Below, piece after piece: positions 1 to 64,000 of a DNA stretch of 64,000 bases; position 1 is the stretch's first letter, and the number at the start of each line of letters is the position of its first letter. A program made the translations under genes and the position numbers. Under the pieces are notes generated by a model. The model ran no database searches. It was not told the DNA's origin and worked only from the letters and a program-made list of their open reading frames with translations. The DNA comes from Afifella marina DSM 2698. GTDB taxonomy: Bacteria; Pseudomonadota; Alphaproteobacteria; Rhizobiales; Afifellaceae. Location of the stretch: contig NZ_FMVW01000002.1 of NCBI RefSeq assembly GCF_900102695.1, positions 62,001-126,000 of the forward strand, read 5' to 3'.

Positions 1-21
1 TACCTCAAAAGGACGTCCAAC

Positions 22-1011
22 ATGATTAAGCCAATCCTCGGGCTTGCGGCTGCGGCCTTTGCTTTCGGCATGGCCGGCAGTGCTGCCGCCGACCCCTCCG
101 GCACGCTCACGGTCTACACCTCGCAGCCGAGCGAGCAGATGCAGAGCGTGATTGCAGCCTTCAACAAGGATTATCCGGACGTCCAGGTGGAACTCTTCCG
201 CTCAGGAACGACCGAGGTGATGAACAAGCTGCTCGCGGAGTTCGCCTCAGGTTCCTCGCCCGCCGATATCGTGCTCATCGCCGATGCCGTCGCCATGACG
301 CAGCTCAAAAACGACGACCGTCTGATGACCTATGACGATGCGCCGATCGCCGATATTCCCGATGCGCTGATCGATCCCGACCACACCTTCTTCGGCACCA
401 AGCTCATCACCACCGGCATCGTTTACAACACCAATCTCGTCGATAAGGCGCCGACCTCCTGGGCGGACCTGAAGGCCGAAGACGTCGCTTCCAAGACGAC
501 CATGCCGTCGCCGCTTTATTCAGGTGCCGCCGTCATCCATGTCGGCACCATGGTGCAGCAGCCCGAGTTCGGCTGGGATTATTATGAGGCGCTTGCCGAC
601 AACGGCGCCATCGCCGGGCAGGGCAATGGCTCCGTCATCGAGGCCGTCGCCCGCGGCGAGAAGGCCTATGGCATCATGATCGAATACATGGCCTTCAACG
701 CCAAGAAGAAGGGCTCGCCGGTCGAGTTCGTGTTTCCGCAAGAGGGCGTGACCGCGATCTCTCAACCCGTGGCGATCCTGAAGTCGACCGACAATGCGGA
801 AGCCGCCAAAGCCTTCGTCGATTGGCAGCTTTCCAAGAAAGCGCAGGAACAGTCCGTGGCTCAGGGCTATTTCCCGATCTTCGACGATGTGACGCCGCCC
901 GAAGGATATCCGAAGGTGGGCAACCTCAAGATCCTGCCGACAGACGCCGAGACGCTTCTTGAAAACGACCAGGCCAACAAGGAGAACTTCGCTGAGCTCT
1001 TCGGCGGTTGA
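22..1011 (+). CDS. ABC transporter periplasmic substrate-binding protein (Fe(III)- or phosphonate-type)
   Basis: A 329-residue extracellular solute-binding protein of the FbpA/PotD-like class. The first ~23 residues form a Sec signal peptide ending near GSAAA|DP. The mature protein opens with LTVYTSQPSEQ, a typical first strand and ligand loop of iron(III)- and 2-aminoethylphosphonate-binding proteins. An AAAAGGA Shine-Dalgarno sits 8-14 bp before the ATG, so the promoter lies at or before the window edge. It is the first gene of an import operon with a fused permease and an ATPase downstream. The ligand cannot be settled from sequence alone: iron(III) is the usual annotation, but AepX-type phosphonate binding is a realistic alternative because a metallo-hydrolase closes the operon. 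Confidence 0.85.
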   Translation: MIKPILGLAAAAFAFGMAGSAAADPSGTLTVYTSQPSEQMQSVIAAFNKDYPDVQVELFRSGTTEVMNKLLAEFASGSSPADIVLIADAVAMTQLKNDDRLMTYDDAPIADIPDALIDPDHTFFGTKLITTGIVYNTNLVDKAPTSWADLKAEDVASKTTMPSPLYSGAAVIHVGTMVQQPEFGWDYYEALADNGAIAGQGNGSVIEAVARGEKAYGIMIEYMAFNAKKKGSPVEFVFPQEGVTAISQPVAILKSTDNAEAAKAFVDWQLSKKAQEQSVAQGYFPIFDDVTPPEGYPKVGNLKILPTDAETLLENDQANKENFAELFGG

Positions 1012-2740
1012 TGTCGGTGCGGCGGGCGCGGCCTCCTCGCGCCTGCCTCTCTTGCGCTTTTTTGAGCGCCATTTCCTCCTCGTTCTCGTTGCCCTCTATC
1101 TTGCGGCCTTCGCTTTGTGGCCGCTTGGACAACTTTTCGCCGAGGCTCTGGCGCCAAACAAGGACGGCGTGCTTTTCGGAACGTTCCTCGATCAATGGGA
1201 AAGCCGCTCAGCGATCCGCGCCCTGAGCCATACGCTCGAGGCTTCGTTTCTCTCCACGCTCGTTTCCGTCTTCATCGGGGCCGTTGCCGCCGTGCTCCTC
1301 GTTCTCACCGATATGCGGTGGAAGAGCGCGATCGTCTTCATGCTGCTTTTGCCGCTCCTGATCCCGTCGCAGATCATGGCGCTCGCCTGGATCGAGCTCA
1401 CGGGTCCGACGAGCCCGATCCTCGCGCCGCTCGGGCTTGCGCCCGAGCCCGGCACGACCAACCCGCTTTATTCCAAATGGGGTATCGTCATCGTCATGGG
1501 GGTGGAGCATGCCGCTCTCGTCTTTTTGACGGTGCGCGCGGCGCTTTCTTCGTTGCCCATGGATATCGTCGAGGCGGCGCGGCTCGCCGGCGCCCGGCCT
1601 CTTCGCATCGTCATGCGCATCTTGATGCCACTCGCCTTTCCCTCCGTCCTGAGCGGAGCCGCGCTCGCTTTCGTCGCGTCGATCGGCAATTTCGGCGTGC
1701 CGGCGCTTCTCGGCATTCCGGGGCGCTACACGATGCTGACGACGCTCATCTATCAGCGCCTGCAAGGTTTCGGGCCGCAGGTGCTTGGTCAGGTCGCGGC
1801 GCTTGCCGTCATTCTGACGCTGATCGCCGCTGCCGGTCTTCTCCTGCGCAGCCTCGTCGCACGGCGGTTCGGGGCTGCCATCGAACGCTCCAGCGCGCCT
1901 CTCGTGCCGTTCCCGCTCGGCCGCGCGCGTTTGCCGGTCGAGGGTGTGTTTCTCGCCTTTCTGGCCGTCATTGCCATCCTGCCGCTCTTCGCCCTCGTCG
2001 GCACGTCGCTGTTGCCGGCGCTTGGCGTGCCACTGTCGCTCGAGACTCTGACGCTGGAGAATTACCGCTTCGTGCTTTTCGGCTACGAGGCGGCGCAGCG
2101 TGCCTTTATCAACAGTTTCGCTCTCGCGCTTTCGGCAGCGATGATCAGCGCGGCGGTGGCACTGCCGCTCGCTTATCTTTCGGTGATTGAGCGGCGTCCG
2201 CTTGCGCGCCTTCTCGACCTTTTCGCCGATGCGCCCTATGCCATTCCCGGCACGGTGCTCGCCATCGCCATTATCGTCGTCTTCCTGCCGCCGCTTCCTG
2301 GTCTCGGCGTCAGCCTCTACAATACCGGCTGGATCATCTTGGTCGCCTATCTCGCCCGTTTTCTCGCCCTCGTTCTGCGCCCGACGGTTGCCGCCATGGA
2401 AAGCCTCGATCCGGGCATGGACGAGGCGGCCCGTGCTGCCGGCGCCGGCATGCTCACACGCCTCAAGGCGGTCGTCGCACCGCTTCTGGCGCCAACGCTA
2501 GCGGCCGGTGGACTTCTCATCTTCATGCAGGCTTTCAACGAGCTCACCGTCTCGGCGCTTCTGTGGTCGAGCGGCTGGGAAACGCTCGGCGTCATGGTCT
2601 TCTTCCTGCACCGGGAAGGAAACACCACGGCGGCTGCGGCGCTGGCGACGCTCGCGCTAGTCGCGGCGCTCGGGCTTGCCGGCATCGCGGCGCTCTTTGC
2701 CCGCAGACTGCCTTCCGGAGTTGTGCCATGGCGGGGATGA
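959..2740 (+). CDS. ABC transporter permease, two fused membrane domains (FbpB/AepW-like)
   Basis: Inner-membrane permease of the importer. It has two copies of the binding-protein-dependent permease fold in one chain, each with an EAA-type loop (EAARLAGARPL in the first half, EAARAAGAGML in the second) that docks on the ATPase. This double arrangement is typical of Fe(III)/AEP/thiamine-class importers, which run about 530-590 residues. The reading frame opens at a TTG inside the 3' end of the binding-protein gene. No ATG is available near the stop of that gene in this frame, so the exact start is uncertain and the first membrane segment starts around residue 35. It overlaps the downstream ATPase gene, consistent with translational coupling. 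Confidence 0.85.
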   Translation: MKTTRPTRRTSLSSSAVDVGAAGAASSRLPLLRFFERHFLLVLVALYLAAFALWPLGQLFAEALAPNKDGVLFGTFLDQWESRSAIRALSHTLEASFLSTLVSVFIGAVAAVLLVLTDMRWKSAIVFMLLLPLLIPSQIMALAWIELTGPTSPILAPLGLAPEPGTTNPLYSKWGIVIVMGVEHAALVFLTVRAALSSLPMDIVEAARLAGARPLRIVMRILMPLAFPSVLSGAALAFVASIGNFGVPALLGIPGRYTMLTTLIYQRLQGFGPQVLGQVAALAVILTLIAAAGLLLRSLVARRFGAAIERSSAPLVPFPLGRARLPVEGVFLAFLAVIAILPLFALVGTSLLPALGVPLSLETLTLENYRFVLFGYEAAQRAFINSFALALSAAMISAAVALPLAYLSVIERRPLARLLDLFADAPYAIPGTVLAIAIIVVFLPPLPGLGVSLYNTGWIILVAYLARFLALVLRPTVAAMESLDPGMDEAARAAGAGMLTRLKAVVAPLLAPTLAAGGLLIFMQAFNELTVSALLWSSGWETLGVMVFFLHREGNTTAAAALATLALVAALGLAGIAALFARRLPSGVVPWRG

Positions 2741-3780
2741 CGGCCTCGGGTCTCGGTAAGCGTTTCGGCGAGACGGACGCGCTGCGTGCGGTCGACCTTG
2801 CCATCGAAAACGGAGAGTTCCTGGCGCTTCTCGGGCCTTCCGGTTGCGGCAAGACCACGCTTTTGCGCTTGATCGCCGGCTTTGAAGTGCCGGATGCGGG
2901 CGAATTGCATCTCGGTGACGAGGTGGTGGCGCGGGCGGGCTGGGCCTTGCCGCCCGAAGAGCGCAACGTCGGCATGGTGTTTCAGTCCTACGCGCTCTGG
3001 CCGCACATGTCGGTCGCCGACAATGTCGGTTTCGCGCTCAAGGTGCGCGGTCTAGAGGCTGGCGAATGCCGTCGGCGGATCGAGGATGCGCTCGAACTTG
3101 TGGGGCTCGGCGGCCTTTCCAGGCGCAAGCCGGCGGAGCTGTCGGGCGGACAGAAACAACGTGTGGCACTTGCCCGCTGTCTTGCCATGCAGCCCTCTGT
3201 CGTTCTTCTCGATGAGCCGCTCGCCAATCTCGACGCGCATCTGCGCGAAGCGATGCAGATCGAATTCCGCCGCTTTCACCGTGAGATCGGCGCCACCTTC
3301 GTCTACGTGACGCACGACCAGAGCGAGGCGATGGCGCTTGCCGATCGGGTCGCGGTGATGGATCGCGGGGCTTTGCAACAGGTCGCGGCGCCGCGGGAGC
3401 TCTACGCGGAGCCCGCAACCGAGATGGTGGCACGTTTCGTCGGACGCGGCATGGTCCTACCGGTGACGGTTGTCGGCCAGGACAGCGGCTTCATCGTCGC
3501 GGAGGCCTTTGGTGCGCAGATGCGGGTGAGGGGAACGGCGGCGGCCGGCGAAGAGCGCCTTCTCTGCGTGCGACCTGCCGATCTCGCGCTTGATGGTGCC
3601 GGTATGGAAGCGCGCGTCACCGCGGCTGCTTTCCAAGGGGCGGCGACCATCGTGTCGGCGCAGATCGAACAAGGAGAACATGTTTTGAGGCTCGAATGCC
3701 ATGGCCTGCCGCCTGAGGAAGGCGCGGCTGTCAGAATTTCCGTGCGCGATGGTTGGTTGTTGCCCGCGGGGCGCGCGTGA
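2728..3780 (+). CDS. ABC transporter ATP-binding protein
   Basis: A 350-residue ATPase that powers the importer. It has Walker A GPSGCGKTT, Q-loop FQSYALWPHM, signature LSGGQKQR, Walker B VVLLDEP and the switch histidine in VTHDQSEAMALADR, followed by a C-terminal TOBE-like domain from about residue 240. This is the FbpC/PotA/UgpC class. I place the start at the ATG at 2728, which overlaps the permease stop by 13 bp; longer in-frame extensions upstream lie inside the permease gene and look non-coding. The stop codon overlaps the next start by one base. Confidence 0.88.
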   Translation: MAGMTASGLGKRFGETDALRAVDLAIENGEFLALLGPSGCGKTTLLRLIAGFEVPDAGELHLGDEVVARAGWALPPEERNVGMVFQSYALWPHMSVADNVGFALKVRGLEAGECRRRIEDALELVGLGGLSRRKPAELSGGQKQRVALARCLAMQPSVVLLDEPLANLDAHLREAMQIEFRRFHREIGATFVYVTHDQSEAMALADRVAVMDRGALQQVAAPRELYAEPATEMVARFVGRGMVLPVTVVGQDSGFIVAEAFGAQMRVRGTAAAGEERLLCVRPADLALDGAGMEARVTAAAFQGAATIVSAQIEQGEHVLRLECHGLPPEEGAAVRISVRDGWLLPAGRA

Positions 3781-4862
3781 TGGGATTGATGTTCAAGGCG
3801 CTGTCCGGTCTCGGCCCGAAGCAGCCGGCGACCTTTCTCGTCGAGGCTGAGGGGCGGCGCATCATCTTCGATCTCGGAGAGGAGAAGGCGACCGGTCGAC
3901 GTGCCGATCTATCAAATCTCGGCAAAGTCGACGCCGTCGTCATCAGCCATGGCCATTTCGACCATATCGGTGCGCTCGAAAACTTGGAGATGCTCGGCAA
4001 TCCGGCACTTTATGCAAGCGGATCGGTGCTTGCGCGTATCGACCGGCCGGCCAATGCGCAGGAACTTCCCGTGTATGGCGAGACGGAAATCGCCGGTCTT
4101 CGCGCGAAGACCGGGCGCGACGGGCATGCGATCGGAGGGGTCTGGACCTTCCTCGATGTCGCTGGCGGCTTCATCTATATGGGCGACCACACGGATGAAT
4201 CGAACGTCTTCGCCTTCGATCCGCCGCCGCCGGCGGCGACCATCGTGCTCGATGCCTCCTATGGTGATGCGGACGAGCCGCGGTCGGCCCAAATCGGTGA
4301 CATTCTGCAGCTCACCGCAAACGGGCGCGTGCTCATCCCGATCCCTCCCGATGGACGCGGCATCGAGATGGCGTTGATCGCCGACGAGGCCGGGCGCAAG
4401 ATTGCGATCGACGAGAACGTTCGGAAATATCTTCGGCGCATCGCCGGTCCCGATCGCGAGTTTGCTTTGCCGGGCGTTGCGGAACGCGCCGGGCACCTCG
4501 CCGAAAGCGCAGATGATGCGGCCGATCCCGGGGCCAAGGCGGACGTCTTTCTTGCCGCCGATGCCGATGGTGATTTTGGCGTGAGCGGGGAGATCATCGA
4601 TCGCTATCTGCGCGACCTCTCCGTCGTCTTTACCGGTCACCTGCACAAATCGACGCGCGGGTACAAAATGGTGCAGGATGGCGAAGCCGTTTTCCGCCGG
4701 TACAACGTGCATCCGACATTGCCGCAGAACGTGCGCCTGGCGCGTGCCGTGAACGCCTCGACGGTGGTTCCGGCCTTTGCCGATCCGGGGTATCTCAGCG
4801 CTTTTGAGACGGCCTTCGCGCCCGCCCGTGTCGATCTCTCCGGCGCGTTTGCGACCGGCTGA
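3780..4862 (+). CDS. MBL-fold metallo-hydrolase
   Basis: A 360-residue metallo-beta-lactamase-fold protein with the metal-binding signature SHGHFDH near residue 56 and further candidate ligands in MGDHTDE and FTGHLHK. The last feature recalls the late histidines of the RNase J/phosphodiesterase branch. No signal peptide is visible, so it is probably cytoplasmic. The ATG at 3780 overlaps the TGA of the ATPase gene, so it is almost certainly co-translated with the importer. It may hydrolyse the imported ligand, such as a phosphodiester or phosphonate ester, which would argue against iron as the substrate. This is inference; no substrate can be read from the sequence. It converges with the exporter operon, only 3 bp away. 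Confidence 0.75.
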   Translation: MGLMFKALSGLGPKQPATFLVEAEGRRIIFDLGEEKATGRRADLSNLGKVDAVVISHGHFDHIGALENLEMLGNPALYASGSVLARIDRPANAQELPVYGETEIAGLRAKTGRDGHAIGGVWTFLDVAGGFIYMGDHTDESNVFAFDPPPPAATIVLDASYGDADEPRSAQIGDILQLTANGRVLIPIPPDGRGIEMALIADEAGRKIAIDENVRKYLRRIAGPDREFALPGVAERAGHLAESADDAADPGAKADVFLAADADGDFGVSGEIIDRYLRDLSVVFTGHLHKSTRGYKMVQDGEAVFRRYNVHPTLPQNVRLARAVNASTVVPAFADPGYLSAFETAFAPARVDLSGAFATG

Positions 4863-4865
4863 GGC

Positions 4866-5987
4866 TCACGCCATTTCGGTGATCGTCTTGCGAAAGCGGG
4901 TCAGCGCAAGGGTGAAGAGAACCGCACCGATCGCTGCGATTGCGAGGAATTGCGGCCACACGACGCTGAATCCCGCACCGCGATAAAGGATTGCCTGCGC
5001 CAGCGAGACGAAATGCGTGTTCGGTGCCGCGAGCATGATCGTCTGGACGATATCGGGCATGCTTTCGCGCGGCGTCATCCCGCCCGACAGCATTTCGAGA
5101 GGCAGAAGGACGAGGATCAGCAGAAGCCCGAATTGCGGCATCGATCGTGCCAGCGTTGCGAGGAAGATGCCGATCGAGGTCGAGGCGAAGACGTGCAGTG
5201 CGGCGCCCACGAGAAAAAGAGCGATCGAGCCTTCGATCGGCACCGACAAGAGCCCCTCGATCACGACGGTGAGCGACAGGAAGCAGGATACGACGACGAC
5301 AAGGCCCATCGCCCAGATCTTGGCCGCCATGATCTCAAACGGCGTCACGGGCATGACGAGCAGATGCTCCACCGTGCCATGCTCCCGCTCGCGGATGAGG
5401 GCCGCTCCGGTCAGCACGATCGACAGAAGCGTGATGTTGTTGATCACCTCCATGATGGAGCCGAACCAGGCGCGGTCGAGGAGCGGATTGAAGCGGGAAC
5501 GCAGCTCTAATTCGACCGGGAGCCGGTCGATGGCGCGGTAGTGGCGGGCGAAGTCCTCTACCTCGCCGAGGACGATCGATTGGATATAGCCCGATCCCGT
5601 GAAGGCCTGGGTGACGAGCGTTGCATCGACATTGAGCTGCAAAGTCGGCGTGCGCCCGGCGAGCATGTCGAGTTGGAAATCGGGCGGAATGACCAGCGCG
5701 AACGTGTCGAGGCCGGCATCCATCCGCTGGTCCATTTCCGACGCGGTGATCATCTTCGGCGGAACGAAATAGGGCGGATAGAAGTCTGAGACGATGCGCG
5801 TCGAGAGCGGCGATCGATCCTCATCGACGATGCTGATGGTGGCGCGGTTGAGGCTTTCCGGCATCGAGGTGGCTGCCGCATAGACGCCAAGTGTGAAGGC
5901 GTAGACGATGAGGATCACCATCATCGGGTCGCGCACCAGGCTGCGTAATTCCTTCACCCCGAGATTGCCGATATTGGCGAGCCGCAT
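4866..5987 (-). CDS. ABC-2 type transporter permease (YhhJ-like)
   Basis: A 373-residue inner-membrane permease of the ABC-2 superfamily, with an N-terminal helix (MMVILIVYAFTLGV), a large periplasmic loop and a C-terminal block of five to six hydrophobic segments. The ABC-2 signature REREHGTVEHLLVMP is present after the first membrane helices. I chose the ATG at 5987 (MRLANIG), which follows the stop of the upstream gene after one base; the frame extends further upstream but overlaps that gene. Its partners are the RbbA-type ATPase/permease and an HlyD adaptor, the same trio as E. coli yhiI-rbbA-yhhJ. The exported substrate is unknown. Confidence 0.85.
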   Translation of the reverse strand: MRLANIGNLGVKELRSLVRDPMMVILIVYAFTLGVYAAATSMPESLNRATISIVDEDRSPLSTRIVSDFYPPYFVPPKMITASEMDQRMDAGLDTFALVIPPDFQLDMLAGRTPTLQLNVDATLVTQAFTGSGYIQSIVLGEVEDFARHYRAIDRLPVELELRSRFNPLLDRAWFGSIMEVINNITLLSIVLTGAALIREREHGTVEHLLVMPVTPFEIMAAKIWAMGLVVVVSCFLSLTVVIEGLLSVPIEGSIALFLVGAALHVFASTSIGIFLATLARSMPQFGLLLILVLLPLEMLSGGMTPRESMPDIVQTIMLAAPNTHFVSLAQAILYRGAGFSVVWPQFLAIAAIGAVLFTLALTRFRKTITEMA

Positions 5988-5988
5988 C

Positions 5989-8760
5989 TCACCGCTCCTG
6001 TTTTTTGAGGAGAAGAGCGGTGGCGGCAAGGAGAACCGGGGTCGCGAGCGCCAGCGGCAGGAAAGCTCCGCTCAGCTCCGAGAATCCGAGGCTCTTTGAG
6101 AAGGTGCCGCGTGCGATCGTGAGAAAATGCGCGGTCGGATAGATCTCGCCGACCAATCTGCCGATGCCTTCGAGTGCCGAGACCGGATCCGTCAGCCCGG
6201 AAAAGTTGACAGCCGGAAGGATGGTCAGGATCGCCACGCCGAAAATCGAGGCGATCTGGCTTTTCATGAAAGTCGACATGAAGAGGCCGAGTGCCGTGGC
6301 CGAGCACACGTAAAGGAAGGCCGCCGTCGCAAGGGCAAGAAAACTGCCTTTGAAGGGAACGGCGAAAACCGTCACGGCTAGCGCCGTCAGAAGCAGAAAG
6401 CTCAGCCAGCCGAGAACGATATAGGGGATCTGCTTGCCGAGAAGAAACTCCAGCTTCGTCGTCGGCGTCACGTAGAAATTGACGATGGAGCCGAGCTCCT
6501 TTTCACGCACGACGCTCAAAGCCGCGAGCATTGCGGGGATCAGCATCAACAGGATCGGGATCACCGCCGGCACCATGGCGACGATGCTCTTCACGTCCGG
6601 ATTGTAGCGGAAGCGGGTCTCTAGATCGACGAGACTGGCGAGGCCCGTGGAGCGGCCGGTTTCCTTCGCCTTGGCGAGCAGCCACTGGGTGTGCATCCCT
6701 TGCACGTAGCCTTTGATCGTTTCCGCTCGTGTCGGCATGGCGCCGTCGATCCAGGCGCCGATCTCGACATTGTCGCCGCGTGCGACATCACGGGCGAAAC
6801 CGGGCGGGATTTCGATCGCCAGACCAATTTCTCCGGCGCGCATGCGCTGGTCCAGATCTTCGTAACTCGTGATCGGCGGCTTCTCGATGAAATAGCGGGA
6901 GCCGGCGATGTTGAAAGCATAATCGCGCGACAGGCCGGTCTGGTCGCGGTCGAGGACGGCGAAGCTCAAATCCTCCACGTCGAGGCTGATGCCGTAACCC
7001 ATGATGAACATCAAAATGACGCTGCCGACAATAGCGAGCGTCAGGCGGATCGGGTCCCGGCGGACCTCCTGGCTTTCGCGGCGCGAATAGCTCGCCATGC
7101 GGCGCAGATCGAAGAAGCGGCGCGGGGGGCGCATCTCAGTGGCCGGATCCTGGGAGATGAGGGCGGTTTTGTTTGGGGCCTGTTCCTCATCCGCTCCCGC
7201 CTCTTCGAGATAGGAGATGAAGGCATCTTCGAGAGAGGCGGCACCGCGTTTTTCGACGAGGTCTTTCGGTTTGTCGGTTACGAGCACCTTGCCGGCATGC
7301 ATGAGCGAAATACGGTCGCAGCGCGCCGCCTCGTTCATGAAGTGCGTCGAGATGAAGATCGTCACCCCGTCGCGGCGCGATAGCTCCACGATCATCCGCC
7401 AGAACGCGTCACGGGCGACGAGATCGACGCCGGAGGTGGGCTCGTCGAGGATGAGCATCTCCGGCTTGTGGATCATGGCGACCGCGAGCGAGAGGCGCTG
7501 ACGGTGCCCGAGCGGCAGGGAATCGGGAAAATCGTCGAGGATCTCGGCGAGGTCGAAACGCTCCACCATCTCGCGGATGCGCGCCGGAATGTCCGCCTCC
7601 GGGACGCGGAAGAGACGGGCATGGAGCTCGAGATTCTGTCTCACCGACAGCTCGGTGTAGAGGGAGAAGGCTTGCGACATGTATCCCACCCGCTCGCGCG
7701 TGGTGAGGTCGCGCGGATCGACCTCTTCGCCGAAGAGAAAGGCTTTGCCTTCCGAGGGGGCGAGCAGGCCGGTCAGCATCTTCATCGTCGTCGTCTTGCC
7801 GCAGCCGTTGGAGCCGAGGAAGCCGAAGATCTCGCCGCGCGGAATGCGAAAGCTCACATGGTCGACGGCGGTGAAGCTGCCGAAGCGCATGGTCAGCCCT
7901 TCCGCCTCAATGGCGGGGGCGCCGCCGTCCTCTTGTGACTGCGGCGGGATGACGACCGGCTGATATCCGGCCTGCTTCTCTTCAGGCAGGAGCGCGATGA
8001 AAGCTGCCTCAAGCGTCTGCGTTCCGGTTTTCTCAAGAAGCTCGTCCGCCGTTCCCGTGGCGAGCACATGGCCGCCATCCATGGCGACGAGCCAGTCGAA
8101 GCGTGCGGCCTCTTCCATATAGGCGGTGGCGACCACGACGCTCATCGTCGGGCGGTCGGCCCGGATCTGGTCGATCAGTTCCCAGAACTGACGGCGGGAG
8201 AGGGGATCGACGCCGGTCGTCGGCTCGTCGAGAAGAAGGAGGTCGGGGTCGTGAATGAGTGCGCAGCAAAGACCGAGCTTCTGCTTCATGCCGCCCGACA
8301 ATTTGCCCGCCGGGCGTGTCAGGAAGGGGCCGAGGCCCGTGGCCTCGGTCAGCTCGTGGATGCGGCGTTCCCGTTCCACCTTTCCGTGGCCGAAGAGGCG
8401 GGCAAAGAAATCGAGGTTCTCGGACACCGACAGTGTCGGATAGAGGTTCTTGCCGAGCCCTTGAGGCATGTAGGCGATGCGCGGGCAAACCGCGGCGCGG
8501 TGGCGGGAATCCTTCATGCTGCCGCCGAGCACGTCAACCTCGCCCTTCTGGACGCGACGGGCTCCGGAGATGAGGGAAAAGAGGCTCGATTTGCCGACCC
8601 CGTCGGGACCGATGAGCGCCACGGCGCGCCCGGTAGGAATGTCGAGCGTGATATCGTCGAGCGCCTTAGTGGCACCAAACCGCAGCGCCACATGCGCGAG
8701 GGTCGCGACCGGCGGATGCGTCTCGCCGTCAGAATTGGACGTCGGCAGGGGCGGCTTCAT
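5989..8760 (-). CDS. Fused ABC ATPase-ATPase-permease (RbbA/YhiH-like)
   Basis: A 923-residue fusion of two ABC ATPase domains and an ABC-2 permease. The first ATPase (about 15-240) has Walker [10 protein letters not shown] at 51-59 and signature LSGGMKQK. The second (about 290-525) has Walker [10 protein letters not shown] and Walker [13 protein letters not shown], but its signature position reads LGHRQR rather than LSGGQ. That change is common in this family and suggests asymmetric ATP sites. The C-terminal part (about 570-920) carries the membrane helices with [15 protein letters not shown]. coli RbbA was described as ribosome-associated, but the HlyD and permease neighbours point to an export function here. 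It overlaps the HlyD gene by 4 bp. Confidence 0.88.
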
Positions 8761-9881
8761 TCTGCGCCCGTCAGCGCGCCCCCGGGCTCAGGCTCTGGCG
8801 AGCCCCCTCGCGGCACATTGACCTTCAGATGGTCCGGCCAAGCGGCATCGCTGTCCGTCTTCACATAGGCCATTCCGGGCAAACCGGTTTTGACGTAGCG
8901 GATATGCTCCTTGAGCAGCTCAGAGGGGATCTGAGCTTTGACGCGGAACATCAATTTTTGCCGCTCTTCGGCCGTTTCCACGGTTTTGGGCGTGAACTGG
9001 GCGACGTCGGCGACATAGGAAATGGTCGCCGGGATCACATATTGCGGGGCGGCGTCGAGCACGATGCGCGCCTCAGCCCCCAGTGCCACACGGCCCGCCT
9101 GAAGCGTAGGCAGGAAGAACGTCATGTAGACATCCGACAGGTCGACGAGGTTCAAAATCGCGCTGCCGGCGTTCACGACCTCGCCAGGCTGGGCGACACG
9201 ATACTGAATGCGGCCCATCCGGGGTGAGGTGAGCGTGCTGTCGTCGAGATCGGTTTTGATCCGCTCCACGGTGGCGCGCACGGCGTCCACTTGCGCTTCG
9301 GCGTTGATGACCCCCGCGCGCGCGTATCCGAGCGCCGCGTCGGCTGCTGCCACCTTGGCTTTTGCGGCCGCGAGCGCCGCCTTGGCGCCTTCGTAGGCGG
9401 CCTTGTCGTCGTCATATTGTTGGACGGAGCCGGTGCCCCGCTCCGACAAGGTCTGGCTGCGGGTGAGACGCTTTTCTGCGGCCTCCAGCGTAGCATCTTG
9501 CTGCGCGACGGTGGCTTCGGCTGCTTCCTTCTCCGCCTGGCGCTGCGTCACCTGGCTTTTGGCCGTGTCGATGCCGATTTCGGCAGAGCGCAATTGCGCC
9601 TTCGCCTCGCGCAATTGCGCTTCGAGCGAGGCGGTATCCATCTTGGCGAGCTCCTCACCCGCGGCGACATAGTCGCCCTCCTGGACATAGACCTCCTGCA
9701 GCCGCCCGGCCGTCTTGCTGGCGACGTCGATCTCGACCGCTTCGATACGGCCATTGCTGGCGGCGATCGCCGCGTTCTCATCCTCGCCGGTGGCGAGGGT
9801 TTTGAGCTCGGGCCAATAGGAATAGCCGACGCCGGCCACAATTGCCGCAATGAGGAGGACGAGCAGGAGCTTTCTTGTCAT
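8757..9881 (-). CDS. HlyD-family periplasmic adaptor (YhiI-like)
   Basis: A 374-residue membrane-fusion protein. It has one N-terminal membrane anchor (residues 4-22), a first half-lipoyl domain ([22 protein letters not shown]), an Ala/Glu/Gln-rich coiled-coil hairpin at about 90-215, a second half-lipoyl ([20 protein letters not shown]) and a beta-barrel region. It should link the inner-membrane exporter to an outer-membrane TolC-like channel, which is not encoded in the window. It is first in the exporter operon. The upstream gap holds no recognisable regulator gene. Confidence 0.87.
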
Positions 9882-9998
9882 GGAGACAGGCCAGTCTTCG
9901 CTGGCGGCGTGGGGGACTGCGACGGACGTCGCAGTTTTGCCGCTTCGCCTAAAAGGTACTCTAGCGGACCTATCCTGGCAAGCTGAAGCTTGGGTCCA

Positions 9999-10035
9999 TC
10001 ACACGCCCTGAGCGCTGATAGATCAGGGCGTGTGA
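9999..10035. repeat. 13-bp perfect inverted repeat
   Basis: TCACACGCCCTGA (9999-10011) is perfectly complementary to TCAGGGCGTGTGA (10023-10035) with an 11-nt loop. There is no T-run on either side, so it is not a classical terminator. It may be an interspersed palindromic element or an mRNA 3'-end stabiliser downstream of cheR. Confidence 0.7.
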
Positions 10036-10060
10036 CGATGGGATGCACGTCGAAGAAATA

Positions 10061-10090
10061 GCCGCTCCGCCTTGGTGCGGAGCGGCTTTT
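10061..10090. terminator. Terminator hairpin downstream of cheR
   Basis: GCCGCTCCGC and GCGGAGCGGC pair perfectly around a 6-nt loop, flanked by TTTT on the plus side and by TATTTCTT on the minus-strand reading. It starts 3 bp after the cheR stop, so it is best read as the che-operon terminator, possibly bidirectional. Confidence 0.8.
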
Positions 10091-10092
10091 GA

Positions 10093-10929
10093 TCAGGCCG
10101 CGACGACCGCCGATTGGCTGCCTGCAAGGCCATAAAGGTTGCGCTGGCCGGGGACGAGCGTGAACTTGCTGCTCACGCCAACCACCGTCTCGGCGCCGCC
10201 GAGTACGAGATAGCCGTCCGGCCGCAAATTGCGCGAGACCCGATCCAGAATGTCGCCCTTCGTGGCCGCGTCGAAATAGATCAACACATTGCGGCAGAAG
10301 ACGATGTCGAGCATGCCGAGGGTGGTGAAGGAGTGCAGCAGGTTGAGATTTCTGAACGTCACCATGCGCCGGATATCGTCGGAAATCTGCCAGTTCTCTC
10401 CATTCTTCTTGAAGTATTTGAGAAGCAGCTGGACCGGCAGGCCGCGCTGAACCTCAAACTGTGTGTAGATGCCGGCGCTCGCCCGTTTCAGCATGTCGTC
10501 GGAAATGTCGGTCGCAATGATTTCGACCTTGCGTCCGCCGACCATTCCCACTTTCTCGCGAAGGATCATGGCGAGAGAGTAGGGCTCCTGACCGGAGGAG
10601 GCCGCCGCGCACCAAATGCGCAATGGCTGGGTCACCGGGCGATTGCGCAAAAGCGTCGGCAGCATCACGTCGCTGAACAGATCGAACGGCGTTTTGTCTC
10701 GGAAGAAGAAGGACTCGTTGGTCGTCATCGCATCGACGACCGCCTTGCCGATCTCCATGGAACCCTGCCGCAACTTTGCGGCAAGTGCTGCGATACTCGG
10801 CAGACCGAAATGCGTGGCCACCGGAAGCAGGCGGGACTCCAGCAAGTAGGTTTTCCCCTCCTGCAGGACCAAGCCCGATTGCGCCTTCAGATACCTCTGG
10901 AAGAACTCGTAGTCCGCAGGTGTGATCAT
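10093..10929 (-). CDS. cheR: Chemotaxis protein methyltransferase CheR
   Basis: A 278-residue SAM-dependent methyltransferase that methylates receptor glutamates. An N-terminal all-alpha domain (about 1-75) precedes the methyltransferase domain with IWCAAASSGQEPYSLAM (SAM loop), IIATDISDDML and DIVFCRNVLIYFD, all diagnostic of CheR. The length matches the family and no C-terminal TPR is present. It is last in the che operon and overlaps cheB by 4 bp. The four full receptors nearby end in VRAA without an NWxxF CheR-tethering pentapeptide, so CheR probably acts without C-terminal tethering. Confidence 0.96.
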   Translation of the reverse strand: MITPADYEFFQRYLKAQSGLVLQEGKTYLLESRLLPVATHFGLPSIAALAAKLRQGSMEIGKAVVDAMTTNESFFFRDKTPFDLFSDVMLPTLLRNRPVTQPLRIWCAAASSGQEPYSLAMILREKVGMVGGRKVEIIATDISDDMLKRASAGIYTQFEVQRGLPVQLLLKYFKKNGENWQISDDIRRMVTFRNLNLLHSFTTLGMLDIVFCRNVLIYFDAATKGDILDRVSRNLRPDGYLVLGGAETVVGVSSKFTLVPGQRNLYGLAGSQSAVVAA

Positions 10930-12119
10930 GAGCGTCCTCCTGAGATTCGCCGAACCACGCGGGGTCCGATTTCCGCTATCGGTAGAATTTCGGAGCAGGC
11001 TCCGACCTCGGCGGTCGCGCCTGGCATGCCCCAGACCACGCTCGATGCTTCGTCCTGCGCGATGACGGCACCGCCGCCGTCGGCGATGATGGTCGCTCCC
11101 TTGGCGCCGTCGGACCCCATGCCGGTGAGAACGAGGGCAAGGGTTGCACTGCCATAGACGTCAGAGATCGATTGAAACATCGGATCCACTGCCGGCTTGC
11201 AGAAGTTGACGGGCGGTGCATCCGAGAGCTTGATCACCGTCGTCCCGTTCGATTTTGCGACCAGCATGTGCTTGCCACCCGGAGCCACGTAGATGTGACC
11301 GGGACGCACGGGCTCGCCATCGACCCCCTCGGCAGCCGGACGACCTGACGCCTTCGCGATGTGCTCGGCCAAGATCGTGGTGAAGGTCGGCGGCATGTGC
11401 TGCGTCACGAACACCGGAATGGTCGTCAGTGCGCTGCCGGCATCGGTGAAGAAGCGGGTCAGTGCCTGCGGACCACCCGTGGAGCTGCCGATCGCCAAGG
11501 CACGCACCGCGCTCATCGATGCTGGGCGCAGACGCACCTTGGGCTTGGCTGCGGCGGGAATGGCGGCCCCACGTGTGGCCGCCGGCGCGGATGCGCCAGG
11601 AGCCTGCCGCGCAGTTGTTGGAGCCGGTGTACGGAAGCTCTTGCCGCGACGCACCCCGGCACCAAGGCTGCGCACCTTGGAAATCAGGTCGTGGCGGAAG
11701 TCGGCCGCCGCCAGCAGGCCATTGGCGGAATCGGGTTTCGGGACATAATCGGCAGCCCCCAACGTCAGAGCACGAATGCTGACCTCGGCGCCACGGCGCG
11801 TGAGCGTCGAGGCCATGATGACGGCCGTGCCCGGCCGCTTTTCGAGAATGAGGGGCAGTGCCTGCAGCCCGTCCATCTCCGGCATCTCGATATCGAGAAT
11901 GGCGACATCGGGCTGCGAACGGATGACATCATCGACCGCCCGCCGCCCGTTGGGATGGGAGGCGACGAGAGCGAGGTCCGGCTCCTCGGAGATCCAGCGG
12001 GCGAGGATGCCGCGAATAAAAGCGGAATCATCGACCACCATAACGCGGATGGGTTCGTCGCTCTTCGGGCGGGCCGCAGCGGGGCGGGTGCCAGGTGGAG
12101 GGGCGGCGATCGCGTTCAT
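10926..12119 (-). CDS. cheB: Chemotaxis response regulator methylesterase CheB
   Basis: A 397-residue two-domain enzyme. The N-terminal receiver has the acidic pair in VMVVDDSAF and the phospho-acceptor Asp in AILDIEMPEMDG. A linker of about 80 residues rich in Ala and Pro follows, then the C-terminal methylesterase with catalytic Ser in AIGSSTGGPQAL, His in VTQHMPPTFT and Asp in LTGMGSDGAKG. It removes methyl groups from receptors and may deamidate glutamines, since no cheD is seen. It overlaps cheY and cheR by 4 bp each, indicating tight co-translation. Confidence 0.96.
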   Translation of the reverse strand: MNAIAAPPPGTRPAAARPKSDEPIRVMVVDDSAFIRGILARWISEEPDLALVASHPNGRRAVDDVIRSQPDVAILDIEMPEMDGLQALPLILEKRPGTAVIMASTLTRRGAEVSIRALTLGAADYVPKPDSANGLLAAADFRHDLISKVRSLGAGVRRGKSFRTPAPTTARQAPGASAPAATRGAAIPAAAKPKVRLRPASMSAVRALAIGSSTGGPQALTRFFTDAGSALTTIPVFVTQHMPPTFTTILAEHIAKASGRPAAEGVDGEPVRPGHIYVAPGGKHMLVAKSNGTTVIKLSDAPPVNFCKPAVDPMFQSISDVYGSATLALVLTGMGSDGAKGATIIADGGGAVIAQDEASSVVWGMPGATAEVGACSEILPIAEIGPRVVRRISGGRS

Positions 12120-12493
12120 GTCGCCCTCGCGAGAATGCCGACGGATTCCAGCTTTTCGCGCAGGATTTCGGCGTCGTAGGGCTTCATGATGTACTCGTCG
12201 GCCCCATCCTCGATGGCGCGCGCGATGTGATCGAGATCATTCTCCGTCGTGCAGAAGATCACGCGCGGCGCCTCTCCGTCCGGCCGCTTGCGCAGAGCCC
12301 TGAGAAAATGCGGACCATCGGTGACCGGCATGTTCCAATCCAGAAGGATCGCATCCGGCATCGCCTCCTGGCACCGCTCCATCGCGGTCTCGCCATTGTC
12401 GGCTTCGCGCACCTGGAAGCTCATCTCTTCCAGCATGCGCCGGGCCACTTTTCGAACAACGGAGGAATCATCCACCACAAGGCAGGTTTTCAT
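12116..12493 (-). CDS. cheY: Chemotaxis response regulator CheY
   Basis: A 125-residue single-domain receiver. All key residues are present: the acidic pair in CLVVDDSSVVR, phospho-acceptor Asp in AILLDWNMPVTDG, Thr in VIFCTTEND and Lys in YIMKPYD. Phospho-CheY binds the FliM/FliN switch encoded further along the window. Only one stand-alone CheY is visible, whereas many Rhizobiales carry two; a second could lie elsewhere. Confidence 0.95.
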   Translation of the reverse strand: MKTCLVVDDSSVVRKVARRMLEEMSFQVREADNGETAMERCQEAMPDAILLDWNMPVTDGPHFLRALRKRPDGEAPRVIFCTTENDLDHIARAIEDGADEYIMKPYDAEILREKLESVGILARAT

Positions 12494-12520
12494 CGCGGGC
12501 TCCTTGGAAAGCTGCTTGTG

Positions 12521-12991
12521 TCAGGCAGCAAGAGCGACAGTTACGCGGGCAAGGGCTGCTTCGACGTCGAGGATCAGCATGAGCTCGCCCGAGACGTGAT
12601 AGACACCCTTGACGATCTCGGCCCAGCGCGGGTCGAGGTTTGGAGGGCAGGGCTCGAGAGCCTCTTCCAAGTGCATGACCTCGCCGACCTCATCGATGAT
12701 GAGGCCGAAGGATTCGCTCTTGTACTCGATGCCGACGGCCATCTTTTCCTTCGCATCGCTCGGCGGGAAGCCGAGCAACTGGCGAAGATCGATGGTGGTG
12801 ACGATGCGTCCACGCAGATTGAGGACGCCTTCCACTTCCTTCGGGGCGAGGGGAACGCGCGTCACCTGTTCGGGGACGAACACCTCGTGGACCGCTGCGA
12901 TCGGGAGGCCGAAGCGCTGGCCACCGATGCGGACGGTGACATACTGATTGGCGGCCGACGTCCGCACGTCGTGGACGTTATGCTGGCTCAT
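12521..12991 (-). CDS. cheW: Chemotaxis coupling protein CheW
   Basis: A 156-residue CheW-fold protein that couples receptors to CheA. It contains VTVRIGGQRFGLPIAAVHEV, the NLRGRIVTTIDLR core motif and LIIDEVGEVM. The start is set at the ATG at 12991, which overlaps the cheA stop by 4 bp (ATGA). The operon order cheA-cheW-cheY-cheB-cheR is common in alphaproteobacteria. Confidence 0.95.
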   Translation of the reverse strand: MSQHNVHDVRTSAANQYVTVRIGGQRFGLPIAAVHEVFVPEQVTRVPLAPKEVEGVLNLRGRIVTTIDLRQLLGFPPSDAKEKMAVGIEYKSESFGLIIDEVGEVMHLEEALEPCPPNLDPRWAEIVKGVYHVSGELMLILDVEAALARVTVALAA

Positions 12992-15741
12992 GCTGCTTCT
13001 CCATAGATCGGGGCGCATTGCTTGATCGCCGCGATGAGTTCGCTGCGATCGATCTTTGTAGTGATGCGATCGAAGCCGATGAGGTTCTCCTCACCCGGGC
13101 GCACCCGAGACTTGGCGCTGCCGAGTGCCATCAGGGGGACATGCTGCATTTCCGCCTGGCCGCGTATGGCAGCCGCGAAGGCGGCCGGGTCCATCGCCGG
13201 GGTGTCGAGGTCGGTGACCACGAGGTCGAAGCGATGCCCTTCGGTAATCTGAGCGAGGGCATCTTCCGCGCTCGAGGCCAGCGACACCCGATAGCCGGCG
13301 CTGCGCAGGATCGGCTCCACCATGTTGCGGTAGAAGACGTTCCCCCCGACGAAGAGGAGCTTCTTGCCCTTGCGTTCAGCCTGTTCGGGGGCGTCGCGGA
13401 AGGCGATCTCGAGGAAATGCGAGATGTCGACGATATCCGTCGCCTTGCCACCGAGCACGGCGCTGCCGAGAAGCCCCGGCGTCTCGGAGGGAAGCTCGAT
13501 ATTGAGCGGCTCCTGGACGATGTCGACGATTTCGTCGACGACGAGGCCCATCGTGTTGCCGTCGTCGGAGAAGACGAGCATCGGCTGGGTTCCCGTCGTG
13601 CGCTGTTCCACTTCGTGGTTGACGTAGACGAGCGGGATGAGCGCACCGCGGTAGTTGAGGATCGGCTGACCCCCGGCCCATTCGACCTTTTCGGTCTCGA
13701 ATTCCTCGAGGCGTGTGACGAGCGACAGTGGCACCGCTTTCGGCTCGCGACCACCTGCCCGGAAGACGAGCATGGAAACGGCGTCGTTCGATTCCTCTTG
13801 TTCCTGCGCATCGGCGGTGGCCGTGGCGATTGTCTGCTCGATGCTGCTCGCAGCCTGCTGGGCGACACCGTTCGGATCGACGATCATGATCACGCGTCCG
13901 TCGCCCAAGATCGTCGAGCCGGAGAACATGCCGATGTGGCGCAGCATGGAGGACATCGGCTTCACCACGATTTCCTCGGTGTGGAAGACCGCGTCGACGA
14001 TGACGCCGAAGATCTGATTGCCGACCTGCATGACGGCAATGAAACCGCTCTCCTGGTCTGCGAGCTCGTCTTTGACGCTGCCGAGAAGCGCACCGAGATG
14101 AACGATCGGCAGGAGCTTGTCGCGCAGACGCAGGACGGGTGCGTCCTTGAGACGTTCGATCTTGTGCTCGGAATCCGGCTGGATGCGAACGAGCTCGACC
14201 ACGGCCAGCTGCGGCACAGCAAAACGCTCGCCGGCAACTTCCACGATCAGAGCCGGCACGATCGCCAGAGTGAGCGGGATCTTGATGACGAAGGTCGAGC
14301 CTTTGCCCTGCGTGGAGCGCACGTCGACATTGCCACCGATGATCTCGATGTTGGAGCGCACGACGTCCATGCCGACACCACGGCCGGAGACGCTCGTCAC
14401 CTTTTCCGCGGTCGAGAAGCCGGCGTGGAAGATGAAACGATGGATCTGGGCATCCGACATCTTGGCGAGTTCGGCTTCCGTCGCCAGACGGTTTTCCAGC
14501 GCTTTCTCGCGGATGCGGTCGGTGTTGAGGCCGCGACCGTCATCGCTGATCTCGATGATGATGTGACCGCCCTCGTGGAAGGCGGAAAGCCGCACCAGCC
14601 CCTTCTCGGGCTTGCCCGCGAGGCGGCGCTCTTCCGTCGTTTCCAGGCCGTGATCAGCGGAATTGCGCACCATATGGGTGAGCGGGTCCTTGATCAGATC
14701 GAGGACCTGGCGATCGAGTTCGGTATCGGCGCCGACCATCTCCAGCTCGATCTGCTTGCCGAGATCCTGTGCAAGATCGCGCACGATGCGGGGCAGCTTC
14801 TGCCAGGCATGGCCGATGGGCTGCATGCGCGTGCGCATGACGCCTTCCTGAAGCTCGGCCGTCACCGTCGACAGACGCTGCAGCGAGACCTTGAAGTCGG
14901 AATCTTCCTGACGGCGCGCGATCTCCATGAGCTGATTGCGGGTCAGAACCAGCTCGGAGACCATCGTCATCAAATGCTCGAGTGCATCGAGATTGACGCG
15001 GATTGACTGGGAGGAAACGCTCGAGCTGTTGTTGGCAGCAGGCTGGTCTTCAACCGGCTTTTTGGCCGGTGTTTCAGGCGCCTTAGCGACCGGTGCCTTC
15101 GTCTCGGGCTCTTCCTTCTTTGCCGGCGCGGCCGCGGGAGAAGGCTTCTCCTCGCTTGAAGAAGCCTTTTCTTTCGCTTTGGCCGGGGCTTTTTTTGCCT
15201 TCGTTTTGCCCTTGGCAGCCGGGTTTTCCACTTCCGTCTCGCGGAAGATCCGCTCCAGTTCGTCGAGCGGGATTTCGCCCGGCATCAGCGGACGTTCCAG
15301 CACCTGGTCGACGATGGTGCCGACGGTCACCTCGGCCTCTTCGACGACCTCCTCTGAAACGGTTTCCCCCGCCGCCATCTTTTCCAGAAGTTCGATGAGG
15401 TCTGCGTCGCTTCCTTCAGGCTCCTGCCCGCCATTCTCTTCGAGCTTCGCCAGGATGTCCTTGATCCTGTCGATGGTCTTGAGGACCAGGCTCACCGCTG
15501 CCGGCGTGACGGGCACGCCTTCGCGGAACTTGTCCATCAACGTCTCAGCGGCATGGGCAAGCTTCGCCAGGCGAGGCAGGCCGATGAAACCGCAGGTGCC
15601 CTTAATGGTGTGCACGAGACGGAAGATGTTGTTGAGAATGGCGGCGTTGTTCGGTTCCTGCTCGAACTTCACGAGCTCGACGTCGGCGACGTCCAGGCTC
15701 TCGTTCGTCTCAGTCAGGAACTCGCGAAGCAGTTCATCCAT
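12988..15741 (-). CDS. cheA: Hybrid chemotaxis histidine kinase CheA with C-terminal receiver
   Basis: A 917-residue kinase. Its order is Hpt (His44 in RLVHTIKGTCGFIG), an acidic then Lys/Ala/Pro-rich linker (about 170-245), a dimerisation domain, a HATPase domain (HMVRNSADHGLE N-box, ISDDGRGLN, GRGVGMDVV), two CheW-like domains in tandem (about 500-640 and 660-785) and a receiver-like domain (about 793-910). The receiver keeps Asp844 (VVTDLDTPAMD) and Lys896, but the acidic pair that binds Mg2+ is replaced by Gly-Gly in LLFVGGN, so it may not be phosphorylatable. Family members without the receiver run 650-750 residues. It is co-transcribed with the preceding receptor, 35 bp away. Confidence 0.95.
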   Translation of the reverse strand: MDELLREFLTETNESLDVADVELVKFEQEPNNAAILNNIFRLVHTIKGTCGFIGLPRLAKLAHAAETLMDKFREGVPVTPAAVSLVLKTIDRIKDILAKLEENGGQEPEGSDADLIELLEKMAAGETVSEEVVEEAEVTVGTIVDQVLERPLMPGEIPLDELERIFRETEVENPAAKGKTKAKKAPAKAKEKASSSEEKPSPAAAPAKKEEPETKAPVAKAPETPAKKPVEDQPAANNSSSVSSQSIRVNLDALEHLMTMVSELVLTRNQLMEIARRQEDSDFKVSLQRLSTVTAELQEGVMRTRMQPIGHAWQKLPRIVRDLAQDLGKQIELEMVGADTELDRQVLDLIKDPLTHMVRNSADHGLETTEERRLAGKPEKGLVRLSAFHEGGHIIIEISDDGRGLNTDRIREKALENRLATEAELAKMSDAQIHRFIFHAGFSTAEKVTSVSGRGVGMDVVRSNIEIIGGNVDVRSTQGKGSTFVIKIPLTLAIVPALIVEVAGERFAVPQLAVVELVRIQPDSEHKIERLKDAPVLRLRDKLLPIVHLGALLGSVKDELADQESGFIAVMQVGNQIFGVIVDAVFHTEEIVVKPMSSMLRHIGMFSGSTILGDGRVIMIVDPNGVAQQAASSIEQTIATATADAQEQEESNDAVSMLVFRAGGREPKAVPLSLVTRLEEFETEKVEWAGGQPILNYRGALIPLVYVNHEVEQRTTGTQPMLVFSDDGNTMGLVVDEIVDIVQEPLNIELPSETPGLLGSAVLGGKATDIVDISHFLEIAFRDAPEQAERKGKKLLFVGGNVFYRNMVEPILRSAGYRVSLASSAEDALAQITEGHRFDLVVTDLDTPAMDPAAFAAAIRGQAEMQHVPLMALGSAKSRVRPGEENLIGFDRITTKIDRSELIAAIKQCAPIYGEAA

Positions 15742-15776
15742 TGCGGGGCTCCGATTGGCTTCGGGGGGGGTGGGGC

Positions 15777-17456
15777 CTAAGCGGCCCGCACCCTTTCGAT
15801 GAAGATGTCGACCTGCTGACGGAGGCTTGAAGCCTGGGTGTCGAGGTCGTTGGCGGCGTGGACGATCTCGCTAGAGACGCGTCCGGTGTCGTTGGCCGCA
15901 CTCGTGACGGCGACGATGTTGGTGGAAACCTCCTGCGTCCCCTGAGCAGCCTGCTGAACGTTTTGGGCGATCTCGCCAGTAGCCGAGCCCTGCTCTTCGA
16001 CCGAGGAGGCGATCGTCGAGGAGATTTCGTCGATCTGCTTGATCGTGCCGGTGATCGATTCGATCGCTTTGACGACCTCGTTGGTGGCTTCCTGCACAGC
16101 TGTGATCTGCTGCGAGATCTCGCCGGTCGCCTTAGAGGTCTGTTCTGCGAGCGTCTTCACTTCCATGGCGACGACCGCAAAGCCCTTGCCGGCCTCTCCG
16201 GCACGAGCCGCCTCGATGGTGGCGTTCAGGGCCAACAGATTGGTCTGCGAGGCGATGTCGGTGATGAGGTTGACGACCTGGCCGATGCGCTGGGCGCTGG
16301 CGGCAAGACCGCGAATCACTTCGCCGGTGTTGGACGCCTGACCATTCGCGTGGCCGGCGACATTGGCGGCCATCGAGACCTGCTGACCGATCTCACGAAC
16401 CGAGGCAGCAAGTTCTTCAGCGGCCGATGCGACCGTCTGGACGTTAGTGGTCGCCTGTTCGGCGGCTGCTGCAACCACGGTCGACTGACGATTGGTTTCC
16501 TCAGCGGAAGAACTCATCGTCGAGGCCGACTGCTTCAGTTGCGTGACGGCGGAGACCACCGTGCGCACGATGCTCGAGACTTCCCGGTCGAAATCGTCGG
16601 CGAGCGCGTGCATGGCCTTGCGCTTGTCTTCTTCGGCGCGAGCGGCGAGCTCTTCCTGTTCGCCGCGCAGACGCTCGGCCTCGGCGAGACCGTCGCGGAA
16701 GATCGCGATCGCCTTCGACATTTCGCCAATCTCGTTCTGCTTGTCGGCATACGGGATCTCGGTGTCGAGCTTGCCGGCGCTCAAGTCGGTCATGACGCCG
16801 GTGATGCGGCCGATCGGGCGGATCACGCCGGTGGAGACGTAGACCATTGCGGCGCCGGCGATGATGACGCCGAAGGCAATGGCAATGAACATCTGAAGGC
16901 GTGCGGAATTGTAGGCCGACACCGACTCCGCGTAATCGCTTGCCGCGCCATCATTGTTGATCTGGACGGCGCTCATCAGGTCGTTGGAGAAGGAATCGAA
17001 GATCCGCCTCATCTGACCGCGGAGCAGATCATTGGCTTCCGCGGTCTGTCCGGCTGTGATGAGGCGGGCGACCTGCGGCTCGAGGCTGAGATACTCGGTG
17101 AACTTGGCGGAGAAATCCTTATAGAGCTTGCGCTCTTCATCGGAGGAAATCAGCGGCTCGTACTTCGCGCGCAGCGTGGCGATTTCTCCGATATTTTCCG
17201 CGATTGCAGCTTTCAGAGTCTGCTGCTCCTGCGGGTCGGTGGCCAGGAGATTGGCAATCTGTGCGATGCGCAGGTCAGAGGTGGCGGTGTTGATCTTGTT
17301 GATCGTGTCGATGCTCGGAACCCAGTTAAGGGCCTCGTTCTCGACGTTCGCCTGAATTTGGGCGAGTTTGCTCACGGACGTCCATCCGAGTGCGATCATT
17401 ATGACGATCAAAACGCCGAAGATCGCTGTCAGCGTGGACTTCAAATTCAGCTTCAT
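15777..17456 (-). CDS. Methyl-accepting chemotaxis protein, 4HB-type (first gene of che operon)
   Basis: A 559-residue transmembrane receptor. TM1 is at about residues 8-30, then a periplasmic four-helix-bundle-like domain, TM2 near 185-210 ([19 protein letters not shown]), HAMP, a coiled linker and the signalling domain. The hairpin tip reads [17 protein letters not shown] and is preceded by [26 protein letters not shown] start at the ATG at 17456 (MKLNLKST) rather than 30 bp upstream, because membrane insertion begins there. It lies 35 bp before cheA and its promoter element is at 17485-17512. Its signalling domain is nearly identical in DNA to those of the next two receptors. The ligand is unknown. 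Confidence 0.93.
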
Positions 17457-17484
17457 CACATTCTCCGTTCCGAGCCTGCCCTGC

Positions 17485-17512
17485 ATCTAGCTTTCAAAGC
17501 TTGCTCGTAGCT
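17485..17512 (-). promoter_or_regulatory. Putative flagellar/chemotaxis promoter of the che operon
   Basis: Read on the minus strand: AGCTACGAGCAAGCT, 7 nt, CTAGAT. It matches the shared motif at 12 of 15 positions upstream, plus the -10-like box, and lies 42 bp before the receptor start. Confidence 0.6.
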
Positions 17513-17910
17513 GGCAGTTGATGGCTCGCCTGCCGGGGGTGGTTATCTGCTGCTGTTGCAGTGTCGGGTACGTGATCGTCCGTGACGCATCTGGACGGAC
17601 CTGTCCGTTGTCTGCTCGTAGCCGACGGACTGATGGACCGACCGGGCGGCGAAACAGGCGGCATTTCTCGCGCCTGTGGGATACGCCCTTTGATCCGATG
17701 CCCCGTGGCATTGCAGCGGTGATTTGCGTGCAAGTGAAGTGTGCTGAAGACTCTGAAATTTCAGACGATTCGCGGACTTCGTCTCGCCTCGCAGACAGGA
17801 CAAAACCACTCAAGACTTGCGTGTAGCTTGCCTAAATATCTCGTTCTGGGTGTATTTGCGCGGTGATCTGGATGGGTTCGGATGCTGTGTGTTTTGAGCC
17901 ACAAACGCGA

Positions 17911-17936
17911 ACAGGCCCCCCTGTCGGAGGGCCTGT
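17911..17936 (-). terminator. Possible terminator of the receptor gene ending at 17990
   Basis: ACAGGCCC (17911-17918) pairs with GGGCCTGT (17929-17936). On the minus strand it lies about 55 nt after the stop and is followed by a weak T-containing stretch (TCGCGTTTGTGG). Confidence 0.4.
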
Positions 17937-17989
17937 CGAAGGCGCATTTAGAAGCGCGCGGTCCGGCTGAGCCGGCGCCGTAGGCCGTG

Positions 17990-19666
17990 CTAAGCGGCGC
18001 GAACCCGACTGATGAAAGCGTCGACCTGAGCGCGCAGGTTTTCCGCCTGACTGTCGAGATCGCCTGCAGCTTGCACGATCTCTCCGGAAACGCGCCCGGT
18101 TTCGTTGGCTGCTCGCGACACCGAAACGATGCTTGTGGACACCTCCTGGGTGCCCTGTGCGGCCTGCTGAACGTTCTGGGCGATCTCGCCAGTAGCCGAG
18201 CCCTGTTCCTCGACCGAGGAGGCGATCGTCGAGGAGATCTCGTCGATCTGCTTGATCGTGCCGGTGATCGATTCGATCGCCTTGACGACTTCGCTGGTGG
18301 CGTCCTGGACGGCCGTGATCTGCTGCGAGATCTCGCCCGTGGCCTTTGAGGTCTGTTCTGCGAGCGTCTTCACTTCCATGGCGACGACCGCAAAGCCCTT
18401 GCCGGCCTCGCCGGCGCGGGCTGCCTCGATCGTCGCGTTCAGGGCCAACAGATTGGTCTGCGAGGCGATGTCGGTGATCAGATTGACGACCTGGCCGATG
18501 CGCTGCGCGCTGGCGGCAAGACCGCGAACCACTTCGCTGGTGTTGGACGCCTGACCGTTCGCCTGGTCGGCGACGCTCGCGGCCATCGACACCTGCTGAC
18601 CGATCTCGCGGACGGAGGCGGCAAGCTCCTCGGCTGCCGATGCAACCGTCTGGACGTTGGTCGTCGCCTGTTCGGCGGCGGCCGCGACCACGGTCGACTG
18701 CTGGTTCGTTTCCTGGGCCGAGGCCCCCATGGTGGAAGCGGACTGCTTAAGCTGTGCGGCGGCCGACACGACCGAGCGGACGACGCCTGAGACTTCCCGT
18801 TCGAAATCGTCGGCGAGCGCGTTCATCATCTGGCGCTTCTTCTCTTCTGCGTGCGCTTCCGCCTGCTGCTGTTCGGCGCGCATCCTTTCGTTCTCGCGCA
18901 ACTCCTGGAGAAAATGTTCTGTCGTGCCCCAGAGTTCTCCGATCTCGTCGGAGGAACGGTTCTGCTCGATTGTCACGTCGAGATCCCCGGCCGCCATGCG
19001 CTTCAGCGTACCGCTGACGCGGGTGAGCGGGCGGCTGATCTGACGCGTGCCGATCCACACGGCGATTGCAGCGCCTGCTGCGAGACCGATCAGCATCGTC
19101 GCCACGATCAGAAGCGTCATGCGCTCGCCGAGGGTGGCCATCTCGGCAAGGATCGGTTTGAGCTCGTGCTGAAGATCGGCCCTTACCGCATCGACGTCGG
19201 TTTGCAGAGCCTTGCGGTTCGCCCGGTTTTCTTCATTGTTGCCTTGTATATTGGCTGCATCCGGCGAGACTTCGAGGCCGAGGCGGACGGTTTCTGTGCG
19301 GTAGGCACGGAAGTCGGCAATTCCTGCGATAACGTCGTCGAAGGCTCTGGCTCGCTCGGGCGTCCTGACGTAACTCCGCGCTTCGGCGGCCGCGGCGTCG
19401 AGTTCGTCGAGGCTCTGCATGAGGCCCGCGGCGAATGCCTTCGTCTTTTCCGGAGTCTTACTCACATAGATGCCGCGTGAATCCATCACGACTTTGGAGA
19501 TAAGACCGTTGACCCGTTCCATGCGGATCGTCATTTCCGCGTTGCGCGCGTAGCGGTCGGCCAAATTCTCGCTACGCTTCAAAGCATAAAGACCCATTCC
19601 CCCGACAAAGATGCTTGCGACGCCTAGGACGCCCAGCATCATATATATTTTATGACTTATTTTCAT
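17990..19666 (-). CDS. Methyl-accepting chemotaxis protein, tandem paralogue A
   Basis: A 558-residue receptor with TM1 at residues 7-28, a helical periplasmic domain of about 160 residues (with [11 protein letters not shown] and [13 protein letters not shown]), TM2 near 188-210, HAMP ([24 protein letters not shown]) and a cytoplasmic signalling domain ending FISRVRAA. Translation starts at the ATG at 19666 with AGGAG 10 nt upstream. It is the last of three consecutive receptors on this strand. A palindrome between it and the preceding one may separate the transcripts. The ligand is unknown; there is no CheR-binding pentapeptide. Confidence 0.93.
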
Positions 19667-19723
19667 TTTCCGAACTCCTGCAAGGGTCGCGCCGGCCCTG
19701 CGGGCCGACGCAAGTCAAAAGGC

Positions 19724-19739
19724 GAGCATTGCAATGCTC
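19724..19739 (-). terminator. Palindrome after tandem receptor B (weak terminator)
   Basis: GAGCATTGCAATGCTC is a perfect 16-bp palindrome 5 bp after the stop of the receptor ending at 19745, and is followed on the minus strand by GCCTTTTG. The T-run is short, so termination is probably partial. Confidence 0.4.
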
Positions 19740-19744
19740 TGTTA

Positions 19745-21418
19745 TTAGGCAGCCCGTACGCGGCCGATGAAGGCATCGACCTGGCTGCGTAAGTTCTCGG
19801 CCTGGCTGTCGAGGTCACCGGCAGCCTGCACGATTTCGCTTGAGACCCGTCCGGTCTCGTTGGCCGCCCGTGACACCGAGACGATGCTCGTCGACACTTC
19901 CTGGGTCCCTTCGGCGGCTTGCTGAACGTTTTGGGCGATCTCGCCGGTGGCAGAGCCCTGCTCCTCGACCGAGGAGGCGATCGTGGAGGAGATCTCGTCG
20001 ATCTGCTTGATCGTACCGGTGATCGATTCGATCGCCTTGACGACCTCGTTGGTGGCATCCTGCACAGCCGTGATCTGCTGCGAGATCTCACCCGTGGCCT
20101 TTGAGGTCTGTTCTGCGAGCGTCTTCACTTCCATGGCGACGACCGCAAAGCCCTTGCCGGCCTCGCCGGCGCGGGCTGCCTCGATAGTCGCGTTCAAAGC
20201 CAAGAGGTTCGTCTGGGCTGCGATGTCGGTGATCAAGTTGACCACCTGGCCGATGCGCTGGGCGCTGGAGGCGAGGCCGCGCACCACTTCACCGGTGTTG
20301 GTGGCCTGGCCGTTGGCCTGACCTGCGATCGTGGCGGACATCGCCACCTGCTGGCCGATCTCGCGGACGGAGGCGGCCAGTTCTTCAGCAGCCGAGGCAA
20401 CCGTCTGCACATTCACGGTCGCCTGTTCGGCCGCGGCTGCGACCACCGTCGACTGATGGTTCGTCTCATCGGCAGAGGCGCCCATCGTCGAAGCCGACTG
20501 CTTCAGCTGCATTGCGGCGGAGACAACCGAGCGCACGACGCTCGAGACTTCATGTTCGAAATCGTCGGCGAGCGCATTCATCATCCGGCGCTTGTCCGCC
20601 TCGGCACGCTCTTCGGCCTGCTGCTGCTGTTCGCGCAGCGTCTCGGTCTCCTTGAGCGCGACGACGAAATGCTCTGTTGCTTCCCAGATTTCGCCGATCT
20701 CGTCACCGGAGCGCTTCTGCTCGATAGAGACGTTGAGGTCGCCTCCGCCCATACGCTTCAGCGTGCCGGTGAGGCGGACGAGGGGACGGCTGATCTGGCG
20801 GGTGCCGATCCACATGGCGATCCCGATGCCGAGGAACAGGCCGGCTGCGATGACGGAGCAGATCAGGATGAGCATGCTCTTGTTGAGCGACAGCATGTAA
20901 GCGCGAAGCGGGTCGAGGCGCCCAGCAACGTTCTCAACTCCCGCCGCCAAGCTCGCTTGTAGGCCCTTACGTCCGCCGCGGACTTCATCGCTGGTGCCGT
21001 AGGCACGCGCCGCGTCCGGACTGATTTCGACACCGCGGCGCACCAATTCCGTGCGTTCCGCCCGGTAATTCGCAAGGTTCTTGCCGAGCTCCTCGACCAC
21101 AGGCATGTCTTCAGCTGGCGTAAGGCTCTCGAGGCGGCCAAAGTCTGTGTCGATTTCATCGAGCGCGGCCATGACTTCTTTGCCGTATTTGGCGGCGTCG
21201 GCGGGGCCATCGGCGAGGTAGACGCCGCTTGATGACTTGCTCGCCTGGATGACCTGCGTGCCGATCTGCTGCATCAAAAGTGCGCGGGAGGACGTTCTGT
21301 CGAACTCCTCTGCCGTGCGGTGCATCTCGTTGATTGCATAAATGGCGATGGCGCCGACACCTATCGTCACGACGCCGAGTATGGCCACGATGGTGTTGAT
21401 CTTGCCGGTAATTCTCAT
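19745..21418 (-). CDS. Methyl-accepting chemotaxis protein, tandem paralogue B
   Basis: A 557-residue receptor with the same architecture as its neighbours: TM1 (about 8-28), a helical ligand domain with [10 protein letters not shown] in place of the SRGIY motif, TM2, HAMP ([24 protein letters not shown]) and a signalling domain ending FIGRVRAA. The start at 21418 (MRITGKIN) has GGA 9 nt upstream; the in-frame ATG 9 bp earlier has the GGA directly against it. The signalling half is close to identical with paralogue A and the che-operon receptor, while the ligand domain differs, so the stimuli should differ. Confidence 0.93.
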
Positions 21419-21490
21419 GGGTCTCATTCCGTTTCGGGCCCTGAGGCCGACGTCCTTTGGTGGGAGGGGCCCTTCGAGGGCGGCTCTCGA

Positions 21491-23167
21491 TCAGGCGGCT
21501 CGCACCCGTTCGATGAAGATATCGACTTGCTGGCGCAGTCCTGCCGCGCGGCTATCGAGGTCGTTTGCGGCGTGTACGATCTCGCTTGAGACGCGTCCGG
21601 TGTCGTCGGAGGCTGCCGTGACGGCGATGATGTTTGAGGAGACTTCCTGGGTGCCCTGAGCAGCCTGCTGAACGTTCTGGGCGATTTCGCCTGTCGCCGA
21701 ACCTTGTTCTTCCACCGAGGATGCGATCGTTGATGCGATCTCGTCGATCTGCTGGATCGTGGTGCTGATCGACCCGATCGCGTCGACGACCTCGTTGGTC
21801 GCATCCTGTACGGCCGTGATCTGCTGAGAGATCTCGCCGGTTGCTCTGGAGGTCTGCTCGGCGAGCGTCTTCACTTCCATAGCGACGACCGCAAATCCCT
21901 TGCCTGCCTCGCCAGCCCGTGCTGCTTCGATGGTGGCGTTCAGGGCCAGCAAGTTCGTCTGCGCGGCGATGTCGGTGATGAGGTTGACGACTTGCCCGAT
22001 GCGCTCGGCACTGGACGCGAGACCACGAACGATCTCTGTGGTGTTGACCGCCTGACCGTTCGCTTGCCCGGCAATTTTCGCCGATAACTCGACTTGCTGA
22101 CCGATCTCGCGGATGGAGGCTGCCAGTTCCTCGGCCGCCGAGGCAACCGTCTGGACATTGTGCGTTGCCTCCTCGGCTGCCGACGCGACGACGGTCGCCT
22201 GGTGGTTTGTCTTCTCCGCCGACGAACTCATGGTCGACGCGGATTGCTTGAGCCGGGTGACGGCGGAGACGACGGATCGCACGACGCCTGAGACCTCGAG
22301 CTCGAACTCGTCCGCCAGAGCGTGCATGGCCTTGCGCTTGTCTTCTTCCGCCTTTGCGGCAAGCTCGGCCTGTTCGCCGCGAAGACGTTCGGTTTCGCGT
22401 AGCTCGGCGAGAAAACGTTCTGTCGTTGCCCAGATCTCGCCGATCTCGTCCTTGGAGCGCCGGGTTTCGATCTCGACGTCGAGTTCACCCGCCGCCATAC
22501 GCTTTAGAACGTCAGTCACACGGATGAGAGGTCGGCTAATCTTGCGCGTGCCGATGAAGATCGCGATGGCTGCGCCGATCAGGAGGCCAGCGGCCGCGAC
22601 GGCGATGATCGTGGTCATCATCCGGCGATCAGCGGTGGCGATCTCCTGTTTGATTTCTTCCACTTGCGTGCGTCGCGCATCGATAAAGCCGTCGATGTCC
22701 GCCTGCAGGGCGAGCCTGTTGGCAGTATTCACCTCGTTGTTTCCGACGGTTTTCGCCGTCATCGGTGAGATGCGGGTGGCGAGCTGCACAAGGCTCTCGC
22801 GGAAGTCCTTGAAAACCTGGAATTCCTCGTTGAGCTTATCGAGTTGTTCGAGACTCTGCGGGTCGAGGAGAAGCGGGCGCGTTTCGGCGAGCAGGACGTC
22901 GAGATCGGTGAGACTTTGAGTGATTGCCTGACCGAAGGTCGCCACCGCTGCGTCGTCGTCGGCGGAGTAGATCCCGCGCGAATCCATCACGACCGCGGTG
23001 ATCAGCCGGTTCATCCTCTGGCCGTTGATTGCAGCTTCCGCGAGCCGTTCCAGGTCGACGGTCCGCTCCGCGCTCTGTTTCAGCGCGTAAGTCGCCATGG
23101 CGGCCACGAGGATGGTGGCGAGGCCGAGCACCCCCACGATCGCATAGATCTTCCCGCTGATCTTCAT
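21491..23167 (-). CDS. Methyl-accepting chemotaxis protein, tandem paralogue C
   Basis: A 558-residue receptor. The start at 23167 ([12 protein letters not shown]) has AGAGGGA 6-12 nt upstream; the frame extends a further 12 codons without a better site. It has TM1 (about 8-28), a helical periplasmic domain with [14 protein letters not shown] and [15 protein letters not shown]2, HAMP and a signalling domain ending FIERVRAA. The signalling region is more diverged than that of A and B ([14 protein letters not shown] in place of [14 protein letters not shown]). It starts 42 bp after the stop of the small flagellar-associated gene, so it may be read from the flgE-led transcript. Confidence 0.93.
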
Positions 23168-23209
23168 CTTATTCCCTCTGCAGCCTCCAGGCATGAAACC
23201 CATGAGGCC

Positions 23210-23665
23210 TTAGGATTGACCCATGCTTCGTCGGTCGACGTAGTTGATTTCTTCCACAAGGATGTCCTGAATAAATCCAGGGCCCAATCTCTTGTTGGTG
23301 TTTTCTTTGATGTTGCTGATCAGGCGATCGAGATTGTATTTTGCCAGGCGGCCAAACTCGACTTTGCCGTTGTTGTAGAATTCACGAAATGCTTCGTCGG
23401 TGACGAAGGGCGCGGGATCCATGGAGAGCTTGCTCATCGCGCCGGCATCGGCGGTGAAGACGAGGCGGGCGAGGATGTAGCCCTGCAAAACGCCGTCCTG
23501 AATGACGGGCACGGTCATCGGTTCGAGTTTGCGATGCTCCAGCCCGACGAGGGCCGGGCCCTCATCAGGAGCGGGCTTCACATCCGCCTTCCATTGCGCG
23601 GCAAAGAAGCTTGCAAGCAGTGCGACGAGGCACGCCCATATGCCGATGCCGAGGGTCTTGACCAT
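23210..23665 (-). CDS. Small membrane-anchored protein, FliL-like in outline, unknown function
   Basis: 151 residues: an N-terminal membrane segment (residues 5-22, GIWACLVALLASFFAA), a Pro/Asp stretch and a soluble domain ending with GFIQDILVEEINYVDR. The single anchor plus a periplasmic domain with a C-terminal strand resembling the FliL end suggests a basal-body or stator accessory. FliL itself is encoded at 46527, so this would be a second, divergent member or a different family. It overlaps the FlgN-like gene upstream by one base and precedes the receptors. I do not recognise a named family with confidence. Confidence 0.7.
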   Translation of the reverse strand: MVKTLGIGIWACLVALLASFFAAQWKADVKPAPDEGPALVGLEHRKLEPMTVPVIQDGVLQGYILARLVFTADAGAMSKLSMDPAPFVTDEAFREFYNNGKVEFGRLAKYNLDRLISNIKENTNKRLGPGFIQDILVEEINYVDRRSMGQS

Positions 23666-24042
23666 CAGACCCGCGCTCCAAGCGGCACCGAATACGTGCC
23701 GTCGGACTCAGCATCCGACATCGCCTTGGCGATCAGTCCCGCGACCGTCTGTACGGCGCTGATATGGGTCTTGAGCAGGTCCTGATTGCGCTGAAGCTTC
23801 TCGCGCAGGCGGATGATGCCGATGCGGGCGTCGGTGCTGATGTTCTCGGCTGGAACCGCGCGAGCCATGCGAGACAGCTCCAGAAGCGCACGACTCTTGC
23901 GGTGATTGAATTCCTGAAGATCGATCGGCTGATTGTGGCTCAGCGCCTCGCTTTCCTGGTCAACAAGCTCCTCAAGACGTCCGATGCAGGTCGTCAAGGC
24001 GCGGCTTGCGGCCGGATTGGCCGAACGTGACATCGCATTCAT
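23665..24042 (-). CDS. FlgN-like flagellar export chaperone (putative)
   Basis: A 125-residue, largely alpha-helical soluble protein with a heptad-like pattern (CIGRLEELVDQESEAL ... FNHRKSRALLELSRMAR ... LREKLQRNQDLLKTH). The E..AL and K.RALLELSR spacing is what FlgN-family chaperones for FlgK and FlgL show, and both hook-associated proteins are encoded in the same transcription direction. No motif is decisive, so this is a structural-pattern call. It lies between the flgJ-like gene and the FliL-like gene, with a 1-bp overlap on the downstream side. Confidence 0.55.
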   Translation of the reverse strand: MNAMSRSANPAASRALTTCIGRLEELVDQESEALSHNQPIDLQEFNHRKSRALLELSRMARAVPAENISTDARIGIIRLREKLQRNQDLLKTHISAVQTVAGLIAKAMSDAESDGTYSVPLGARV

Positions 24043-24055
24043 GGCTGGCTCCTCT

Positions 24056-24622
24056 CTAGATCAGACCATTCGCGTTTTCGGGTAGTGCGGGGGTGGCCTC
24101 GGCGGTGCGCACGGCATCAGCGATGCCGATGCCGCCGGCTGCGGCCATCTTCGTGGCGATCTGCTGGGCGAGCATCGAGCGCCACATCTCACCGGCCTGG
24201 CCGCCACCGAACATCGCGTCCGTGCTCGCCGGGAGCATCGTCTGCACGAAGGTCGACAGGAACATCGCCTCAAAGCCGGTCATGGGATCGTCGCCCGCCT
24301 TGGGCGACGACAGGCTGGAATGGGCAAGGGAGGTGCTCGTCTTCAATCGCGACAAAGCCTGCGCGGAATCGAAGGGCATCTGGATGACCGGGGAAATCGG
24401 CCGTTCGGCCGTCTTCGTCGTTTCCTCCGGCCCCGTCGCACCAGGCTTCGTGACCTGGTCGAAAACGTCTTCAAAGGCATCGTTGGCCGCGGTGTAGGCG
24501 GCCGGTGTCGTGCCGGATGATGGAGAAAGGCGCGTCAGCCGTGCCGCGGCCTCTTGATAACGGGTCGGGCTTGCGGCGCGAGCAACGTCCAGAACGATGT
24601 CGGACGGCGGGCTGATCGACAT
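24056..24622 (-). CDS. Rod-binding protein, FlgJ N-terminal/CheL type
   Basis: A 188-residue protein whose C-terminal third carries the rod-binding domain: GFEAMFLSTFVQTMLP, GGQAGEMWRSMLAQQIATKMA and GGIGIADAV. It caps the growing rod in the periplasm. Unlike gammaproteobacterial FlgJ it has no muramidase domain, as is normal for alphaproteobacteria (Caulobacter CheL/FlgJ). The separate transglycosylase at 59298 could supply the peptidoglycan-cutting activity. The first 85 residues are low-complexity and probably disordered. Confidence 0.85.
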   Translation of the reverse strand: MSISPPSDIVLDVARAASPTRYQEAAARLTRLSPSSGTTPAAYTAANDAFEDVFDQVTKPGATGPEETTKTAERPISPVIQMPFDSAQALSRLKTSTSLAHSSLSSPKAGDDPMTGFEAMFLSTFVQTMLPASTDAMFGGGQAGEMWRSMLAQQIATKMAAAGGIGIADAVRTAEATPALPENANGLI

Positions 24623-24671
24623 AAGTCACCTGCGACAGATTAAGTCTTCGCAGGCTTATTGCGGGTTTCCC

Positions 24672-25070
24672 TTACGCGGGGCTTGCATCCGTCGGACGTG
24701 CGAAAGCTTCTAAAAGCAGCTGAAAACTCCGGCGTTCTTCCGCCTTGCGGCTCTCGCGCTCAAGCTTGCCGGAGAGCCTTTCGGTGGTCTTCAGGCGGCG
24801 CGCCTGAGCGAGCACCTGAGCGGTCTGCTCGGCCTGGCGACGGGCGAGCTGATCGGCCTCGCTGCTGAGGCGTGACAGACGTTTCACCTTGGCGTCCACG
24901 AACAGCCCGTGGAATGTGTCGTCGTCGTTCAACGCTTCGATCAGCGCCCGACGTTCCTGATCGAGCGCGCTGCCCTGCCGTGAGATATCGGCAAGTTCCC
25001 ATTCTGCGACTTCGTGCATTTTCTTTTGCACTTGCAGAATGCGCTCGATCTTCTTGCTGCGGTCTTTCAC
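24672..25070 (-). CDS. fliJ: FliJ-like flagellar export protein
   Basis: A 132-residue coiled-coil protein. Almost the whole length is charged helix (KKIERILQVQKKMHEVAEWELA ... RRQAEQTAQVLAQARR). FliJ links the FliI ATPase to the FlhA gate. I choose a GTG start at 25070 because GGAGG sits 8 nt upstream, within the last codons of fliR, and the next gene end is 5 bp away. The longer ATG start at 25106 would run 12 codons into fliR. The family is weakly conserved, so the call rests on length, coiled coil and position beside fliR/flhA. Confidence 0.75.
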   Translation of the reverse strand: MKDRSKKIERILQVQKKMHEVAEWELADISRQGSALDQERRALIEALNDDDTFHGLFVDAKVKRLSRLSSEADQLARRQAEQTAQVLAQARRLKTTERLSGKLERESRKAEERRSFQLLLEAFARPTDASPA

Positions 25071-25074
25071 TGGA

Positions 25075-25830
25075 TTAGCCTCCCACCAACCAGATGCCGA
25101 AGGCATCGATGAAATTCGCCAGAAATTCGTGCGCGACCATCATCAGGAGGATGAGGCCGCCCGCCGTCACGAACGGCATGGAAATGAAATAGACCGGGAT
25201 CTGCGGGCTCAGCTTGTTGGTGATGCCGATCGCGAGATTGATGACGATCGAGTAGACAAGAAACGGACTGCCGATGCGCAAAACGAGGAAGAAAACTGCC
25301 GAAAGCTGATCGGTCAGATTGATGAGTGCGCCTTGCGCGTCGAAGCCCTGCGCCGCCGGCAACGTCTGGTACGAATCGATCAGCCCCGACAGCAACAACC
25401 AGTGCTGGTCGGTGATGAACATGATGGTGATGGCCGTCAGCGAGAACAGCGATGCGACGGTCGGTAGCTGGGTATCTTCCTCCACCGCGATGCCCGGCAT
25501 CGCCGAGAGGCCGATCGACTGGCTGACGGCCACGGCGATCGTCTGCAGCCCCAGGAAGAAGACGCGGCCGACGAGCCCGATCAAGACGCCGATCAGAAGC
25601 TCCGAGACGATCGCTTGCAGCATCGCCGCAGGCGTACCGTCGCCCACCAACGGGCGGGTGTAGCCGATCAGCATCGGTGACAATGTCAGCGTGATCGCCA
25701 CTGCGATGAACAGGCGAAACTGCACGGGTATGCGCGAACTCGAAAAGCCCGGCATCAGCATCAGGCAGCCGCCAATTCGGCAGAAGACGAGGAAGACGGC
25801 GAGGATCGTCTCCGAGGCGAGCTCGGTCAC
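25075..25830 (-). CDS. fliR: Flagellar biosynthesis protein FliR
   Basis: A 251-residue export-gate membrane protein with six hydrophobic segments. Family features include an N-terminal [17 protein letters not shown], then [17 protein letters not shown] and the [10 protein letters not shown] loop before the middle helices. It assembles with FliP and FliQ into the gate. FliQ is in the same operon, and FliP lies at 47084. It overlaps flhA by 4 bp. Confidence 0.95.
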
Positions 25831-27923
25831 GAGATCGATCCGAGCGACTTGATCTCGATGCCACGGGCGATCTCCAGATGTGAGAGAACCGCAAGCGAAG
25901 GAAACATGCGTTCGATGATCATGCGCACGTAGATCCGGGCTTCCGGTGCGGTCACCAGCACGATGCTCTCGTTTTCGGCGAGGCGCGCACGCAAGACTTC
26001 GGATGCCTCGCTGGCGAATTCCTCCACCAGGCGCGGATCAATGTCGAACTCGATGACCTCGCCTTTGGCATCGCGCTTCAGGCTCTGATGGAAAGCCAGG
26101 TCCCAGCGATTGCCGAGCCTCAGAACGTTGAGCACACCGCCCTGGGCAAGGTCACCGCAGATCTGCTGCGCCATGCGCATACGCACATGTTCGGCAATCT
26201 GCTCGGAGCGGCGGGCATGCGGGACGATCTCCGCCAGCGCTTCCAGAATGAGATGCAGATTGCGGATCGAGACGCGTTCCGTGAGCAGGAGCTTCAAGAC
26301 TGCCTGAAGCCCAGAATAGGTGATGTGGCTCGGGCAGATGTCGTCGACCAGGCGCTTGTACTCCGGCTCCAGCCGGTCGAGCAGCATGCGCACGTCCTTG
26401 TAGGACAGGAGCTGCGCCAGATTGTTGCGGATGACCTCGCTCACATGGGTGAGCACCACGGAGAGATTGTCGATCGGCGTGTAGCCCTCGCGGCGAACCT
26501 CCGTGGCGAAGGCGTCGGAGATCCACATCGCCTGCATGCCGAAGGCGGGCTCGCGTACTGTGTCGCCGGGCACGTCCGGTCTCGCATTGTCGCCGGTGAC
26601 GACCAGCAATTCGCCGATGCGCATTTCGCAGGTCGCGAAGACCGTTCCGTGGATGCGGATCTCGTAGCTCTTCGACGGGACGTTGAGGCTTTCCGTGAGT
26701 TTGATCTCAGGCACCACGAAACCGTATTGCTGCGCGAACTTGCGCCGCATGCGGCTGACGCGATGAGCGATCTCGGGCATGTTGGAGAGGATTTGCGTTG
26801 CGAGCTGCTTGCCGATGCACAACTCGATCTCGCAAGTGCGCAGCGATTCCTTGACGGAATTGCGCGCTTCCACCTCGGCAGCTTCCTTCTTCTTTTTTTC
26901 CTTCGTCTCAGCTTCCTGGCGCTTCGCCTCCTGCTGACGGGGAATGGTGTAGGCGACGAAGGCGAGGAACCCCCCGAGCGCGCCAAAGGGCAGGAGCGGC
27001 AGGCCGGGCATCAAGGCGAAGATGAACATGAGCGCAGCGGCGACGCCGAGCGCTTTCGGATAGGCGCCGAGCTGGCCAAACACGGCTTTTTCTGCCGAGC
27101 CGCGCGTGCCTCCCTTGGAAACGAGGAGGCCGGCGGCGAGGGAGACGACGAGAGCCGGGATCTGAGCCACCAGACCGTCGCCGACCGACAGGCGCGTGAA
27201 GACGTCAGCCGCCTCGTCGAGCGGCATGCCGTAGCGGGTCGTGGCAATGATGATGCCGCCGAAGATGTTGACGGCAATGGTGATGAGGCTGGCGATCGCC
27301 TCGCCGCGAACGAACTTCGATGCGCCATCCATAGAGCCGAAGAAGGAGCTTTCCTCCTCCAGTTCGCGGCGGCGCAGCTGGGCTTCCTTGTCGTCGATGA
27401 GGCCGGCGTTGAGATCGGCGTCGATCGCCATCTGCTTGCCAGGGATGGCATCGAGCGTAAATCGCGCACCGACTTCGGCGATACGCGTCGCGCCCTTGGT
27501 GATGACGAGGAAGTTCACCGTGACGAGAATGAGGAAGACGACGATGCCGATGACAAAATCGCCGCCCATGACGAACATGGAAAAGCCGTTGATGATGTTG
27601 CCTGCGGCCGTCACACCTTCATTGCCGTGGGCAAGGATGAGGCGCGTCGTCGCCACGCCGAGCGCGAGGCGCAGCACGGTCGCGATCAAAAGCACCGTCG
27701 GGAAAGAGGAGAATTCGAGAGGCTTCTGGATCCACAGAGCCACCATCAGGATCAACACCGAGAAGGCGATCGACAAGGCGAGGCCGAAATCGATCAGAAA
27801 GGTGGGGATCGGCAGGAACAGAATGACCAGCATGCCGATGATCAAGGTGGCGAAGCCGATATCCCGCTTCGACTTCTTTTCGAGCCCATCGCCCGCAGTG
27901 AGCAGCATCTCCGACATGATCAA
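25827..27923 (-). CDS. flhA: Flagellar biosynthesis protein FlhA
   Basis: A 698-residue export-gate component: eight N-terminal membrane helices (about 20-315) with the conserved loop [21 protein letters not shown], a Lys/Glu-rich linker (about 325-355) and a large cytoplasmic domain that binds chaperone-substrate complexes. The length matches the family (about 690-700). Three possible ATGs occur in the first six codons (MIMSEM). It lies 36 bp after fliQ. Confidence 0.97.
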
Positions 27924-27959
27924 TTCTTCCCCGGATATGGTCCGTCGTGAGAACGCGCG

Positions 27960-28226
27960 CTAAAAGCCGGTGGCAATGCGCCCGTAAACTTCATTGGTGA
28001 AGGCGAAGATCTGAGCGCCGATGAAGGGCGCGCTGATCGCGGTCATGAGCAGGATGACAATGATCTTCGGAATGAAGGTCAGGGTGACTTCCTGGATTTG
28101 TGTGAGCGCCTGGAAGAGCGCGATGCCGATACCAACGAGCATGGCCGCGCCGACCGCCGGTCCGGCGGCGATGATGATCGTCCAGATTGCCTGGCGGACG
28201 ACCTCAAAGGCGTCGACTTCGTTCAT
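27960..28226 (-). CDS. fliQ: Flagellar biosynthesis protein FliQ
   Basis: An 88-residue export-gate protein with two membrane helices (about 14-38 and 50-75) and the family sequence ALFQALTQIQEVTLTFIPKI. It is of usual length. One base separates it from the flgD stop upstream. Confidence 0.95.
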   Translation of the reverse strand: MNEVDAFEVVRQAIWTIIIAAGPAVGAAMLVGIGIALFQALTQIQEVTLTFIPKIIVILLMTAISAPFIGAQIFAFTNEVYGRIATGF

Positions 28227-28227
28227 C

Positions 28228-28629
28228 TCAGGCCACGGTCACGCCGGCGCCGATCAACATCTCCGTGCCGTCATCGAGGTTGGCGACGAGGCCATTGGAG
28301 GTGATGCGCACGGAGGAAACGGTGCCCGTGGTGCTGCCGTCAGGCGAGGTGACGGTGTGCCCGATGAGTTCGTTGGCCTGGCCGATGGCCGAAGAGGTCA
28401 ATATCTCGTCGAGCTTGTTGTTGGTCTGGATCGTCTGCTCGACCTGCGAAAAGCTTGCGAGCTGCGCCATGTACTGAGTGGTTTCCATGGGCGAGGTCGG
28501 GTCCTGGTTCTTCAACTGCGTGACCAGGAGCTTCAGGAAGGTGTCGTAATCGACGGTAGAGCCGGGGTTGTTCGTATTGCTGTTTGCGGCCGCAGTTGTG
28601 CCTGCGCCCACGCCAGAGGTGGAAGTCAT
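28228..28629 (-). CDS. flgD: Basal-body rod modification (hook cap) protein FlgD
   Basis: A 133-residue hook-cap scaffold with the N-terminal signature DYDTFLKLLVTQLKNQDPTSPMETTQYMAQLASFS, split here by position: residues about 24-58. The ATG at 28629 (MTSTSGVG) is used; the frame runs 62 codons further upstream over the flbT end but with no FlgD-like content. It is short compared with enteric FlgD (about 230), as in other Rhizobiales (about 130-150), lacking the large C-terminal FnIII/tudor part. Confidence 0.92.
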   Translation of the reverse strand: MTSTSGVGAGTTAAANSNTNNPGSTVDYDTFLKLLVTQLKNQDPTSPMETTQYMAQLASFSQVEQTIQTNNKLDEILTSSAIGQANELIGHTVTSPDGSTTGTVSSVRITSNGLVANLDDGTEMLIGAGVTVA

Positions 28630-28699
28630 TATTAGATCTCCAGATGTTCGCCGGGCCCCGCTGGGAAAAGCGGGACTGCTCACGCGCGTGCGGGCCGCC

Positions 28700-29110
28700 T
28701 TAGGCGGCGAAGGCTGCCTGCTCGGAGCTCTCCAGGATGCGGCTTTCCGCTTCGAAGAGGTTGCGTAGCTTGCGTAGCGCCTCGAAGCTGCGACCATTGT
28801 CGACGAGCCCTGCAACCCCTTCGAGATCCTTCAAGATCGCATCGTTCTTGAAGGTCGTCTTCAAGCGCATATGCATATCGACGAAGAGCCGACGGGCTGC
28901 TGTGGCTCCGTCAGGATCGATCAGCATCGTCTGGATCACGAAATAAAGCTGCCGCAGTGGCGTCGTCGTCTCGTGCGCCTGAAGGATGTGATTGTCGAGC
29001 AGGAAGGTCGCGTCATTGAGGAGCGTGAACGTGACCTTGTGGTCGACGCGGATCACAGCTCCATTCAAGAACAATCTCTGCCCAGGCCTGAGCGAGATCC
29101 GCATGGTCAT
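28700..29110 (-). CDS. flbT: Flagellin synthesis post-transcriptional regulator FlbT
   Basis: A 136-residue protein starting MTMRISLRPGQRLFLNGAV, with LLNDATFLLDNHIL and RQLYFVIQTMLIDP, all typical of FlbT. In Caulobacter FlbT binds the 5' leader of flagellin mRNA and promotes its decay until the hook is finished; in some rhizobia and Brucella it acts positively. The start overlaps the flaF stop by 4 bp (ATGA). Its likely target here is the flagellin leader at about 49875-50024. Confidence 0.95.
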   Translation of the reverse strand: MTMRISLRPGQRLFLNGAVIRVDHKVTFTLLNDATFLLDNHILQAHETTTPLRQLYFVIQTMLIDPDGATAARRLFVDMHMRLKTTFKNDAILKDLEGVAGLVDNGRSFEALRKLRNLFEAESRILESSEQAAFAA

Positions 29111-29454
29111 TTGAGACCGTCCCGGATCGTCTGGTTGACCTCGATGAGCGCGGCGAAATTGCGCGAAGGATCAACGAGGACGTTTTCCGCCTCGCGGATG
29201 ACCCACAGTCCCACGGAAATGAGATCCCGGCGAAGCTCCTGGCCGAGCCCATTTTGCGGGCTGGCGAGGTCGCGGATCATGAAGTTCCAGAGCTTGTTGA
29301 CATAACCAAGAGCCTCGGCGGCTTCGGGGCTGCCCGAGCCGCGGATCTCGGCGACGTGCAGAAGCTCCAGCGCGTGATCGAGCGCCATCTGCTCGCGAGC
29401 GCGCGATTCCCCGCCGGAATCGTCGAGGATTTCCGCGTAAGAGAATTTGTACAT
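29107..29454 (-). CDS. flaF: Flagellar biosynthesis regulator FlaF
   Basis: A 115-residue protein (MYKFSYAEILDD ... LNKLW-type core YVNKLWNFMIRDLA ... LRRDLISVGLWVIREAE) matching FlaF, which acts together with FlbT in flagellin production and secretion. The ATG at 29454 has GGAGG 6-10 nt upstream. The open frame extends far upstream as a shadow of flgL and should not be taken as part of the gene. Confidence 0.93.
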   Translation of the reverse strand: MYKFSYAEILDDSGGESRAREQMALDHALELLHVAEIRGSGSPEAAEALGYVNKLWNFMIRDLASPQNGLGQELRRDLISVGLWVIREAENVLVDPSRNFAALIEVNQTIRDGLK

Positions 29455-29477
29455 TTGAACCTCCACCCACGCCTGAA

Positions 29478-30518
29478 TCAGGCGTACTTCAAAATGCTCA
29501 AGTTCATGATCTGAGTTGTCAGTGCGTAGGACATCTCGATCTGTGTCGTGAGCGTATCGAAGCGAACTTTCGCTTCGGCCGGATCGACATTCTCCAGTGA
29601 CTGAATGCCCTTGGAGATGAGATCCTTTTCGGCTGTCATCCTCTCGGTCGCCGCTGTCACACGTTGCTGTGTGAAGCCAATAGCGCTTTGCATGTCGGTG
29701 AGCTGAGGCAGAGCACTGCCGATCAGCTGACGGGCCTTGTCGACGACGACCTGGATGGTTTCCGGTCCAAGTTCTGTCGTTCCGACTTCGGCTACCATCG
29801 TATAGGCCATGGCGAGGTTGCGCAGAGCTTGCGTGTTGCCGTTCACAGAGGTGGTCAGCTCCTCGTGGGGAGAGATCCGGCTCGTGATGTTGGTGTCGGA
29901 GGCGTTCGACCAGACGGTTCCCCATGACGGATCGTCGAAAAGTGCCGCGAAGTCACCGTCGAGGAAAGTCTCCATGTCGCTGGGGCTGATGCCAGAGACT
30001 GCGGTGTCGCTTTGCGTGAAGCCGAAGAAACTCGCAAAAGCTCCATCGACCGCAGCCTTCGGACCCCCAGTTGCGTAATCGTTGAAAGGTGCCGCGCCGG
30101 TGTTGATGCCGGAAAAGAGGTACTGCCCGTCGGCGGCCGTGTTGCCGAGCGAGATAAGCCCGGAGAGCGCGGCTTTCGCTGAGGCCTGAAACTCTTCGGA
30201 GGCAACATAGGGATCTGACACCGACACGAAGACCGCGAGGGTCTTGTTCGCCGTGTCCGCGATCCCATCCATTGAGATCTGCGTGCGTTGCAGCTGAGAA
30301 GAGAGAAGGCCGTTGGTCGAGATGAAGGATTCCGCCTGCGTAAAATCGTGGCGGAACGACAGCGTCCGTGTTGTCGAATAACCGAGCGTCAGCCCGACAT
30401 CGGCGTGCCGGCTCGTCGCCATCTCGACGCCCGCCTTTGCGAGCTCGGACTGCATGCGCGGAACGCTCGACCGCAGGTTGTTGGCGAGAGCGTACGTGGA
30501 GACGAAGGTCGTTTTCAT
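29478..30518 (-). CDS. flgL: Hook-filament junction protein FlgL
   Basis: A 346-residue flagellin-like protein with conserved helical termini: N-terminal VSTYALANNLRSSVPRMQSEL and C-terminal FTQQRVTAATERMTAEK ... LTTQIEMSYALTTQIMNLSILKYA. It forms the second junction layer between hook and filament. It lies 4 bp after flgK in the same operon, in the order flgE-flgK-flgL-flaF-flbT-flgD seen in Agrobacterium and Sinorhizobium. Confidence 0.95.
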   Translation of the reverse strand: MKTTFVSTYALANNLRSSVPRMQSELAKAGVEMATSRHADVGLTLGYSTTRTLSFRHDFTQAESFISTNGLLSSQLQRTQISMDGIADTANKTLAVFVSVSDPYVASEEFQASAKAALSGLISLGNTAADGQYLFSGINTGAAPFNDYATGGPKAAVDGAFASFFGFTQSDTAVSGISPSDMETFLDGDFAALFDDPSWGTVWSNASDTNITSRISPHEELTTSVNGNTQALRNLAMAYTMVAEVGTTELGPETIQVVVDKARQLIGSALPQLTDMQSAIGFTQQRVTAATERMTAEKDLISKGIQSLENVDPAEAKVRFDTLTTQIEMSYALTTQIMNLSILKYA

Positions 30519-30522
30519 GGCG

Positions 30523-31989
30523 TCAGCGCGCGTTCATGAGCAGAGTTTCGAAGAGCTCGTTGATCACCGACAGAACCTTGGCGGATGCGGCGTAGCTTTG
30601 TTCCAGCTGCAGCTGCAGTGCATATTCGTCGTCGAGATTGACCCCAGTCGCGTTGGAAAGCGCGTCGGAGCTGTGAGCAACGAGTGTGTTCTGGTATTCC
30701 ACCTCGGCCGTTGCCGCCTGGCGCCGACCCTCGAGCCAGCCCGAGGAGGACGTGGTGAAATCTATCAGGCTCTGGCTGTCCTCGAGCTGCGTTGAAGGAT
30801 CGAAGCCGCGTGCCGTGCCCATACCGGTCACGAGCGCGTCGAGCCGATCGGAGAAGGCGGCCGCGCCGGTCGAATTGTAAGCGTAGGCCGCCCCGTTGAC
30901 GCCACCGTCGCGCAACCGCGACAATGCTCCTCCCTGCAAGGGGTCGATAGCCGCGTTGACAGTAATCGAAGCGGCGAGGCCGGATACCGACGTCCCGCTT
31001 GCCGGAACTCCGGGACCGCCAGGATACGTGAAAAGCCCGGCTTGATCGGGAGCGCCGCCCCCGGTTTGATCGGATTCCGCAAACACCTCGATGAGGCCGC
31101 GAGCAACTTCGTCGAGCTGGTTTTGATAGGTGAGGGCGACGTCGTCGCGCAATGTCGTGAGACCGACGAGCGCGCCGCTGTTCAACGGCATCGTCGCGGT
31201 CGGGCCGGTGACCGGCACACCGTCGACGAAGACCGCATTGCCGGGCGTGCCAGCCGTCAGGGCCGGCGAGGCAGCAAAGGTGACGCTCCGGGCCGTCGTC
31301 TCGAACAAGGTGGCGCCACTATCGGTATAGAGCACCATGTCGTTATTGCCGCGGGTGACGGCCGAGACGCCCATCTGCTCGGAGATTTGAGCGAGCACGG
31401 CATCGCGCTTGTCGAGCGGATCGGTGACGTCGGCCCCTGCGAAAGAGCCCTGGACGACGAGGTTGTTCAGCGTCTCGAACTTGTCGAGAAGGCTGTTGAG
31501 GTTGCTCACCGCGTTGGCGATATCGGCGTCGGCGTCCTGACGGACCTCGGCGATCGTCTCCGCGGCTGAATGGAGCTTCGTTGTCAGCGCGTTGGCACGC
31601 GTGACGACATTCTGCGAGAGAATGGAATCGTCCGGCCGGTTGGCATATTCCTGCAGCGTGACTTGCAGCTGGCTGAGCTGCGCGGCCGGCGAATACTCAG
31701 ATTTCGGATCGCCGATTGTCGCCGACAGCCGGTTGAGGCCGGCGACGAGAGCATCTTCGCTCGCGGCGCGTGATGTCGCGCCGAGCATGGTTGTATAGAG
31801 CGCACGGTCTGTGGCGCGGGTCGTTGTCACGACGCGCACGGCGCCGTCTGGCGTCGTTATCGACGGCGCCAACTTGCGTGAATAGGTCGGGTCGCCCGCC
31901 CCGGAGACATTCTTGGCAGAGACCGAAATCTGTGCCGCGGTTGCCTGCAAGGAGGAACGCGCCGTCGTCAGCGCGGCCTGAAGGCTCAT
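30523..31989 (-). CDS. flgK: Hook-associated protein FlgK
   Basis: A 488-residue first hook-filament junction protein. The N-terminus (LTTARSSLQATAAQISVSAKNVSGAGDPTYSRK, residues about 7-39) shows the rod/hook-family amphipathic helix with a variant of the ANxxTPGY loop. The C-terminal GVNLDDEYALQLQLEQSYAASAKVLSVINELFETLL is diagnostic. It is translated 34 bp after flgE. Confidence 0.95.
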   Translation of the reverse strand: MSLQAALTTARSSLQATAAQISVSAKNVSGAGDPTYSRKLAPSITTPDGAVRVVTTTRATDRALYTTMLGATSRAASEDALVAGLNRLSATIGDPKSEYSPAAQLSQLQVTLQEYANRPDDSILSQNVVTRANALTTKLHSAAETIAEVRQDADADIANAVSNLNSLLDKFETLNNLVVQGSFAGADVTDPLDKRDAVLAQISEQMGVSAVTRGNNDMVLYTDSGATLFETTARSVTFAASPALTAGTPGNAVFVDGVPVTGPTATMPLNSGALVGLTTLRDDVALTYQNQLDEVARGLIEVFAESDQTGGGAPDQAGLFTYPGGPGVPASGTSVSGLAASITVNAAIDPLQGGALSRLRDGGVNGAAYAYNSTGAAAFSDRLDALVTGMGTARGFDPSTQLEDSQSLIDFTTSSSGWLEGRRQAATAEVEYQNTLVAHSSDALSNATGVNLDDEYALQLQLEQSYAASAKVLSVINELFETLLMNAR

Positions 31990-32023
31990 GGCTAAACTGC
32001 CCTTTCAGTGGGAGAGGACGCGC

Positions 32024-33280
32024 TTAGCGCTTGAGGTTCATCAGGACGTCCAGAAGCTCTGAGCCTGTCTGGAAGACCTTGGAATTGGCCGAATAATCCC
32101 GCTGGGCGACGATCATGTCGGTGAGCTCGGAAGCCATATCGACATTCGATTGCTCAAGCGCTCCGGAGACGATTGCGCCGCGTGATCCTTCCGTCGGGAA
32201 GCCGACCTCGATCGCGCCCGATTCCAGCGTCACCGAAAAGACGTTGCCGGAGAGGGCTTCGAGCTTGTCCGGGCTCGGCACGTCGGCCAGCGGCAGGCGG
32301 AAGGCCGGGGTCATCGCGCCATTGGTGTAATTGGCGTAGACCGTCCCGTCCTCGGAGATCGTCACATCCTTGATCGTCGCCGGCGCATTGCCGTTGACGG
32401 TGGCCGTCATCGGTATGTAATCCGCGGCAAGATGCGTGGTGCCCGTGAGATCGAGCGTGATCGCTTCACCGCCCGGCACGGTCAGTGCGATTTCAGCTGG
32501 TGTGCTCGTCAGGGCCCCGGCGTCGTCGAAGGTGACCGTCTGGGTCGACAACGCGGGCGATGCGTAGGGAAAGCCACCGTCGGTGGCGCCGGCGTGATCG
32601 TAGACCGTGTATGCCCATTCCGCCGGGCTGTCGCTCGTCTTCGACATGTAGATGTCGAGCGTCACTTCGTTGCCGACCTTGTCGAAGACGGTAATAGACG
32701 ACTTGGCGGTATAGGCTGAATCCGCCGCATTGGCGGACGGCAGGTTGCCTGTCACGACCTCTGCGCTGTCGGGCAGATTGACCTTGAAGACGCCGCTGGT
32801 GGTCGGATTGGCGGTCATGTTCATGCCGCCGAAATTGACGGGCTGAAGTCCCGTGAGTCCGTTCAGGACAACACTCGGATCGCCACCGCTGATATCGTAG
32901 CCCATCAGCGTGTAGCCGGCCGTGTTGACGAGATTGCCGGTGTTGCCGTCGAGGGTGAAGGCGCCTGCCCGGGTCAGATACGGATTGCCGTTCGGGTCGT
33001 TGACCACGAAGAAGCCATTGCCCTGGACGGCGAGGTCGGTGTTCGACGTCGTATAGGTCAGCGGTCCGCGATCGCTGATGGCATGACGGATGTCCGTCTT
33101 CACCGCACCCGGATTGTAACTGCCTTTGCCGCTGTTCAGGAGCAGCGATGAGAACTGGGTGTCAGCGCGTTTGTAACCGATCGTACCACTGTTGGCGATA
33201 TTGTCGGAGACCGTGCCGAGCAGATTCGATTGCGCGTTCATCCCCGAAACGCCCGTGCGGAGCATCCCATAGAGGCTCAT
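32024..33280 (-). CDS. flgE: Flagellar hook protein FlgE
   Basis: A 418-residue hook subunit. It starts MSLYGMLRTGVSGMNAQSNLLG and continues NSGTIGYKRADTQFSSLL, and ends with the family helix SELTDMIVAQRDYSANSKVFQTGSELLDVLM. The ATG at 33280 is preceded by AAGGA at 8 nt; the frame runs seven codons upstream without a ribosome site. It is the first gene of the minus-strand hook/junction operon, and a promoter element is seen at 33316-33343. Confidence 0.96.
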   Translation of the reverse strand: MSLYGMLRTGVSGMNAQSNLLGTVSDNIANSGTIGYKRADTQFSSLLLNSGKGSYNPGAVKTDIRHAISDRGPLTYTTSNTDLAVQGNGFFVVNDPNGNPYLTRAGAFTLDGNTGNLVNTAGYTLMGYDISGGDPSVVLNGLTGLQPVNFGGMNMTANPTTSGVFKVNLPDSAEVVTGNLPSANAADSAYTAKSSITVFDKVGNEVTLDIYMSKTSDSPAEWAYTVYDHAGATDGGFPYASPALSTQTVTFDDAGALTSTPAEIALTVPGGEAITLDLTGTTHLAADYIPMTATVNGNAPATIKDVTISEDGTVYANYTNGAMTPAFRLPLADVPSPDKLEALSGNVFSVTLESGAIEVGFPTEGSRGAIVSGALEQSNVDMASELTDMIVAQRDYSANSKVFQTGSELLDVLMNLKR

Positions 33281-33315
33281 CAGCTTAATCCTTTTCCTCA
33301 ACCCTTGTGTGGCCT

Positions 33316-33343
33316 GTTTGGCCCGGTGAGCTTGCGTGAAGCT
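33316..33343 (-). promoter_or_regulatory. Putative flagellar promoter of the flgE operon
   Basis: On the minus strand: AGCTTCACGCAAGCT, 7 nt, CCAAAC, ending about 35 bp before the flgE ATG. The 15-mer is identical to the one before flagellin; the -10-like box is the weakest of the set. Confidence 0.55.
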
Positions 33344-33354
33344 GTCGGTGGCGC

Positions 33355-34677
33355 CTACTGACGCAACAAGACAGCGAGGTCTGCGAAGGCGTCCTGGGCA
33401 AGCGGGCTCGAGGGGTCCTGACGCAGCGCATCATAGACGCGCGGCACGAGCTGAACGGCCCGGTCGAGCTCAGCATCGGCACCCTGGTGGTAGCCGCCCA
33501 TGAGCCTCAAATCGCGTGTGTCTTCGAAACGAGAGATCAAGGTGCGCAGCTTGCGCACCAATTCGCGCTGGTCGGACGTCCAAACGATCTGCGCCAGTCG
33601 CGAAATCGATCCGAGCACGTTGATGGCCGGGTAGCGGCCTTGATCGGCAATGGAACGATCGAGCACGATATGACCGTCCAGCGTGCCGCGGATGGCATCG
33701 GCAACAGGATCATTATGGTCGTCACCGTCGATCAGGACGGCGAAGATGCCGGTGATCGATCCGGCTCCTTCCTCGCCAGGGCCGGCTCGCTCCAAAAGCT
33801 TCGGCAGATCGGAAAAGACGCTGGGCGCATAGCCCCGCGCCACCGCCGGTTCGCCCGCAGCGAGCGCGATGTCGCGTGCCGCATGCGCGTAACGGGTGAC
33901 AGAATCGACGATAAGCAGGACGGAATCGCCCTGGTCCCGAAAGTACTCGGCGATCGCCATGGCCGAGAGCGGGGCGAGGCGGCGCATCATCGGGCCTTCG
34001 TCGCCGGTCGCCACGACCGTCACGGCGCGGGCACGATTGCCATTGAGCGCGCCTTCGATGAATTCCCGAACTTCACGGCCGCGCTCGCCGACCAACGCCA
34101 CGACGACCGTGTCGAAGCCGTGAGAATGCGCAATCATCGACAGAAGCGTGGACTTGCCGACGCCAGAGCCGGCGAAAATGCCGATGCGTTGTCCTTCGCA
34201 GATCGGCGTGAAGATATCGATGGCGCGCACGCCCGTCGTCAGAGGCCTGTGCAAGCGCGCGCGGGTCATTGCTGGTGGCGGTTCGGCGTCGACATTCATC
34301 ATGCGCTCGCCGTGGGCGAGGGGGCCGAGACCGTCCACCGGCTCGCCCATGGCATTGATGACGCGGCCTTTCCATTCGTCGCGGGGGGCGAGGCCGATCG
34401 CGCCGATACGATGCGCCTCGGTGCCTATGCCAAAGGGCATCCGTGTCTCGAAGGGTTTGACGATCACGTCACGCCCGTCGATGCGGACAACTTCGCCAAG
34501 CGCGTTCATTTTGTCCCAAGAAAAACGCACTCGCTCGCCGAGTCGCACGAATGGGGAAAGACCGGCGACGCGACAGTAAGTCGGCGCCACCTCCGTCACG
34601 AGACCGCCCACGCGCACGGGCGGGATTTCGACCGCTGCACTGTCGATCGCGGATTTGAGACGCGCGAGAGCGGTCAT
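33355..34677 (-). CDS. fliI: Flagellar type III export ATPase FliI
   Basis: A 440-residue ATPase related to F1-beta. Walker A GIFAGSGVGKSTLL, catalytic Glu in VALVGERGREVREF and Walker B SVLLIVDSVTRYA are visible. It energises export and is regulated by FliH (53148) and FliJ (24672). It lies downstream of flgF and 74 bp before flgE, which has its own promoter element. Confidence 0.97.
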   Translation of the reverse strand: MTALARLKSAIDSAAVEIPPVRVGGLVTEVAPTYCRVAGLSPFVRLGERVRFSWDKMNALGEVVRIDGRDVIVKPFETRMPFGIGTEAHRIGAIGLAPRDEWKGRVINAMGEPVDGLGPLAHGERMMNVDAEPPPAMTRARLHRPLTTGVRAIDIFTPICEGQRIGIFAGSGVGKSTLLSMIAHSHGFDTVVVALVGERGREVREFIEGALNGNRARAVTVVATGDEGPMMRRLAPLSAMAIAEYFRDQGDSVLLIVDSVTRYAHAARDIALAAGEPAVARGYAPSVFSDLPKLLERAGPGEEGAGSITGIFAVLIDGDDHNDPVADAIRGTLDGHIVLDRSIADQGRYPAINVLGSISRLAQIVWTSDQRELVRKLRTLISRFEDTRDLRLMGGYHQGADAELDRAVQLVPRVYDALRQDPSSPLAQDAFADLAVLLRQ

Positions 34678-34719
34678 TCAGCCATCCCCCCGATGTCGGA
34701 TCTTCTATTTTCTGATGGA

Positions 34720-35442
34720 TCAGGACGGGCCGAGAGAGCGGATTGCCTCTTGCTGCGTGGATTCGCTCTTCTCCACGGCCGAAGCCGCACTATCGAAGGC
34801 GCGTTGCAGCATGATCAGCTTGCTGATCTCGGAGATCGGATTGACGTTGGCGCCTTCGACGTAGCCCTGACGCAGGCCATTGACGGTCATATCCTCAACG
34901 GGCTGCGCCGCTTCGCTCGGGATTACCCCGGAGTTTTCATAGCGGCTGAGCTTGGCAGTTTCGGGGATCGAGAAAAGCCCGATTGCGCCAACCTGGTTGC
35001 CGCCTTGGGAAATGGTGCCATCCCCCGCGATCGATATCTCGCTGCCGCGCGGATCGAGAAGAATGCCAGCTTCGCCGGGATCGAGAACGGGATAGCCGGC
35101 GGTGCTCAGGAGCTCGCCGGTTGCCGTCATCTGCAGACGACCGTCGCGCGTGTAGACGGTGCCGTCTGGGGTCGAAAGCGCCAGCCAACCATCTCCTTGT
35201 ACCGCAACGTCGAGAGAGTTGCCCGTGTAGGAGACGGAGCCGGGATTGCGTGAAATATAGGTGTCGCCGGGTGACGAGAAGGCGACCTTGTCGGTGCCTG
35301 CCCGCGTCATCACAGCGTCGAATTTCACCTCTTCTGCGCGAAAGCCCGCCGTGTTCATGTTGGCGACGTTGTTGGCGATCGTCGTCAGGCGGCGGTCGAG
35401 CGCCACCTGTGCGGAGAGTGCGACGTAGGTGCTTGTCGGCAT
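34720..35442 (-). CDS. flgF: Flagellar proximal rod protein FlgF
   Basis: A 240-residue rod protein of the FlgF/FlgG class: TYVALSAQVALDRRLTTIANNVANMNTAGFRAEEV at the N-terminus and QGYVEGANVNPISEISKLIMLQRAFDSAASAVEKSE at the C-terminus. FlgG is separately encoded at 42600 with closer similarity to distal-rod FlgG, so FlgF is the better call here. It starts 3 bp after the DUF1217 gene. Confidence 0.93.
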   Translation of the reverse strand: MPTSTYVALSAQVALDRRLTTIANNVANMNTAGFRAEEVKFDAVMTRAGTDKVAFSSPGDTYISRNPGSVSYTGNSLDVAVQGDGWLALSTPDGTVYTRDGRLQMTATGELLSTAGYPVLDPGEAGILLDPRGSEISIAGDGTISQGGNQVGAIGLFSIPETAKLSRYENSGVIPSEAAQPVEDMTVNGLRQGYVEGANVNPISEISKLIMLQRAFDSAASAVEKSESTQQEAIRSLGPS

Positions 35443-35445
35443 GTC

Positions 35446-36225
35446 TCAGGTTCCGCCGTGCTTCAACTGGTTCAAAGTCAGGAGGAGATCGGCGCTGACC
35501 GATGTCGAGCGGCTGTTGGAAAAGAGATTGAGGATCGGATCCGCCGTCACGTTTTCGGTTGCGTCCCACATGATGGTGAAACGCTGGATGAGCTTGGCGA
35601 GTTTTTCCGGATCCTGCAGGTCAGCGATGTCCATCCGCTGCTCGACGGCCTTTGCCTGTTTTTCGATATCGGCGTTGGCCATTTCGGCGGGAAAGCCGAA
35701 GGTCGTTTTGATAACGGCCCACAGCGCATCATCTGCGAGGAGCCCATAGGCCGACTTCACCTCGGGCGCGGCACGCTCGAAATACAATGCGAGGCGGACG
35801 CCCTCGTTGTCGTCGCCGGCCCTCTCTTCGAGCGTCTGGCGGGTATAGAGATCGACAACGCCCTGCTGCGCCTCTTTCGCGGCGGTGGTCGTTTCGCCGT
35901 TCTCCGTGAAGTTGAAAACGGTTGCCAATTCCACGAAACGATCGTCCGACATGCGATTGGCAAAGCTCTTCGGATCGCTCACGCCCTCTTCCAGGACCTT
36001 GCGAATTAAGCCCTTTGCGTAAGCCATATCTTCAAGGCCGAAGGCCTTCATCGCGTAGTTGTAAACGCGATCGTTGTCGAAGAAGTCGTCGATCGATTTG
36101 ATCGTGCCGATATTGGCGAGGTAGTAGTTGGTTTCGCGCGTCACGATCCGGTCGCTGGAGACACGGCTCAGAGACTTGTCCATATCGCCGGAGATGCGCT
36201 GATAGCTGAGAGATGTCGAGATCAT
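35446..36225 (-). CDS. DUF1217 flagellar-locus protein
   Basis: A 259-residue soluble, mainly helical protein with the DUF1217 signature TNYYLANIGTIKSIDDFFDNDRVYNYAMKAFGLEDMAYAKG (starting at about residue 33). The family is found between flgF and motA in Rhizobiales flagellar clusters and has no assigned biochemical role. It is the first gene of the DUF1217-flgF-fliI unit, with a promoter element at 36250-36277, and is divergent from motA. Being first in an operon with the rod gene suggests an early assembly role; that is inference. Confidence 0.88.
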   Translation of the reverse strand: MISTSLSYQRISGDMDKSLSRVSSDRIVTRETNYYLANIGTIKSIDDFFDNDRVYNYAMKAFGLEDMAYAKGLIRKVLEEGVSDPKSFANRMSDDRFVELATVFNFTENGETTTAAKEAQQGVVDLYTRQTLEERAGDDNEGVRLALYFERAAPEVKSAYGLLADDALWAVIKTTFGFPAEMANADIEKQAKAVEQRMDIADLQDPEKLAKLIQRFTIMWDATENVTADPILNLFSNSRSTSVSADLLLTLNQLKHGGT

Positions 36226-36249
36226 TGCGGCCTCACAATCGAGATGAGG

Positions 36250-36277
36250 CTCTAGGTCGCCAAGCTTGCGCGAGACT
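36250..36277 (-). promoter_or_regulatory. Putative flagellar promoter of the DUF1217-flgF-fliI operon
   Basis: On the minus strand: AGTCTCGCGCAAGCT, 7 nt, CTAGAG. The -10-like box ends 24 bp before the ATG. Confidence 0.6.
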
Positions 36278-36335
36278 GGCTTTCTCCTGCCGCTGCCAGC
36301 TGCTTGGCGATACGGCCGACGCTGCCGAACGCTCC

Positions 36336-36363
36336 AGCTTCACGCAAGCCAAATCGAACAGTG
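36336..36363 (+). promoter_or_regulatory. Putative flagellar promoter of the motA operon
   Basis: AGCTTCACGCAAGCC, 7 nt, ACAGTG. The upstream half is nearly perfect and the -10-like box is poor. If it is a promoter, transcription starts downstream of the GTG at 36361, which supports the TTG start of motA at 36400. Confidence 0.5.
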
Positions 36364-36399
36364 AGGGCTGCGAACGAAACCACTTCATGGAGCAGGCTC

Positions 36400-37290
36400 T
36401 TGGCTATCCTACTCGGCTTGGTGATCGGCATCGGCTCGATGCTCGGCGGCTTCATGGCTATGGGCGGCCATGTGGGTGTCATCTGGCAGCCCTTCGAATA
36501 CGTGATCATCGTCGGAATCGCGCTTGGCACTTTCATCATCGCCAACCCGATGGCGATCATCAAAGATGCCGGGGCGGGTATCTTCGAGGCAATGAAGGGC
36601 ACGGCGCCGAAGCGGAACGATTATCTGAGCATTCTGAGTCTGCTTTTTGCGTTGATGCGAGATCTCAGGACGCGACCTCGCAACGAGGTCGAAGCTCATA
36701 TCGACGATCCGGCGAATTCGGTGCTGTTTCAGCACTTTCCGACGATCCTGAAGGATAAAGAGCTCACTGCTTATATCTGTGACTACGTTCGCCTGATCAT
36801 TATCGGCAATGCGCGCTCGCACGAGATCGAGGGGCTGATGGAGCAGGAGATCTCGACGATCAAGAAGCACAAGCTGAAGTCTGCCGGAGCATTGGGGACG
36901 GTCGCCGAAGCGCTTCCGGCGATCGGTATCTGCGCCGCTGTCTTGGGTATCGTGAAGGCGATGGGCGCTATTGATCAGTCACCGGAGATTCTCGGCCACT
37001 ATATCGCCTCGGCGCTGATCGGAACGTTCATCGGTATTTTTCTTTCCTACGCAGTGCTTTCCCCCCTGGCGGGGAAGATCAAGATTTTGCGTGAAAAGCA
37101 GTGCCAGCCGTTTGTCATAGTCAAGCAGACGCTCATTGCCTTCATGAATGGTGCGCTGCCCCAGGTCGCGCTCGAGCATGGCCGCAAGACGATTTCTTCC
37201 AAAGAGCGCCCGACCATCGACGAGGTCGAAAACGAGGCGATTTCCAACACACCGAGCTCATCGGCAGCTCCCATGCAGCAGGCGGCCTGA
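36400..37290 (+). CDS. motA: Flagellar stator protein MotA
   Basis: A 296-residue stator subunit with four membrane helices, the cytoplasmic loop with charged residues (MRDLRTRPRNEVEAHIDD) and two conserved prolines (ALPAIGICAAVLGIV and LSPLAGKI) used in torque generation. I choose the TTG at 36400: TGGAG lies at 36388-36392, and the resulting N-terminus MAILLGLVIGIGSMLGGFMAMGG aligns end to end with known MotA (E. coli begins MLILLGYLVVLG and has 295 residues). Longer in-frame starts (GTG 36361, ATG 36304) add a polar N-terminal tail absent from the family. It is first in motA-fliM-fliN-fliG-flhB. Confidence 0.93.
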   Translation: MAILLGLVIGIGSMLGGFMAMGGHVGVIWQPFEYVIIVGIALGTFIIANPMAIIKDAGAGIFEAMKGTAPKRNDYLSILSLLFALMRDLRTRPRNEVEAHIDDPANSVLFQHFPTILKDKELTAYICDYVRLIIIGNARSHEIEGLMEQEISTIKKHKLKSAGALGTVAEALPAIGICAAVLGIVKAMGAIDQSPEILGHYIASALIGTFIGIFLSYAVLSPLAGKIKILREKQCQPFVIVKQTLIAFMNGALPQVALEHGRKTISSKERPTIDEVENEAISNTPSSSAAPMQQAA

Positions 37291-37293
37291 TCC

Positions 37294-38223
37294 ATGTCCG
37301 AACCACAAAAAGGCACTGACATCCGTGACATGCTGCTCGATGCAGCAGGTCTGTCGGTCGATAAGCTGCCGATGCTGCAGATTATCTTTGACCGCATGGC
37401 CACCTTCTGTGCCGACAGCTTGCGCACGCTGGCCGCGTCTCAGGCCTATTACTCGCTGAGCCATGTGGAGAGCGGGCGTATCGGCGACATCCTAGAGATG
37501 TACGAAGCGAATGCCGTTGCCGGTATCTTTCATGCGCCGACCTGGGACAATCACATCATCGTCGGTTTCGATCGGGATTTCATCTTCTCGATGGTGGAAG
37601 TGCTTTTTGGAGCCGATGGTTCGGAACCGCCTTTCGACGACGAGCGCAACTTCTCCACGATCGAAAACCGTATCGCACAGATGCTCTTCGAGCAGGCGGG
37701 CAAGGCACTGCAAGCGTCTTTCGCGCTCGTCTCAGACACACCGTTCAAATTTGAACGGCAGGAAACCCGCATGGACTTCGCCGTCATCGGGCGGCGCAAC
37801 AACATGGCGGTGGCGGCGAAGTTTCTGCTGCAGGCCCTCGGGCGCGGCGGTGAGATGTTCGTGATCATCCCGCAATCGGCACTTACGCCGATGCGGCAGG
37901 TGTTGTCGCGCGTGATTTCCGGCGAATCGAATGCCGGTGATCCCAATTGGTCGCGTCAAATTCGTACTGAGGTGAAGAAGGCGAGTGTGCCTCTCCGGGC
38001 TGTGCTCGAAGAGCGCAGCATCATGCTCGACGAAGTCGCTCACTTTAAGGTGGGCCAGGTGCTGGAACTGCAGGCTACGCCCGCAAGTCGGGTCAAGCTC
38101 GAGGCGAATGAGCAGCCGCTCTTTTGGTGTCAGCTTGGCCAGACGGAAGGCTCGTACAAGCTCCGTGTGGAAGAGGTCTTTGATCCCGAGAAGGAGTTCA
38201 TCAATGACCTTCTTTCTAGCTGA
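37294..38223 (+). CDS. fliM: Flagellar motor switch protein FliM
   Basis: A 309-residue C-ring protein. A middle CheC-like domain includes LEMYEANAVAGIFHAPTWDNHIIVGFDRDFIFSMVEVLFGADG (about 68-110), followed by a C-terminal SpoA domain (VPLRAVLEERSIMLDEVAHFKVGQVLEL). The N-terminus lacks the LSQ.EIDALL CheY-binding motif of enteric FliM, as in other Rhizobiales, so CheY docking must differ. It starts 3 bp after motA. Confidence 0.94.
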   Translation: MSEPQKGTDIRDMLLDAAGLSVDKLPMLQIIFDRMATFCADSLRTLAASQAYYSLSHVESGRIGDILEMYEANAVAGIFHAPTWDNHIIVGFDRDFIFSMVEVLFGADGSEPPFDDERNFSTIENRIAQMLFEQAGKALQASFALVSDTPFKFERQETRMDFAVIGRRNNMAVAAKFLLQALGRGGEMFVIIPQSALTPMRQVLSRVISGESNAGDPNWSRQIRTEVKKASVPLRAVLEERSIMLDEVAHFKVGQVLELQATPASRVKLEANEQPLFWCQLGQTEGSYKLRVEEVFDPEKEFINDLLSS

Positions 38224-38353
38224 CCTGGCGATCTTGGCCGCCTTTGCTGGAGCGAGCGCGGCTGCCGTCGCTTTGCAGGTTCGCAACCGACGTGAAGAAG
38301 CCGTGGTCACGGTTAAAGGCGCGCGCGCCAGGAAACTGGCGCGGCGGCGCTGA
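38204..38353 (+). CDS. Small membrane protein of 49 residues between fliM and fliN
   Basis: The ORF starts MTFFLADLAILAAFAGASAAAVAL (one membrane helix, about residues 3-25) and ends in a strongly basic tail (RNRREEAVVTVKGARARKLARRR). It overlaps the 3' end of fliM by 20 bp in another frame, with AAGGAG at 38192-38197 about 6 nt upstream of the ATG, so translational coupling to fliM is likely. The hydrophobic-then-basic layout is not what random high-GC frames give. The function is unknown; a peripheral C-ring or membrane factor is possible. Confidence 0.6.
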   Translation: MTFFLADLAILAAFAGASAAAVALQVRNRREEAVVTVKGARARKLARRR

Positions 38354-38417
38354 AGGGGGCTGGTCCGTCGCAGCGATGCGTTAGGGCCTGCAGGATTGAA
38401 TCGAGAGGAGCATTTTC

Positions 38418-38795
38418 ATGTCTGGAGATCCTTTGAAGGATATGCAGGAAAAGCTGGATGAGACTGCCACGCACCAGGATGACTTCACCGTGGACGTGCC
38501 GGCAGGGCAGGGCGAGACTTTTGGCACCGGCCGCAATCTTGAATCCGTCATGCGGATTCCAGTGCTGATGCAGGTCGTGCTTGGATCCGCGCGTATGCCC
38601 GTCGCCAATCTCATGAAGCTTGGTCGAGGAGCCATCGTGCCGCTCGATCACCGTGTCGGCGAACCGGTCGAAGTGGTGGTCAACGGACGCGTCATTGCGC
38701 GCGGCGAAGTTGTGGTCGTCGAAGACGACAATTCCCGCTTTGGTGTGTCGCTGACCGAGATCGTTGGTCCAGCTGGCGCTGAGCTGACGAACTAA
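38418..38795 (+). CDS. fliN: Flagellar motor switch protein FliN
   Basis: A 125-residue C-ring protein with a 45-residue acidic lead and the SpoA domain (MRIPVLMQVVLGSARMPVANLMKLGRGAIVPLD ... RGEVVVVEDDNSRFGVSLTEIV, residues about 48-120). AGAGGAG lies 8 nt upstream of the ATG. It forms the base of the switch with FliM and FliG. Confidence 0.95.
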   Translation: MSGDPLKDMQEKLDETATHQDDFTVDVPAGQGETFGTGRNLESVMRIPVLMQVVLGSARMPVANLMKLGRGAIVPLDHRVGEPVEVVVNGRVIARGEVVVVEDDNSRFGVSLTEIVGPAGAELTN

Positions 38796-38805
38796 GCAGG
38801 GCGAG

Positions 38806-39834
38806 ATGGCAGCCACCGCAAACAAGCCGCCTGTGCCGCGGCCCCTCCAGGGGCCGGACCGGGTTGCCGCGCTGCTCATGGCGATGGGCAAGCCTGCGGC
38901 TGCCCGCGTGATGAAGCATTTTGATCCGGAGGAGATCAAAATCATCACGCGCTCCGTGGCGACGCTGAAATCTGTTCCGCCGCAGCAGATCGAACAGCTG
39001 ATCGAGGAGTTTGCCTCAAACTTCCTGAACGGCGCGCAGCTCGTGGGTACGACGGGCGAGGTAGAAAAGCTTCTGGAAGGCGTTCTGCCTCCCGATCAGA
39101 TCGGCGAGATCATGGCGGACGTCATGGGCAATGCCAGCCGTTCGATCTGGGACCGTATGTCCAACGTCTCCGAAAACCTGATCGCTGCCTACATCCTGAA
39201 GGAGCATCCGCAAACGGCGGCCCTCATCCTGTCGAAGGTGAAGCCGACATGCGCGGCGAAGGTGATGGGTCATCTGCCGCCAGATCGTCGCAACGAGGTG
39301 ATGCGGCGGATGCTCGGTTTCAAGCCGATGGTGGATGAGACGATGCGTATCATCGAGCGCGTCGTGCACGAAGACTTCATGACCAATCTGTCTCGCAACC
39401 AGGGTGCAGATCCTCACGCGAAGATGGCCGATATCGTCAATAAGATGGAGCGCGATCACATGGAAGACGTGCTCAACAGTCTGTCGGAATCCCGGCCGAA
39501 ATCGGCGGAGATCCTGAAGAGCCTGTTGTTCACCTTCGACGATATCTCGAAGCTCACGCCGAAGGCCCGGACCGCGCTCTTCGATCGCGCACCGACCGAC
39601 AAGGTGGTGATGTCACTCAAGGGGACCGATGCGGAATTCCGCGAGATCATTCTTTCCTCCTTGTCCTCGCGCGTTCGGCGCATGGTCGAGCAGGAGCTCA
39701 ACAGCAGCGAACCGGCTCCGCACCGTGAGGTGACGGATGCTCGCCGTGTCATCACGGACATGGCGCTCGATATGGCAGGAAAGGGTGAGATCGACCTCAA
39801 TTCGGACAACGAGGAAGACGCCTACGTTATGTAG
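38806..39834 (+). CDS. fliG: Flagellar motor switch protein FliG
   Basis: A 342-residue switch protein. It has the N-terminal FliF-binding domain, a middle armadillo-like domain (EHPQTAALILSKVKPTCAAKVMGHLPPDRRNEVMRRM) and a C-terminal domain with the torque helix (LLFTFDDISKLTPKARTALFDR ... LSSRVRRMVEQEL), whose charged residues face MotA. The length is usual. It is followed 11 bp later by flhB. Confidence 0.96.
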   Translation: MAATANKPPVPRPLQGPDRVAALLMAMGKPAAARVMKHFDPEEIKIITRSVATLKSVPPQQIEQLIEEFASNFLNGAQLVGTTGEVEKLLEGVLPPDQIGEIMADVMGNASRSIWDRMSNVSENLIAAYILKEHPQTAALILSKVKPTCAAKVMGHLPPDRRNEVMRRMLGFKPMVDETMRIIERVVHEDFMTNLSRNQGADPHAKMADIVNKMERDHMEDVLNSLSESRPKSAEILKSLLFTFDDISKLTPKARTALFDRAPTDKVVMSLKGTDAEFREIILSSLSSRVRRMVEQELNSSEPAPHREVTDARRVITDMALDMAGKGEIDLNSDNEEDAYVM

Positions 39835-39845
39835 GCGCACTCGCG

Positions 39846-40931
39846 ATGTCGGAGAAGCCGGACAAGGACAGCCAAACCGAGGAACCGACAGAGAAGAAAA
39901 TCTCGGACGCGGTGGAGAAGGGCAATACGCCGCATTCGCGTGAAGCGGCCATCTTCACCTCGATTCTTGCGATCCTCATCATCATGACGCTGCTCATCCA
40001 GGGCGCAGCCCGCGATCTCAGCGCCATTTTGATGCACTTCATCGACAATCCGGGAGGCTTTTCCCTTTCGAACGGAACCGAGGCGACGCTCTTCCTCTGG
40101 CGCGTTGCCTGGGATTGCGGGCGGCTCATCCTGCCGGCCATCTTTGTTTTGGCGCTTTTCGGCATCGCCGCGTCGCTCTTTCAGAACGTGCCGAGCCTCG
40201 TATTGGAGCGCATCCGGCCGCAATGGTCGCGTATCTCGCCTGCTGCCGGATGGAAAAAGATCTTCGGCAAACAAGGCGCTGTCGAGTTTTTGAAAGCGCT
40301 TTTCAAAGTCACGGCCGTGGGCATCACATGCCTGCTCGTCATCAACGCGGACCAGAACGCCCTCATGAGCGCCATGTACAGCGACCCGACCCTGGTTCCG
40401 CAGTTGATCCTATCGATCTCCGTGCGCCTTGTTTCCACCATTTGCGTGGCCACTATTGTGCTCGTGGGCGCAGATATCGTCTGGTCGCGCGTGCGCTGGC
40501 GCAACGATCTCAGAATGACACGTCAGGAGCTCAAGGAGGAATTCAAACAGGCGGAAGGAGACCCGATCGTGAAGGGGCGCTTGCGGGCAATCGCACGTGA
40601 ACGCGCCAAACGACGGATGATGGCGGAAGTGCCACGCGCCACGCTCATCATCGCCAATCCTACTCATTTCGCCATTGCTATCCGCTATGAGCGTGCCGAG
40701 GGCGGAGCGCCTTTGGTCCTCGCAAAGGGAGCCGATTTGGTGGCGTTAAAGATCCGCGAAATCGCGACCGAGCACAATGTTCCGATCATCGAGGACAAGC
40801 CATTGGCCCGCGCCATGTACGATGCTGTCGAAGTCGACCAGTTCATTCCGGCGGAGTTTTATGTCGCCGTCGCGAAACTCCTCCATTATATCTATTCGCG
40901 TGAGAGTAATGCACATCACCACTCAGCGTAG
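39846..40931 (+). CDS. flhB: Flagellar export switch protein FlhB
   Basis: A 361-residue export-gate protein with four membrane helices (about 35-210) and a cytoplasmic autocleavage domain. The self-cleaving NPTH motif is intact at residues 271-274 (IIANPTHFAIAIRYE). Cleavage switches secretion from hook to filament substrates with FliK (57716). Its 3' end overlaps the next gene by 23 bp. Confidence 0.97.
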   Translation: MSEKPDKDSQTEEPTEKKISDAVEKGNTPHSREAAIFTSILAILIIMTLLIQGAARDLSAILMHFIDNPGGFSLSNGTEATLFLWRVAWDCGRLILPAIFVLALFGIAASLFQNVPSLVLERIRPQWSRISPAAGWKKIFGKQGAVEFLKALFKVTAVGITCLLVINADQNALMSAMYSDPTLVPQLILSISVRLVSTICVATIVLVGADIVWSRVRWRNDLRMTRQELKEEFKQAEGDPIVKGRLRAIARERAKRRMMAEVPRATLIIANPTHFAIAIRYERAEGGAPLVLAKGADLVALKIREIATEHNVPIIEDKPLARAMYDAVEVDQFIPAEFYVAVAKLLHYIYSRESNAHHHSA

Positions 40932-41361
40932 AGTGATCGAACGGTGCCCGGAGAACGAGCAGGACTTCCTATCCTGCGAGAAAGCTCTCGCGGAGGCGTT
41001 GAAGCCGTTCATGGCGGAATTCTACCTCATCAACGCCGGCGTGATGGCCTACTACATCTACGCGGAGCGTGAGGCGAATATCCGTGATATCGTCGATTCC
41101 TCGGCTGAAATGCTGCGGCGCCCGGAGCTTTTGCGCTACGCACGGCAGGCCGCCGTGCAGTTCGACTGGCACAATGCTTTCGCTATCGCCATCCGCATGG
41201 AGTTCGTCCACGACAAGGTCACGGCCTTGTTCGATCTCGTCTTCAACACCGATTATGTCGGGCTCGACATCCTCTCCATTGTTTTTCACGGAGAAGATCA
41301 GGAGGATTTCTGCGAACGTTTCCGGCAGGCCGTCGCCGACCTGACCCGCAACGACGCCTGA
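40909..41361 (+). CDS. Uncharacterised protein between flhB and flgB
   Basis: A 150-residue soluble protein, helical by composition: ALAEALKPFMAEFYLINAGVMAYYIYAERE, then LRYARQAAVQFDWHNAFAIAIRMEFVHDK and FHGEDQEDFCERFRQAVADL. No signal peptide or motif of a known family is recognised. The ATG at 40909 overlaps the flhB 3' end by 23 bp; an in-frame GTG lies 9 bp further upstream. Tight overlap with flhB and the following flgB promoter region imply a flagellum-related job, possibly in export or in the C-ring, but no function should be assigned. Confidence 0.8.
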   Translation: MHITTQRRVIERCPENEQDFLSCEKALAEALKPFMAEFYLINAGVMAYYIYAEREANIRDIVDSSAEMLRRPELLRYARQAAVQFDWHNAFAIAIRMEFVHDKVTALFDLVFNTDYVGLDILSIVFHGEDQEDFCERFRQAVADLTRNDA

Positions 41362-41385
41362 CGAAAGGCGGTACCTGCCGCCATT

Positions 41386-41454
41386 CCCTTTCGCTTCCCA
41401 CGCCAGCTTCGGGCAAGGCTCGATGTCTAGCTAGGGTCGCGTAGAGCGAAAGGG
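41386..41454 (+). repeat. 10-bp inverted repeat spanning the flgB promoter and ribosome site
   Basis: CCCTTTCGCT (41386-41395) is a perfect complement of AGCGAAAGGG (41445-41454), whose end is part of the AAAGGGAGG ribosome site of flgB. The left arm lies upstream of the putative start of transcription, so the pair can only form in read-through RNA from the flhB operon. Confidence 0.5.
41405..41432 (+). promoter_or_regulatory. Putative flagellar promoter of the flgB operon
   Basis: AGCTTCGGGCAAGGC, 7 nt, CTAGCT; the -10-like box ends 31 bp before the TTG start of flgB. It shares the spacing seen at the other five sites. Confidence 0.6.
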
Positions 41455-41463
41455 AGGTTCCTC

Positions 41464-41847
41464 TTGCAGCCCGTTCATTTATTTGATCTCGCTGCCCGTC
41501 AGGCGCAATGGGCGTCCGTCCGGCAGTCGCTGATCGCTGGCAATATTGCCAATGCCAATACACCGGGATACGTCGCCAGGGATATCGAGCCTTTCTCCAA
41601 GATCTTGGATTCCACGCATCTTGAGATGACGCGTACCGCGTCGGGCCACGTCGATATATCCGGCACGTCTCTCGAGACCGGCAAGGTCAAGCCTGAGGAT
41701 AGCTGGGATGTGAGCTTCTCGGGCAATTCCGTCAGCGTTGATCAGGAACTGATCAAGGCCGGCGGGACCGAGCGCGCCTTCCAGCTCAATGCCAGCCTGG
41801 TGAAGGCCTTCCATCGCATGTTCCTGATGAGCGTGAGGTCGAGCTGA
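41464..41847 (+). CDS. flgB: Flagellar basal-body rod protein FlgB
   Basis: A 127-residue proximal rod protein: [39 protein letters not shown] carries the ANANTPGY rod signature, and the C-terminus [20 protein letters not shown] is typical. It starts with TTG, supported by GGGAGG 8 nt upstream and correct N-terminal length. First gene of flgB-flgC-fliE-flgG-flgA-flgI-motE-flgH-fliL-fliP. Confidence 0.94.
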
Positions 41848-42266
41848 TGATCGATCCACTCGCCAGCGCCTCGCAGATCGCGGCTTCCGGGCTCAGAGCC
41901 CAGTCGACGCGTCTCAGGATCGTTGCTGAAAACCTCGCCAATGCGCAATCGACCGGTACGACACCAGGCGCCGATCCTTACGTGCGTAAGACCGTTTCTT
42001 TCGAGAGTGTGCTCGATCGCACCATCGATGCCGCCAGCGTCAAGGTGAAAGCGCTCGGTGTCGATAATGCGCCGTTCCGTCTGGAGCACGACCCGAGCCA
42101 TCCGGCAGCCGATGAAAACGGCAACGTCAAGATGCCGAACGTCAATCCGATCATCGAGATGGCCGACCTTCGCGAGACGACCCGATCTTACGAAGCGAAC
42201 CTGCAGGTGATTAAGCGGGTGCGCAACATGTTCTCCACCACGATCGATCTCTTGAGGAATAGTTGA
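41847..42266 (+). CDS. flgC: Flagellar basal-body rod protein FlgC
   Basis: A 139-residue proximal rod protein with [31 protein letters not shown] at the N-terminus and [31 protein letters not shown] at the C-terminus. It overlaps flgB by 1 bp and abuts fliE by 1 bp. Confidence 0.95.
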
Positions 42267-42589
42267 TGGTTTCTCCGGTTCAGTCGCTGTCCTTCATGGT
42301 CGACAGCGCGGCCTCATTGAGCGCCACGCGCTCGACGGCCGCTACGCCCTCCGTCGCTGGTGCGGCAGGCGGCGCCGATTTCGGTAGCGTCCTCGCCAAT
42401 ATCTCAGGCGATGCGCTCAACACTTTGAAGGCCGGCGAAGCCGCGGCCATTACGGGTATCAACGGCGGTATGCCCGTCCAAGACGTGGTTCAGGCCGTGA
42501 TGGCGGCCGAGCAAACCCTGCAGGCGTCTCTGGCAATCCGCGACAAGGTCGTGGCGGCTTACCAGGAAATCAGCCGGATGCAGATCTAA
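42266..42589 (+). CDS. fliE: Flagellar hook-basal body complex protein FliE
   Basis: A 107-residue MS-ring/rod junction protein. The C-terminal family helix reads [40 protein letters not shown]. The ATG at 42266 shares its A with the flgC stop (TGATG). Confidence 0.94.
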
Positions 42590-42599
42590 GGAGATTGAG

Positions 42600-43388
42600 A
42601 TGAGAGCGCTCGCAATCGCAGCGACCGGCATGGCTGCTCAGCAGATGAATGTCGAAGTCATCGCCAATAACGTCGCTAATATCAATACTACCTCGTTCAA
42701 GCGCGCCCGCGCTGAATTCTCCGATCTTCTCTACCAGACGGAGCGGACGGCGGGCGTGCCCAATGCTGGCGGTGGCAATCCCGTTCCGGAAGGTGCCCGC
42801 ATCGGGCTTGGCACGCGAACGATCGGCGTGCGGAACCTGCACATCCAGGGTCCGCTCGGCCAGACCGGTAATCCGCTCGACCTCGCCATCAACGGCGGCG
42901 GCTGGTTCCAGATTACCAATCCGGCAGGTGAGACGGTGTACACGCGCGCCGGCTCGTTCAACAAAGGTCCGAACGGCGAGCTCGTGACGATCGACGGTTA
43001 CACCGTCGAGCCTGCGATGACCTTTCCCGCTGATACAGTCGACATCACCGTGAACGAGTCCGGCGAAGTCTATGCGACCGTCGCAGGACAGGCCGATCCG
43101 CAGCTTCTTGGTCAGCTGACGCTTGTGAACTTCGCCAATGACGCAGGTCTTGAGCCTCTCGGCAGCAATCTCTATCGCGAGACGACGGCTTCGGGTCAGC
43201 CGACCGCGGGCGTGGCGACCGATCCGGGATTCGGCAAGATCAATCAGGGATATCTTGAAGGCTCCAACGTTGATCCGGTGAAAGAGATCACCGAACTGAT
43301 CGCAGCCCAGCGAGCCTACGAGATGAACTCCAAGGTGATCCAGGCAGCCGACGACATGTCGGGCACGGTCTCCAAGGGCATTCGCTGA
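42600..43388 (+). CDS. flgG: Flagellar distal rod protein FlgG
   Basis: A 262-residue protein of standard FlgG length: [35 protein letters not shown] at the start, [17 protein letters not shown] in the middle, and [33 protein letters not shown] at the end. AAGGAG precedes the ATG by 5 nt. Confidence 0.97.
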
Positions 43389-43396
43389 GCAAGCCG

Positions 43397-43927
43397 ATGA
43401 TGGGGAGGAACTTCATCGGCCTTCGGCGTAAGGCAACGAACGCGCTCGCGCGTGTCGTTTCCGCCCGACGCATTCTCGCCGCCTGCGCATTTGTGTTCGC
43501 GGCGAGCGTTCCTGCTGCCGCGCAGCAGCAAGGTCAACCCTACGATCTCCTGCCTGTTCCCTCTGTTACCGTCTATCCGGGCGATGTGATCGATCGGGAC
43601 ATGCTGAAGGAGATGAATTTTCTGCCGAATACGCGTTCGCGCTATCCGGTGGTCGACAATATCGATGCCCTCATCGGCAAAGTGGCGCGTCGGACTCTCG
43701 TGCCTGAACGGCTTATCCCGTCTAACGCGGTGGAGGAGCCGGAAATCATCGCGCGTGGCTCGCTCACTCGGGCCGTCTATCAGTCCGGTGGGCTGTCGAT
43801 GACGGCAGGCGTGCTCGCTCTCGAAGCCGGCTCTCTCGGCGATGTCATTCGCGTCCGCAATGTCGATTCCGGCCAGGTGATTGCCGGTGTCGTCCAGGCG
43901 GACGGAAGCGTGAAGGTGGGACAATGA
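43397..43927 (+). CDS. flgA: P-ring assembly chaperone FlgA
   Basis: A 176-residue periplasmic chaperone. A basic N-terminal tail (about 25 residues) precedes a signal sequence (RILAACAFVFAASVPAAA), then a SAF-type beta domain: LPVPSVTVYPGDVIDRDML ... RTLVPERLIPSNAV ... GSLGDVIRVRNVDSGQVIAGVV. The unusual tail and the GGGGAGG located just inside the assigned start suggest the real start could be a non-canonical codon downstream. It overlaps flgI by 4 bp. Confidence 0.9.
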   Translation: MMGRNFIGLRRKATNALARVVSARRILAACAFVFAASVPAAAQQQGQPYDLLPVPSVTVYPGDVIDRDMLKEMNFLPNTRSRYPVVDNIDALIGKVARRTLVPERLIPSNAVEEPEIIARGSLTRAVYQSGGLSMTAGVLALEAGSLGDVIRVRNVDSGQVIAGVVQADGSVKVGQ

Positions 43928-45093
43928 AAAGGCTTGCCGCCGTCCTTTGCGCTGTCGCGCTCGTTGCCGCCGACACCGTCTGGGCTGCAGATTTCGTCGG
44001 CAATGTGCCGATCGGAGATCCCAATCAGATTGCCGGTATCGATCCGTCCTCCGGAGCCAGGATCAAGGACATCACCACGGTTCAGGGCGTGCGTGAGAAC
44101 CAGCTGATCGGCTACGGCCTTGTCATCGGCCTGCAAGGTACGGGCGATTCCATGCGAAATTCGCCCTTTACGGGTCAGGCACTGGAATCGATGCTCGACC
44201 GTCTTGGCATCAATGTGAGCGGCGCGGCCCTTCGCGCGCGCAACGTTGCCGGTGTGACCGTGACCGCCAATCTGCCGGCCTTTGCCGGGCGCGGTGGAGA
44301 GATTGATGTGAACGTCGCGTCCATTGGCGATGCAACCTCACTTAAAGGCGGTACCTTGTTGATGACGCCGCTTTCAGCAGGCGATGGTGAGGTTTACGCC
44401 GTCGCACAGGGGCCGGTTGCGGTCTCCGGCCTCAGTGTGGGCGGGGAGGCCGAGACTGTGACGCAGGGTGTTCCGACGGTCGGTCGGATCCCGAACGGAG
44501 CGATCGTGGAGCGTGAAGTTCCGGGCTCGATGGAAGACCTGGGCGAGCTCGTCCTCGTGCTCAACAATCCGGACTTCAAGACCGCCGCGATGATGGCGGA
44601 TGCGGTCAATGCCTATACGAGCCGTCAGTTCGGGCGCTCGCTGGCCGTTGAACGCGATCTGAGGAGTGTCGTTGTCCGCAGGCCTGCTGGCGTTACGTCC
44701 GCTCGCTTCATGGCCGCGATCGGGCAACTGAGAGTGGCGCCGGATACACCCGCTCGTGTTGTCGTGGATCAGCGCACCGGCACGGTCGTCATCGGCTCCA
44801 ACGTGCAGATCTCACAGGTTGCCTTGACCCATGGCAATCTCACGGTGCGGGTTACTGAGATGCCGCAGGTGTCGCAGCCGGAGCCCTTTAGCGATGGACA
44901 GACCGTCGTCACGCCGTTGACCCAGGTCGACGCCACCGAGGAGGACGGTCATCTCGCTATCATCGGCGGGACCGACCTGAAGACCCTTGTGCATGGGCTC
45001 AACCAGATCGGGCTCAAACCGAGCGACATCATCGCGATCCTTCAAGCGATCAAGACTTCCGGCGCGCTTCAGGGTGAACTCGTCGTTCAGTAG
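43924..45093 (+). CDS. flgI: Flagellar P-ring protein FlgI
   Basis: A 389-residue periplasmic ring protein with a signal peptide (RLAAVLCAVALVAADTVWA) and family motifs RIKDITTVQGVRENQLIGYGLVIGLQGTGDS, GEIDVNVASIGDATSLKGGTLLMTPL and the C-terminal HGLNQIGLKPSDIIAILQAIKTSGALQGELVVQ. It is of usual length. Confidence 0.97.
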   Translation: MKRLAAVLCAVALVAADTVWAADFVGNVPIGDPNQIAGIDPSSGARIKDITTVQGVRENQLIGYGLVIGLQGTGDSMRNSPFTGQALESMLDRLGINVSGAALRARNVAGVTVTANLPAFAGRGGEIDVNVASIGDATSLKGGTLLMTPLSAGDGEVYAVAQGPVAVSGLSVGGEAETVTQGVPTVGRIPNGAIVEREVPGSMEDLGELVLVLNNPDFKTAAMMADAVNAYTSRQFGRSLAVERDLRSVVVRRPAGVTSARFMAAIGQLRVAPDTPARVVVDQRTGTVVIGSNVQISQVALTHGNLTVRVTEMPQVSQPEPFSDGQTVVTPLTQVDATEEDGHLAIIGGTDLKTLVHGLNQIGLKPSDIIAILQAIKTSGALQGELVVQ

Positions 45094-45157
45094 CACAGAC
45101 CGTCGCGCACTCATCCCGCCCCGGCCTTGAGAAAAATCTGGAGAAAGGCAGCCGAAA

Positions 45158-45823
45158 ATGAGCAGGCCTGTCCGAGAATTTCGTAAGTCGATTGCCTGTT
45201 TCCTGGCAACGAGCGTCTTAGTTTTGGTGCCTGCTTTTGCCACGGCGCAGACGTCAGATGCTGCGCAGCAGGCACGGGATATAGCCAATGTCCTGCCCAT
45301 TCCGTTGGACGCGGAACCACCTGCGACCGGCGCGGTCTCGGGCGACAATAATGCCGCCTCGGTCCTGCAGAACGAGCCTGCGCCTGCGCCTGCGCAGAGC
45401 GCGGCGGCTGTGCAGTCTGAGAACGCACGGCAGTATTGTAGCAACATCACCGATGAAGCCACGGATGCGCGCTATGCGCGCCAGGTCGCGGCGCTGAAGA
45501 AGCTCGAAGAAGACGTCAATGGGCGCATCGAAGCTCTCGAAACGAAGCGTGCGGAATATGAGGAGTGGCTGAAACGTCGCGAGGACTTCCTGCGCAAGGC
45601 TGAGGAAAGCGTCGTTGCGATATTCACCCAAATGCGCCCCGACGCAGCGTCTCAACAGATGGCTGTGATGGCGCCGGCCGCTGCGGCCGCGATACTGGTC
45701 AAGCTCAAGCCTCGCATCGCGAGCGCGATCTTGAACGAGATGGAGCCAATCAAGGCGGCGCAGCTCACGACTACAATGGCAGGGCTCGCAAGAGCGAGCG
45801 ATGAGGCGAAAAACCCAGGATGA
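45158..45823 (+). CDS. motE: Flagellar protein MotE
   Basis: A 221-residue periplasmic protein with a signal peptide (residues about 12-30, ending PAFATAQ), a variable region, a coiled coil (QVAALKKLEEDVNGRIEALETKRAEYEEWLKRREDFL) and a C-terminal domain of MgtE-N type (IFTQMRPDAASQQMAVMAPAAAAAILVKLKPRIASAILNEMEP). In Sinorhizobium meliloti MotE acts as a chaperone that stabilises MotC; motC is present at 55089. It lies between flgI and flgH, overlapping flgH by 4 bp. Confidence 0.88.
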   Translation: MSRPVREFRKSIACFLATSVLVLVPAFATAQTSDAAQQARDIANVLPIPLDAEPPATGAVSGDNNAASVLQNEPAPAPAQSAAAVQSENARQYCSNITDEATDARYARQVAALKKLEEDVNGRIEALETKRAEYEEWLKRREDFLRKAEESVVAIFTQMRPDAASQQMAVMAPAAAAAILVKLKPRIASAILNEMEPIKAAQLTTTMAGLARASDEAKNPG

Positions 45824-46527
45824 AAAAGATCTGCACAATCGCGGTGCTGCTCGTCATGGGCGGCTGCTCGCACGACAACATCATCACGGGCCCCGAGTTA
45901 AGCCCGGTGGGTGAGGGGATCGTTGTGAACCGCCAACCTTTGCCCGTCAGCTTTGTCGAGCCGGAGCCGAAGACGTTCCAGTCGCTCTGGAGCGGGAACA
46001 AGCAAGTCCTCTTCACCGATCGTAAGGCACGCCAAGTGGGCGATGTCATCACGGTCAATATTCAGATCAACGACAAGGCCCAATTCGACAATCAAAGCGA
46101 CCGCTCGCGAGATTCGAAGTCTGATCTCAGCTTTGGTGGGTTCCTAGGCTTCGGCGGCTTCAACGTCGAAAAGGAATCTGGAGAGGGCTCCGGTGGTCTC
46201 AATGTCGCGTCGAAGACTTCGACAAAGGGTGAAGGCTCGATCGATCGCTCGGAAAAATTGCGCTTGTCGATTGCAGCGCTCGTCACCGAGGAATTGCCCA
46301 ACGGGAACCTGATGATCAGCGGATCACAGGAGGTGAAAGTCAACAACGAGGTCCGCGTGCTCAACATCGCAGGCATTGTCAGACTTTCCGATATCTCCAC
46401 GGATAATTCTGTCTCCTATGACAAGATTGCCGAGGCGCGCATCTCCTATGGCGGCCGCGGCCGAATTTCCGACATGCAGCAGCCGGCTTGGGGGCAGCGG
46501 ATTTACGACAAGGTGGTTCCTTTCTGA
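45820..46527 (+). CDS. flgH: Flagellar L-ring lipoprotein FlgH
   Basis: A 235-residue outer-membrane ring lipoprotein. The lipobox MGGC puts the lipidated Cys at residue 16. Family sequences include LFTDRKARQVGDVITVNIQINDKAQFDN, ELPNGNLMISGSQEVKVNNEVRVLNIAGIVR and SYGGRGRISDMQQPAWGQRIYDKVVPF. Confidence 0.97.
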   Translation: MKKICTIAVLLVMGGCSHDNIITGPELSPVGEGIVVNRQPLPVSFVEPEPKTFQSLWSGNKQVLFTDRKARQVGDVITVNIQINDKAQFDNQSDRSRDSKSDLSFGGFLGFGGFNVEKESGEGSGGLNVASKTSTKGEGSIDRSEKLRLSIAALVTEELPNGNLMISGSQEVKVNNEVRVLNIAGIVRLSDISTDNSVSYDKIAEARISYGGRGRISDMQQPAWGQRIYDKVVPF

Positions 46528-47045
46528 TGAGCGACGCATCCGCGGATTTGGCCGACGACGTCGGCGAGGAGACGGCGCCCAAGAAAAAGGGCTCCTTCCT
46601 GATGGGCCTTCTTGGCGTGCTTGCCGTGACTCTGCTTGCTGGCGGTGGTGGTGCGGGCCTCGGAATATACCTGGCTGGCGCCATTGAGGCGACGGTCACG
46701 GAAAAGCTCAAGGAAAAGCCGGCGGACGAGCCGCAGCTTCTGTATTCCGGCGACATGGTTCTGCAGCCGGTCGGGCCTGTCGTGGTCAATGTGGCTGACC
46801 CGGCGGATGTTTGGGTTCGCCTCGAAACCGCGATCGTGTTTCCGAACGGCGCCCTTGAAAATCCCGAAGTCACCGCCGGGGAGATCCGCGAGGATATCAT
46901 GGCGTTTGTGCGGACCATGCCCCTTTCGCAGTTCCAGGGCCCGAGTGCGTTGCAGCACTTGCGCGATGATCTCAACGATCGTGCCGCCGTAAGGACAAAC
47001 GGCAAGGTGAGCGAGCTGATCATCGAGACTATGGTCGTTCAATAA
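46527..47045 (+). CDS. fliL: Flagellar basal body-associated protein FliL
   Basis: A 172-residue inner-membrane protein that surrounds stator units. An acidic cytoplasmic lead is followed by TM at about 25-47 (GLLGVLAVTLLAGGGGAGLGIYLAG) and a periplasmic SPFH-like domain ending SELIIETMVVQ. The ATG at 46527 overlaps the flgH stop by one base; the upstream extension of the frame is non-coding. It sits directly before fliP. Confidence 0.92.
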   Translation: MSDASADLADDVGEETAPKKKGSFLMGLLGVLAVTLLAGGGGAGLGIYLAGAIEATVTEKLKEKPADEPQLLYSGDMVLQPVGPVVVNVADPADVWVRLETAIVFPNGALENPEVTAGEIREDIMAFVRTMPLSQFQGPSALQHLRDDLNDRAAVRTNGKVSELIIETMVVQ

Positions 47046-47083
47046 ACACCAAGGGCGTTTTGCCGCCTCGTGAGACAGTTTCG

Positions 47084-47863
47084 ATGAAGCGCTTGTTCTT
47101 CGCCCTTTTGCTGGTGCCCTTCCTCGGGGTTGCGGCCCATGCACAAGTGCCCGACCTGGAGAGCCTCATCCCGTCTGGCGATGCGGCCGCGACCGGCCGC
47201 ATTGTGCAGCTCGTCGCTATTTTGACAGTTCTGTCGATCGCGCCGGGCCTCCTAATCATGGTGACGAGCTTCACACGCTTCATCATCGCATTATCGTTCT
47301 TGCGCTCCGGGCTCGGCCTGCAGGGCACGCCGGGCAATCTCGTCTTGATCAGCCTGTCGCTGTTCATGACCTTCTATGTGATGGGACCGACTCTCGATCG
47401 GGCCTGGACCGAAGGTCTCCAGCCGCTCACAAACAATGAAATCACCGAACAAGAAGCGTTCGAACGGATCACGGATCCGTTCCATGATTTCATGCTCACA
47501 CAGGTCCGGCCGAAGGATCTCCAACTTTTCGCCGATCTGTCTGCCAGCAAGCCTGGGGCCGAAGATGGAACGGAGCTGGTGCTTCCGGAGACAGGAGCCG
47601 AGGCGACACAGGCCCAATCCGTGCCTTTGCGCGTTCTCATCCCGGCTTTCATGATCTCGGAGCTGCGGCGTGGCTTTGAAATCGGTTTCTTGATCGTGCT
47701 GCCATTCCTGGTGATCGACATGATCGTTGCCACCCTCGTCATGTCGATGGGCATGATGATGATGCCGCCGGCGGTCATCGCTTTGCCCTTCAAGATTCTG
47801 TTTTTCGTTCTGATCGATGGCTGGAATCTCTTGGTCGGAGGGTTGGTTCGTTCGTTCTTCTGA
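47084..47863 (+). CDS. fliP: Flagellar biosynthesis protein FliP
   Basis: A 259-residue export-gate protein with a cleavable signal sequence (MKRLFFALLLVPFLGVAAHA) and the signatures VQLVAILTVLSIAPGLLIMVTSFTRFIIALSFLRSGLGLQ and ELRRGFEIGFLIVLPFLVIDMIVATLVMSMGMMMMPP. The ATG at 47084 begins the signal peptide. It is last in the flgB-fliP unit. Confidence 0.97.
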   Translation: MKRLFFALLLVPFLGVAAHAQVPDLESLIPSGDAAATGRIVQLVAILTVLSIAPGLLIMVTSFTRFIIALSFLRSGLGLQGTPGNLVLISLSLFMTFYVMGPTLDRAWTEGLQPLTNNEITEQEAFERITDPFHDFMLTQVRPKDLQLFADLSASKPGAEDGTELVLPETGAEATQAQSVPLRVLIPAFMISELRRGFEIGFLIVLPFLVIDMIVATLVMSMGMMMMPPAVIALPFKILFFVLIDGWNLLVGGLVRSFF

Positions 47864-48027
47864 CCTCGAGACATCGAAGTCGTTTCAAAAACGCTCAAAA
47901 AATTAACCGCAACTTCGATCAAACCGGCCTGGCGCTTCCGTGAACGTTAGGGGAAGTTTGAAGCAAGCCCGGTGCAAGCTGACTGAAGCCTTGTGTGCTG
48001 ACGCAACGTCATTAGGGGGCGCACACA
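47864..48027. other. Intergenic region between fliP and the Cache chemoreceptor
   Basis: 164 bp. It has an A-rich stretch near 47885-47910 and two partial matches to the flagellar promoter core (GCAAGCC at 47963-47969, GCAAGCT at 47974-47980) at a suitable distance from the receptor start, but without a good -10 box. No clear terminator for fliP was seen. Confidence 0.4.
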
Positions 48028-49722
48028 ATGAAAAGAGGACTTCGTCTCAAGCTGGGACACAAGATTTATGCCGTTCTTGCTGTTGGTTTTATAGGTTTTT
48101 CGATCATTTCCGGGTTCCAGTTGCTTGAACTGGGTCGCGCGCTCGAAGATCAAAAGAGCCGTGAGCTGTCGCACCTGACAGAGCTCGCACTCGACATCGC
48201 GAAGGAAGAAGAGGCCACGGTCGCGACTGGCGCTAGCTCGCTTCAAGAGGCGCAGGCGGATGCGGCTCGCCGTATCGGAGCGCTACGTTATGGCGACAAC
48301 GACTATTTCTGGATCAAGGATCGCAACGCCCGCATGGTGATGCATCCGATCAAGCCGGAGCTCAATGGCACGGATCTGACCTCGATCACGGATCCGTCCG
48401 GCAAGCACCTCTTCGTTGAGATGCTCGATCTGGTGGCCAAAGAGGGCAGGGGGTTCGTTCGCTACGAATGGCCCAAACCCGGTTCAGCGGAGCCGCAGCC
48501 CAAGCTTTCCTATGTCGACAAATTCGCTCCCTGGGGCTGGGTGATCGGCACTGGCGTCTACATTGATGATTTGCGCGCGCAGACATGGGCAACGGCAAAG
48601 ACCGTTCTCCTGATTGGTGGCCTCGTGCTGCTCGTCGTGGCGGCAATCTGCGGTTTCGTTGCCAGACGTATCTCACAAGCAATGCATGCCACGACCGCGG
48701 CCATGAACGAACTCGCCGGTGGTAATTTCGAGATTGTCCTGCCGGGGCTCGATCGGGGCGATGAAGTGGGCGAGATTGCTCGCGCCGTTGAGGTGTTCAA
48801 ACAAAAAGCCATCGAAAAGGCGCGGCTCGAAGCCGAAGAGCGCGAAAACAAGGCACGCCAGGCCGAGGCAGAGAGACGCCAGGAAATGCAGCGCCTGGCG
48901 GATATGTTTGAAAATGCCGTCGGCGAGGTCACCGAGGGCGTGTCGTCTGCGGCAACGGAACTTGAAGCGGCCGCCGGTTCGATGACGGAAACGGCGGAAC
49001 GCACCGAAAGCCTCTCAAGCACGGTCGTCAGCATTTCCGGCCAGACTTCGTCCAATGTCCAGTCCGTCGCGTCTGCCTCAGAAGAACTGGGCGCGTCGGT
49101 TGGAGAGATCAGCCGTCGCGTTCAGGAGAGCGCGAAGATTGCCGGCGAAGCTGTCGAACAGGCCGGCAGCGCCAATCGCCGGGTGGTCGATCTCGCCGAT
49201 GCGGCCCGTCGCGTGGGTGCGGTCGTGAACCTGATCACGGCGATTGCCGAGCAGACCAATTTGCTTGCGCTCAACGCGACCATAGAGGCAGCCCGCGCCG
49301 GCGATGCCGGCAAGGGCTTCGCAGTCGTGGCGATGGAAGTGAAAACGCTCGCTGCTCAGACGGCGAAGGCGACGGAAGAAATCATCGGTCAGATCACTTC
49401 AATGCAGAAGGCGACAGGCGAGGCGGAGAGTTCGATCCGTTCAATCACGGAGACCATTGCACGCATGTCTGAAATATCTGCGGCGGTCGCCGATGCGGCG
49501 GAGCAGCAGTATGAGGCGACCCGCGAGATCGCCGAGAACATTCAAGAAGCGGCGCATGGCACGGCGCAGGTCGCGACCAATATCCTCGATGTGCAGGAGG
49601 GTGCAGGCGCGACGGGTGCTGCCTCTTCGCAGGTTCTGGCTTCGGCGCGCTCTCTGTCTCAGGAGAGCCATCGCCTCAAGCAGGAAGTGCAGAGCTTCCT
49701 GGCAACGGTGCGTGCCGCCTGA
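48028..49722 (+). CDS. Methyl-accepting chemotaxis protein with single-Cache domain
   Basis: A 564-residue receptor with TM1 at about 12-34, a periplasmic sCache_2 domain ([33 protein letters not shown] ... [16 protein letters not shown]), TM2 at about 192-212, HAMP and a signalling domain ([46 protein letters not shown]). sCache_2 receptors commonly sense short carboxylates such as propionate or pyruvate; the actual ligand is unknown. It is of a different lineage from the four receptors on the minus strand and is placed just before flagellin. Confidence 0.94.
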
Positions 49723-49751
49723 GGTCGCGACAGCCCTTTTTTGACGCTCTG

Positions 49752-49777
49752 CGGCGGGGGCTTCCCCGCCGTTTTTG
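49752..49777 (+). terminator. Rho-independent terminator after the Cache chemoreceptor
   Basis: GGCGGGG, CTTC loop, CCCCGCC then GTTTTTG: a compact GC stem followed by five T, about 30 nt after the stop. Confidence 0.85.
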
Positions 49778-49840
49778 TTTTGAGAACCAGCGCGACCAGA
49801 GAATTTTTGCGCAGCCGTCCGAAAAACCGGCGTGTCTGCA

Positions 49841-49868
49841 AGCTTCACGCAAGCTTGCGCTGCTATCC
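49841..49868 (+). promoter_or_regulatory. Putative flagellin promoter
   Basis: AGCTTCACGCAAGCT, 7 nt, CTATCC. The 15-mer is identical to that before flgE and one base off that before motA. It would put the transcript start near 49875 and give a leader of about 150 nt. Confidence 0.6.
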
Positions 49869-49875
49869 CTTCATG

Positions 49876-49980
49876 CATGGCAGGTTGGTTGCTCGACACG
49901 GGCAGCAGTTACGGAAGCCGAGTGCTCCGTCCCACCAAAGGCATGATGCCGCCCTGCCATGCCGGTGAAAGCCCGGCATG
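49876..49980 (+). promoter_or_regulatory. Flagellin mRNA leader with two exclusive pairings
   Basis: CATGGCAGG (49876-49884) can pair with CCTGCCATG (49953-49961), while CATGCCGG (49958-49965) can pair with CCGGCATG (49973-49980). The two use the same bases 49958-49961, so they compete. FlbT acts on flagellin leaders in relatives and is encoded at 28700-29110. Confidence 0.45.
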
Positions 49981-50024
49981 TCCCCATCAATATCTCTGAC
50001 ACTTAGTCTGAAGGGACATCAATT

Positions 50025-51308
50025 ATGTCTAGCCTTATCACCAACACCTCCGCAATGGTCGCCCTGCAGACCCTGCGTTCGATCAACTCCAACCTGGACG
50101 AGACGAACAACCGGGTTTCCACCGGCCTGCGGGTGAATACCGCTTCCGACAACGCCGCCTACTGGTCCATCGCCACGACCATGCGCTCCGACAATCAGGC
50201 CATGTCGGCCGTGAAGGACGCTCTTGGCATGGGCTCGGCCACCGTCGATGCGGCTTATACCGGCCTCTCCAAGGCTGAAGAAGTCCTGACCAAAATCAAG
50301 GCGAGCCTTGGTGCTGCGACGGGCGAAGGTGTCGACCGGGCGAAGGTTCAGGAGCAGATTTCGGCTTATCAGGACCAGCTGAAGACGATCGCGGAATCCG
50401 CGTCGTTCTCCGGCCAGAACTGGCTGAGCACGGGCTCCAGCACGGCCTTCAACAAGGAGATCGTGTCGTCGCTGTCGCGTGATGCCAACAACAAGCTTGC
50501 GATTGGCACCATCGACGTCGATATCACCAACACCCGTCTTTATGGCGATGGTACCGCTCAGTTCGGTATCCTCGACAAGACGATCGACCTGAACACCTAC
50601 ACCTCTAACTCGGGTCAGGCGGCAAGCGTCGAGACGGCTGCGGTGGCCTTTGCTGCGGCGGATGACAAGATCAGCTTCAGCGTGTCGCAGAACGGCGCTC
50701 CGGCCAAGACGGTCGAGATCACTCAGCAGACCCTGGCGGATGCCGGCCTGTCTGACACCTCGATCCGCTCGAATGCCGATCTTGCGGCGGTCTACACTCA
50801 GGCCCTGAAGGATGCCGGTATTGAGGGCATCGACGTGGTTCTGGACGGCACTGACCAGGTTGAGTTCTCGTCTACCGATGACTTCAGCATCTCCGGTGCC
50901 ACGACTGCCGGCGCGACCGGTATCACTGTCGCTTCGCTCGGCCTGTCGGCCACCGACGTGACGACTTCGGCGGCTGCGGCTGGTGCTGCCTCCGTTGCCA
51001 CGATCGACATCTCGTCGGCTTCTGGCACCGAAGTGCAGAACTTCATGAAGGTCGTCGACGAGGCGCTTGGTCAGGTGACCTCGGCTGCGTCTTCTCTCGG
51101 TACGGTTCAGACCCGCATCGACATGCAGACGGAGTTCGTGAAGACCCTGATGAGCACGATCGACACGGGCGTTGGTGCCCTGGTCGACGCGGACATGGAA
51201 GAGGAATCCACGAAACTGAAGGCTCTCCAGACCCAGCAGCAGCTGGCTGTGCAGTCGCTCAGCATCGCAAACTCCTCGAGCCAGAACATCCTGTCGCTCT
51301 TCCGTTAA
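50025..51308 (+). CDS. Flagellin
   Basis: A 427-residue filament protein. The conserved N-terminus (SLITNTSAMVALQTLRSINSNLDETNNRVSTGLRVNTASDNAAYWSIATTMRSD) and C-terminus (LMSTIDTGVGALVDADMEEESTKLKALQTQQQLAVQSLSIANSSSQNILSLFR) are Rhizobiales-type. The central third (about 190-320) is variable, rich in Ala, Ser and Thr. It is the only flagellin gene in the window, although relatives often carry several in tandem. AAGGGA lies 8 nt upstream. A strong terminator follows. Confidence 0.97.
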   Translation: MSSLITNTSAMVALQTLRSINSNLDETNNRVSTGLRVNTASDNAAYWSIATTMRSDNQAMSAVKDALGMGSATVDAAYTGLSKAEEVLTKIKASLGAATGEGVDRAKVQEQISAYQDQLKTIAESASFSGQNWLSTGSSTAFNKEIVSSLSRDANNKLAIGTIDVDITNTRLYGDGTAQFGILDKTIDLNTYTSNSGQAASVETAAVAFAAADDKISFSVSQNGAPAKTVEITQQTLADAGLSDTSIRSNADLAAVYTQALKDAGIEGIDVVLDGTDQVEFSSTDDFSISGATTAGATGITVASLGLSATDVTTSAAAAGAASVATIDISSASGTEVQNFMKVVDEALGQVTSAASSLGTVQTRIDMQTEFVKTLMSTIDTGVGALVDADMEEESTKLKALQTQQQLAVQSLSIANSSSQNILSLFR

Positions 51309-51385
51309 GCGAGGTGAAGATAGCGAGGTAAGAACCTTCCAAGGTTTCGCCTCACGCTCCTCCCCCGTGCAGGCGGACCAAGAGA

Positions 51386-51415
51386 GCCACGCTCCGAAAG
51401 GAGCGTGGCTTTTTT
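51386..51415 (+). terminator. Rho-independent terminator of flagellin
   Basis: AGCCACGCTCC, GAAA tetraloop, GGAGCGTGGCT followed by TTTTTT: a perfect 11-bp stem with a GNRA-type loop. Confidence 0.95.
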
Positions 51416-51423
51416 CGTATGCA

Positions 51424-51451
51424 ACGCTGAGGCAAGCTTATCACGTCAAAT
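51424..51451 (+). promoter_or_regulatory. Weak copy of the flagellar promoter element before fliF
   Basis: Keeps GCAAGCT (51432-51438), the 7-nt gap and a -10-like TCAAAT, but lacks the upstream AGCTTC half. It lies 44 bp before the fliF ATG. Confidence 0.35.
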
Positions 51452-51495
51452 CCCCATGAGACGCAATGCAAGACTGTATGGCGTGGGGAGACTTG

Positions 51496-53148
51496 ATGAA
51501 CGCGCGCGAGCAGATGGATAAGCTGTGGGCCAATCTCGCTGGGCTCGGCGGCCGGCGGCTTGCTGCCCTGGGAATTGTGGGCGCGACCGTGCTCCTGGCG
51601 ATCGGTCTCGGGGCCTTCTACCTGAGCAAGCCAGAACGAGAGATCCTCTATAGTGGTCTCAGCCGCGAAGATGTCGGCCAACTTGGATCGGTCCTGAAAG
51701 ACAACGGAATTGGCTTCGACGTCGCTCCCGATGGCACGTCAGTGCTGGTCGGTCACGCCGACACGGCCCGTGCCCGGATGCTTCTCGCCGAGAAGGGCCT
51801 GCCCCAGAGCACCCATTCCGGCTATGAGCTTTTCAACGAGCTCGGCTCCTTCGGCCTCACCTCTTTCATGCAGGATGTCACGCGTGTGCGCGCCCTCGAA
51901 GGCGAGCTTGCGCGCACCATCCAGACGATGGACGGAATCAAGGCTGCGCGCGTCCACATCGTGCTGCCCGATCGCGCCTCGTTCCGGCGCGACCAGCAGA
52001 AGGCCTCAGCCTCGGTTGTTATCCGTACGCGTCTTCCCGATGATGCGACGGCCGCCAATGCTATCCGTCATCTCGTTGCCGCCTCCCTGCCTGGCATGGA
52101 CACGAACAACGTCACCGTCCTCAACACCGAGGGGGTTGTTCTGGTCTCGGGGGATGATCCCTCCGCCTCTGGTGGCGGCCTCATGGACGATCTCAAGCGG
52201 CGCGTCGACCGTGAGCTGGAAGAGAAGATCCGGCGTACGCTGACGCCTTATCTCGGCTACGACAACTTTCAGATCAGCGTTTCCACTCGTCTTAACACTG
52301 ATCGGAAGCAGGTGAGCGAAGTCATCTACGACCCGGAGTCCCGGGTGGAGCGCTCCGTACGCGTCGTGAAAGAGACCGGCACCAGCCAAAACAGCACGAC
52401 AGACTCCGCTGCGACCGTACAGCAGAACATCCCAGTCGCGCAGATGGAGGCCGGCGGCGGCAATAGCTCCAACGAAGAGAACGAGCGGCGCGAAGAGCTG
52501 ACCAATTTCGAGATTTCCTCAAAGAAAGTCGACACTGTTCATGACGGCTACGAGGTGGAGAACTTGTCCATCGCGGTTCTCGTCAATCAGGCGCGGCTGC
52601 AGGCCGATGAGGGGCAGCCCGACGTGATGCCGATCGAAACGCGGCTCATGGAGATCGAGCAGCTCGTCCAGTCGGCCACAGGCTTCGACAAAGAACGCGG
52701 CGATCAGCTCAAGGTCTCTTCGGTCATGTTCGCCGATGGCGGTAACGACCTCGAGCCAGTGCCTGGTCCTTCGATGGGCGAAGTGCTGATGCGTCAAAGC
52801 GGTACGCTTATCAATGCCGGCACTATCCTGGTCATGGCCATATTGCTGATCTGGTTCGGCCTTCGTCCAACGCTGAAGACTGTCCTCGGTCGTAGTCAGC
52901 AGCTGGAAGCCGGTGCAGTCGCGATCGAAGGTGAGATGGCTGCCGGTATGCTGCCTGGCCCGGATGAAGCTGACATGGCCGATGGTCATGTCGCAGGACT
53001 GGCGCCTCCGGAACAGGTCAACCTGATCGAAGATCTGACCAGCAAAAAGAACCGCACACCGCAGAAACGTCTCGAGCAGATTATCGACTTTGACGAAGAG
53101 CAGGCGGCGACGATCCTGCGGCAGTGGATGCGCGTGGAAGGAGCATGA
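51496..53148 (+). CDS. fliF: Flagellar MS-ring protein FliF
   Basis: A 550-residue MS-ring subunit: TM1 at about 21-43, periplasmic ring-building motifs including LYSGLSREDVGQLGSVLKDNGIGFDVAPDGTSVLV and KAARVHIVLPDRASFRRDQQKASASVVI, TM2 at about 438-460 and a C-terminal FliG-binding tail. The ATG at 51496 (MNAREQMDKLW) has GGGGAG 6 nt upstream; the frame extends ten codons further without support. First gene of fliF-fliH-motB-motC-fliK-transglycosylase. Confidence 0.96.
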   Translation: MNAREQMDKLWANLAGLGGRRLAALGIVGATVLLAIGLGAFYLSKPEREILYSGLSREDVGQLGSVLKDNGIGFDVAPDGTSVLVGHADTARARMLLAEKGLPQSTHSGYELFNELGSFGLTSFMQDVTRVRALEGELARTIQTMDGIKAARVHIVLPDRASFRRDQQKASASVVIRTRLPDDATAANAIRHLVAASLPGMDTNNVTVLNTEGVVLVSGDDPSASGGGLMDDLKRRVDRELEEKIRRTLTPYLGYDNFQISVSTRLNTDRKQVSEVIYDPESRVERSVRVVKETGTSQNSTTDSAATVQQNIPVAQMEAGGGNSSNEENERREELTNFEISSKKVDTVHDGYEVENLSIAVLVNQARLQADEGQPDVMPIETRLMEIEQLVQSATGFDKERGDQLKVSSVMFADGGNDLEPVPGPSMGEVLMRQSGTLINAGTILVMAILLIWFGLRPTLKTVLGRSQQLEAGAVAIEGEMAAGMLPGPDEADMADGHVAGLAPPEQVNLIEDLTSKKNRTPQKRLEQIIDFDEEQAATILRQWMRVEGA

Positions 53149-53819
53149 TGATGCATGCTCTTGTCCGCCTTCTGCCCGACTTCGATGAGCCTGAGGCAGG
53201 CCGCAACTTGCGCAAGGTTCTCCCAGAGTTTCCAGCTGAAACGCCGCGTGTCGAACCGACCCTGGCTAGTATTTTCGCTGTCAAACCACCGAAAGAGGAT
53301 CCTGAGAAGGCCTTGGCGGTAGCGAGAGACGCTGGGTTCGCAGGAGGGCTTGCGGCCGGCCGACGCGAAAAAGAGTTAGCCCTGGAGGAGGTGCGCGCCA
53401 GTTTCGCAGCAGAGCTCGAAGAAAAGCGCGGCGGTTGGGTGGCTGAGGAAGCAGAAAAGATTGCCGAAAGCATCGGCAATGCGTTCAGCGAACTCGATGC
53501 AAGCCTCAGTGAAGCTGTGGCCGCCATTCTGGTCCCCCTGGTCGGTGCTGCAATCGCCCAGAAGGCCGTCGCCGAGCTGTCAGACATGATCATCGACATG
53601 AGAAGCCGTGAGGACGAGCCGGTCCTCGAAGTGGTGGGGCCGGAGGATCTTCTTGAGGCGGTGAAAACTCGTCTGGGCGAGATGGCCAGCGGGATCGGTT
53701 TTAGGGTGGGTGGGGGGCCGGATGTGCGGGTGACCGCCGGCCCCACCATCATCGAGACGCAGTTGCAAGCCTGGCGCGAGCGCGTGTCGCTGGCGATCAG
53801 CGAGGCCGAAAATGTCTGA
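53148..53819 (+). CDS. fliH: FliH-like regulator of the export ATPase
   Basis: A protein of about 223 residues with a central charged coiled coil (GLAAGRREKELALEEVRASFAAELEEKRGGWVAEEAEKIAES) and a C-terminal V-ATPase E-subunit-like domain (VAELSDMIIDMRSREDEPVLEVVGPEDLL). FliH dimers bind FliI and dock it at the C-ring. Position between fliF and motB supports the call. Three in-frame ATGs (53145, 53148, 53151) follow GGAAGGAG; spacing favours the second or third. The family is poorly conserved in alphaproteobacteria. Confidence 0.75.
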   Translation: MMHALVRLLPDFDEPEAGRNLRKVLPEFPAETPRVEPTLASIFAVKPPKEDPEKALAVARDAGFAGGLAAGRREKELALEEVRASFAAELEEKRGGWVAEEAEKIAESIGNAFSELDASLSEAVAAILVPLVGAAIAQKAVAELSDMIIDMRSREDEPVLEVVGPEDLLEAVKTRLGEMASGIGFRVGGGPDVRVTAGPTIIETQLQAWRERVSLAISEAENV

Positions 53820-55092
53820 CGACGCCAAAGAACATCAAGAACTTATCATCATCAAGCGCTACGAGGACGAAGAGCACGAGTCTCATTCGAGCGCGTGGAA
53901 GGTTGCGCATGCCGACTTTATGACGGCGATGATGGCCTTCTTTTTGATCATGTGGCTGATCAACGTCACCGATGAGGAAGTGAAAAAGTCGATTGCTAAC
54001 TATTTCAATCCGGTGAAACTTTCGGCCAGCATCACCGATCGGAAGGGCCTTAACAACCCGGAGGAGATTGGTGAAGGCGATAGCGAAAGCAGACGCTCCG
54101 GCGACGGCGCGGAGCGTGGCACCCCAGGCCCGCTCGAAGGCGGCCACGGTCAGGATGAAGAAGCTAAACGTGACGCCTCTACTCACGAGGAAGCTCGAGG
54201 AGAGAGCGCTGGAGGTGCCGAGGGCAACTCGCCTCCAATCGACCGTCCTGCACCCGATGCAACGATGACTGCTGAACAGGCGGCCTTCAGTGATCCCTAT
54301 CTCGTCCTGGCTGAGCTTGCCGATGAAGTTCCGCCGGCCGATCCGGCGACGATGGAAGCGCCTGTCGGCGAGACGGGAATCGTCGGTGTGACGGGCGGCG
54401 AAGTTTATCGTGATCCGTTCGACCCCGTTTACTGGCAGATGCAACCAGCTTCTCAGTCGAAGACCAAGAAGCCTGGGGACGTTAAGAAGATTGCCGAAAG
54501 ACCAAGCGATCGGCGGCTGGATGCCACTGCGGCGAGCGACAAAGATGTTGCGGACGTTTCCTATGATCAGCCCCAGCTCTTTCCTCAGGTCGTGCCGGAT
54601 TCTTCTGACGGCGTTAGCCGTGCCGAAAGGGTCGAGGCCGCCCAGATGGAAGCGCAGCTTCAAGCAGAACTAAAGAATAAGCTCGGCGAACTCGATGCAC
54701 CAAACATCAGCGTGCAGGCGACCCCCGAGGGCATTCTGATCAGCCTTACGGACGAAATGGACTTCTCCATGTTCGAAATTGGTTCGGCGATTCCGAAACC
54801 CGTCGTCGTCGTTGCGATGGAAAGTGTCTCGGAGCTCCTGGTTGATCGTCCAGGAGATATCATCGTTCGGGGCTATACGGACGGACGGCCCTTTCGTTCT
54901 CCGACCTACGACAATTGGCGCCTGTCCACGGCCCGCGCCCATATGGCGTATTATATGCTGACGAGAGGACGTCTTCCGGAAACGCGCATTCGCGCGATCG
55001 AAGGTTTTGCCGACCGCAACCTCAAGAATCCTGAAGATCCGAATGCGGCTGAAAACCGTCGTATCGAGATCCTGCTTAAGGAGCCGGCATGA
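53812..55092 (+). CDS. motB: Flagellar stator protein MotB
   Basis: A 426-residue stator subunit. The single TM (about 35-54, DFMTAMMAFFLIMWLIN) carries the proton-binding Asp35. A long acidic linker (about 85-285) precedes the peptidoglycan-binding OmpA-like domain (about 300-425), with GYTDGRPFRSPTYDNWRLSTARAHMAYYM and NRRIEILLKE. The linker is longer than in enteric MotB (308 residues) and fits rhizobial MotB, which works with periplasmic MotC. It overlaps fliH by 8 bp and motC by 4 bp. Confidence 0.95.
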   Translation: MSDDAKEHQELIIIKRYEDEEHESHSSAWKVAHADFMTAMMAFFLIMWLINVTDEEVKKSIANYFNPVKLSASITDRKGLNNPEEIGEGDSESRRSGDGAERGTPGPLEGGHGQDEEAKRDASTHEEARGESAGGAEGNSPPIDRPAPDATMTAEQAAFSDPYLVLAELADEVPPADPATMEAPVGETGIVGVTGGEVYRDPFDPVYWQMQPASQSKTKKPGDVKKIAERPSDRRLDATAASDKDVADVSYDQPQLFPQVVPDSSDGVSRAERVEAAQMEAQLQAELKNKLGELDAPNISVQATPEGILISLTDEMDFSMFEIGSAIPKPVVVVAMESVSELLVDRPGDIIVRGYTDGRPFRSPTYDNWRLSTARAHMAYYMLTRGRLPETRIRAIEGFADRNLKNPEDPNAAENRRIEILLKEPA

Positions 55093-57719
55093 TGTGCGTC
55101 ATGAGGCTCAGGATCGTGGTGGCGCTGTCGCTTCTTATCGTGGCCGTGCCGAACGCCGTGTTCGCACAGACAGGTTCAGACCGTTTGCGTCCCGCGCGCG
55201 TCCTTGATCTTCCGTCATCAACGGATCAGGGCGGCCGCGCTTCTTTTTTCTCTCGGGGCCTTAGGCTCTTTGGGCGTGAAGAAGTGCCGCCTACGCCTGC
55301 ACCGAACTTAGATACAGAAGTCGAGCCTGAGACGAGTGACCAGCCTACGAAGGCACGCCGGCGCACGCCTGCGTCCGCACCCCGGCTTCCGCGTGCACGG
55401 CCAATGGTCTCTGAAGCGGACAAAGGCGATGTCGCTCAAAACGCTGGTGCTACGGCGGATGTCGACGCTGAAAACGTTCAGGAACTTCCGGGAGTGGCTG
55501 TGTCTTCCGAGCCCACGGAGGAACCTCTAGCGGCAAGCTTATCGGATGCCCGAGGTGAGGGGGCACTTGATGAGGCGATGCAAGCTGAAACCGGGCAGGG
55601 TGATAACGTTGCTGCCAACGATGTTGCCGAGCAGAACGCCGCGTCTGCCGATGTCGAGCCTGCGGGTGATGAGGAGTCTGTAACCCAGAGCGAAGAGCCG
55701 ACCCCCATCGTTCCAAAGGACGCGATGGATGGTGAAATGCTCGCGGCCCCTCGCGCTGATGGTGACGGATCGGCTCCCACGGAAGCTGGGGTGGCCGAGG
55801 GTTCCGGTGCTGGTGAGGATGGCGCTCCAGCGTCCGTCTTGGGCTCAGCCGGCTCTACGGCAGACCCGTTCTCTCAGAGGCCGGACGATGGCAGTGCCGA
55901 GGTTGCTGGCGGGCACGAAATTGCCGAAGGCGCTCACACTGAAGTTGGTGGAAGGTCTGCTAGATCGGCCGACCGACACACGTCTGAACAGACATATGAA
56001 ACCAGCGTCGGGGGTGAGAAGTCGTCTGTCCCACAGGATGGAGCGGATGAAAACCACGGTGCGAGCGTCGATCCTGAGGAGGGGACGGACCATGGTGGTC
56101 CCCACGTCGTCGGTGATGCCTCGACGGTCCAGACCGGAGCGCAGCCGAATGAGGTGGTGCCTGCTGTCGAAACATCCCATGCGCCGGCGACGAATGAGGG
56201 CGCTCATACGGACATCGCTCCGCACGATGACGCACATGCCGACGCGCACGAGGCCGACAATGGTCATAAAGCTCTCCAGCAAGCGGAAGTGAGCGACGAC
56301 GAGCGTGCATCTGAGGAGACGCATGTTGAAGACGGCGTCAAGGCGGAGGCCGGCCGGAGCTCTGAAGGTATTGATGACGGCCAGAGCAGCGACCACGCTG
56401 ATGATGAGACCGAAAGTGGTGCCGATAAACATGCTGCGGACGATGCGCATGCGGGCAGCGAAACTGAACAAGGTGCGGGCGATGACGAGTCAGTGCCGGC
56501 CGGAGGTGATGGCGATGGTAAGGCCGCGGAGAAGGTCGAGCCCTTGCCGATTGCCACGCGTCCCGGGCTCGATGCTGCAGCGCTGTTCCGCGACCTGCAA
56601 AGTGTGCAGGATCGGATTGCTCAAGGATCGACGGAGGCTCTGGCCGAACAGCGCCAGGTCCTCGATCGCATCGAAGTCGAGTTCCGTAAGGCGGCGCCGG
56701 AGACCTGGCAGGATCCACGCAATGCGGTGTCTCTTGTCGGCTACGTGCTGAGCGGCGGGAGGCCCGCCGTGCTGCGGGACATTCTGCGCTCTGAACCTCT
56801 GCCGGCCATCGATGAGCAATTGATGCGAGGTGCGCTTGCCTATGCAGAAGGGCGGGCGCAGGCTGCGAAGGAAGCTCTGGCGGAGGTGAAGGCGCGGAAC
56901 TTCACCTCGACGGGAAGCCAGGTCGCCATCGCTCAAGCGGCTCTCGTCGTGTCGGAAGATCCCATGCGGGCAGCCGCACTCCTTGACGAAGCGCGTTTGT
57001 TGGCGCCGGGCACGCTGGCCGAAGAAGCGGCTTTGCGGCGCGAGATTCTCGTTGTGGCGGAGCTTCAGCAGGTGGAGAAATTCGCGCTCCTGTCGCGCCA
57101 GTATCTGCAGCGGTTTCGCCACTCGGTCTATGCGGGCAACTTCCGGCAGCGTTTCGCGACGGCGCTCACGCGCATGAAGTTCGTCGATAATCCTGAGGAA
57201 TTACCGAGGCTTGACGACATCTTGAGCGACATGGAGCCGGCGGCGCGTCAGGAACTCTATCTGATCATCGCGCGCGCGGCCGTCGTGCAGGCGAAGGCAC
57301 CGATTGCGCGCTTTGCGGCGGACCGGGTCCTCGCGATGACGGATCTCGGCGACACCGCCAAAGAGCAGGCGCGTCTCTATCGGGCAGCTGTGTCTGTTGT
57401 CGGGGTGGAGACGTTCGATGGCGCGAGCGCGGCTCTCAAAGAGATCGACCGCAGCCATTTGGAGGAGGCGGACCGCGATCTTCTCGACGTGGTTCTGGGG
57501 ATTGCCGACAGCATCCGTAGGGCACCGCAGGTCACACTGGCGGATGTGGCGGCCGATCTTCCGGCGGACGAAACCGCTCCGGACGCGACCCCGGCAAGCG
57601 CCGCCGCGTCGCCGCAAGCGGCTGAATTAAAAGATGAATTTTCTCAAACAAATCCCACCATCACGCGCGCCCAACAGGCGGTTGAGGCGGCTGATGAACT
57701 GCTCGGGGGAGCCCAATGA
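55089..57719 (+). CDS. motC: Chemotaxis/motor protein MotC with a large acidic N-terminal extension
   Basis: An 876-residue periplasmic protein. A signal peptide (about 1-26) is followed by about 450 residues of low-complexity sequence rich in Glu, Asp, Ala, Gly and, in the second half, His (EADNGHKALQ, ADKHAADDAHAG). The folded MotC domain starts near residue 484 (RPGLDAAALFRDLQSVQDRI) and runs through VGYVLSGGRPAVLRDILRSEP and LSRQYLQRFRHSVYAGNFRQRF. In S. meliloti MotC is about 430 residues and binds MotB to tune the stator, with MotE as chaperone. The frame is intact across the insert and codon use stays biased, so it appears to be translated. AAGGAG precedes the ATG. Confidence 0.88.
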   Translation: MMCVMRLRIVVALSLLIVAVPNAVFAQTGSDRLRPARVLDLPSSTDQGGRASFFSRGLRLFGREEVPPTPAPNLDTEVEPETSDQPTKARRRTPASAPRLPRARPMVSEADKGDVAQNAGATADVDAENVQELPGVAVSSEPTEEPLAASLSDARGEGALDEAMQAETGQGDNVAANDVAEQNAASADVEPAGDEESVTQSEEPTPIVPKDAMDGEMLAAPRADGDGSAPTEAGVAEGSGAGEDGAPASVLGSAGSTADPFSQRPDDGSAEVAGGHEIAEGAHTEVGGRSARSADRHTSEQTYETSVGGEKSSVPQDGADENHGASVDPEEGTDHGGPHVVGDASTVQTGAQPNEVVPAVETSHAPATNEGAHTDIAPHDDAHADAHEADNGHKALQQAEVSDDERASEETHVEDGVKAEAGRSSEGIDDGQSSDHADDETESGADKHAADDAHAGSETEQGAGDDESVPAGGDGDGKAAEKVEPLPIATRPGLDAAALFRDLQSVQDRIAQGSTEALAEQRQVLDRIEVEFRKAAPETWQDPRNAVSLVGYVLSGGRPAVLRDILRSEPLPAIDEQLMRGALAYAEGRAQAAKEALAEVKARNFTSTGSQVAIAQAALVVSEDPMRAAALLDEARLLAPGTLAEEAALRREILVVAELQQVEKFALLSRQYLQRFRHSVYAGNFRQRFATALTRMKFVDNPEELPRLDDILSDMEPAARQELYLIIARAAVVQAKAPIARFAADRVLAMTDLGDTAKEQARLYRAAVSVVGVETFDGASAALKEIDRSHLEEADRDLLDVVLGIADSIRRAPQVTLADVAADLPADETAPDATPASAAASPQAAELKDEFSQTNPTITRAQQAVEAADELLGGAQ

Positions 57720-59347
57720 ACGTGGCTGATCTACCTTTTCTCACAGGGCCGGCGCGGCCGGACGGCAAGGCGAGTGCGGGCGGGAAGGGCGCGGCGGAGG
57801 CGGGAGACGGCTTCGCGAAGCTCATGCAGAATGGCGCTGCGGAGCCGGAGAAAAACCCGCAAACGCTGCGCCAAGATGCTGATATTCCTGCAAAAAAAGG
57901 CGCTGCGCAGAGCCAAGATGGCGCCCGCGGGGAAGCGGCCGGCGAAGGGGCCAGCGCGGAGGATGCGGCGGCGCGGCTGAGGCGGCGTATCGCCGGTGCA
58001 GAGGCAGAAGAAAGCTCAAATAAAACAAAGACTTCCGAAGACGAGCCGCGGATCGCGACGCGCCGGGCCGAGGCGCAGAAACGCGACAAGGACGCGGCGG
58101 CGAAGGCGGCCGGCGAGGCGGGCGCGGACAAGGCCGCCGAGGCTGCGGAAGACGGCGCTAACACGCTGATGGATAAAGATATTTCGTCGGCGCTGCAGGA
58201 TTCTGCGCCCACTGAGGAGAGCACAGAAACGCAGGATAAATCTCGTCCCGGAGAGGCCAAAGCGAACGAAAAACCCGCGCAAAATATCGATTTTGCGGCG
58301 GATGCGCTCGCGAATGTCGCCGATAAGGGAAAAACCAACGAGACGGCCGCGGCGAAGACGCAGAATGGACCCGCAGGGCTCTTCCCCGGCTCGCGTGCCA
58401 TCACGCAAGCCTTTGAAGGATATAAGCTTTCCGGCGAAGCGGGGACATCTTCCTACGTCATGCACCGTGTCGACGTGATCCAGCAGGAAACGAACTTCGC
58501 GCCGGTGCTGACGCCCGGATCGCGCTTCGCACAGGCGCTTTCGACCGCCGAGCTGTCGCAGAAAACCGTTTCTGCGGAAGGGCTTAGCACGCAGGCGGCA
58601 GGGCCGGAACTGGTGCTTGGGCGTGAGGCGCGCGGTCAGGGCCGGACGGGCACGCAGGAGCGGGGAGAAGCGGCACTCTCGGCGAAGTTGGCCGAGGCTC
58701 GTGCGGCAACCGCAGAAACCGCGGACTTGGCCGAGGCGGGCGCCGACGGGGACAATGCCGGCCTTCCGGGCGGCGAGTTGAAGCGGATCGCGGATGCGAT
58801 CGTGGCAGAAAACCGCGGTGGCCGCGGATCGCAGACCTCGGATGCGGCGCGCTCGGGGAATTCCGCGGCGTCCGCCAGTTCGCCGGCGCAACAGGCGTTC
58901 AACAGCCCGGCGCGGCTGTTGCGCATCCAGTTGCAGCCGGAATCGCTCGGCACCGTTCAGGTGGAACTTCGCATGCGCCAGGGCGAACTTTCGGTGACCT
59001 TGAAGGCGAGCCGGCCGGAAACGGCCCGCATGCTGGAAGAGGACAGCCACAAGCTGTCGGAGATTTTGAAGGCGGCCGGGCAGGAGCCCGACAGCGTGAC
59101 CATCCAGTCTGAACGCGCTCTGCCGCAGATCGATACATCGTCGAATGCGGCACGCTCCGGCATCGCGTTCGCGATGGGCAACGGTTCCGCGAATGGCGGG
59201 CCGCAGGCCGGCACGCAACAGGGCGGTGCCGGCGAGAACGGAACCGGCGGCCAGAATGGTGGCGGCCGTCAGACCCAAACCCCAGAGGAGCAGAGACATG
59301 GCCAGTCTTCTGAGGAAAACCGCTCTCGCGGCGGCCTGTTCGTTTAG
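57716..59347 (+). CDS. fliK: Flagellar hook-length control protein FliK
   Basis: A 543-residue protein. A long Ala/Glu/Lys-rich disordered region (about 1-390) acts as the secreted ruler. The C-terminal switch domain (about 392-465) reads RLLRIQLQPESLGTVQVELRMRQGELSVTLKASRPETARMLEE. It contacts FlhB to stop hook export. It overlaps motC by 4 bp and contains the start of the transglycosylase gene in its last 50 bp, so both are likely co-translated. It corresponds to the gene once named motD in rhizobia. Confidence 0.9.
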   Translation: MNVADLPFLTGPARPDGKASAGGKGAAEAGDGFAKLMQNGAAEPEKNPQTLRQDADIPAKKGAAQSQDGARGEAAGEGASAEDAAARLRRRIAGAEAEESSNKTKTSEDEPRIATRRAEAQKRDKDAAAKAAGEAGADKAAEAAEDGANTLMDKDISSALQDSAPTEESTETQDKSRPGEAKANEKPAQNIDFAADALANVADKGKTNETAAAKTQNGPAGLFPGSRAITQAFEGYKLSGEAGTSSYVMHRVDVIQQETNFAPVLTPGSRFAQALSTAELSQKTVSAEGLSTQAAGPELVLGREARGQGRTGTQERGEAALSAKLAEARAATAETADLAEAGADGDNAGLPGGELKRIADAIVAENRGGRGSQTSDAARSGNSAASASSPAQQAFNSPARLLRIQLQPESLGTVQVELRMRQGELSVTLKASRPETARMLEEDSHKLSEILKAAGQEPDSVTIQSERALPQIDTSSNAARSGIAFAMGNGSANGGPQAGTQQGGAGENGTGGQNGGGRQTQTPEEQRHGQSSEENRSRGGLFV

Positions 59348-59930
59348 CCTGATCGCCGCGACCTGCGGGGCGGCGGGGGCTGCCGCCACGCTCGGCGACG
59401 GCGCCGGCGCGGCCGGCAAGGCGGCGGGGAAGGTAGCGGGCGGCAATATCTGCGAGCGCGAAATGGCGGTCGCAGCGAAGAAATACGGCGTGCCGCTCGG
59501 CGTTCTTTATGCCGTCGGGCTGACGGAGACGGGCCGCAAGGGCTCGCTGCAGCCCTATGCCATGAACATTCACGGCCGCCCGTTCTTCGGCAAGAGCGTC
59601 GCCGACGCGCTCGACGAATTCAAACGCTCGCGCGCCGCCGGCTCCAAGCTGATCGACATGGGCTGCATGCAGATCAACCATCATTTCCATTCCGAACATT
59701 TTGCCTCGCCGGCGGAAATGTTCAATCCGAAGAAGAACGTCGATTACGCGGCGCGGTTTTTGACCAATCTCAGGAAGCGCGAAGGCAGCTGGACGCTTGC
59801 GGTCGCCCGCTACCATGCCGGGCCCAACAACAACCCTGCCCAAAAACGTTATGTCTGCGCCGTCATCACCAACATGGTGGCGACGGGGTTCGGCGCCTGG
59901 ACGAAGGAATCAAGGGAGTTTTGCGGGTAG
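59298..59930 (+). CDS. Lytic transglycosylase, SLT family, in the flagellar operon
   Basis: A 210-residue secreted enzyme with a signal peptide (about 1-30, ending AAGAAA) and an SLT domain: catalytic Glu in AVGLTETGRKGS, the GCMQINHHFH motif and the VARYHAGPNN motif. It probably opens peptidoglycan for rod passage, replacing the muramidase domain absent from the FlgJ-like protein; Rhodobacter SltF is the known precedent. The ATG at 59298 has GAGGAG 7 nt upstream and lies inside fliK. It is last in the fliF operon. Confidence 0.88.
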   Translation: MASLLRKTALAAACSFSLIAATCGAAGAAATLGDGAGAAGKAAGKVAGGNICEREMAVAAKKYGVPLGVLYAVGLTETGRKGSLQPYAMNIHGRPFFGKSVADALDEFKRSRAAGSKLIDMGCMQINHHFHSEHFASPAEMFNPKKNVDYAARFLTNLRKREGSWTLAVARYHAGPNNNPAQKRYVCAVITNMVATGFGAWTKESREFCG

Positions 59931-60083
59931 GGGGCTGCTCTATAGTTCACGGCGACGAACTCGCCAAAGCGGGGCTGTCAGGTGCCTCCTCTTAGGTTAG
60001 GAGACTGCTCTTACAGTGCGATCTAAGGAGACGGTCCTGTTCCTCTTCAACGCCTTAGATAACAGCGGACTTGCATGAAGCCC

Positions 60084-63000
60084 TCATCTAGCTGGCTGAA
60101 GACTGCGCCGTCTTATGGCGAAACGCGTATCTGAGATCAACGCATCACGAGAGGTCGGGTCTTCGAATATCGCCGATGCCAATACCTCGACATCTTCTTC
60201 CCGTCCGACCGAACGCAGGATAGCCGCGGCCGCTTCCGGTGCTGCGGGACTATCCGTCTGCCAGAGCCATGACGTCAGCCGATCGAATAGCACGGCTCGA
60301 TCCAATCCGTTCGTGAGCCACCCTTCCAACTTCGTCACGCTAAAGCTATGCGGCTGTTCGCGGGCAACTATCTCGAACCACTCTTCGAGTGTATCGGTAG
60401 TCCATGCATATCGGCCATCATCTTCGTTGAACGCCCTGCCTATCGTGGCGAAGCCGAGGTCCTCGCATCGTTGACGAAAACTCGCTCGCGTCATGTCGTC
60501 GAGGTAGGCGCGGTATGGCAGCAATCGCTTGAATTGTTCCTCTCTAGTTGCTCCCGGATGTCCATTAGTTTGTCCACTGAAGAACATGTCCGCGAACTGA
60601 AACAAGTTTCTCGGGTCGGCCGCCTCCTGAACCGTGCGTTCGGCCAAGTCTTCGAGATGGGCACCTCCGAGGAAAATTGCTGCCTGAACATAGAAGCCAT
60701 GCCGTCCAGCGAGCGACCATGTCTCGATGAGGATGCGCTCTGAGAGAGGAGAGGCGTCTCGGGTCAGCAAGTCGGCGGCGACCTTCGCCCATCCGTGGCC
60801 TCTTTCCTGCTCTTGCAAGTCGCCCGCATTCGCACGCAGCATTTTCGGTATCTGTTCGAGTATCTGCGGGCAAAGCACTTGATAGGACTGATACCACCAG
60901 CTGAACTGTCTCTCGGAATGCTGAAGCCTGTCGATCAGAAGAGGCACGCAGCGGCGGTCTCCTCGCTCCATGCGAACAGCCAGTGCACTATCCTTGAGAT
61001 CGTTATCGGACTCGAGCAGCGCCAGCGAGGAGATTTCGAGTTCCGTTGCTCCGAGGCCCCAAAGCCGCAGTCCGATCTGTCGTTCGGCCAGCTTGGCCTC
61101 CGGATCACGCCACAGCCTGTTGAGAGCTTCACGCGTCGATCCAGAAAGCTCTCGACCGTAATCTCGTTGCCTCTGCCAGTGGAAATAGATGCCGTCGGGA
61201 ACGAAGGCGCTTCTTTTTCTGATCTCTGCCTCGAAGGCGATTTTGAAAAGAACTACGTCGGGATCATCGAGTCCACCCAACGTCCATGCAAGCACCGCCC
61301 TTAGGGCCGGCTCCGACGCGCGGCGAAGCAGATGAGGAATAGCGTCAACTGGCGGGTGATGGGCGAAGCTAAGTCGCAAGTCATCCAGAAGAAAGAGTTT
61401 AGCTCCGCTGTTATCGCTCGCACTCTTCCTCGCCAAGTTAGCCCAAAGATCAAGGGCCGCGTCCAGCGCCTCTGACGCGTGCGGAAGAGCGTAGCAACGG
61501 GCTGCCGCCCACACATAGTCCGCGAGGTGCAGCACTTTTTCTTCATCACCTTCCGATCGCCATCGCTCAGCGATCGCGTTTGCGAGTTCTGTCTGGGCAC
61601 TGATGCCTGCTACACAGAAGGCAGCACTCTTCACACGACCTGTTATCTGGGGATCCAGGATGATCTGGGTCATCGCTTTGATGAAGCCAGATGGCCACTT
61701 CTGCGCGATATGTGCGATCAGCGCGTCCCTCTGCCAGTGCCGAGTGGCGATATCAGAGGTGATGCATAGTTGGAGAGCTCCGCTGAGATCCCTGTTGCGA
61801 AGTCGCGCGACATCCGCGAAGCGCGTTCGCTCAGGAAATTTCTGCAGAAGGCTTACAACGCCATCAGCTTCAATCTGAGCGAGTGTCCTTTGTGCCATCC
61901 AGCGGAGACTATAGTAGCGCCGACCTCGATGCTGGTCGTCTTCCAGCCATCCCTTCAGAAGAGCATGGATTGCATTGCGATGTTCTACGGGAACTGCTCT
62001 CGCGAAGGCGCTGAACGCTGCCAACGGGTTCGCTTGAATGAGCCGCTCTGCGTTTGCGACGGGGTCCGAGCTGCAAGCGCAAGCCGCGCCGAGCCACTCA
62101 GCGTAGTACGGCTCCTCGATAGTGGTGGAGTTCAAGGTGCCTTCGTCGAACTGGCGGCGAAGGCATTCCGTCAGAAGCCAATCGCGTACGCGATCGTGCC
62201 GGAACCGGAGTCTACAGCTTAGACGGGTACGGTGAACGGAGATAGGTCCACCGAAGTCGATAAGGTGGCAGGCGATGTCTTCAAGACCGTCGTGTGCCAG
62301 CCACTCGAGAATGTCATCGATATCGGGCACCAACGTCCGATATCGCAGCATTGCGTCTCCAAGTGCGAACAGAGCCCTTTCAGCTTTATGACGAACACTT
62401 GGTCGGCCAGCGGCAAACTCACTCAGCTTTCGCTCCACATAATTCCCGATCACGAGTGAGGGATCTGTGATTTCCTTGGGTTCGTATAGACCGATCAAAA
62501 GCGGGTCATCGCCGAGCGCATCCGCGACCGCTGACGCTTCGAATGGCGTGACTACCTGCCCGAGTAATCCCATGCGACGTCGAACGGCGGCTGAGGCTTC
62601 GGTTTTGGTCAAGGGCGGAATCTCCACCCGAAATGCCTCGATCCCTCTCACTCGTTCGATCGGCAATAGGTCAAGCATGTGTGGCTGGACCGGACAGACT
62701 AGATGCCATGGCGCGCCGGGAATCTGGTTCTCACTCGATACTCTCTTGGAGGACGCCCAACCGACAAGAAGTTCAAGTAGTTGGCTAGGGTTCTCTGAGT
62801 TCGTGATATCTTCTAAAACAAGTTGGAGACGTTGGTTCGGTCCGCAGATCGAAAGTGCAGACACCGATGGTTGAAGCTGCGGGTAAAGTGCCTGGAGCTC
62901 GGTCGTGATCGCTTGGTCGATTCCCCGGGCACCCTCAAGCGTCCGTTCTCTCAAAACAAGGCATGCCACGTTTTCGTCACTTAGCGAGTTGCGCAGCCAC

Positions 63001-63770
63001 TCGTGCGCTGCGACACTCTTCCCAGAGCCGCTCGTGCCGACAAGCAAGGTCAAAGGGCCGTTCCTCCCCTTGAGAAGGCACTGTGCTCGAGTAGGGATGC
63101 GAGCCGCAGGGTCATCAGGAAGGGCTAGTTCACGCACCGACTGCTGGCCAAGTTTGCGCAATAGATCCCAGGACAATGCTTCTTGCGGAATGCCTAGCAG
63201 CTGACGTCGTACTGACTGTCCAGCGGGGATGTGGTCCAGCACATGTGCGATCGCCGACCGAGATAAAATGTGAACCTCTAAGCCGCGAGCGGCGCCGAAT
63301 GCCACAACGTCCCGCACAAGCCGCTGATCGGGCTCCTTGTTAGTCGTCAGGAAGAGGATCGCCCGTATAGTAGGCGTTCGTTGACGCTCGGTTGCCGCGA
63401 TTTCTTGTGCCTTCAGAACGTCGCCTTTTGGTTGAGTTGGCTCCCGTCCGGTGCGAGGCCGGACCGCCTTGGGGTCATGCATCCACTTCCCGCGTAGATC
63501 CTTCGCTGCGGCGACCGTATGCTGGACCATCACGAGCTGAGCCGTGATCGAAGCGTGGGTCATCGTGATACCGTCGACAGGCGCCTTACACGTCTTTCCG
63601 TCAACATTGATCCCGAGTTCGATTAGTTCTCCGTATTCAGGATACTTGATACGAATGACGGCGTTTCCAATACTCTCGAAGAGACCGGCGTCATTGACGC
63701 TGGCAAGTCTTTGCTCTGTTGTCTGAGCAGGGGCAGGCCGCTGGGCCGGATCTGTGGTCTTTTCGTCCAT
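60084..63770 (-). CDS. Large STAND-like NTPase with nuclease-like N-terminal module (candidate defence protein)
   Basis: A 1228-residue protein, transcribed alone. Residues about 26-195 form a compact module with ESIGNAVIR, GINVDGKTCKAPVDGITM, a QHT motif, the KWMHDP block, GDVLKAQEIA and ILFLTTNKEP; its pattern of invariant D/Q/K suggests a restriction-endonuclease-like fold, but no complete PD-(D/E)xK motif is certain. An NTPase follows with Walker A GTSGSGKS at 245-252 and Walker B LVLED at 317-321, then a winged-helix-type end RFRHDRVRDWLL (522-533) typical of STAND proteins. The remaining 700 residues look like helical repeats. Effector-NTPase-sensor order is that of Avs-type antiviral sensors. 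Its DNA is less GC-rich than its neighbours. Function is inferred only. Confidence 0.7.
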   Translation of the reverse strand: MDEKTTDPAQRPAPAQTTEQRLASVNDAGLFESIGNAVIRIKYPEYGELIELGINVDGKTCKAPVDGITMTHASITAQLVMVQHTVAAAKDLRGKWMHDPKAVRPRTGREPTQPKGDVLKAQEIAATERQRTPTIRAILFLTTNKEPDQRLVRDVVAFGAARGLEVHILSRSAIAHVLDHIPAGQSVRRQLLGIPQEALSWDLLRKLGQQSVRELALPDDPAARIPTRAQCLLKGRNGPLTLLVGTSGSGKSVAAHEWLRNSLSDENVACLVLRERTLEGARGIDQAITTELQALYPQLQPSVSALSICGPNQRLQLVLEDITNSENPSQLLELLVGWASSKRVSSENQIPGAPWHLVCPVQPHMLDLLPIERVRGIEAFRVEIPPLTKTEASAAVRRRMGLLGQVVTPFEASAVADALGDDPLLIGLYEPKEITDPSLVIGNYVERKLSEFAAGRPSVRHKAERALFALGDAMLRYRTLVPDIDDILEWLAHDGLEDIACHLIDFGGPISVHRTRLSCRLRFRHDRVRDWLLTECLRRQFDEGTLNSTTIEEPYYAEWLGAACACSSDPVANAERLIQANPLAAFSAFARAVPVEHRNAIHALLKGWLEDDQHRGRRYYSLRWMAQRTLAQIEADGVVSLLQKFPERTRFADVARLRNRDLSGALQLCITSDIATRHWQRDALIAHIAQKWPSGFIKAMTQIILDPQITGRVKSAAFCVAGISAQTELANAIAERWRSEGDEEKVLHLADYVWAAARCYALPHASEALDAALDLWANLARKSASDNSGAKLFLLDDLRLSFAHHPPVDAIPHLLRRASEPALRAVLAWTLGGLDDPDVVLFKIAFEAEIRKRSAFVPDGIYFHWQRQRDYGRELSGSTREALNRLWRDPEAKLAERQIGLRLWGLGATELEISSLALLESDNDLKDSALAVRMERGDRRCVPLLIDRLQHSERQFSWWYQSYQVLCPQILEQIPKMLRANAGDLQEQERGHGWAKVAADLLTRDASPLSERILIETWSLAGRHGFYVQAAIFLGGAHLEDLAERTVQEAADPRNLFQFADMFFSGQTNGHPGATREEQFKRLLPYRAYLDDMTRASFRQRCEDLGFATIGRAFNEDDGRYAWTTDTLEEWFEIVAREQPHSFSVTKLEGWLTNGLDRAVLFDRLTSWLWQTDSPAAPEAAAAILRSVGREEDVEVLASAIFEDPTSRDALISDTRFAIRRRSLQPAR

Positions 63771-64000
63771 CTATTGCGCTGCCTGGTTCGTCGAAGTCTC
63801 TTGGTTCTTCATCTGCGTTGGTTATACGCTTCACGAACCCATCGGAAAGCGCATTCATGGATGCGATATCGCTTCTGTGACAAGCTTTGCTGATTTCCTT
63901 TGAGCGCCGCGTGCTTGAATAGGGGCTGATCCCATGGCTTAGCCCTCACCCGCCGCTTCGCGGCGATCTCTCGCCAGGGGGGAGGAACAGGCCGTGCCCG
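63771..64000. other. Upstream region of the NTPase gene with a repeat-like element
   Basis: 230 bp at the window edge. It should hold the promoter of the NTPase gene, but no clear -35/-10 pair was picked. Near the edge (about 63942-63985) lies a GC-rich imperfect palindrome with CCGCTTCGCGG at its core, flanked by CCCTCACCC and GGGGGGAGG, resembling interspersed elements of alphaproteobacterial genomes. Confidence 0.4.

Follow-up and report, generated by a model that had tools for sequence, protein, structure and literature searches.

A DNA element of the form AGCYTCRNGCAAGCYT-N7-TA stands before flagellar and chemotaxis transcription units of Afifella marina DSM 2698 and is conserved across many families of the order Hyphomicrobiales. 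Comparison of the sequences shows it to be a real flagellar promoter element, and very probably the operator of the regulator called FtcR, Rem or LafR.

Copies of the element in the window

The window, that is, the whole stretch of 64,000 nucleotides analysed here, carries the genes of a rhizobial-type flagellar and che cluster. A first-pass annotation made from the letters alone had picked out six 28-mers as copies of one element, and all six were found where it placed them, on the strands given. They are listed with weaker copies and the genes concerned; scores are those of a matrix built from sites of other genera (see below).

17485..17512, minus strand: element before the chemoreceptor (MCP) gene that comes first in the che operon; CTA at positions 23-25; identical in the sister species G001
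33316..33343, minus strand: element before the hook gene flgE; carries the exact 14-mer; has A25 but not TA
36250..36277, minus strand: element before the DUF1217-flgF-fliI genes; -10 CTAGAG; score 28.5
36336..36363, plus strand: element before motA; exact 14-mer; A at 25, no TA; score 20.5
41405..41432, plus strand: element before the flgB operon; -10 CTAGCT; score 24.3
49841..49868, plus strand: element before flagellin; exact 14-mer; -10 CTATCC; score 28.6; long leader downstream
51424..51452, plus strand: weak element before fliF; GCAAGCTT retained, A at 25; score 11.6
47955..47983, plus strand: candidate element before a third chemoreceptor gene (48028-49722); no TA; score 9.0; similar copy in G001
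17800..17828, minus strand: candidate for a second copy, lying upstream of the MCP operon; lacks TA; first 30 bases the same in G001
15777..17486, minus strand: frame of the chemoreceptor, with 4HB_MCP, HAMP and MCPsignal domains; translation probably begins at the ATG that lies 28 bp downstream from the 28-mer
32024..33301, minus strand: flgE frame; translation probably begins about 7 codons further in
33355..36225, minus strand: DUF1217, flgF and fliI genes
36400..37290, plus strand: motA; start probably TTG
41464..41847, plus strand: flgB; Flg_bb_rod domain, named from its position before flgC
50025..51308, plus strand: flagellin

The 15-mers before flgE and flagellin are identical, as had been noted, and the CTA falls at positions 23-25 in four of the six sites (MCP, DUF1217, flgB and flagellin); the flgE and motA sites are without T24. 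In five of the six the start codon lies about 37-49 bp from the end of the 15-mer, the flagellin start being about 170 bp away. The start of motA had to be corrected, probably being the TTG at about 36400. The exact 14-mer precedes flgE also in G001, G002, G004 and Propylenella.

This 14-mer, AGCTTCACGCAAGC, occurs three times in the 3.96-Mb genome, each time at a listed site (flgE, motA and flagellin), and there are no one-mismatch copies in the genome. With up to two mismatches 43 matches were obtained vs 41 for the reversed control, i.e. no genome-wide excess, so that weak copies are not meaningful without further evidence. Within the window alone, up to three mismatches gave 17 matches against 9.7 expected, and a degenerate 16-mer with one mismatch gave 9 against 1.08 expected, a level reached by none of 100 shuffles; eight of these nine matches lie before motility genes and one inside fliM.

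The comparison was also run in reverse, with a matrix of 29 columns that was trained on 119 sites from outside Afifella (77 clusters) and applied to the window. Exactly the six noted sites took ranks 1-6. Five of them score 20.5-28.6 vs a maximum of 18.7 among 60 first-order random windows; the MCP site, at 14.2, is not exceptional against those windows on this matrix alone, and scores 22.8 with the six-site matrix, in which it is a training site. The six sites are real and not the product of chance. The 11.6 of the fliF element is inside the chance range for the whole window; fliF is also preceded by sites in S. meliloti, G038 and G144 and by a weak one in G291. No site was found before flhA in Afifella inside its 37-bp gap.

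Among 297 genomes of the order the exact 14-mer has 31 matches: nine in Afifella, all before flagellar genes, one in Propylenella (flgE) and 21 elsewhere, of which only that of G291 (flagellin) had a homologue of a flagellar gene of the window within its 3-kb locus. The reversed 14-mer gave 20 matches across the order. As the exact 14-mer is at background outside the family, a wider consensus was used instead.

Several chemoreceptor genes and the cheA region in other Afifella species carry their own copies, often of the form AGCYAC...GCAAG (L169 12146, 15924, 17917, 18050; L166 11975, 13832), and a further match in another Afifella species, at L169 14232, has no assigned gene. A weak element (L158 14913-14928) is found some 70 bp upstream of the gene of a CheY-like, single-domain response regulator (L158:15000-15383), a gene that is itself about 1 kb upstream of ftcR; similar sequences are present in G001, G003 and G004, the downstream gene having been checked in the window's genome. 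A strict copy outside the flagellar cluster (L208 2967-2991, G000:C13:898966-898990) is followed by a 59-aa frame (MSGDMKVTGSR..., ORF at 3099) that sits between genes for NAD synthase and a glutamyl/glutaminyl-type tRNA synthetase. Both this site and the leader of the frame are kept in G001 and G002, and the frame is a candidate new member of the regulon.

Conservation of the flagellin mRNA leader (window 49875-50024, some 150 nt) extends to another family (G291), the conserved pieces being GGCAGGTTGG, CCAAAGGCATGATGCCG and CCGGTGAAAGCCCGG; in Afifella a hairpin, ATGTCCC...GGGACAT, adjoins the start codon. A structure predicted from five leader sequences, two of them nearly identical, has 49 pairs, eight with two-sided changes, and the single-sequence z-score is only -1.9. 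The leader has no match in Rfam. The leader may serve to control translation, and FlbT could be what acts on it.

Conservation and anatomy across the order

The matrix built from the six sites alone was run on 80 named loci bearing MotA, counting scores of at least 10 within 200 bp upstream and excluding the two Afifella loci, homologues that begin past residue 40 and loci without 200 bp of upstream sequence. Among the usable non-Afifella loci a site was found before motA in 65 of 76, DUF1217 in 27 of 37, flgB in 27 of 33, flgE in 41 of 50 and flhA in 35 of 44. The element typically lies 25-50 bp upstream in these genera, with median distances to the homologous start of 36 (motA), 45 (DUF1217), 43 (flgB), 18 (flgE) and 28 bp (flhA); for flgE, the frame in the window has an early start.

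Genes inside operons gave almost no sites: fliM 1/69, fliG 0/68, fliI 0/68, flgC 0/32, flgG 0/32, flhB 0/68, fliP 0/21, flgK 0/38 and flgL 0/31. The remaining non-Afifella rows were flgI 0/6, motB 0/18 and the transglycosylase 0/1, and sites before flagellin (fla) are not general (one of six loci from other genera). For flgF a site was found at 27 of 74 loci (reverse-strand count 26), and these are read as loci where flgF, not DUF1217, heads the unit. The reverse-strand counts for motA (55) and DUF1217 (25) correspond to the facing promoter of the divergent pair. Column-permuted matrices averaged less than one site per gene, although single permutations reached 13. The genomes are related and many of the 80 loci are from Microvirga, so the locus counts are not independent. 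The scan of related genomes, which the first-pass annotation had put forward as the check on its element, thus gave a strong motility bias.

The logo was drawn from motA, DUF1217 and flgB matches scoring at least 10 only (119 sites). Its consensus is AGCYTCR-N-GCAAGCYT (column 8 reads S), followed by seven open positions, T24 A25 and a pyrimidine at 29. As the sites were selected by the starting matrix, columns 1-16 of the logo lean towards that matrix; columns 17-36 do not. TA is at 24-25 in 78 of the 119 sites and in at most six at any other position from 17 to 34. A -10 box at fixed spacing had been claimed from the six copies, and it is confirmed independently by this count, since positions 24-25 are outside the matrix that found the sites.

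The two AGCYT half-sites occupy positions 1-5 and 12-16, a spacing of 11 bp. When the columns were compared at offset 11, as for a direct repeat, their similarity was equalled by 10 of 20000 column permutations; for the best offset between 8 and 12 the figure was 12 of 5000. Exact AGCYT was found in the first half-site of 83 of the 119 sites, in the second of 48 and in both of 36. The core had earlier been described as an inverted repeat, AGCTT-N5-AAGCT; this is perfect in the flgE and flagellin copies, but the order-wide columns favour the direct repeat AGCYT-N6-AGCYT, and the inverted reading was set aside as a description of the element. Tandem half-sites with a 10-11 bp period at a fixed distance from the -10 are features of OmpR/PhoB-type boxes and, by analogy with these, the layout is that of an OmpR/PhoB-type box replacing a -35.

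In S. meliloti (locus L175, CP090106.1:694000-743500) sites bearing TA precede motA, flgB, flgE, flhA and fliF, and another such site is found 316 bp upstream of the motB-containing unit; at DUF1217 the site reads CA instead of TA, and the che site is weak. Sites of this locus lie at L175 positions 10229, 19776, 19831, 24986, 37147, 43499 and 48861. No site was found within 300 bp of rem, visN or flaA-D, and there is a weak match (10.2) 326 bp before flaB. Three matches are unexplained by the model: one inside motC (40348), one antisense between flaD and flaC (35629, minus strand) and one just before fliN within an operon (17864, minus strand). Flagellar and che genes in S. meliloti are normally chromosomal; the 3.7-Mb record that carries the cluster here is labelled plasmid pSymB, and the label looks wrong.

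Two genomes, G038 and G144, which appear to have two flagellar clusters, contain two divergent FlhA copies besides any third, one beside ftcR that is 68-69% identical to that of the window and another that is 44% identical. In the ftcR cluster a site scoring at least 11 precedes motA, DUF1217, flgB, fla, fliF, flgE and flhA. In the other cluster, where few genes were recognised (flhA, fliI, che), none precedes a recognised gene, and the matches without an assigned gene number two in G038 and none in G144. An OmpR-type paralogue was also matched in the second-cluster regions of both genomes. We infer that the second cluster is polar.

The probable regulator and its rivals

The window's genome has an FtcR orthologue at G000:C12:161025-161690, 35 kb past the window, FtcR being assigned here by similarity and position without a match to a curated FtcR model. 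Its winged-helix domain passes the Pfam threshold and its receiver match is below the cut-off. It is 55-59% identical to three aligned orthologues, with the stretch VVE.HISKLRKKLR nearly unchanged, and 57% identical to the S. meliloti regulator encoded between a transglycosylase gene and flgE, which from its position and similarity we read as rem. In Propylenella an OmpR-type regulator gene lies directly upstream of flgE (L038 1550-2221). According to the part of PMC8639532 consulted, most of the species compared there have FtcR-like genes close to flagellar genes.

Of the eleven genomes of the family, six encode MotA (five Afifella and Propylenella), and each of these gave a match to FtcR of 3.3e-80 or stronger; in the five where MotA had no match the best value is 4.9e-19, short of FtcR grade. 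In a survey of 150 genomes of the order, in which FtcR was called at E<=1e-40 and strict elements were counted, FtcR was present in 32. These 32 hold 72 strict elements (2.25 each) vs 30 in the 118 others (0.25 each), and at least one strict element was found in 26 of the 32 vs 26 of the 118; the reversed pattern gave 23 matches in the genomes with FtcR and 64 in those lacking it. Forty of the 72 are within 70 kb of ftcR on the same contig and 32 are not near it, and six genomes with FtcR (G005, G067, G071, G103, G122 and G137) are without a strict match. Four FtcR-less genomes have two strict matches (G052, G087, G099 and G114). Those of G052, which lie upstream of an oxidoreductase gene and of a frame that had no Pfam match, are read as chance; the G114 region holds four matches of at least 11 in 30.7 kb, without an assigned gene.

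There are strong grounds for believing that the element is the operator-promoter of the middle-class flagellar regulon, bound by FtcR/Rem/LafR, with the activator in place of a -35. In the proposed mechanism, where this is class II of the flagellar hierarchy, the two AGCYT half-sites 11 bp apart would bind a dimer of OmpR/PhoB-type FtcR (Rem in Sinorhizobium, LafR in Bradyrhizobium). With the conserved T24 taken as -12, the box would cover about -35 to -20, so that the activator would occupy the place of the -35 hexamer. It would then recruit the housekeeping sigma factor, the remaining core signal being a -10 of the form TANNNY. The idea of a shared promoter-like element, perhaps a regulator site overlapping the -35, had already been put forward in the first-pass annotation, and the motility bias and the fixed -10 support it; beyond this, the comparison of genomes suggests FtcR/Rem as the likely binder.

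It would be rather unlikely, though the point deserves weighing, that the protein bound by the element is another regulator, of the OmpR type or not, which happens to travel with FtcR and flagella, FtcR acting upstream of it. Because FtcR and flagella do travel together, their co-occurrence does not by itself tell a direct role from an indirect one, and the window's genome has ten other OmpR-type matches. In addition, the FtcR motif obtained by ChIP-seq in Brucella melitensis, TGTGGGCA, found in 118 of 363 peaks according to the part of PMC9456535 consulted, differs from the element. This motif, which comes from a biofilm study of one species and may not define the family, has no match in the window, and as an operator it was rejected on its absence from the eight promoter regions of the window. 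Against a different regulator, the elements mark the cluster that bears ftcR in G038 and G144, those of S. meliloti precede class II genes and not rem, and, among the OmpR-type matches of the window's genome, the second best is a long way behind (3e-17 vs 1.9e-85).

The rigid spacing and the conserved block upstream of the -10 might also be expected if these were the -35 and -10 of a promoter for a dedicated flagellar sigma factor with no activator. This is very unlikely: FliA/sigma-28 was above the curated cut-off in none of five genomes, while three of 14 control genomes passed it, and the best sigma matches in the five lie in frames of the size of RpoD and RpoH. Moreover, a conserved block of 16 bp that contains an 11-bp repeat does not resemble a hexamer.

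It is highly improbable that these genes are driven from sigma-54 promoters, by RpoN together with an activator like FlbD. The window's only perfect TGGCA-N6-TTGC (49878-49892) is in the flagellin leader, just downstream of the flagellin element, but TGGC-N7-TTGC is missing from the other seven of the eight promoter regions and one-mismatch sigma-54 matches in the window are at chance (19 vs 15.5). The TTGC of the leader match is not kept in G003, G004 or G291, while GGCAGG pairs in the predicted leader structure.

Although the flgE and flagellin copies are perfect inverted repeats, a LuxR-type (VisNR) operator is scarcely credible, since the order-wide columns agree better with a direct than with an inverted repeat, no VisR relative was found at E<=1e-8 in any of seven element-bearing genomes (in a search without a positive control) and visNR is missing from Azorhizobium caulinodans and Bradyrhizobium diazoefficiens, as stated in the part of PMC8429497 consulted. 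A CtrA-dependent promoter was rejected, exact TTAA-N7-TTAA being found in none of the eight promoter regions.

Comparison with known systems

No promoter of the element's form is described in the literature searched, although a footprint in Rotter et al. 2006 (Rem) or Mongiardini et al. 2017 (LafR) is possible. No such box appears in the consulted parts of PMC9456535, PMC8429497, PMC8639532 and PMC3616915, nor in those of PMC7674921, PMC10572780, PMC5996035 and PMC6406911. Regulator and regulon were known before; what appears to be undescribed in this literature is the box with its rigid architecture.

On balance we favour a wider proposal, that AGCYTCRNGCAAGCYT-N7-TA is the previously undefined operator-promoter of the Rem/FtcR/LafR regulon across the Hyphomicrobiales, that at most middle flagellar promoters the place of the -35 is taken by an OmpR-type regulator whose receiver is divergent, that TGTGGGCA is not its flagellar operator and that the box predicts new members, such as the conserved 59-aa protein. 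With such a box and its rigid -10 defined, the regulon could be identified in genome sequences, the two flagellar systems of species with dual flagella would be easier to distinguish, and the question of promoter recognition by the regulator would be reduced to a single binding experiment.

The Pho box and other boxes of the OmpR/PhoB family consist of two half-sites 11 bp apart upstream of a -10, with no recognisable -35. The element shares the half-site spacing of the Pho box and its place before the -10, but differs from it in half-site sequence and regulon. CtrA belongs to the same class of winged-helix response regulators as the OmpR-type proteins, and its box in alphaproteobacterial flagellar genes, TTAA-N7-TTAA, has the 4+7+4 layout seen in AGCY-N7-AGCY with different bases. 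Motif 3 of S. meliloti, TTCA-N7-TTCA, a candidate FeuP site upstream of mapped starts, is likewise a repeat with an 11-bp period, but its sequence and genes differ from those of the element, and none of the three de novo motifs in the part of PMC3616915 consulted is the element.

For the Rem/FtcR/LafR regulon itself the literature searched contains no consensus box, and the published TGTGGGCA is a different sequence; the set of genes behind the element is like this regulon in the kinds of downstream gene and in the presence, often with linkage, of the regulator family. As reported in the part of PMC8429497 consulted, Rem/LafR governs the flagella of S. meliloti and R. leguminosarum and, in Bradyrhizobium, the lateral system, LafR controlling lateral, not polar, flagella there, and in the hierarchy VisNR activates rem and Rem activates the class II genes. 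The distribution of the element in S. meliloti matches this hierarchy, the class II genes having it and rem and visN being without it.
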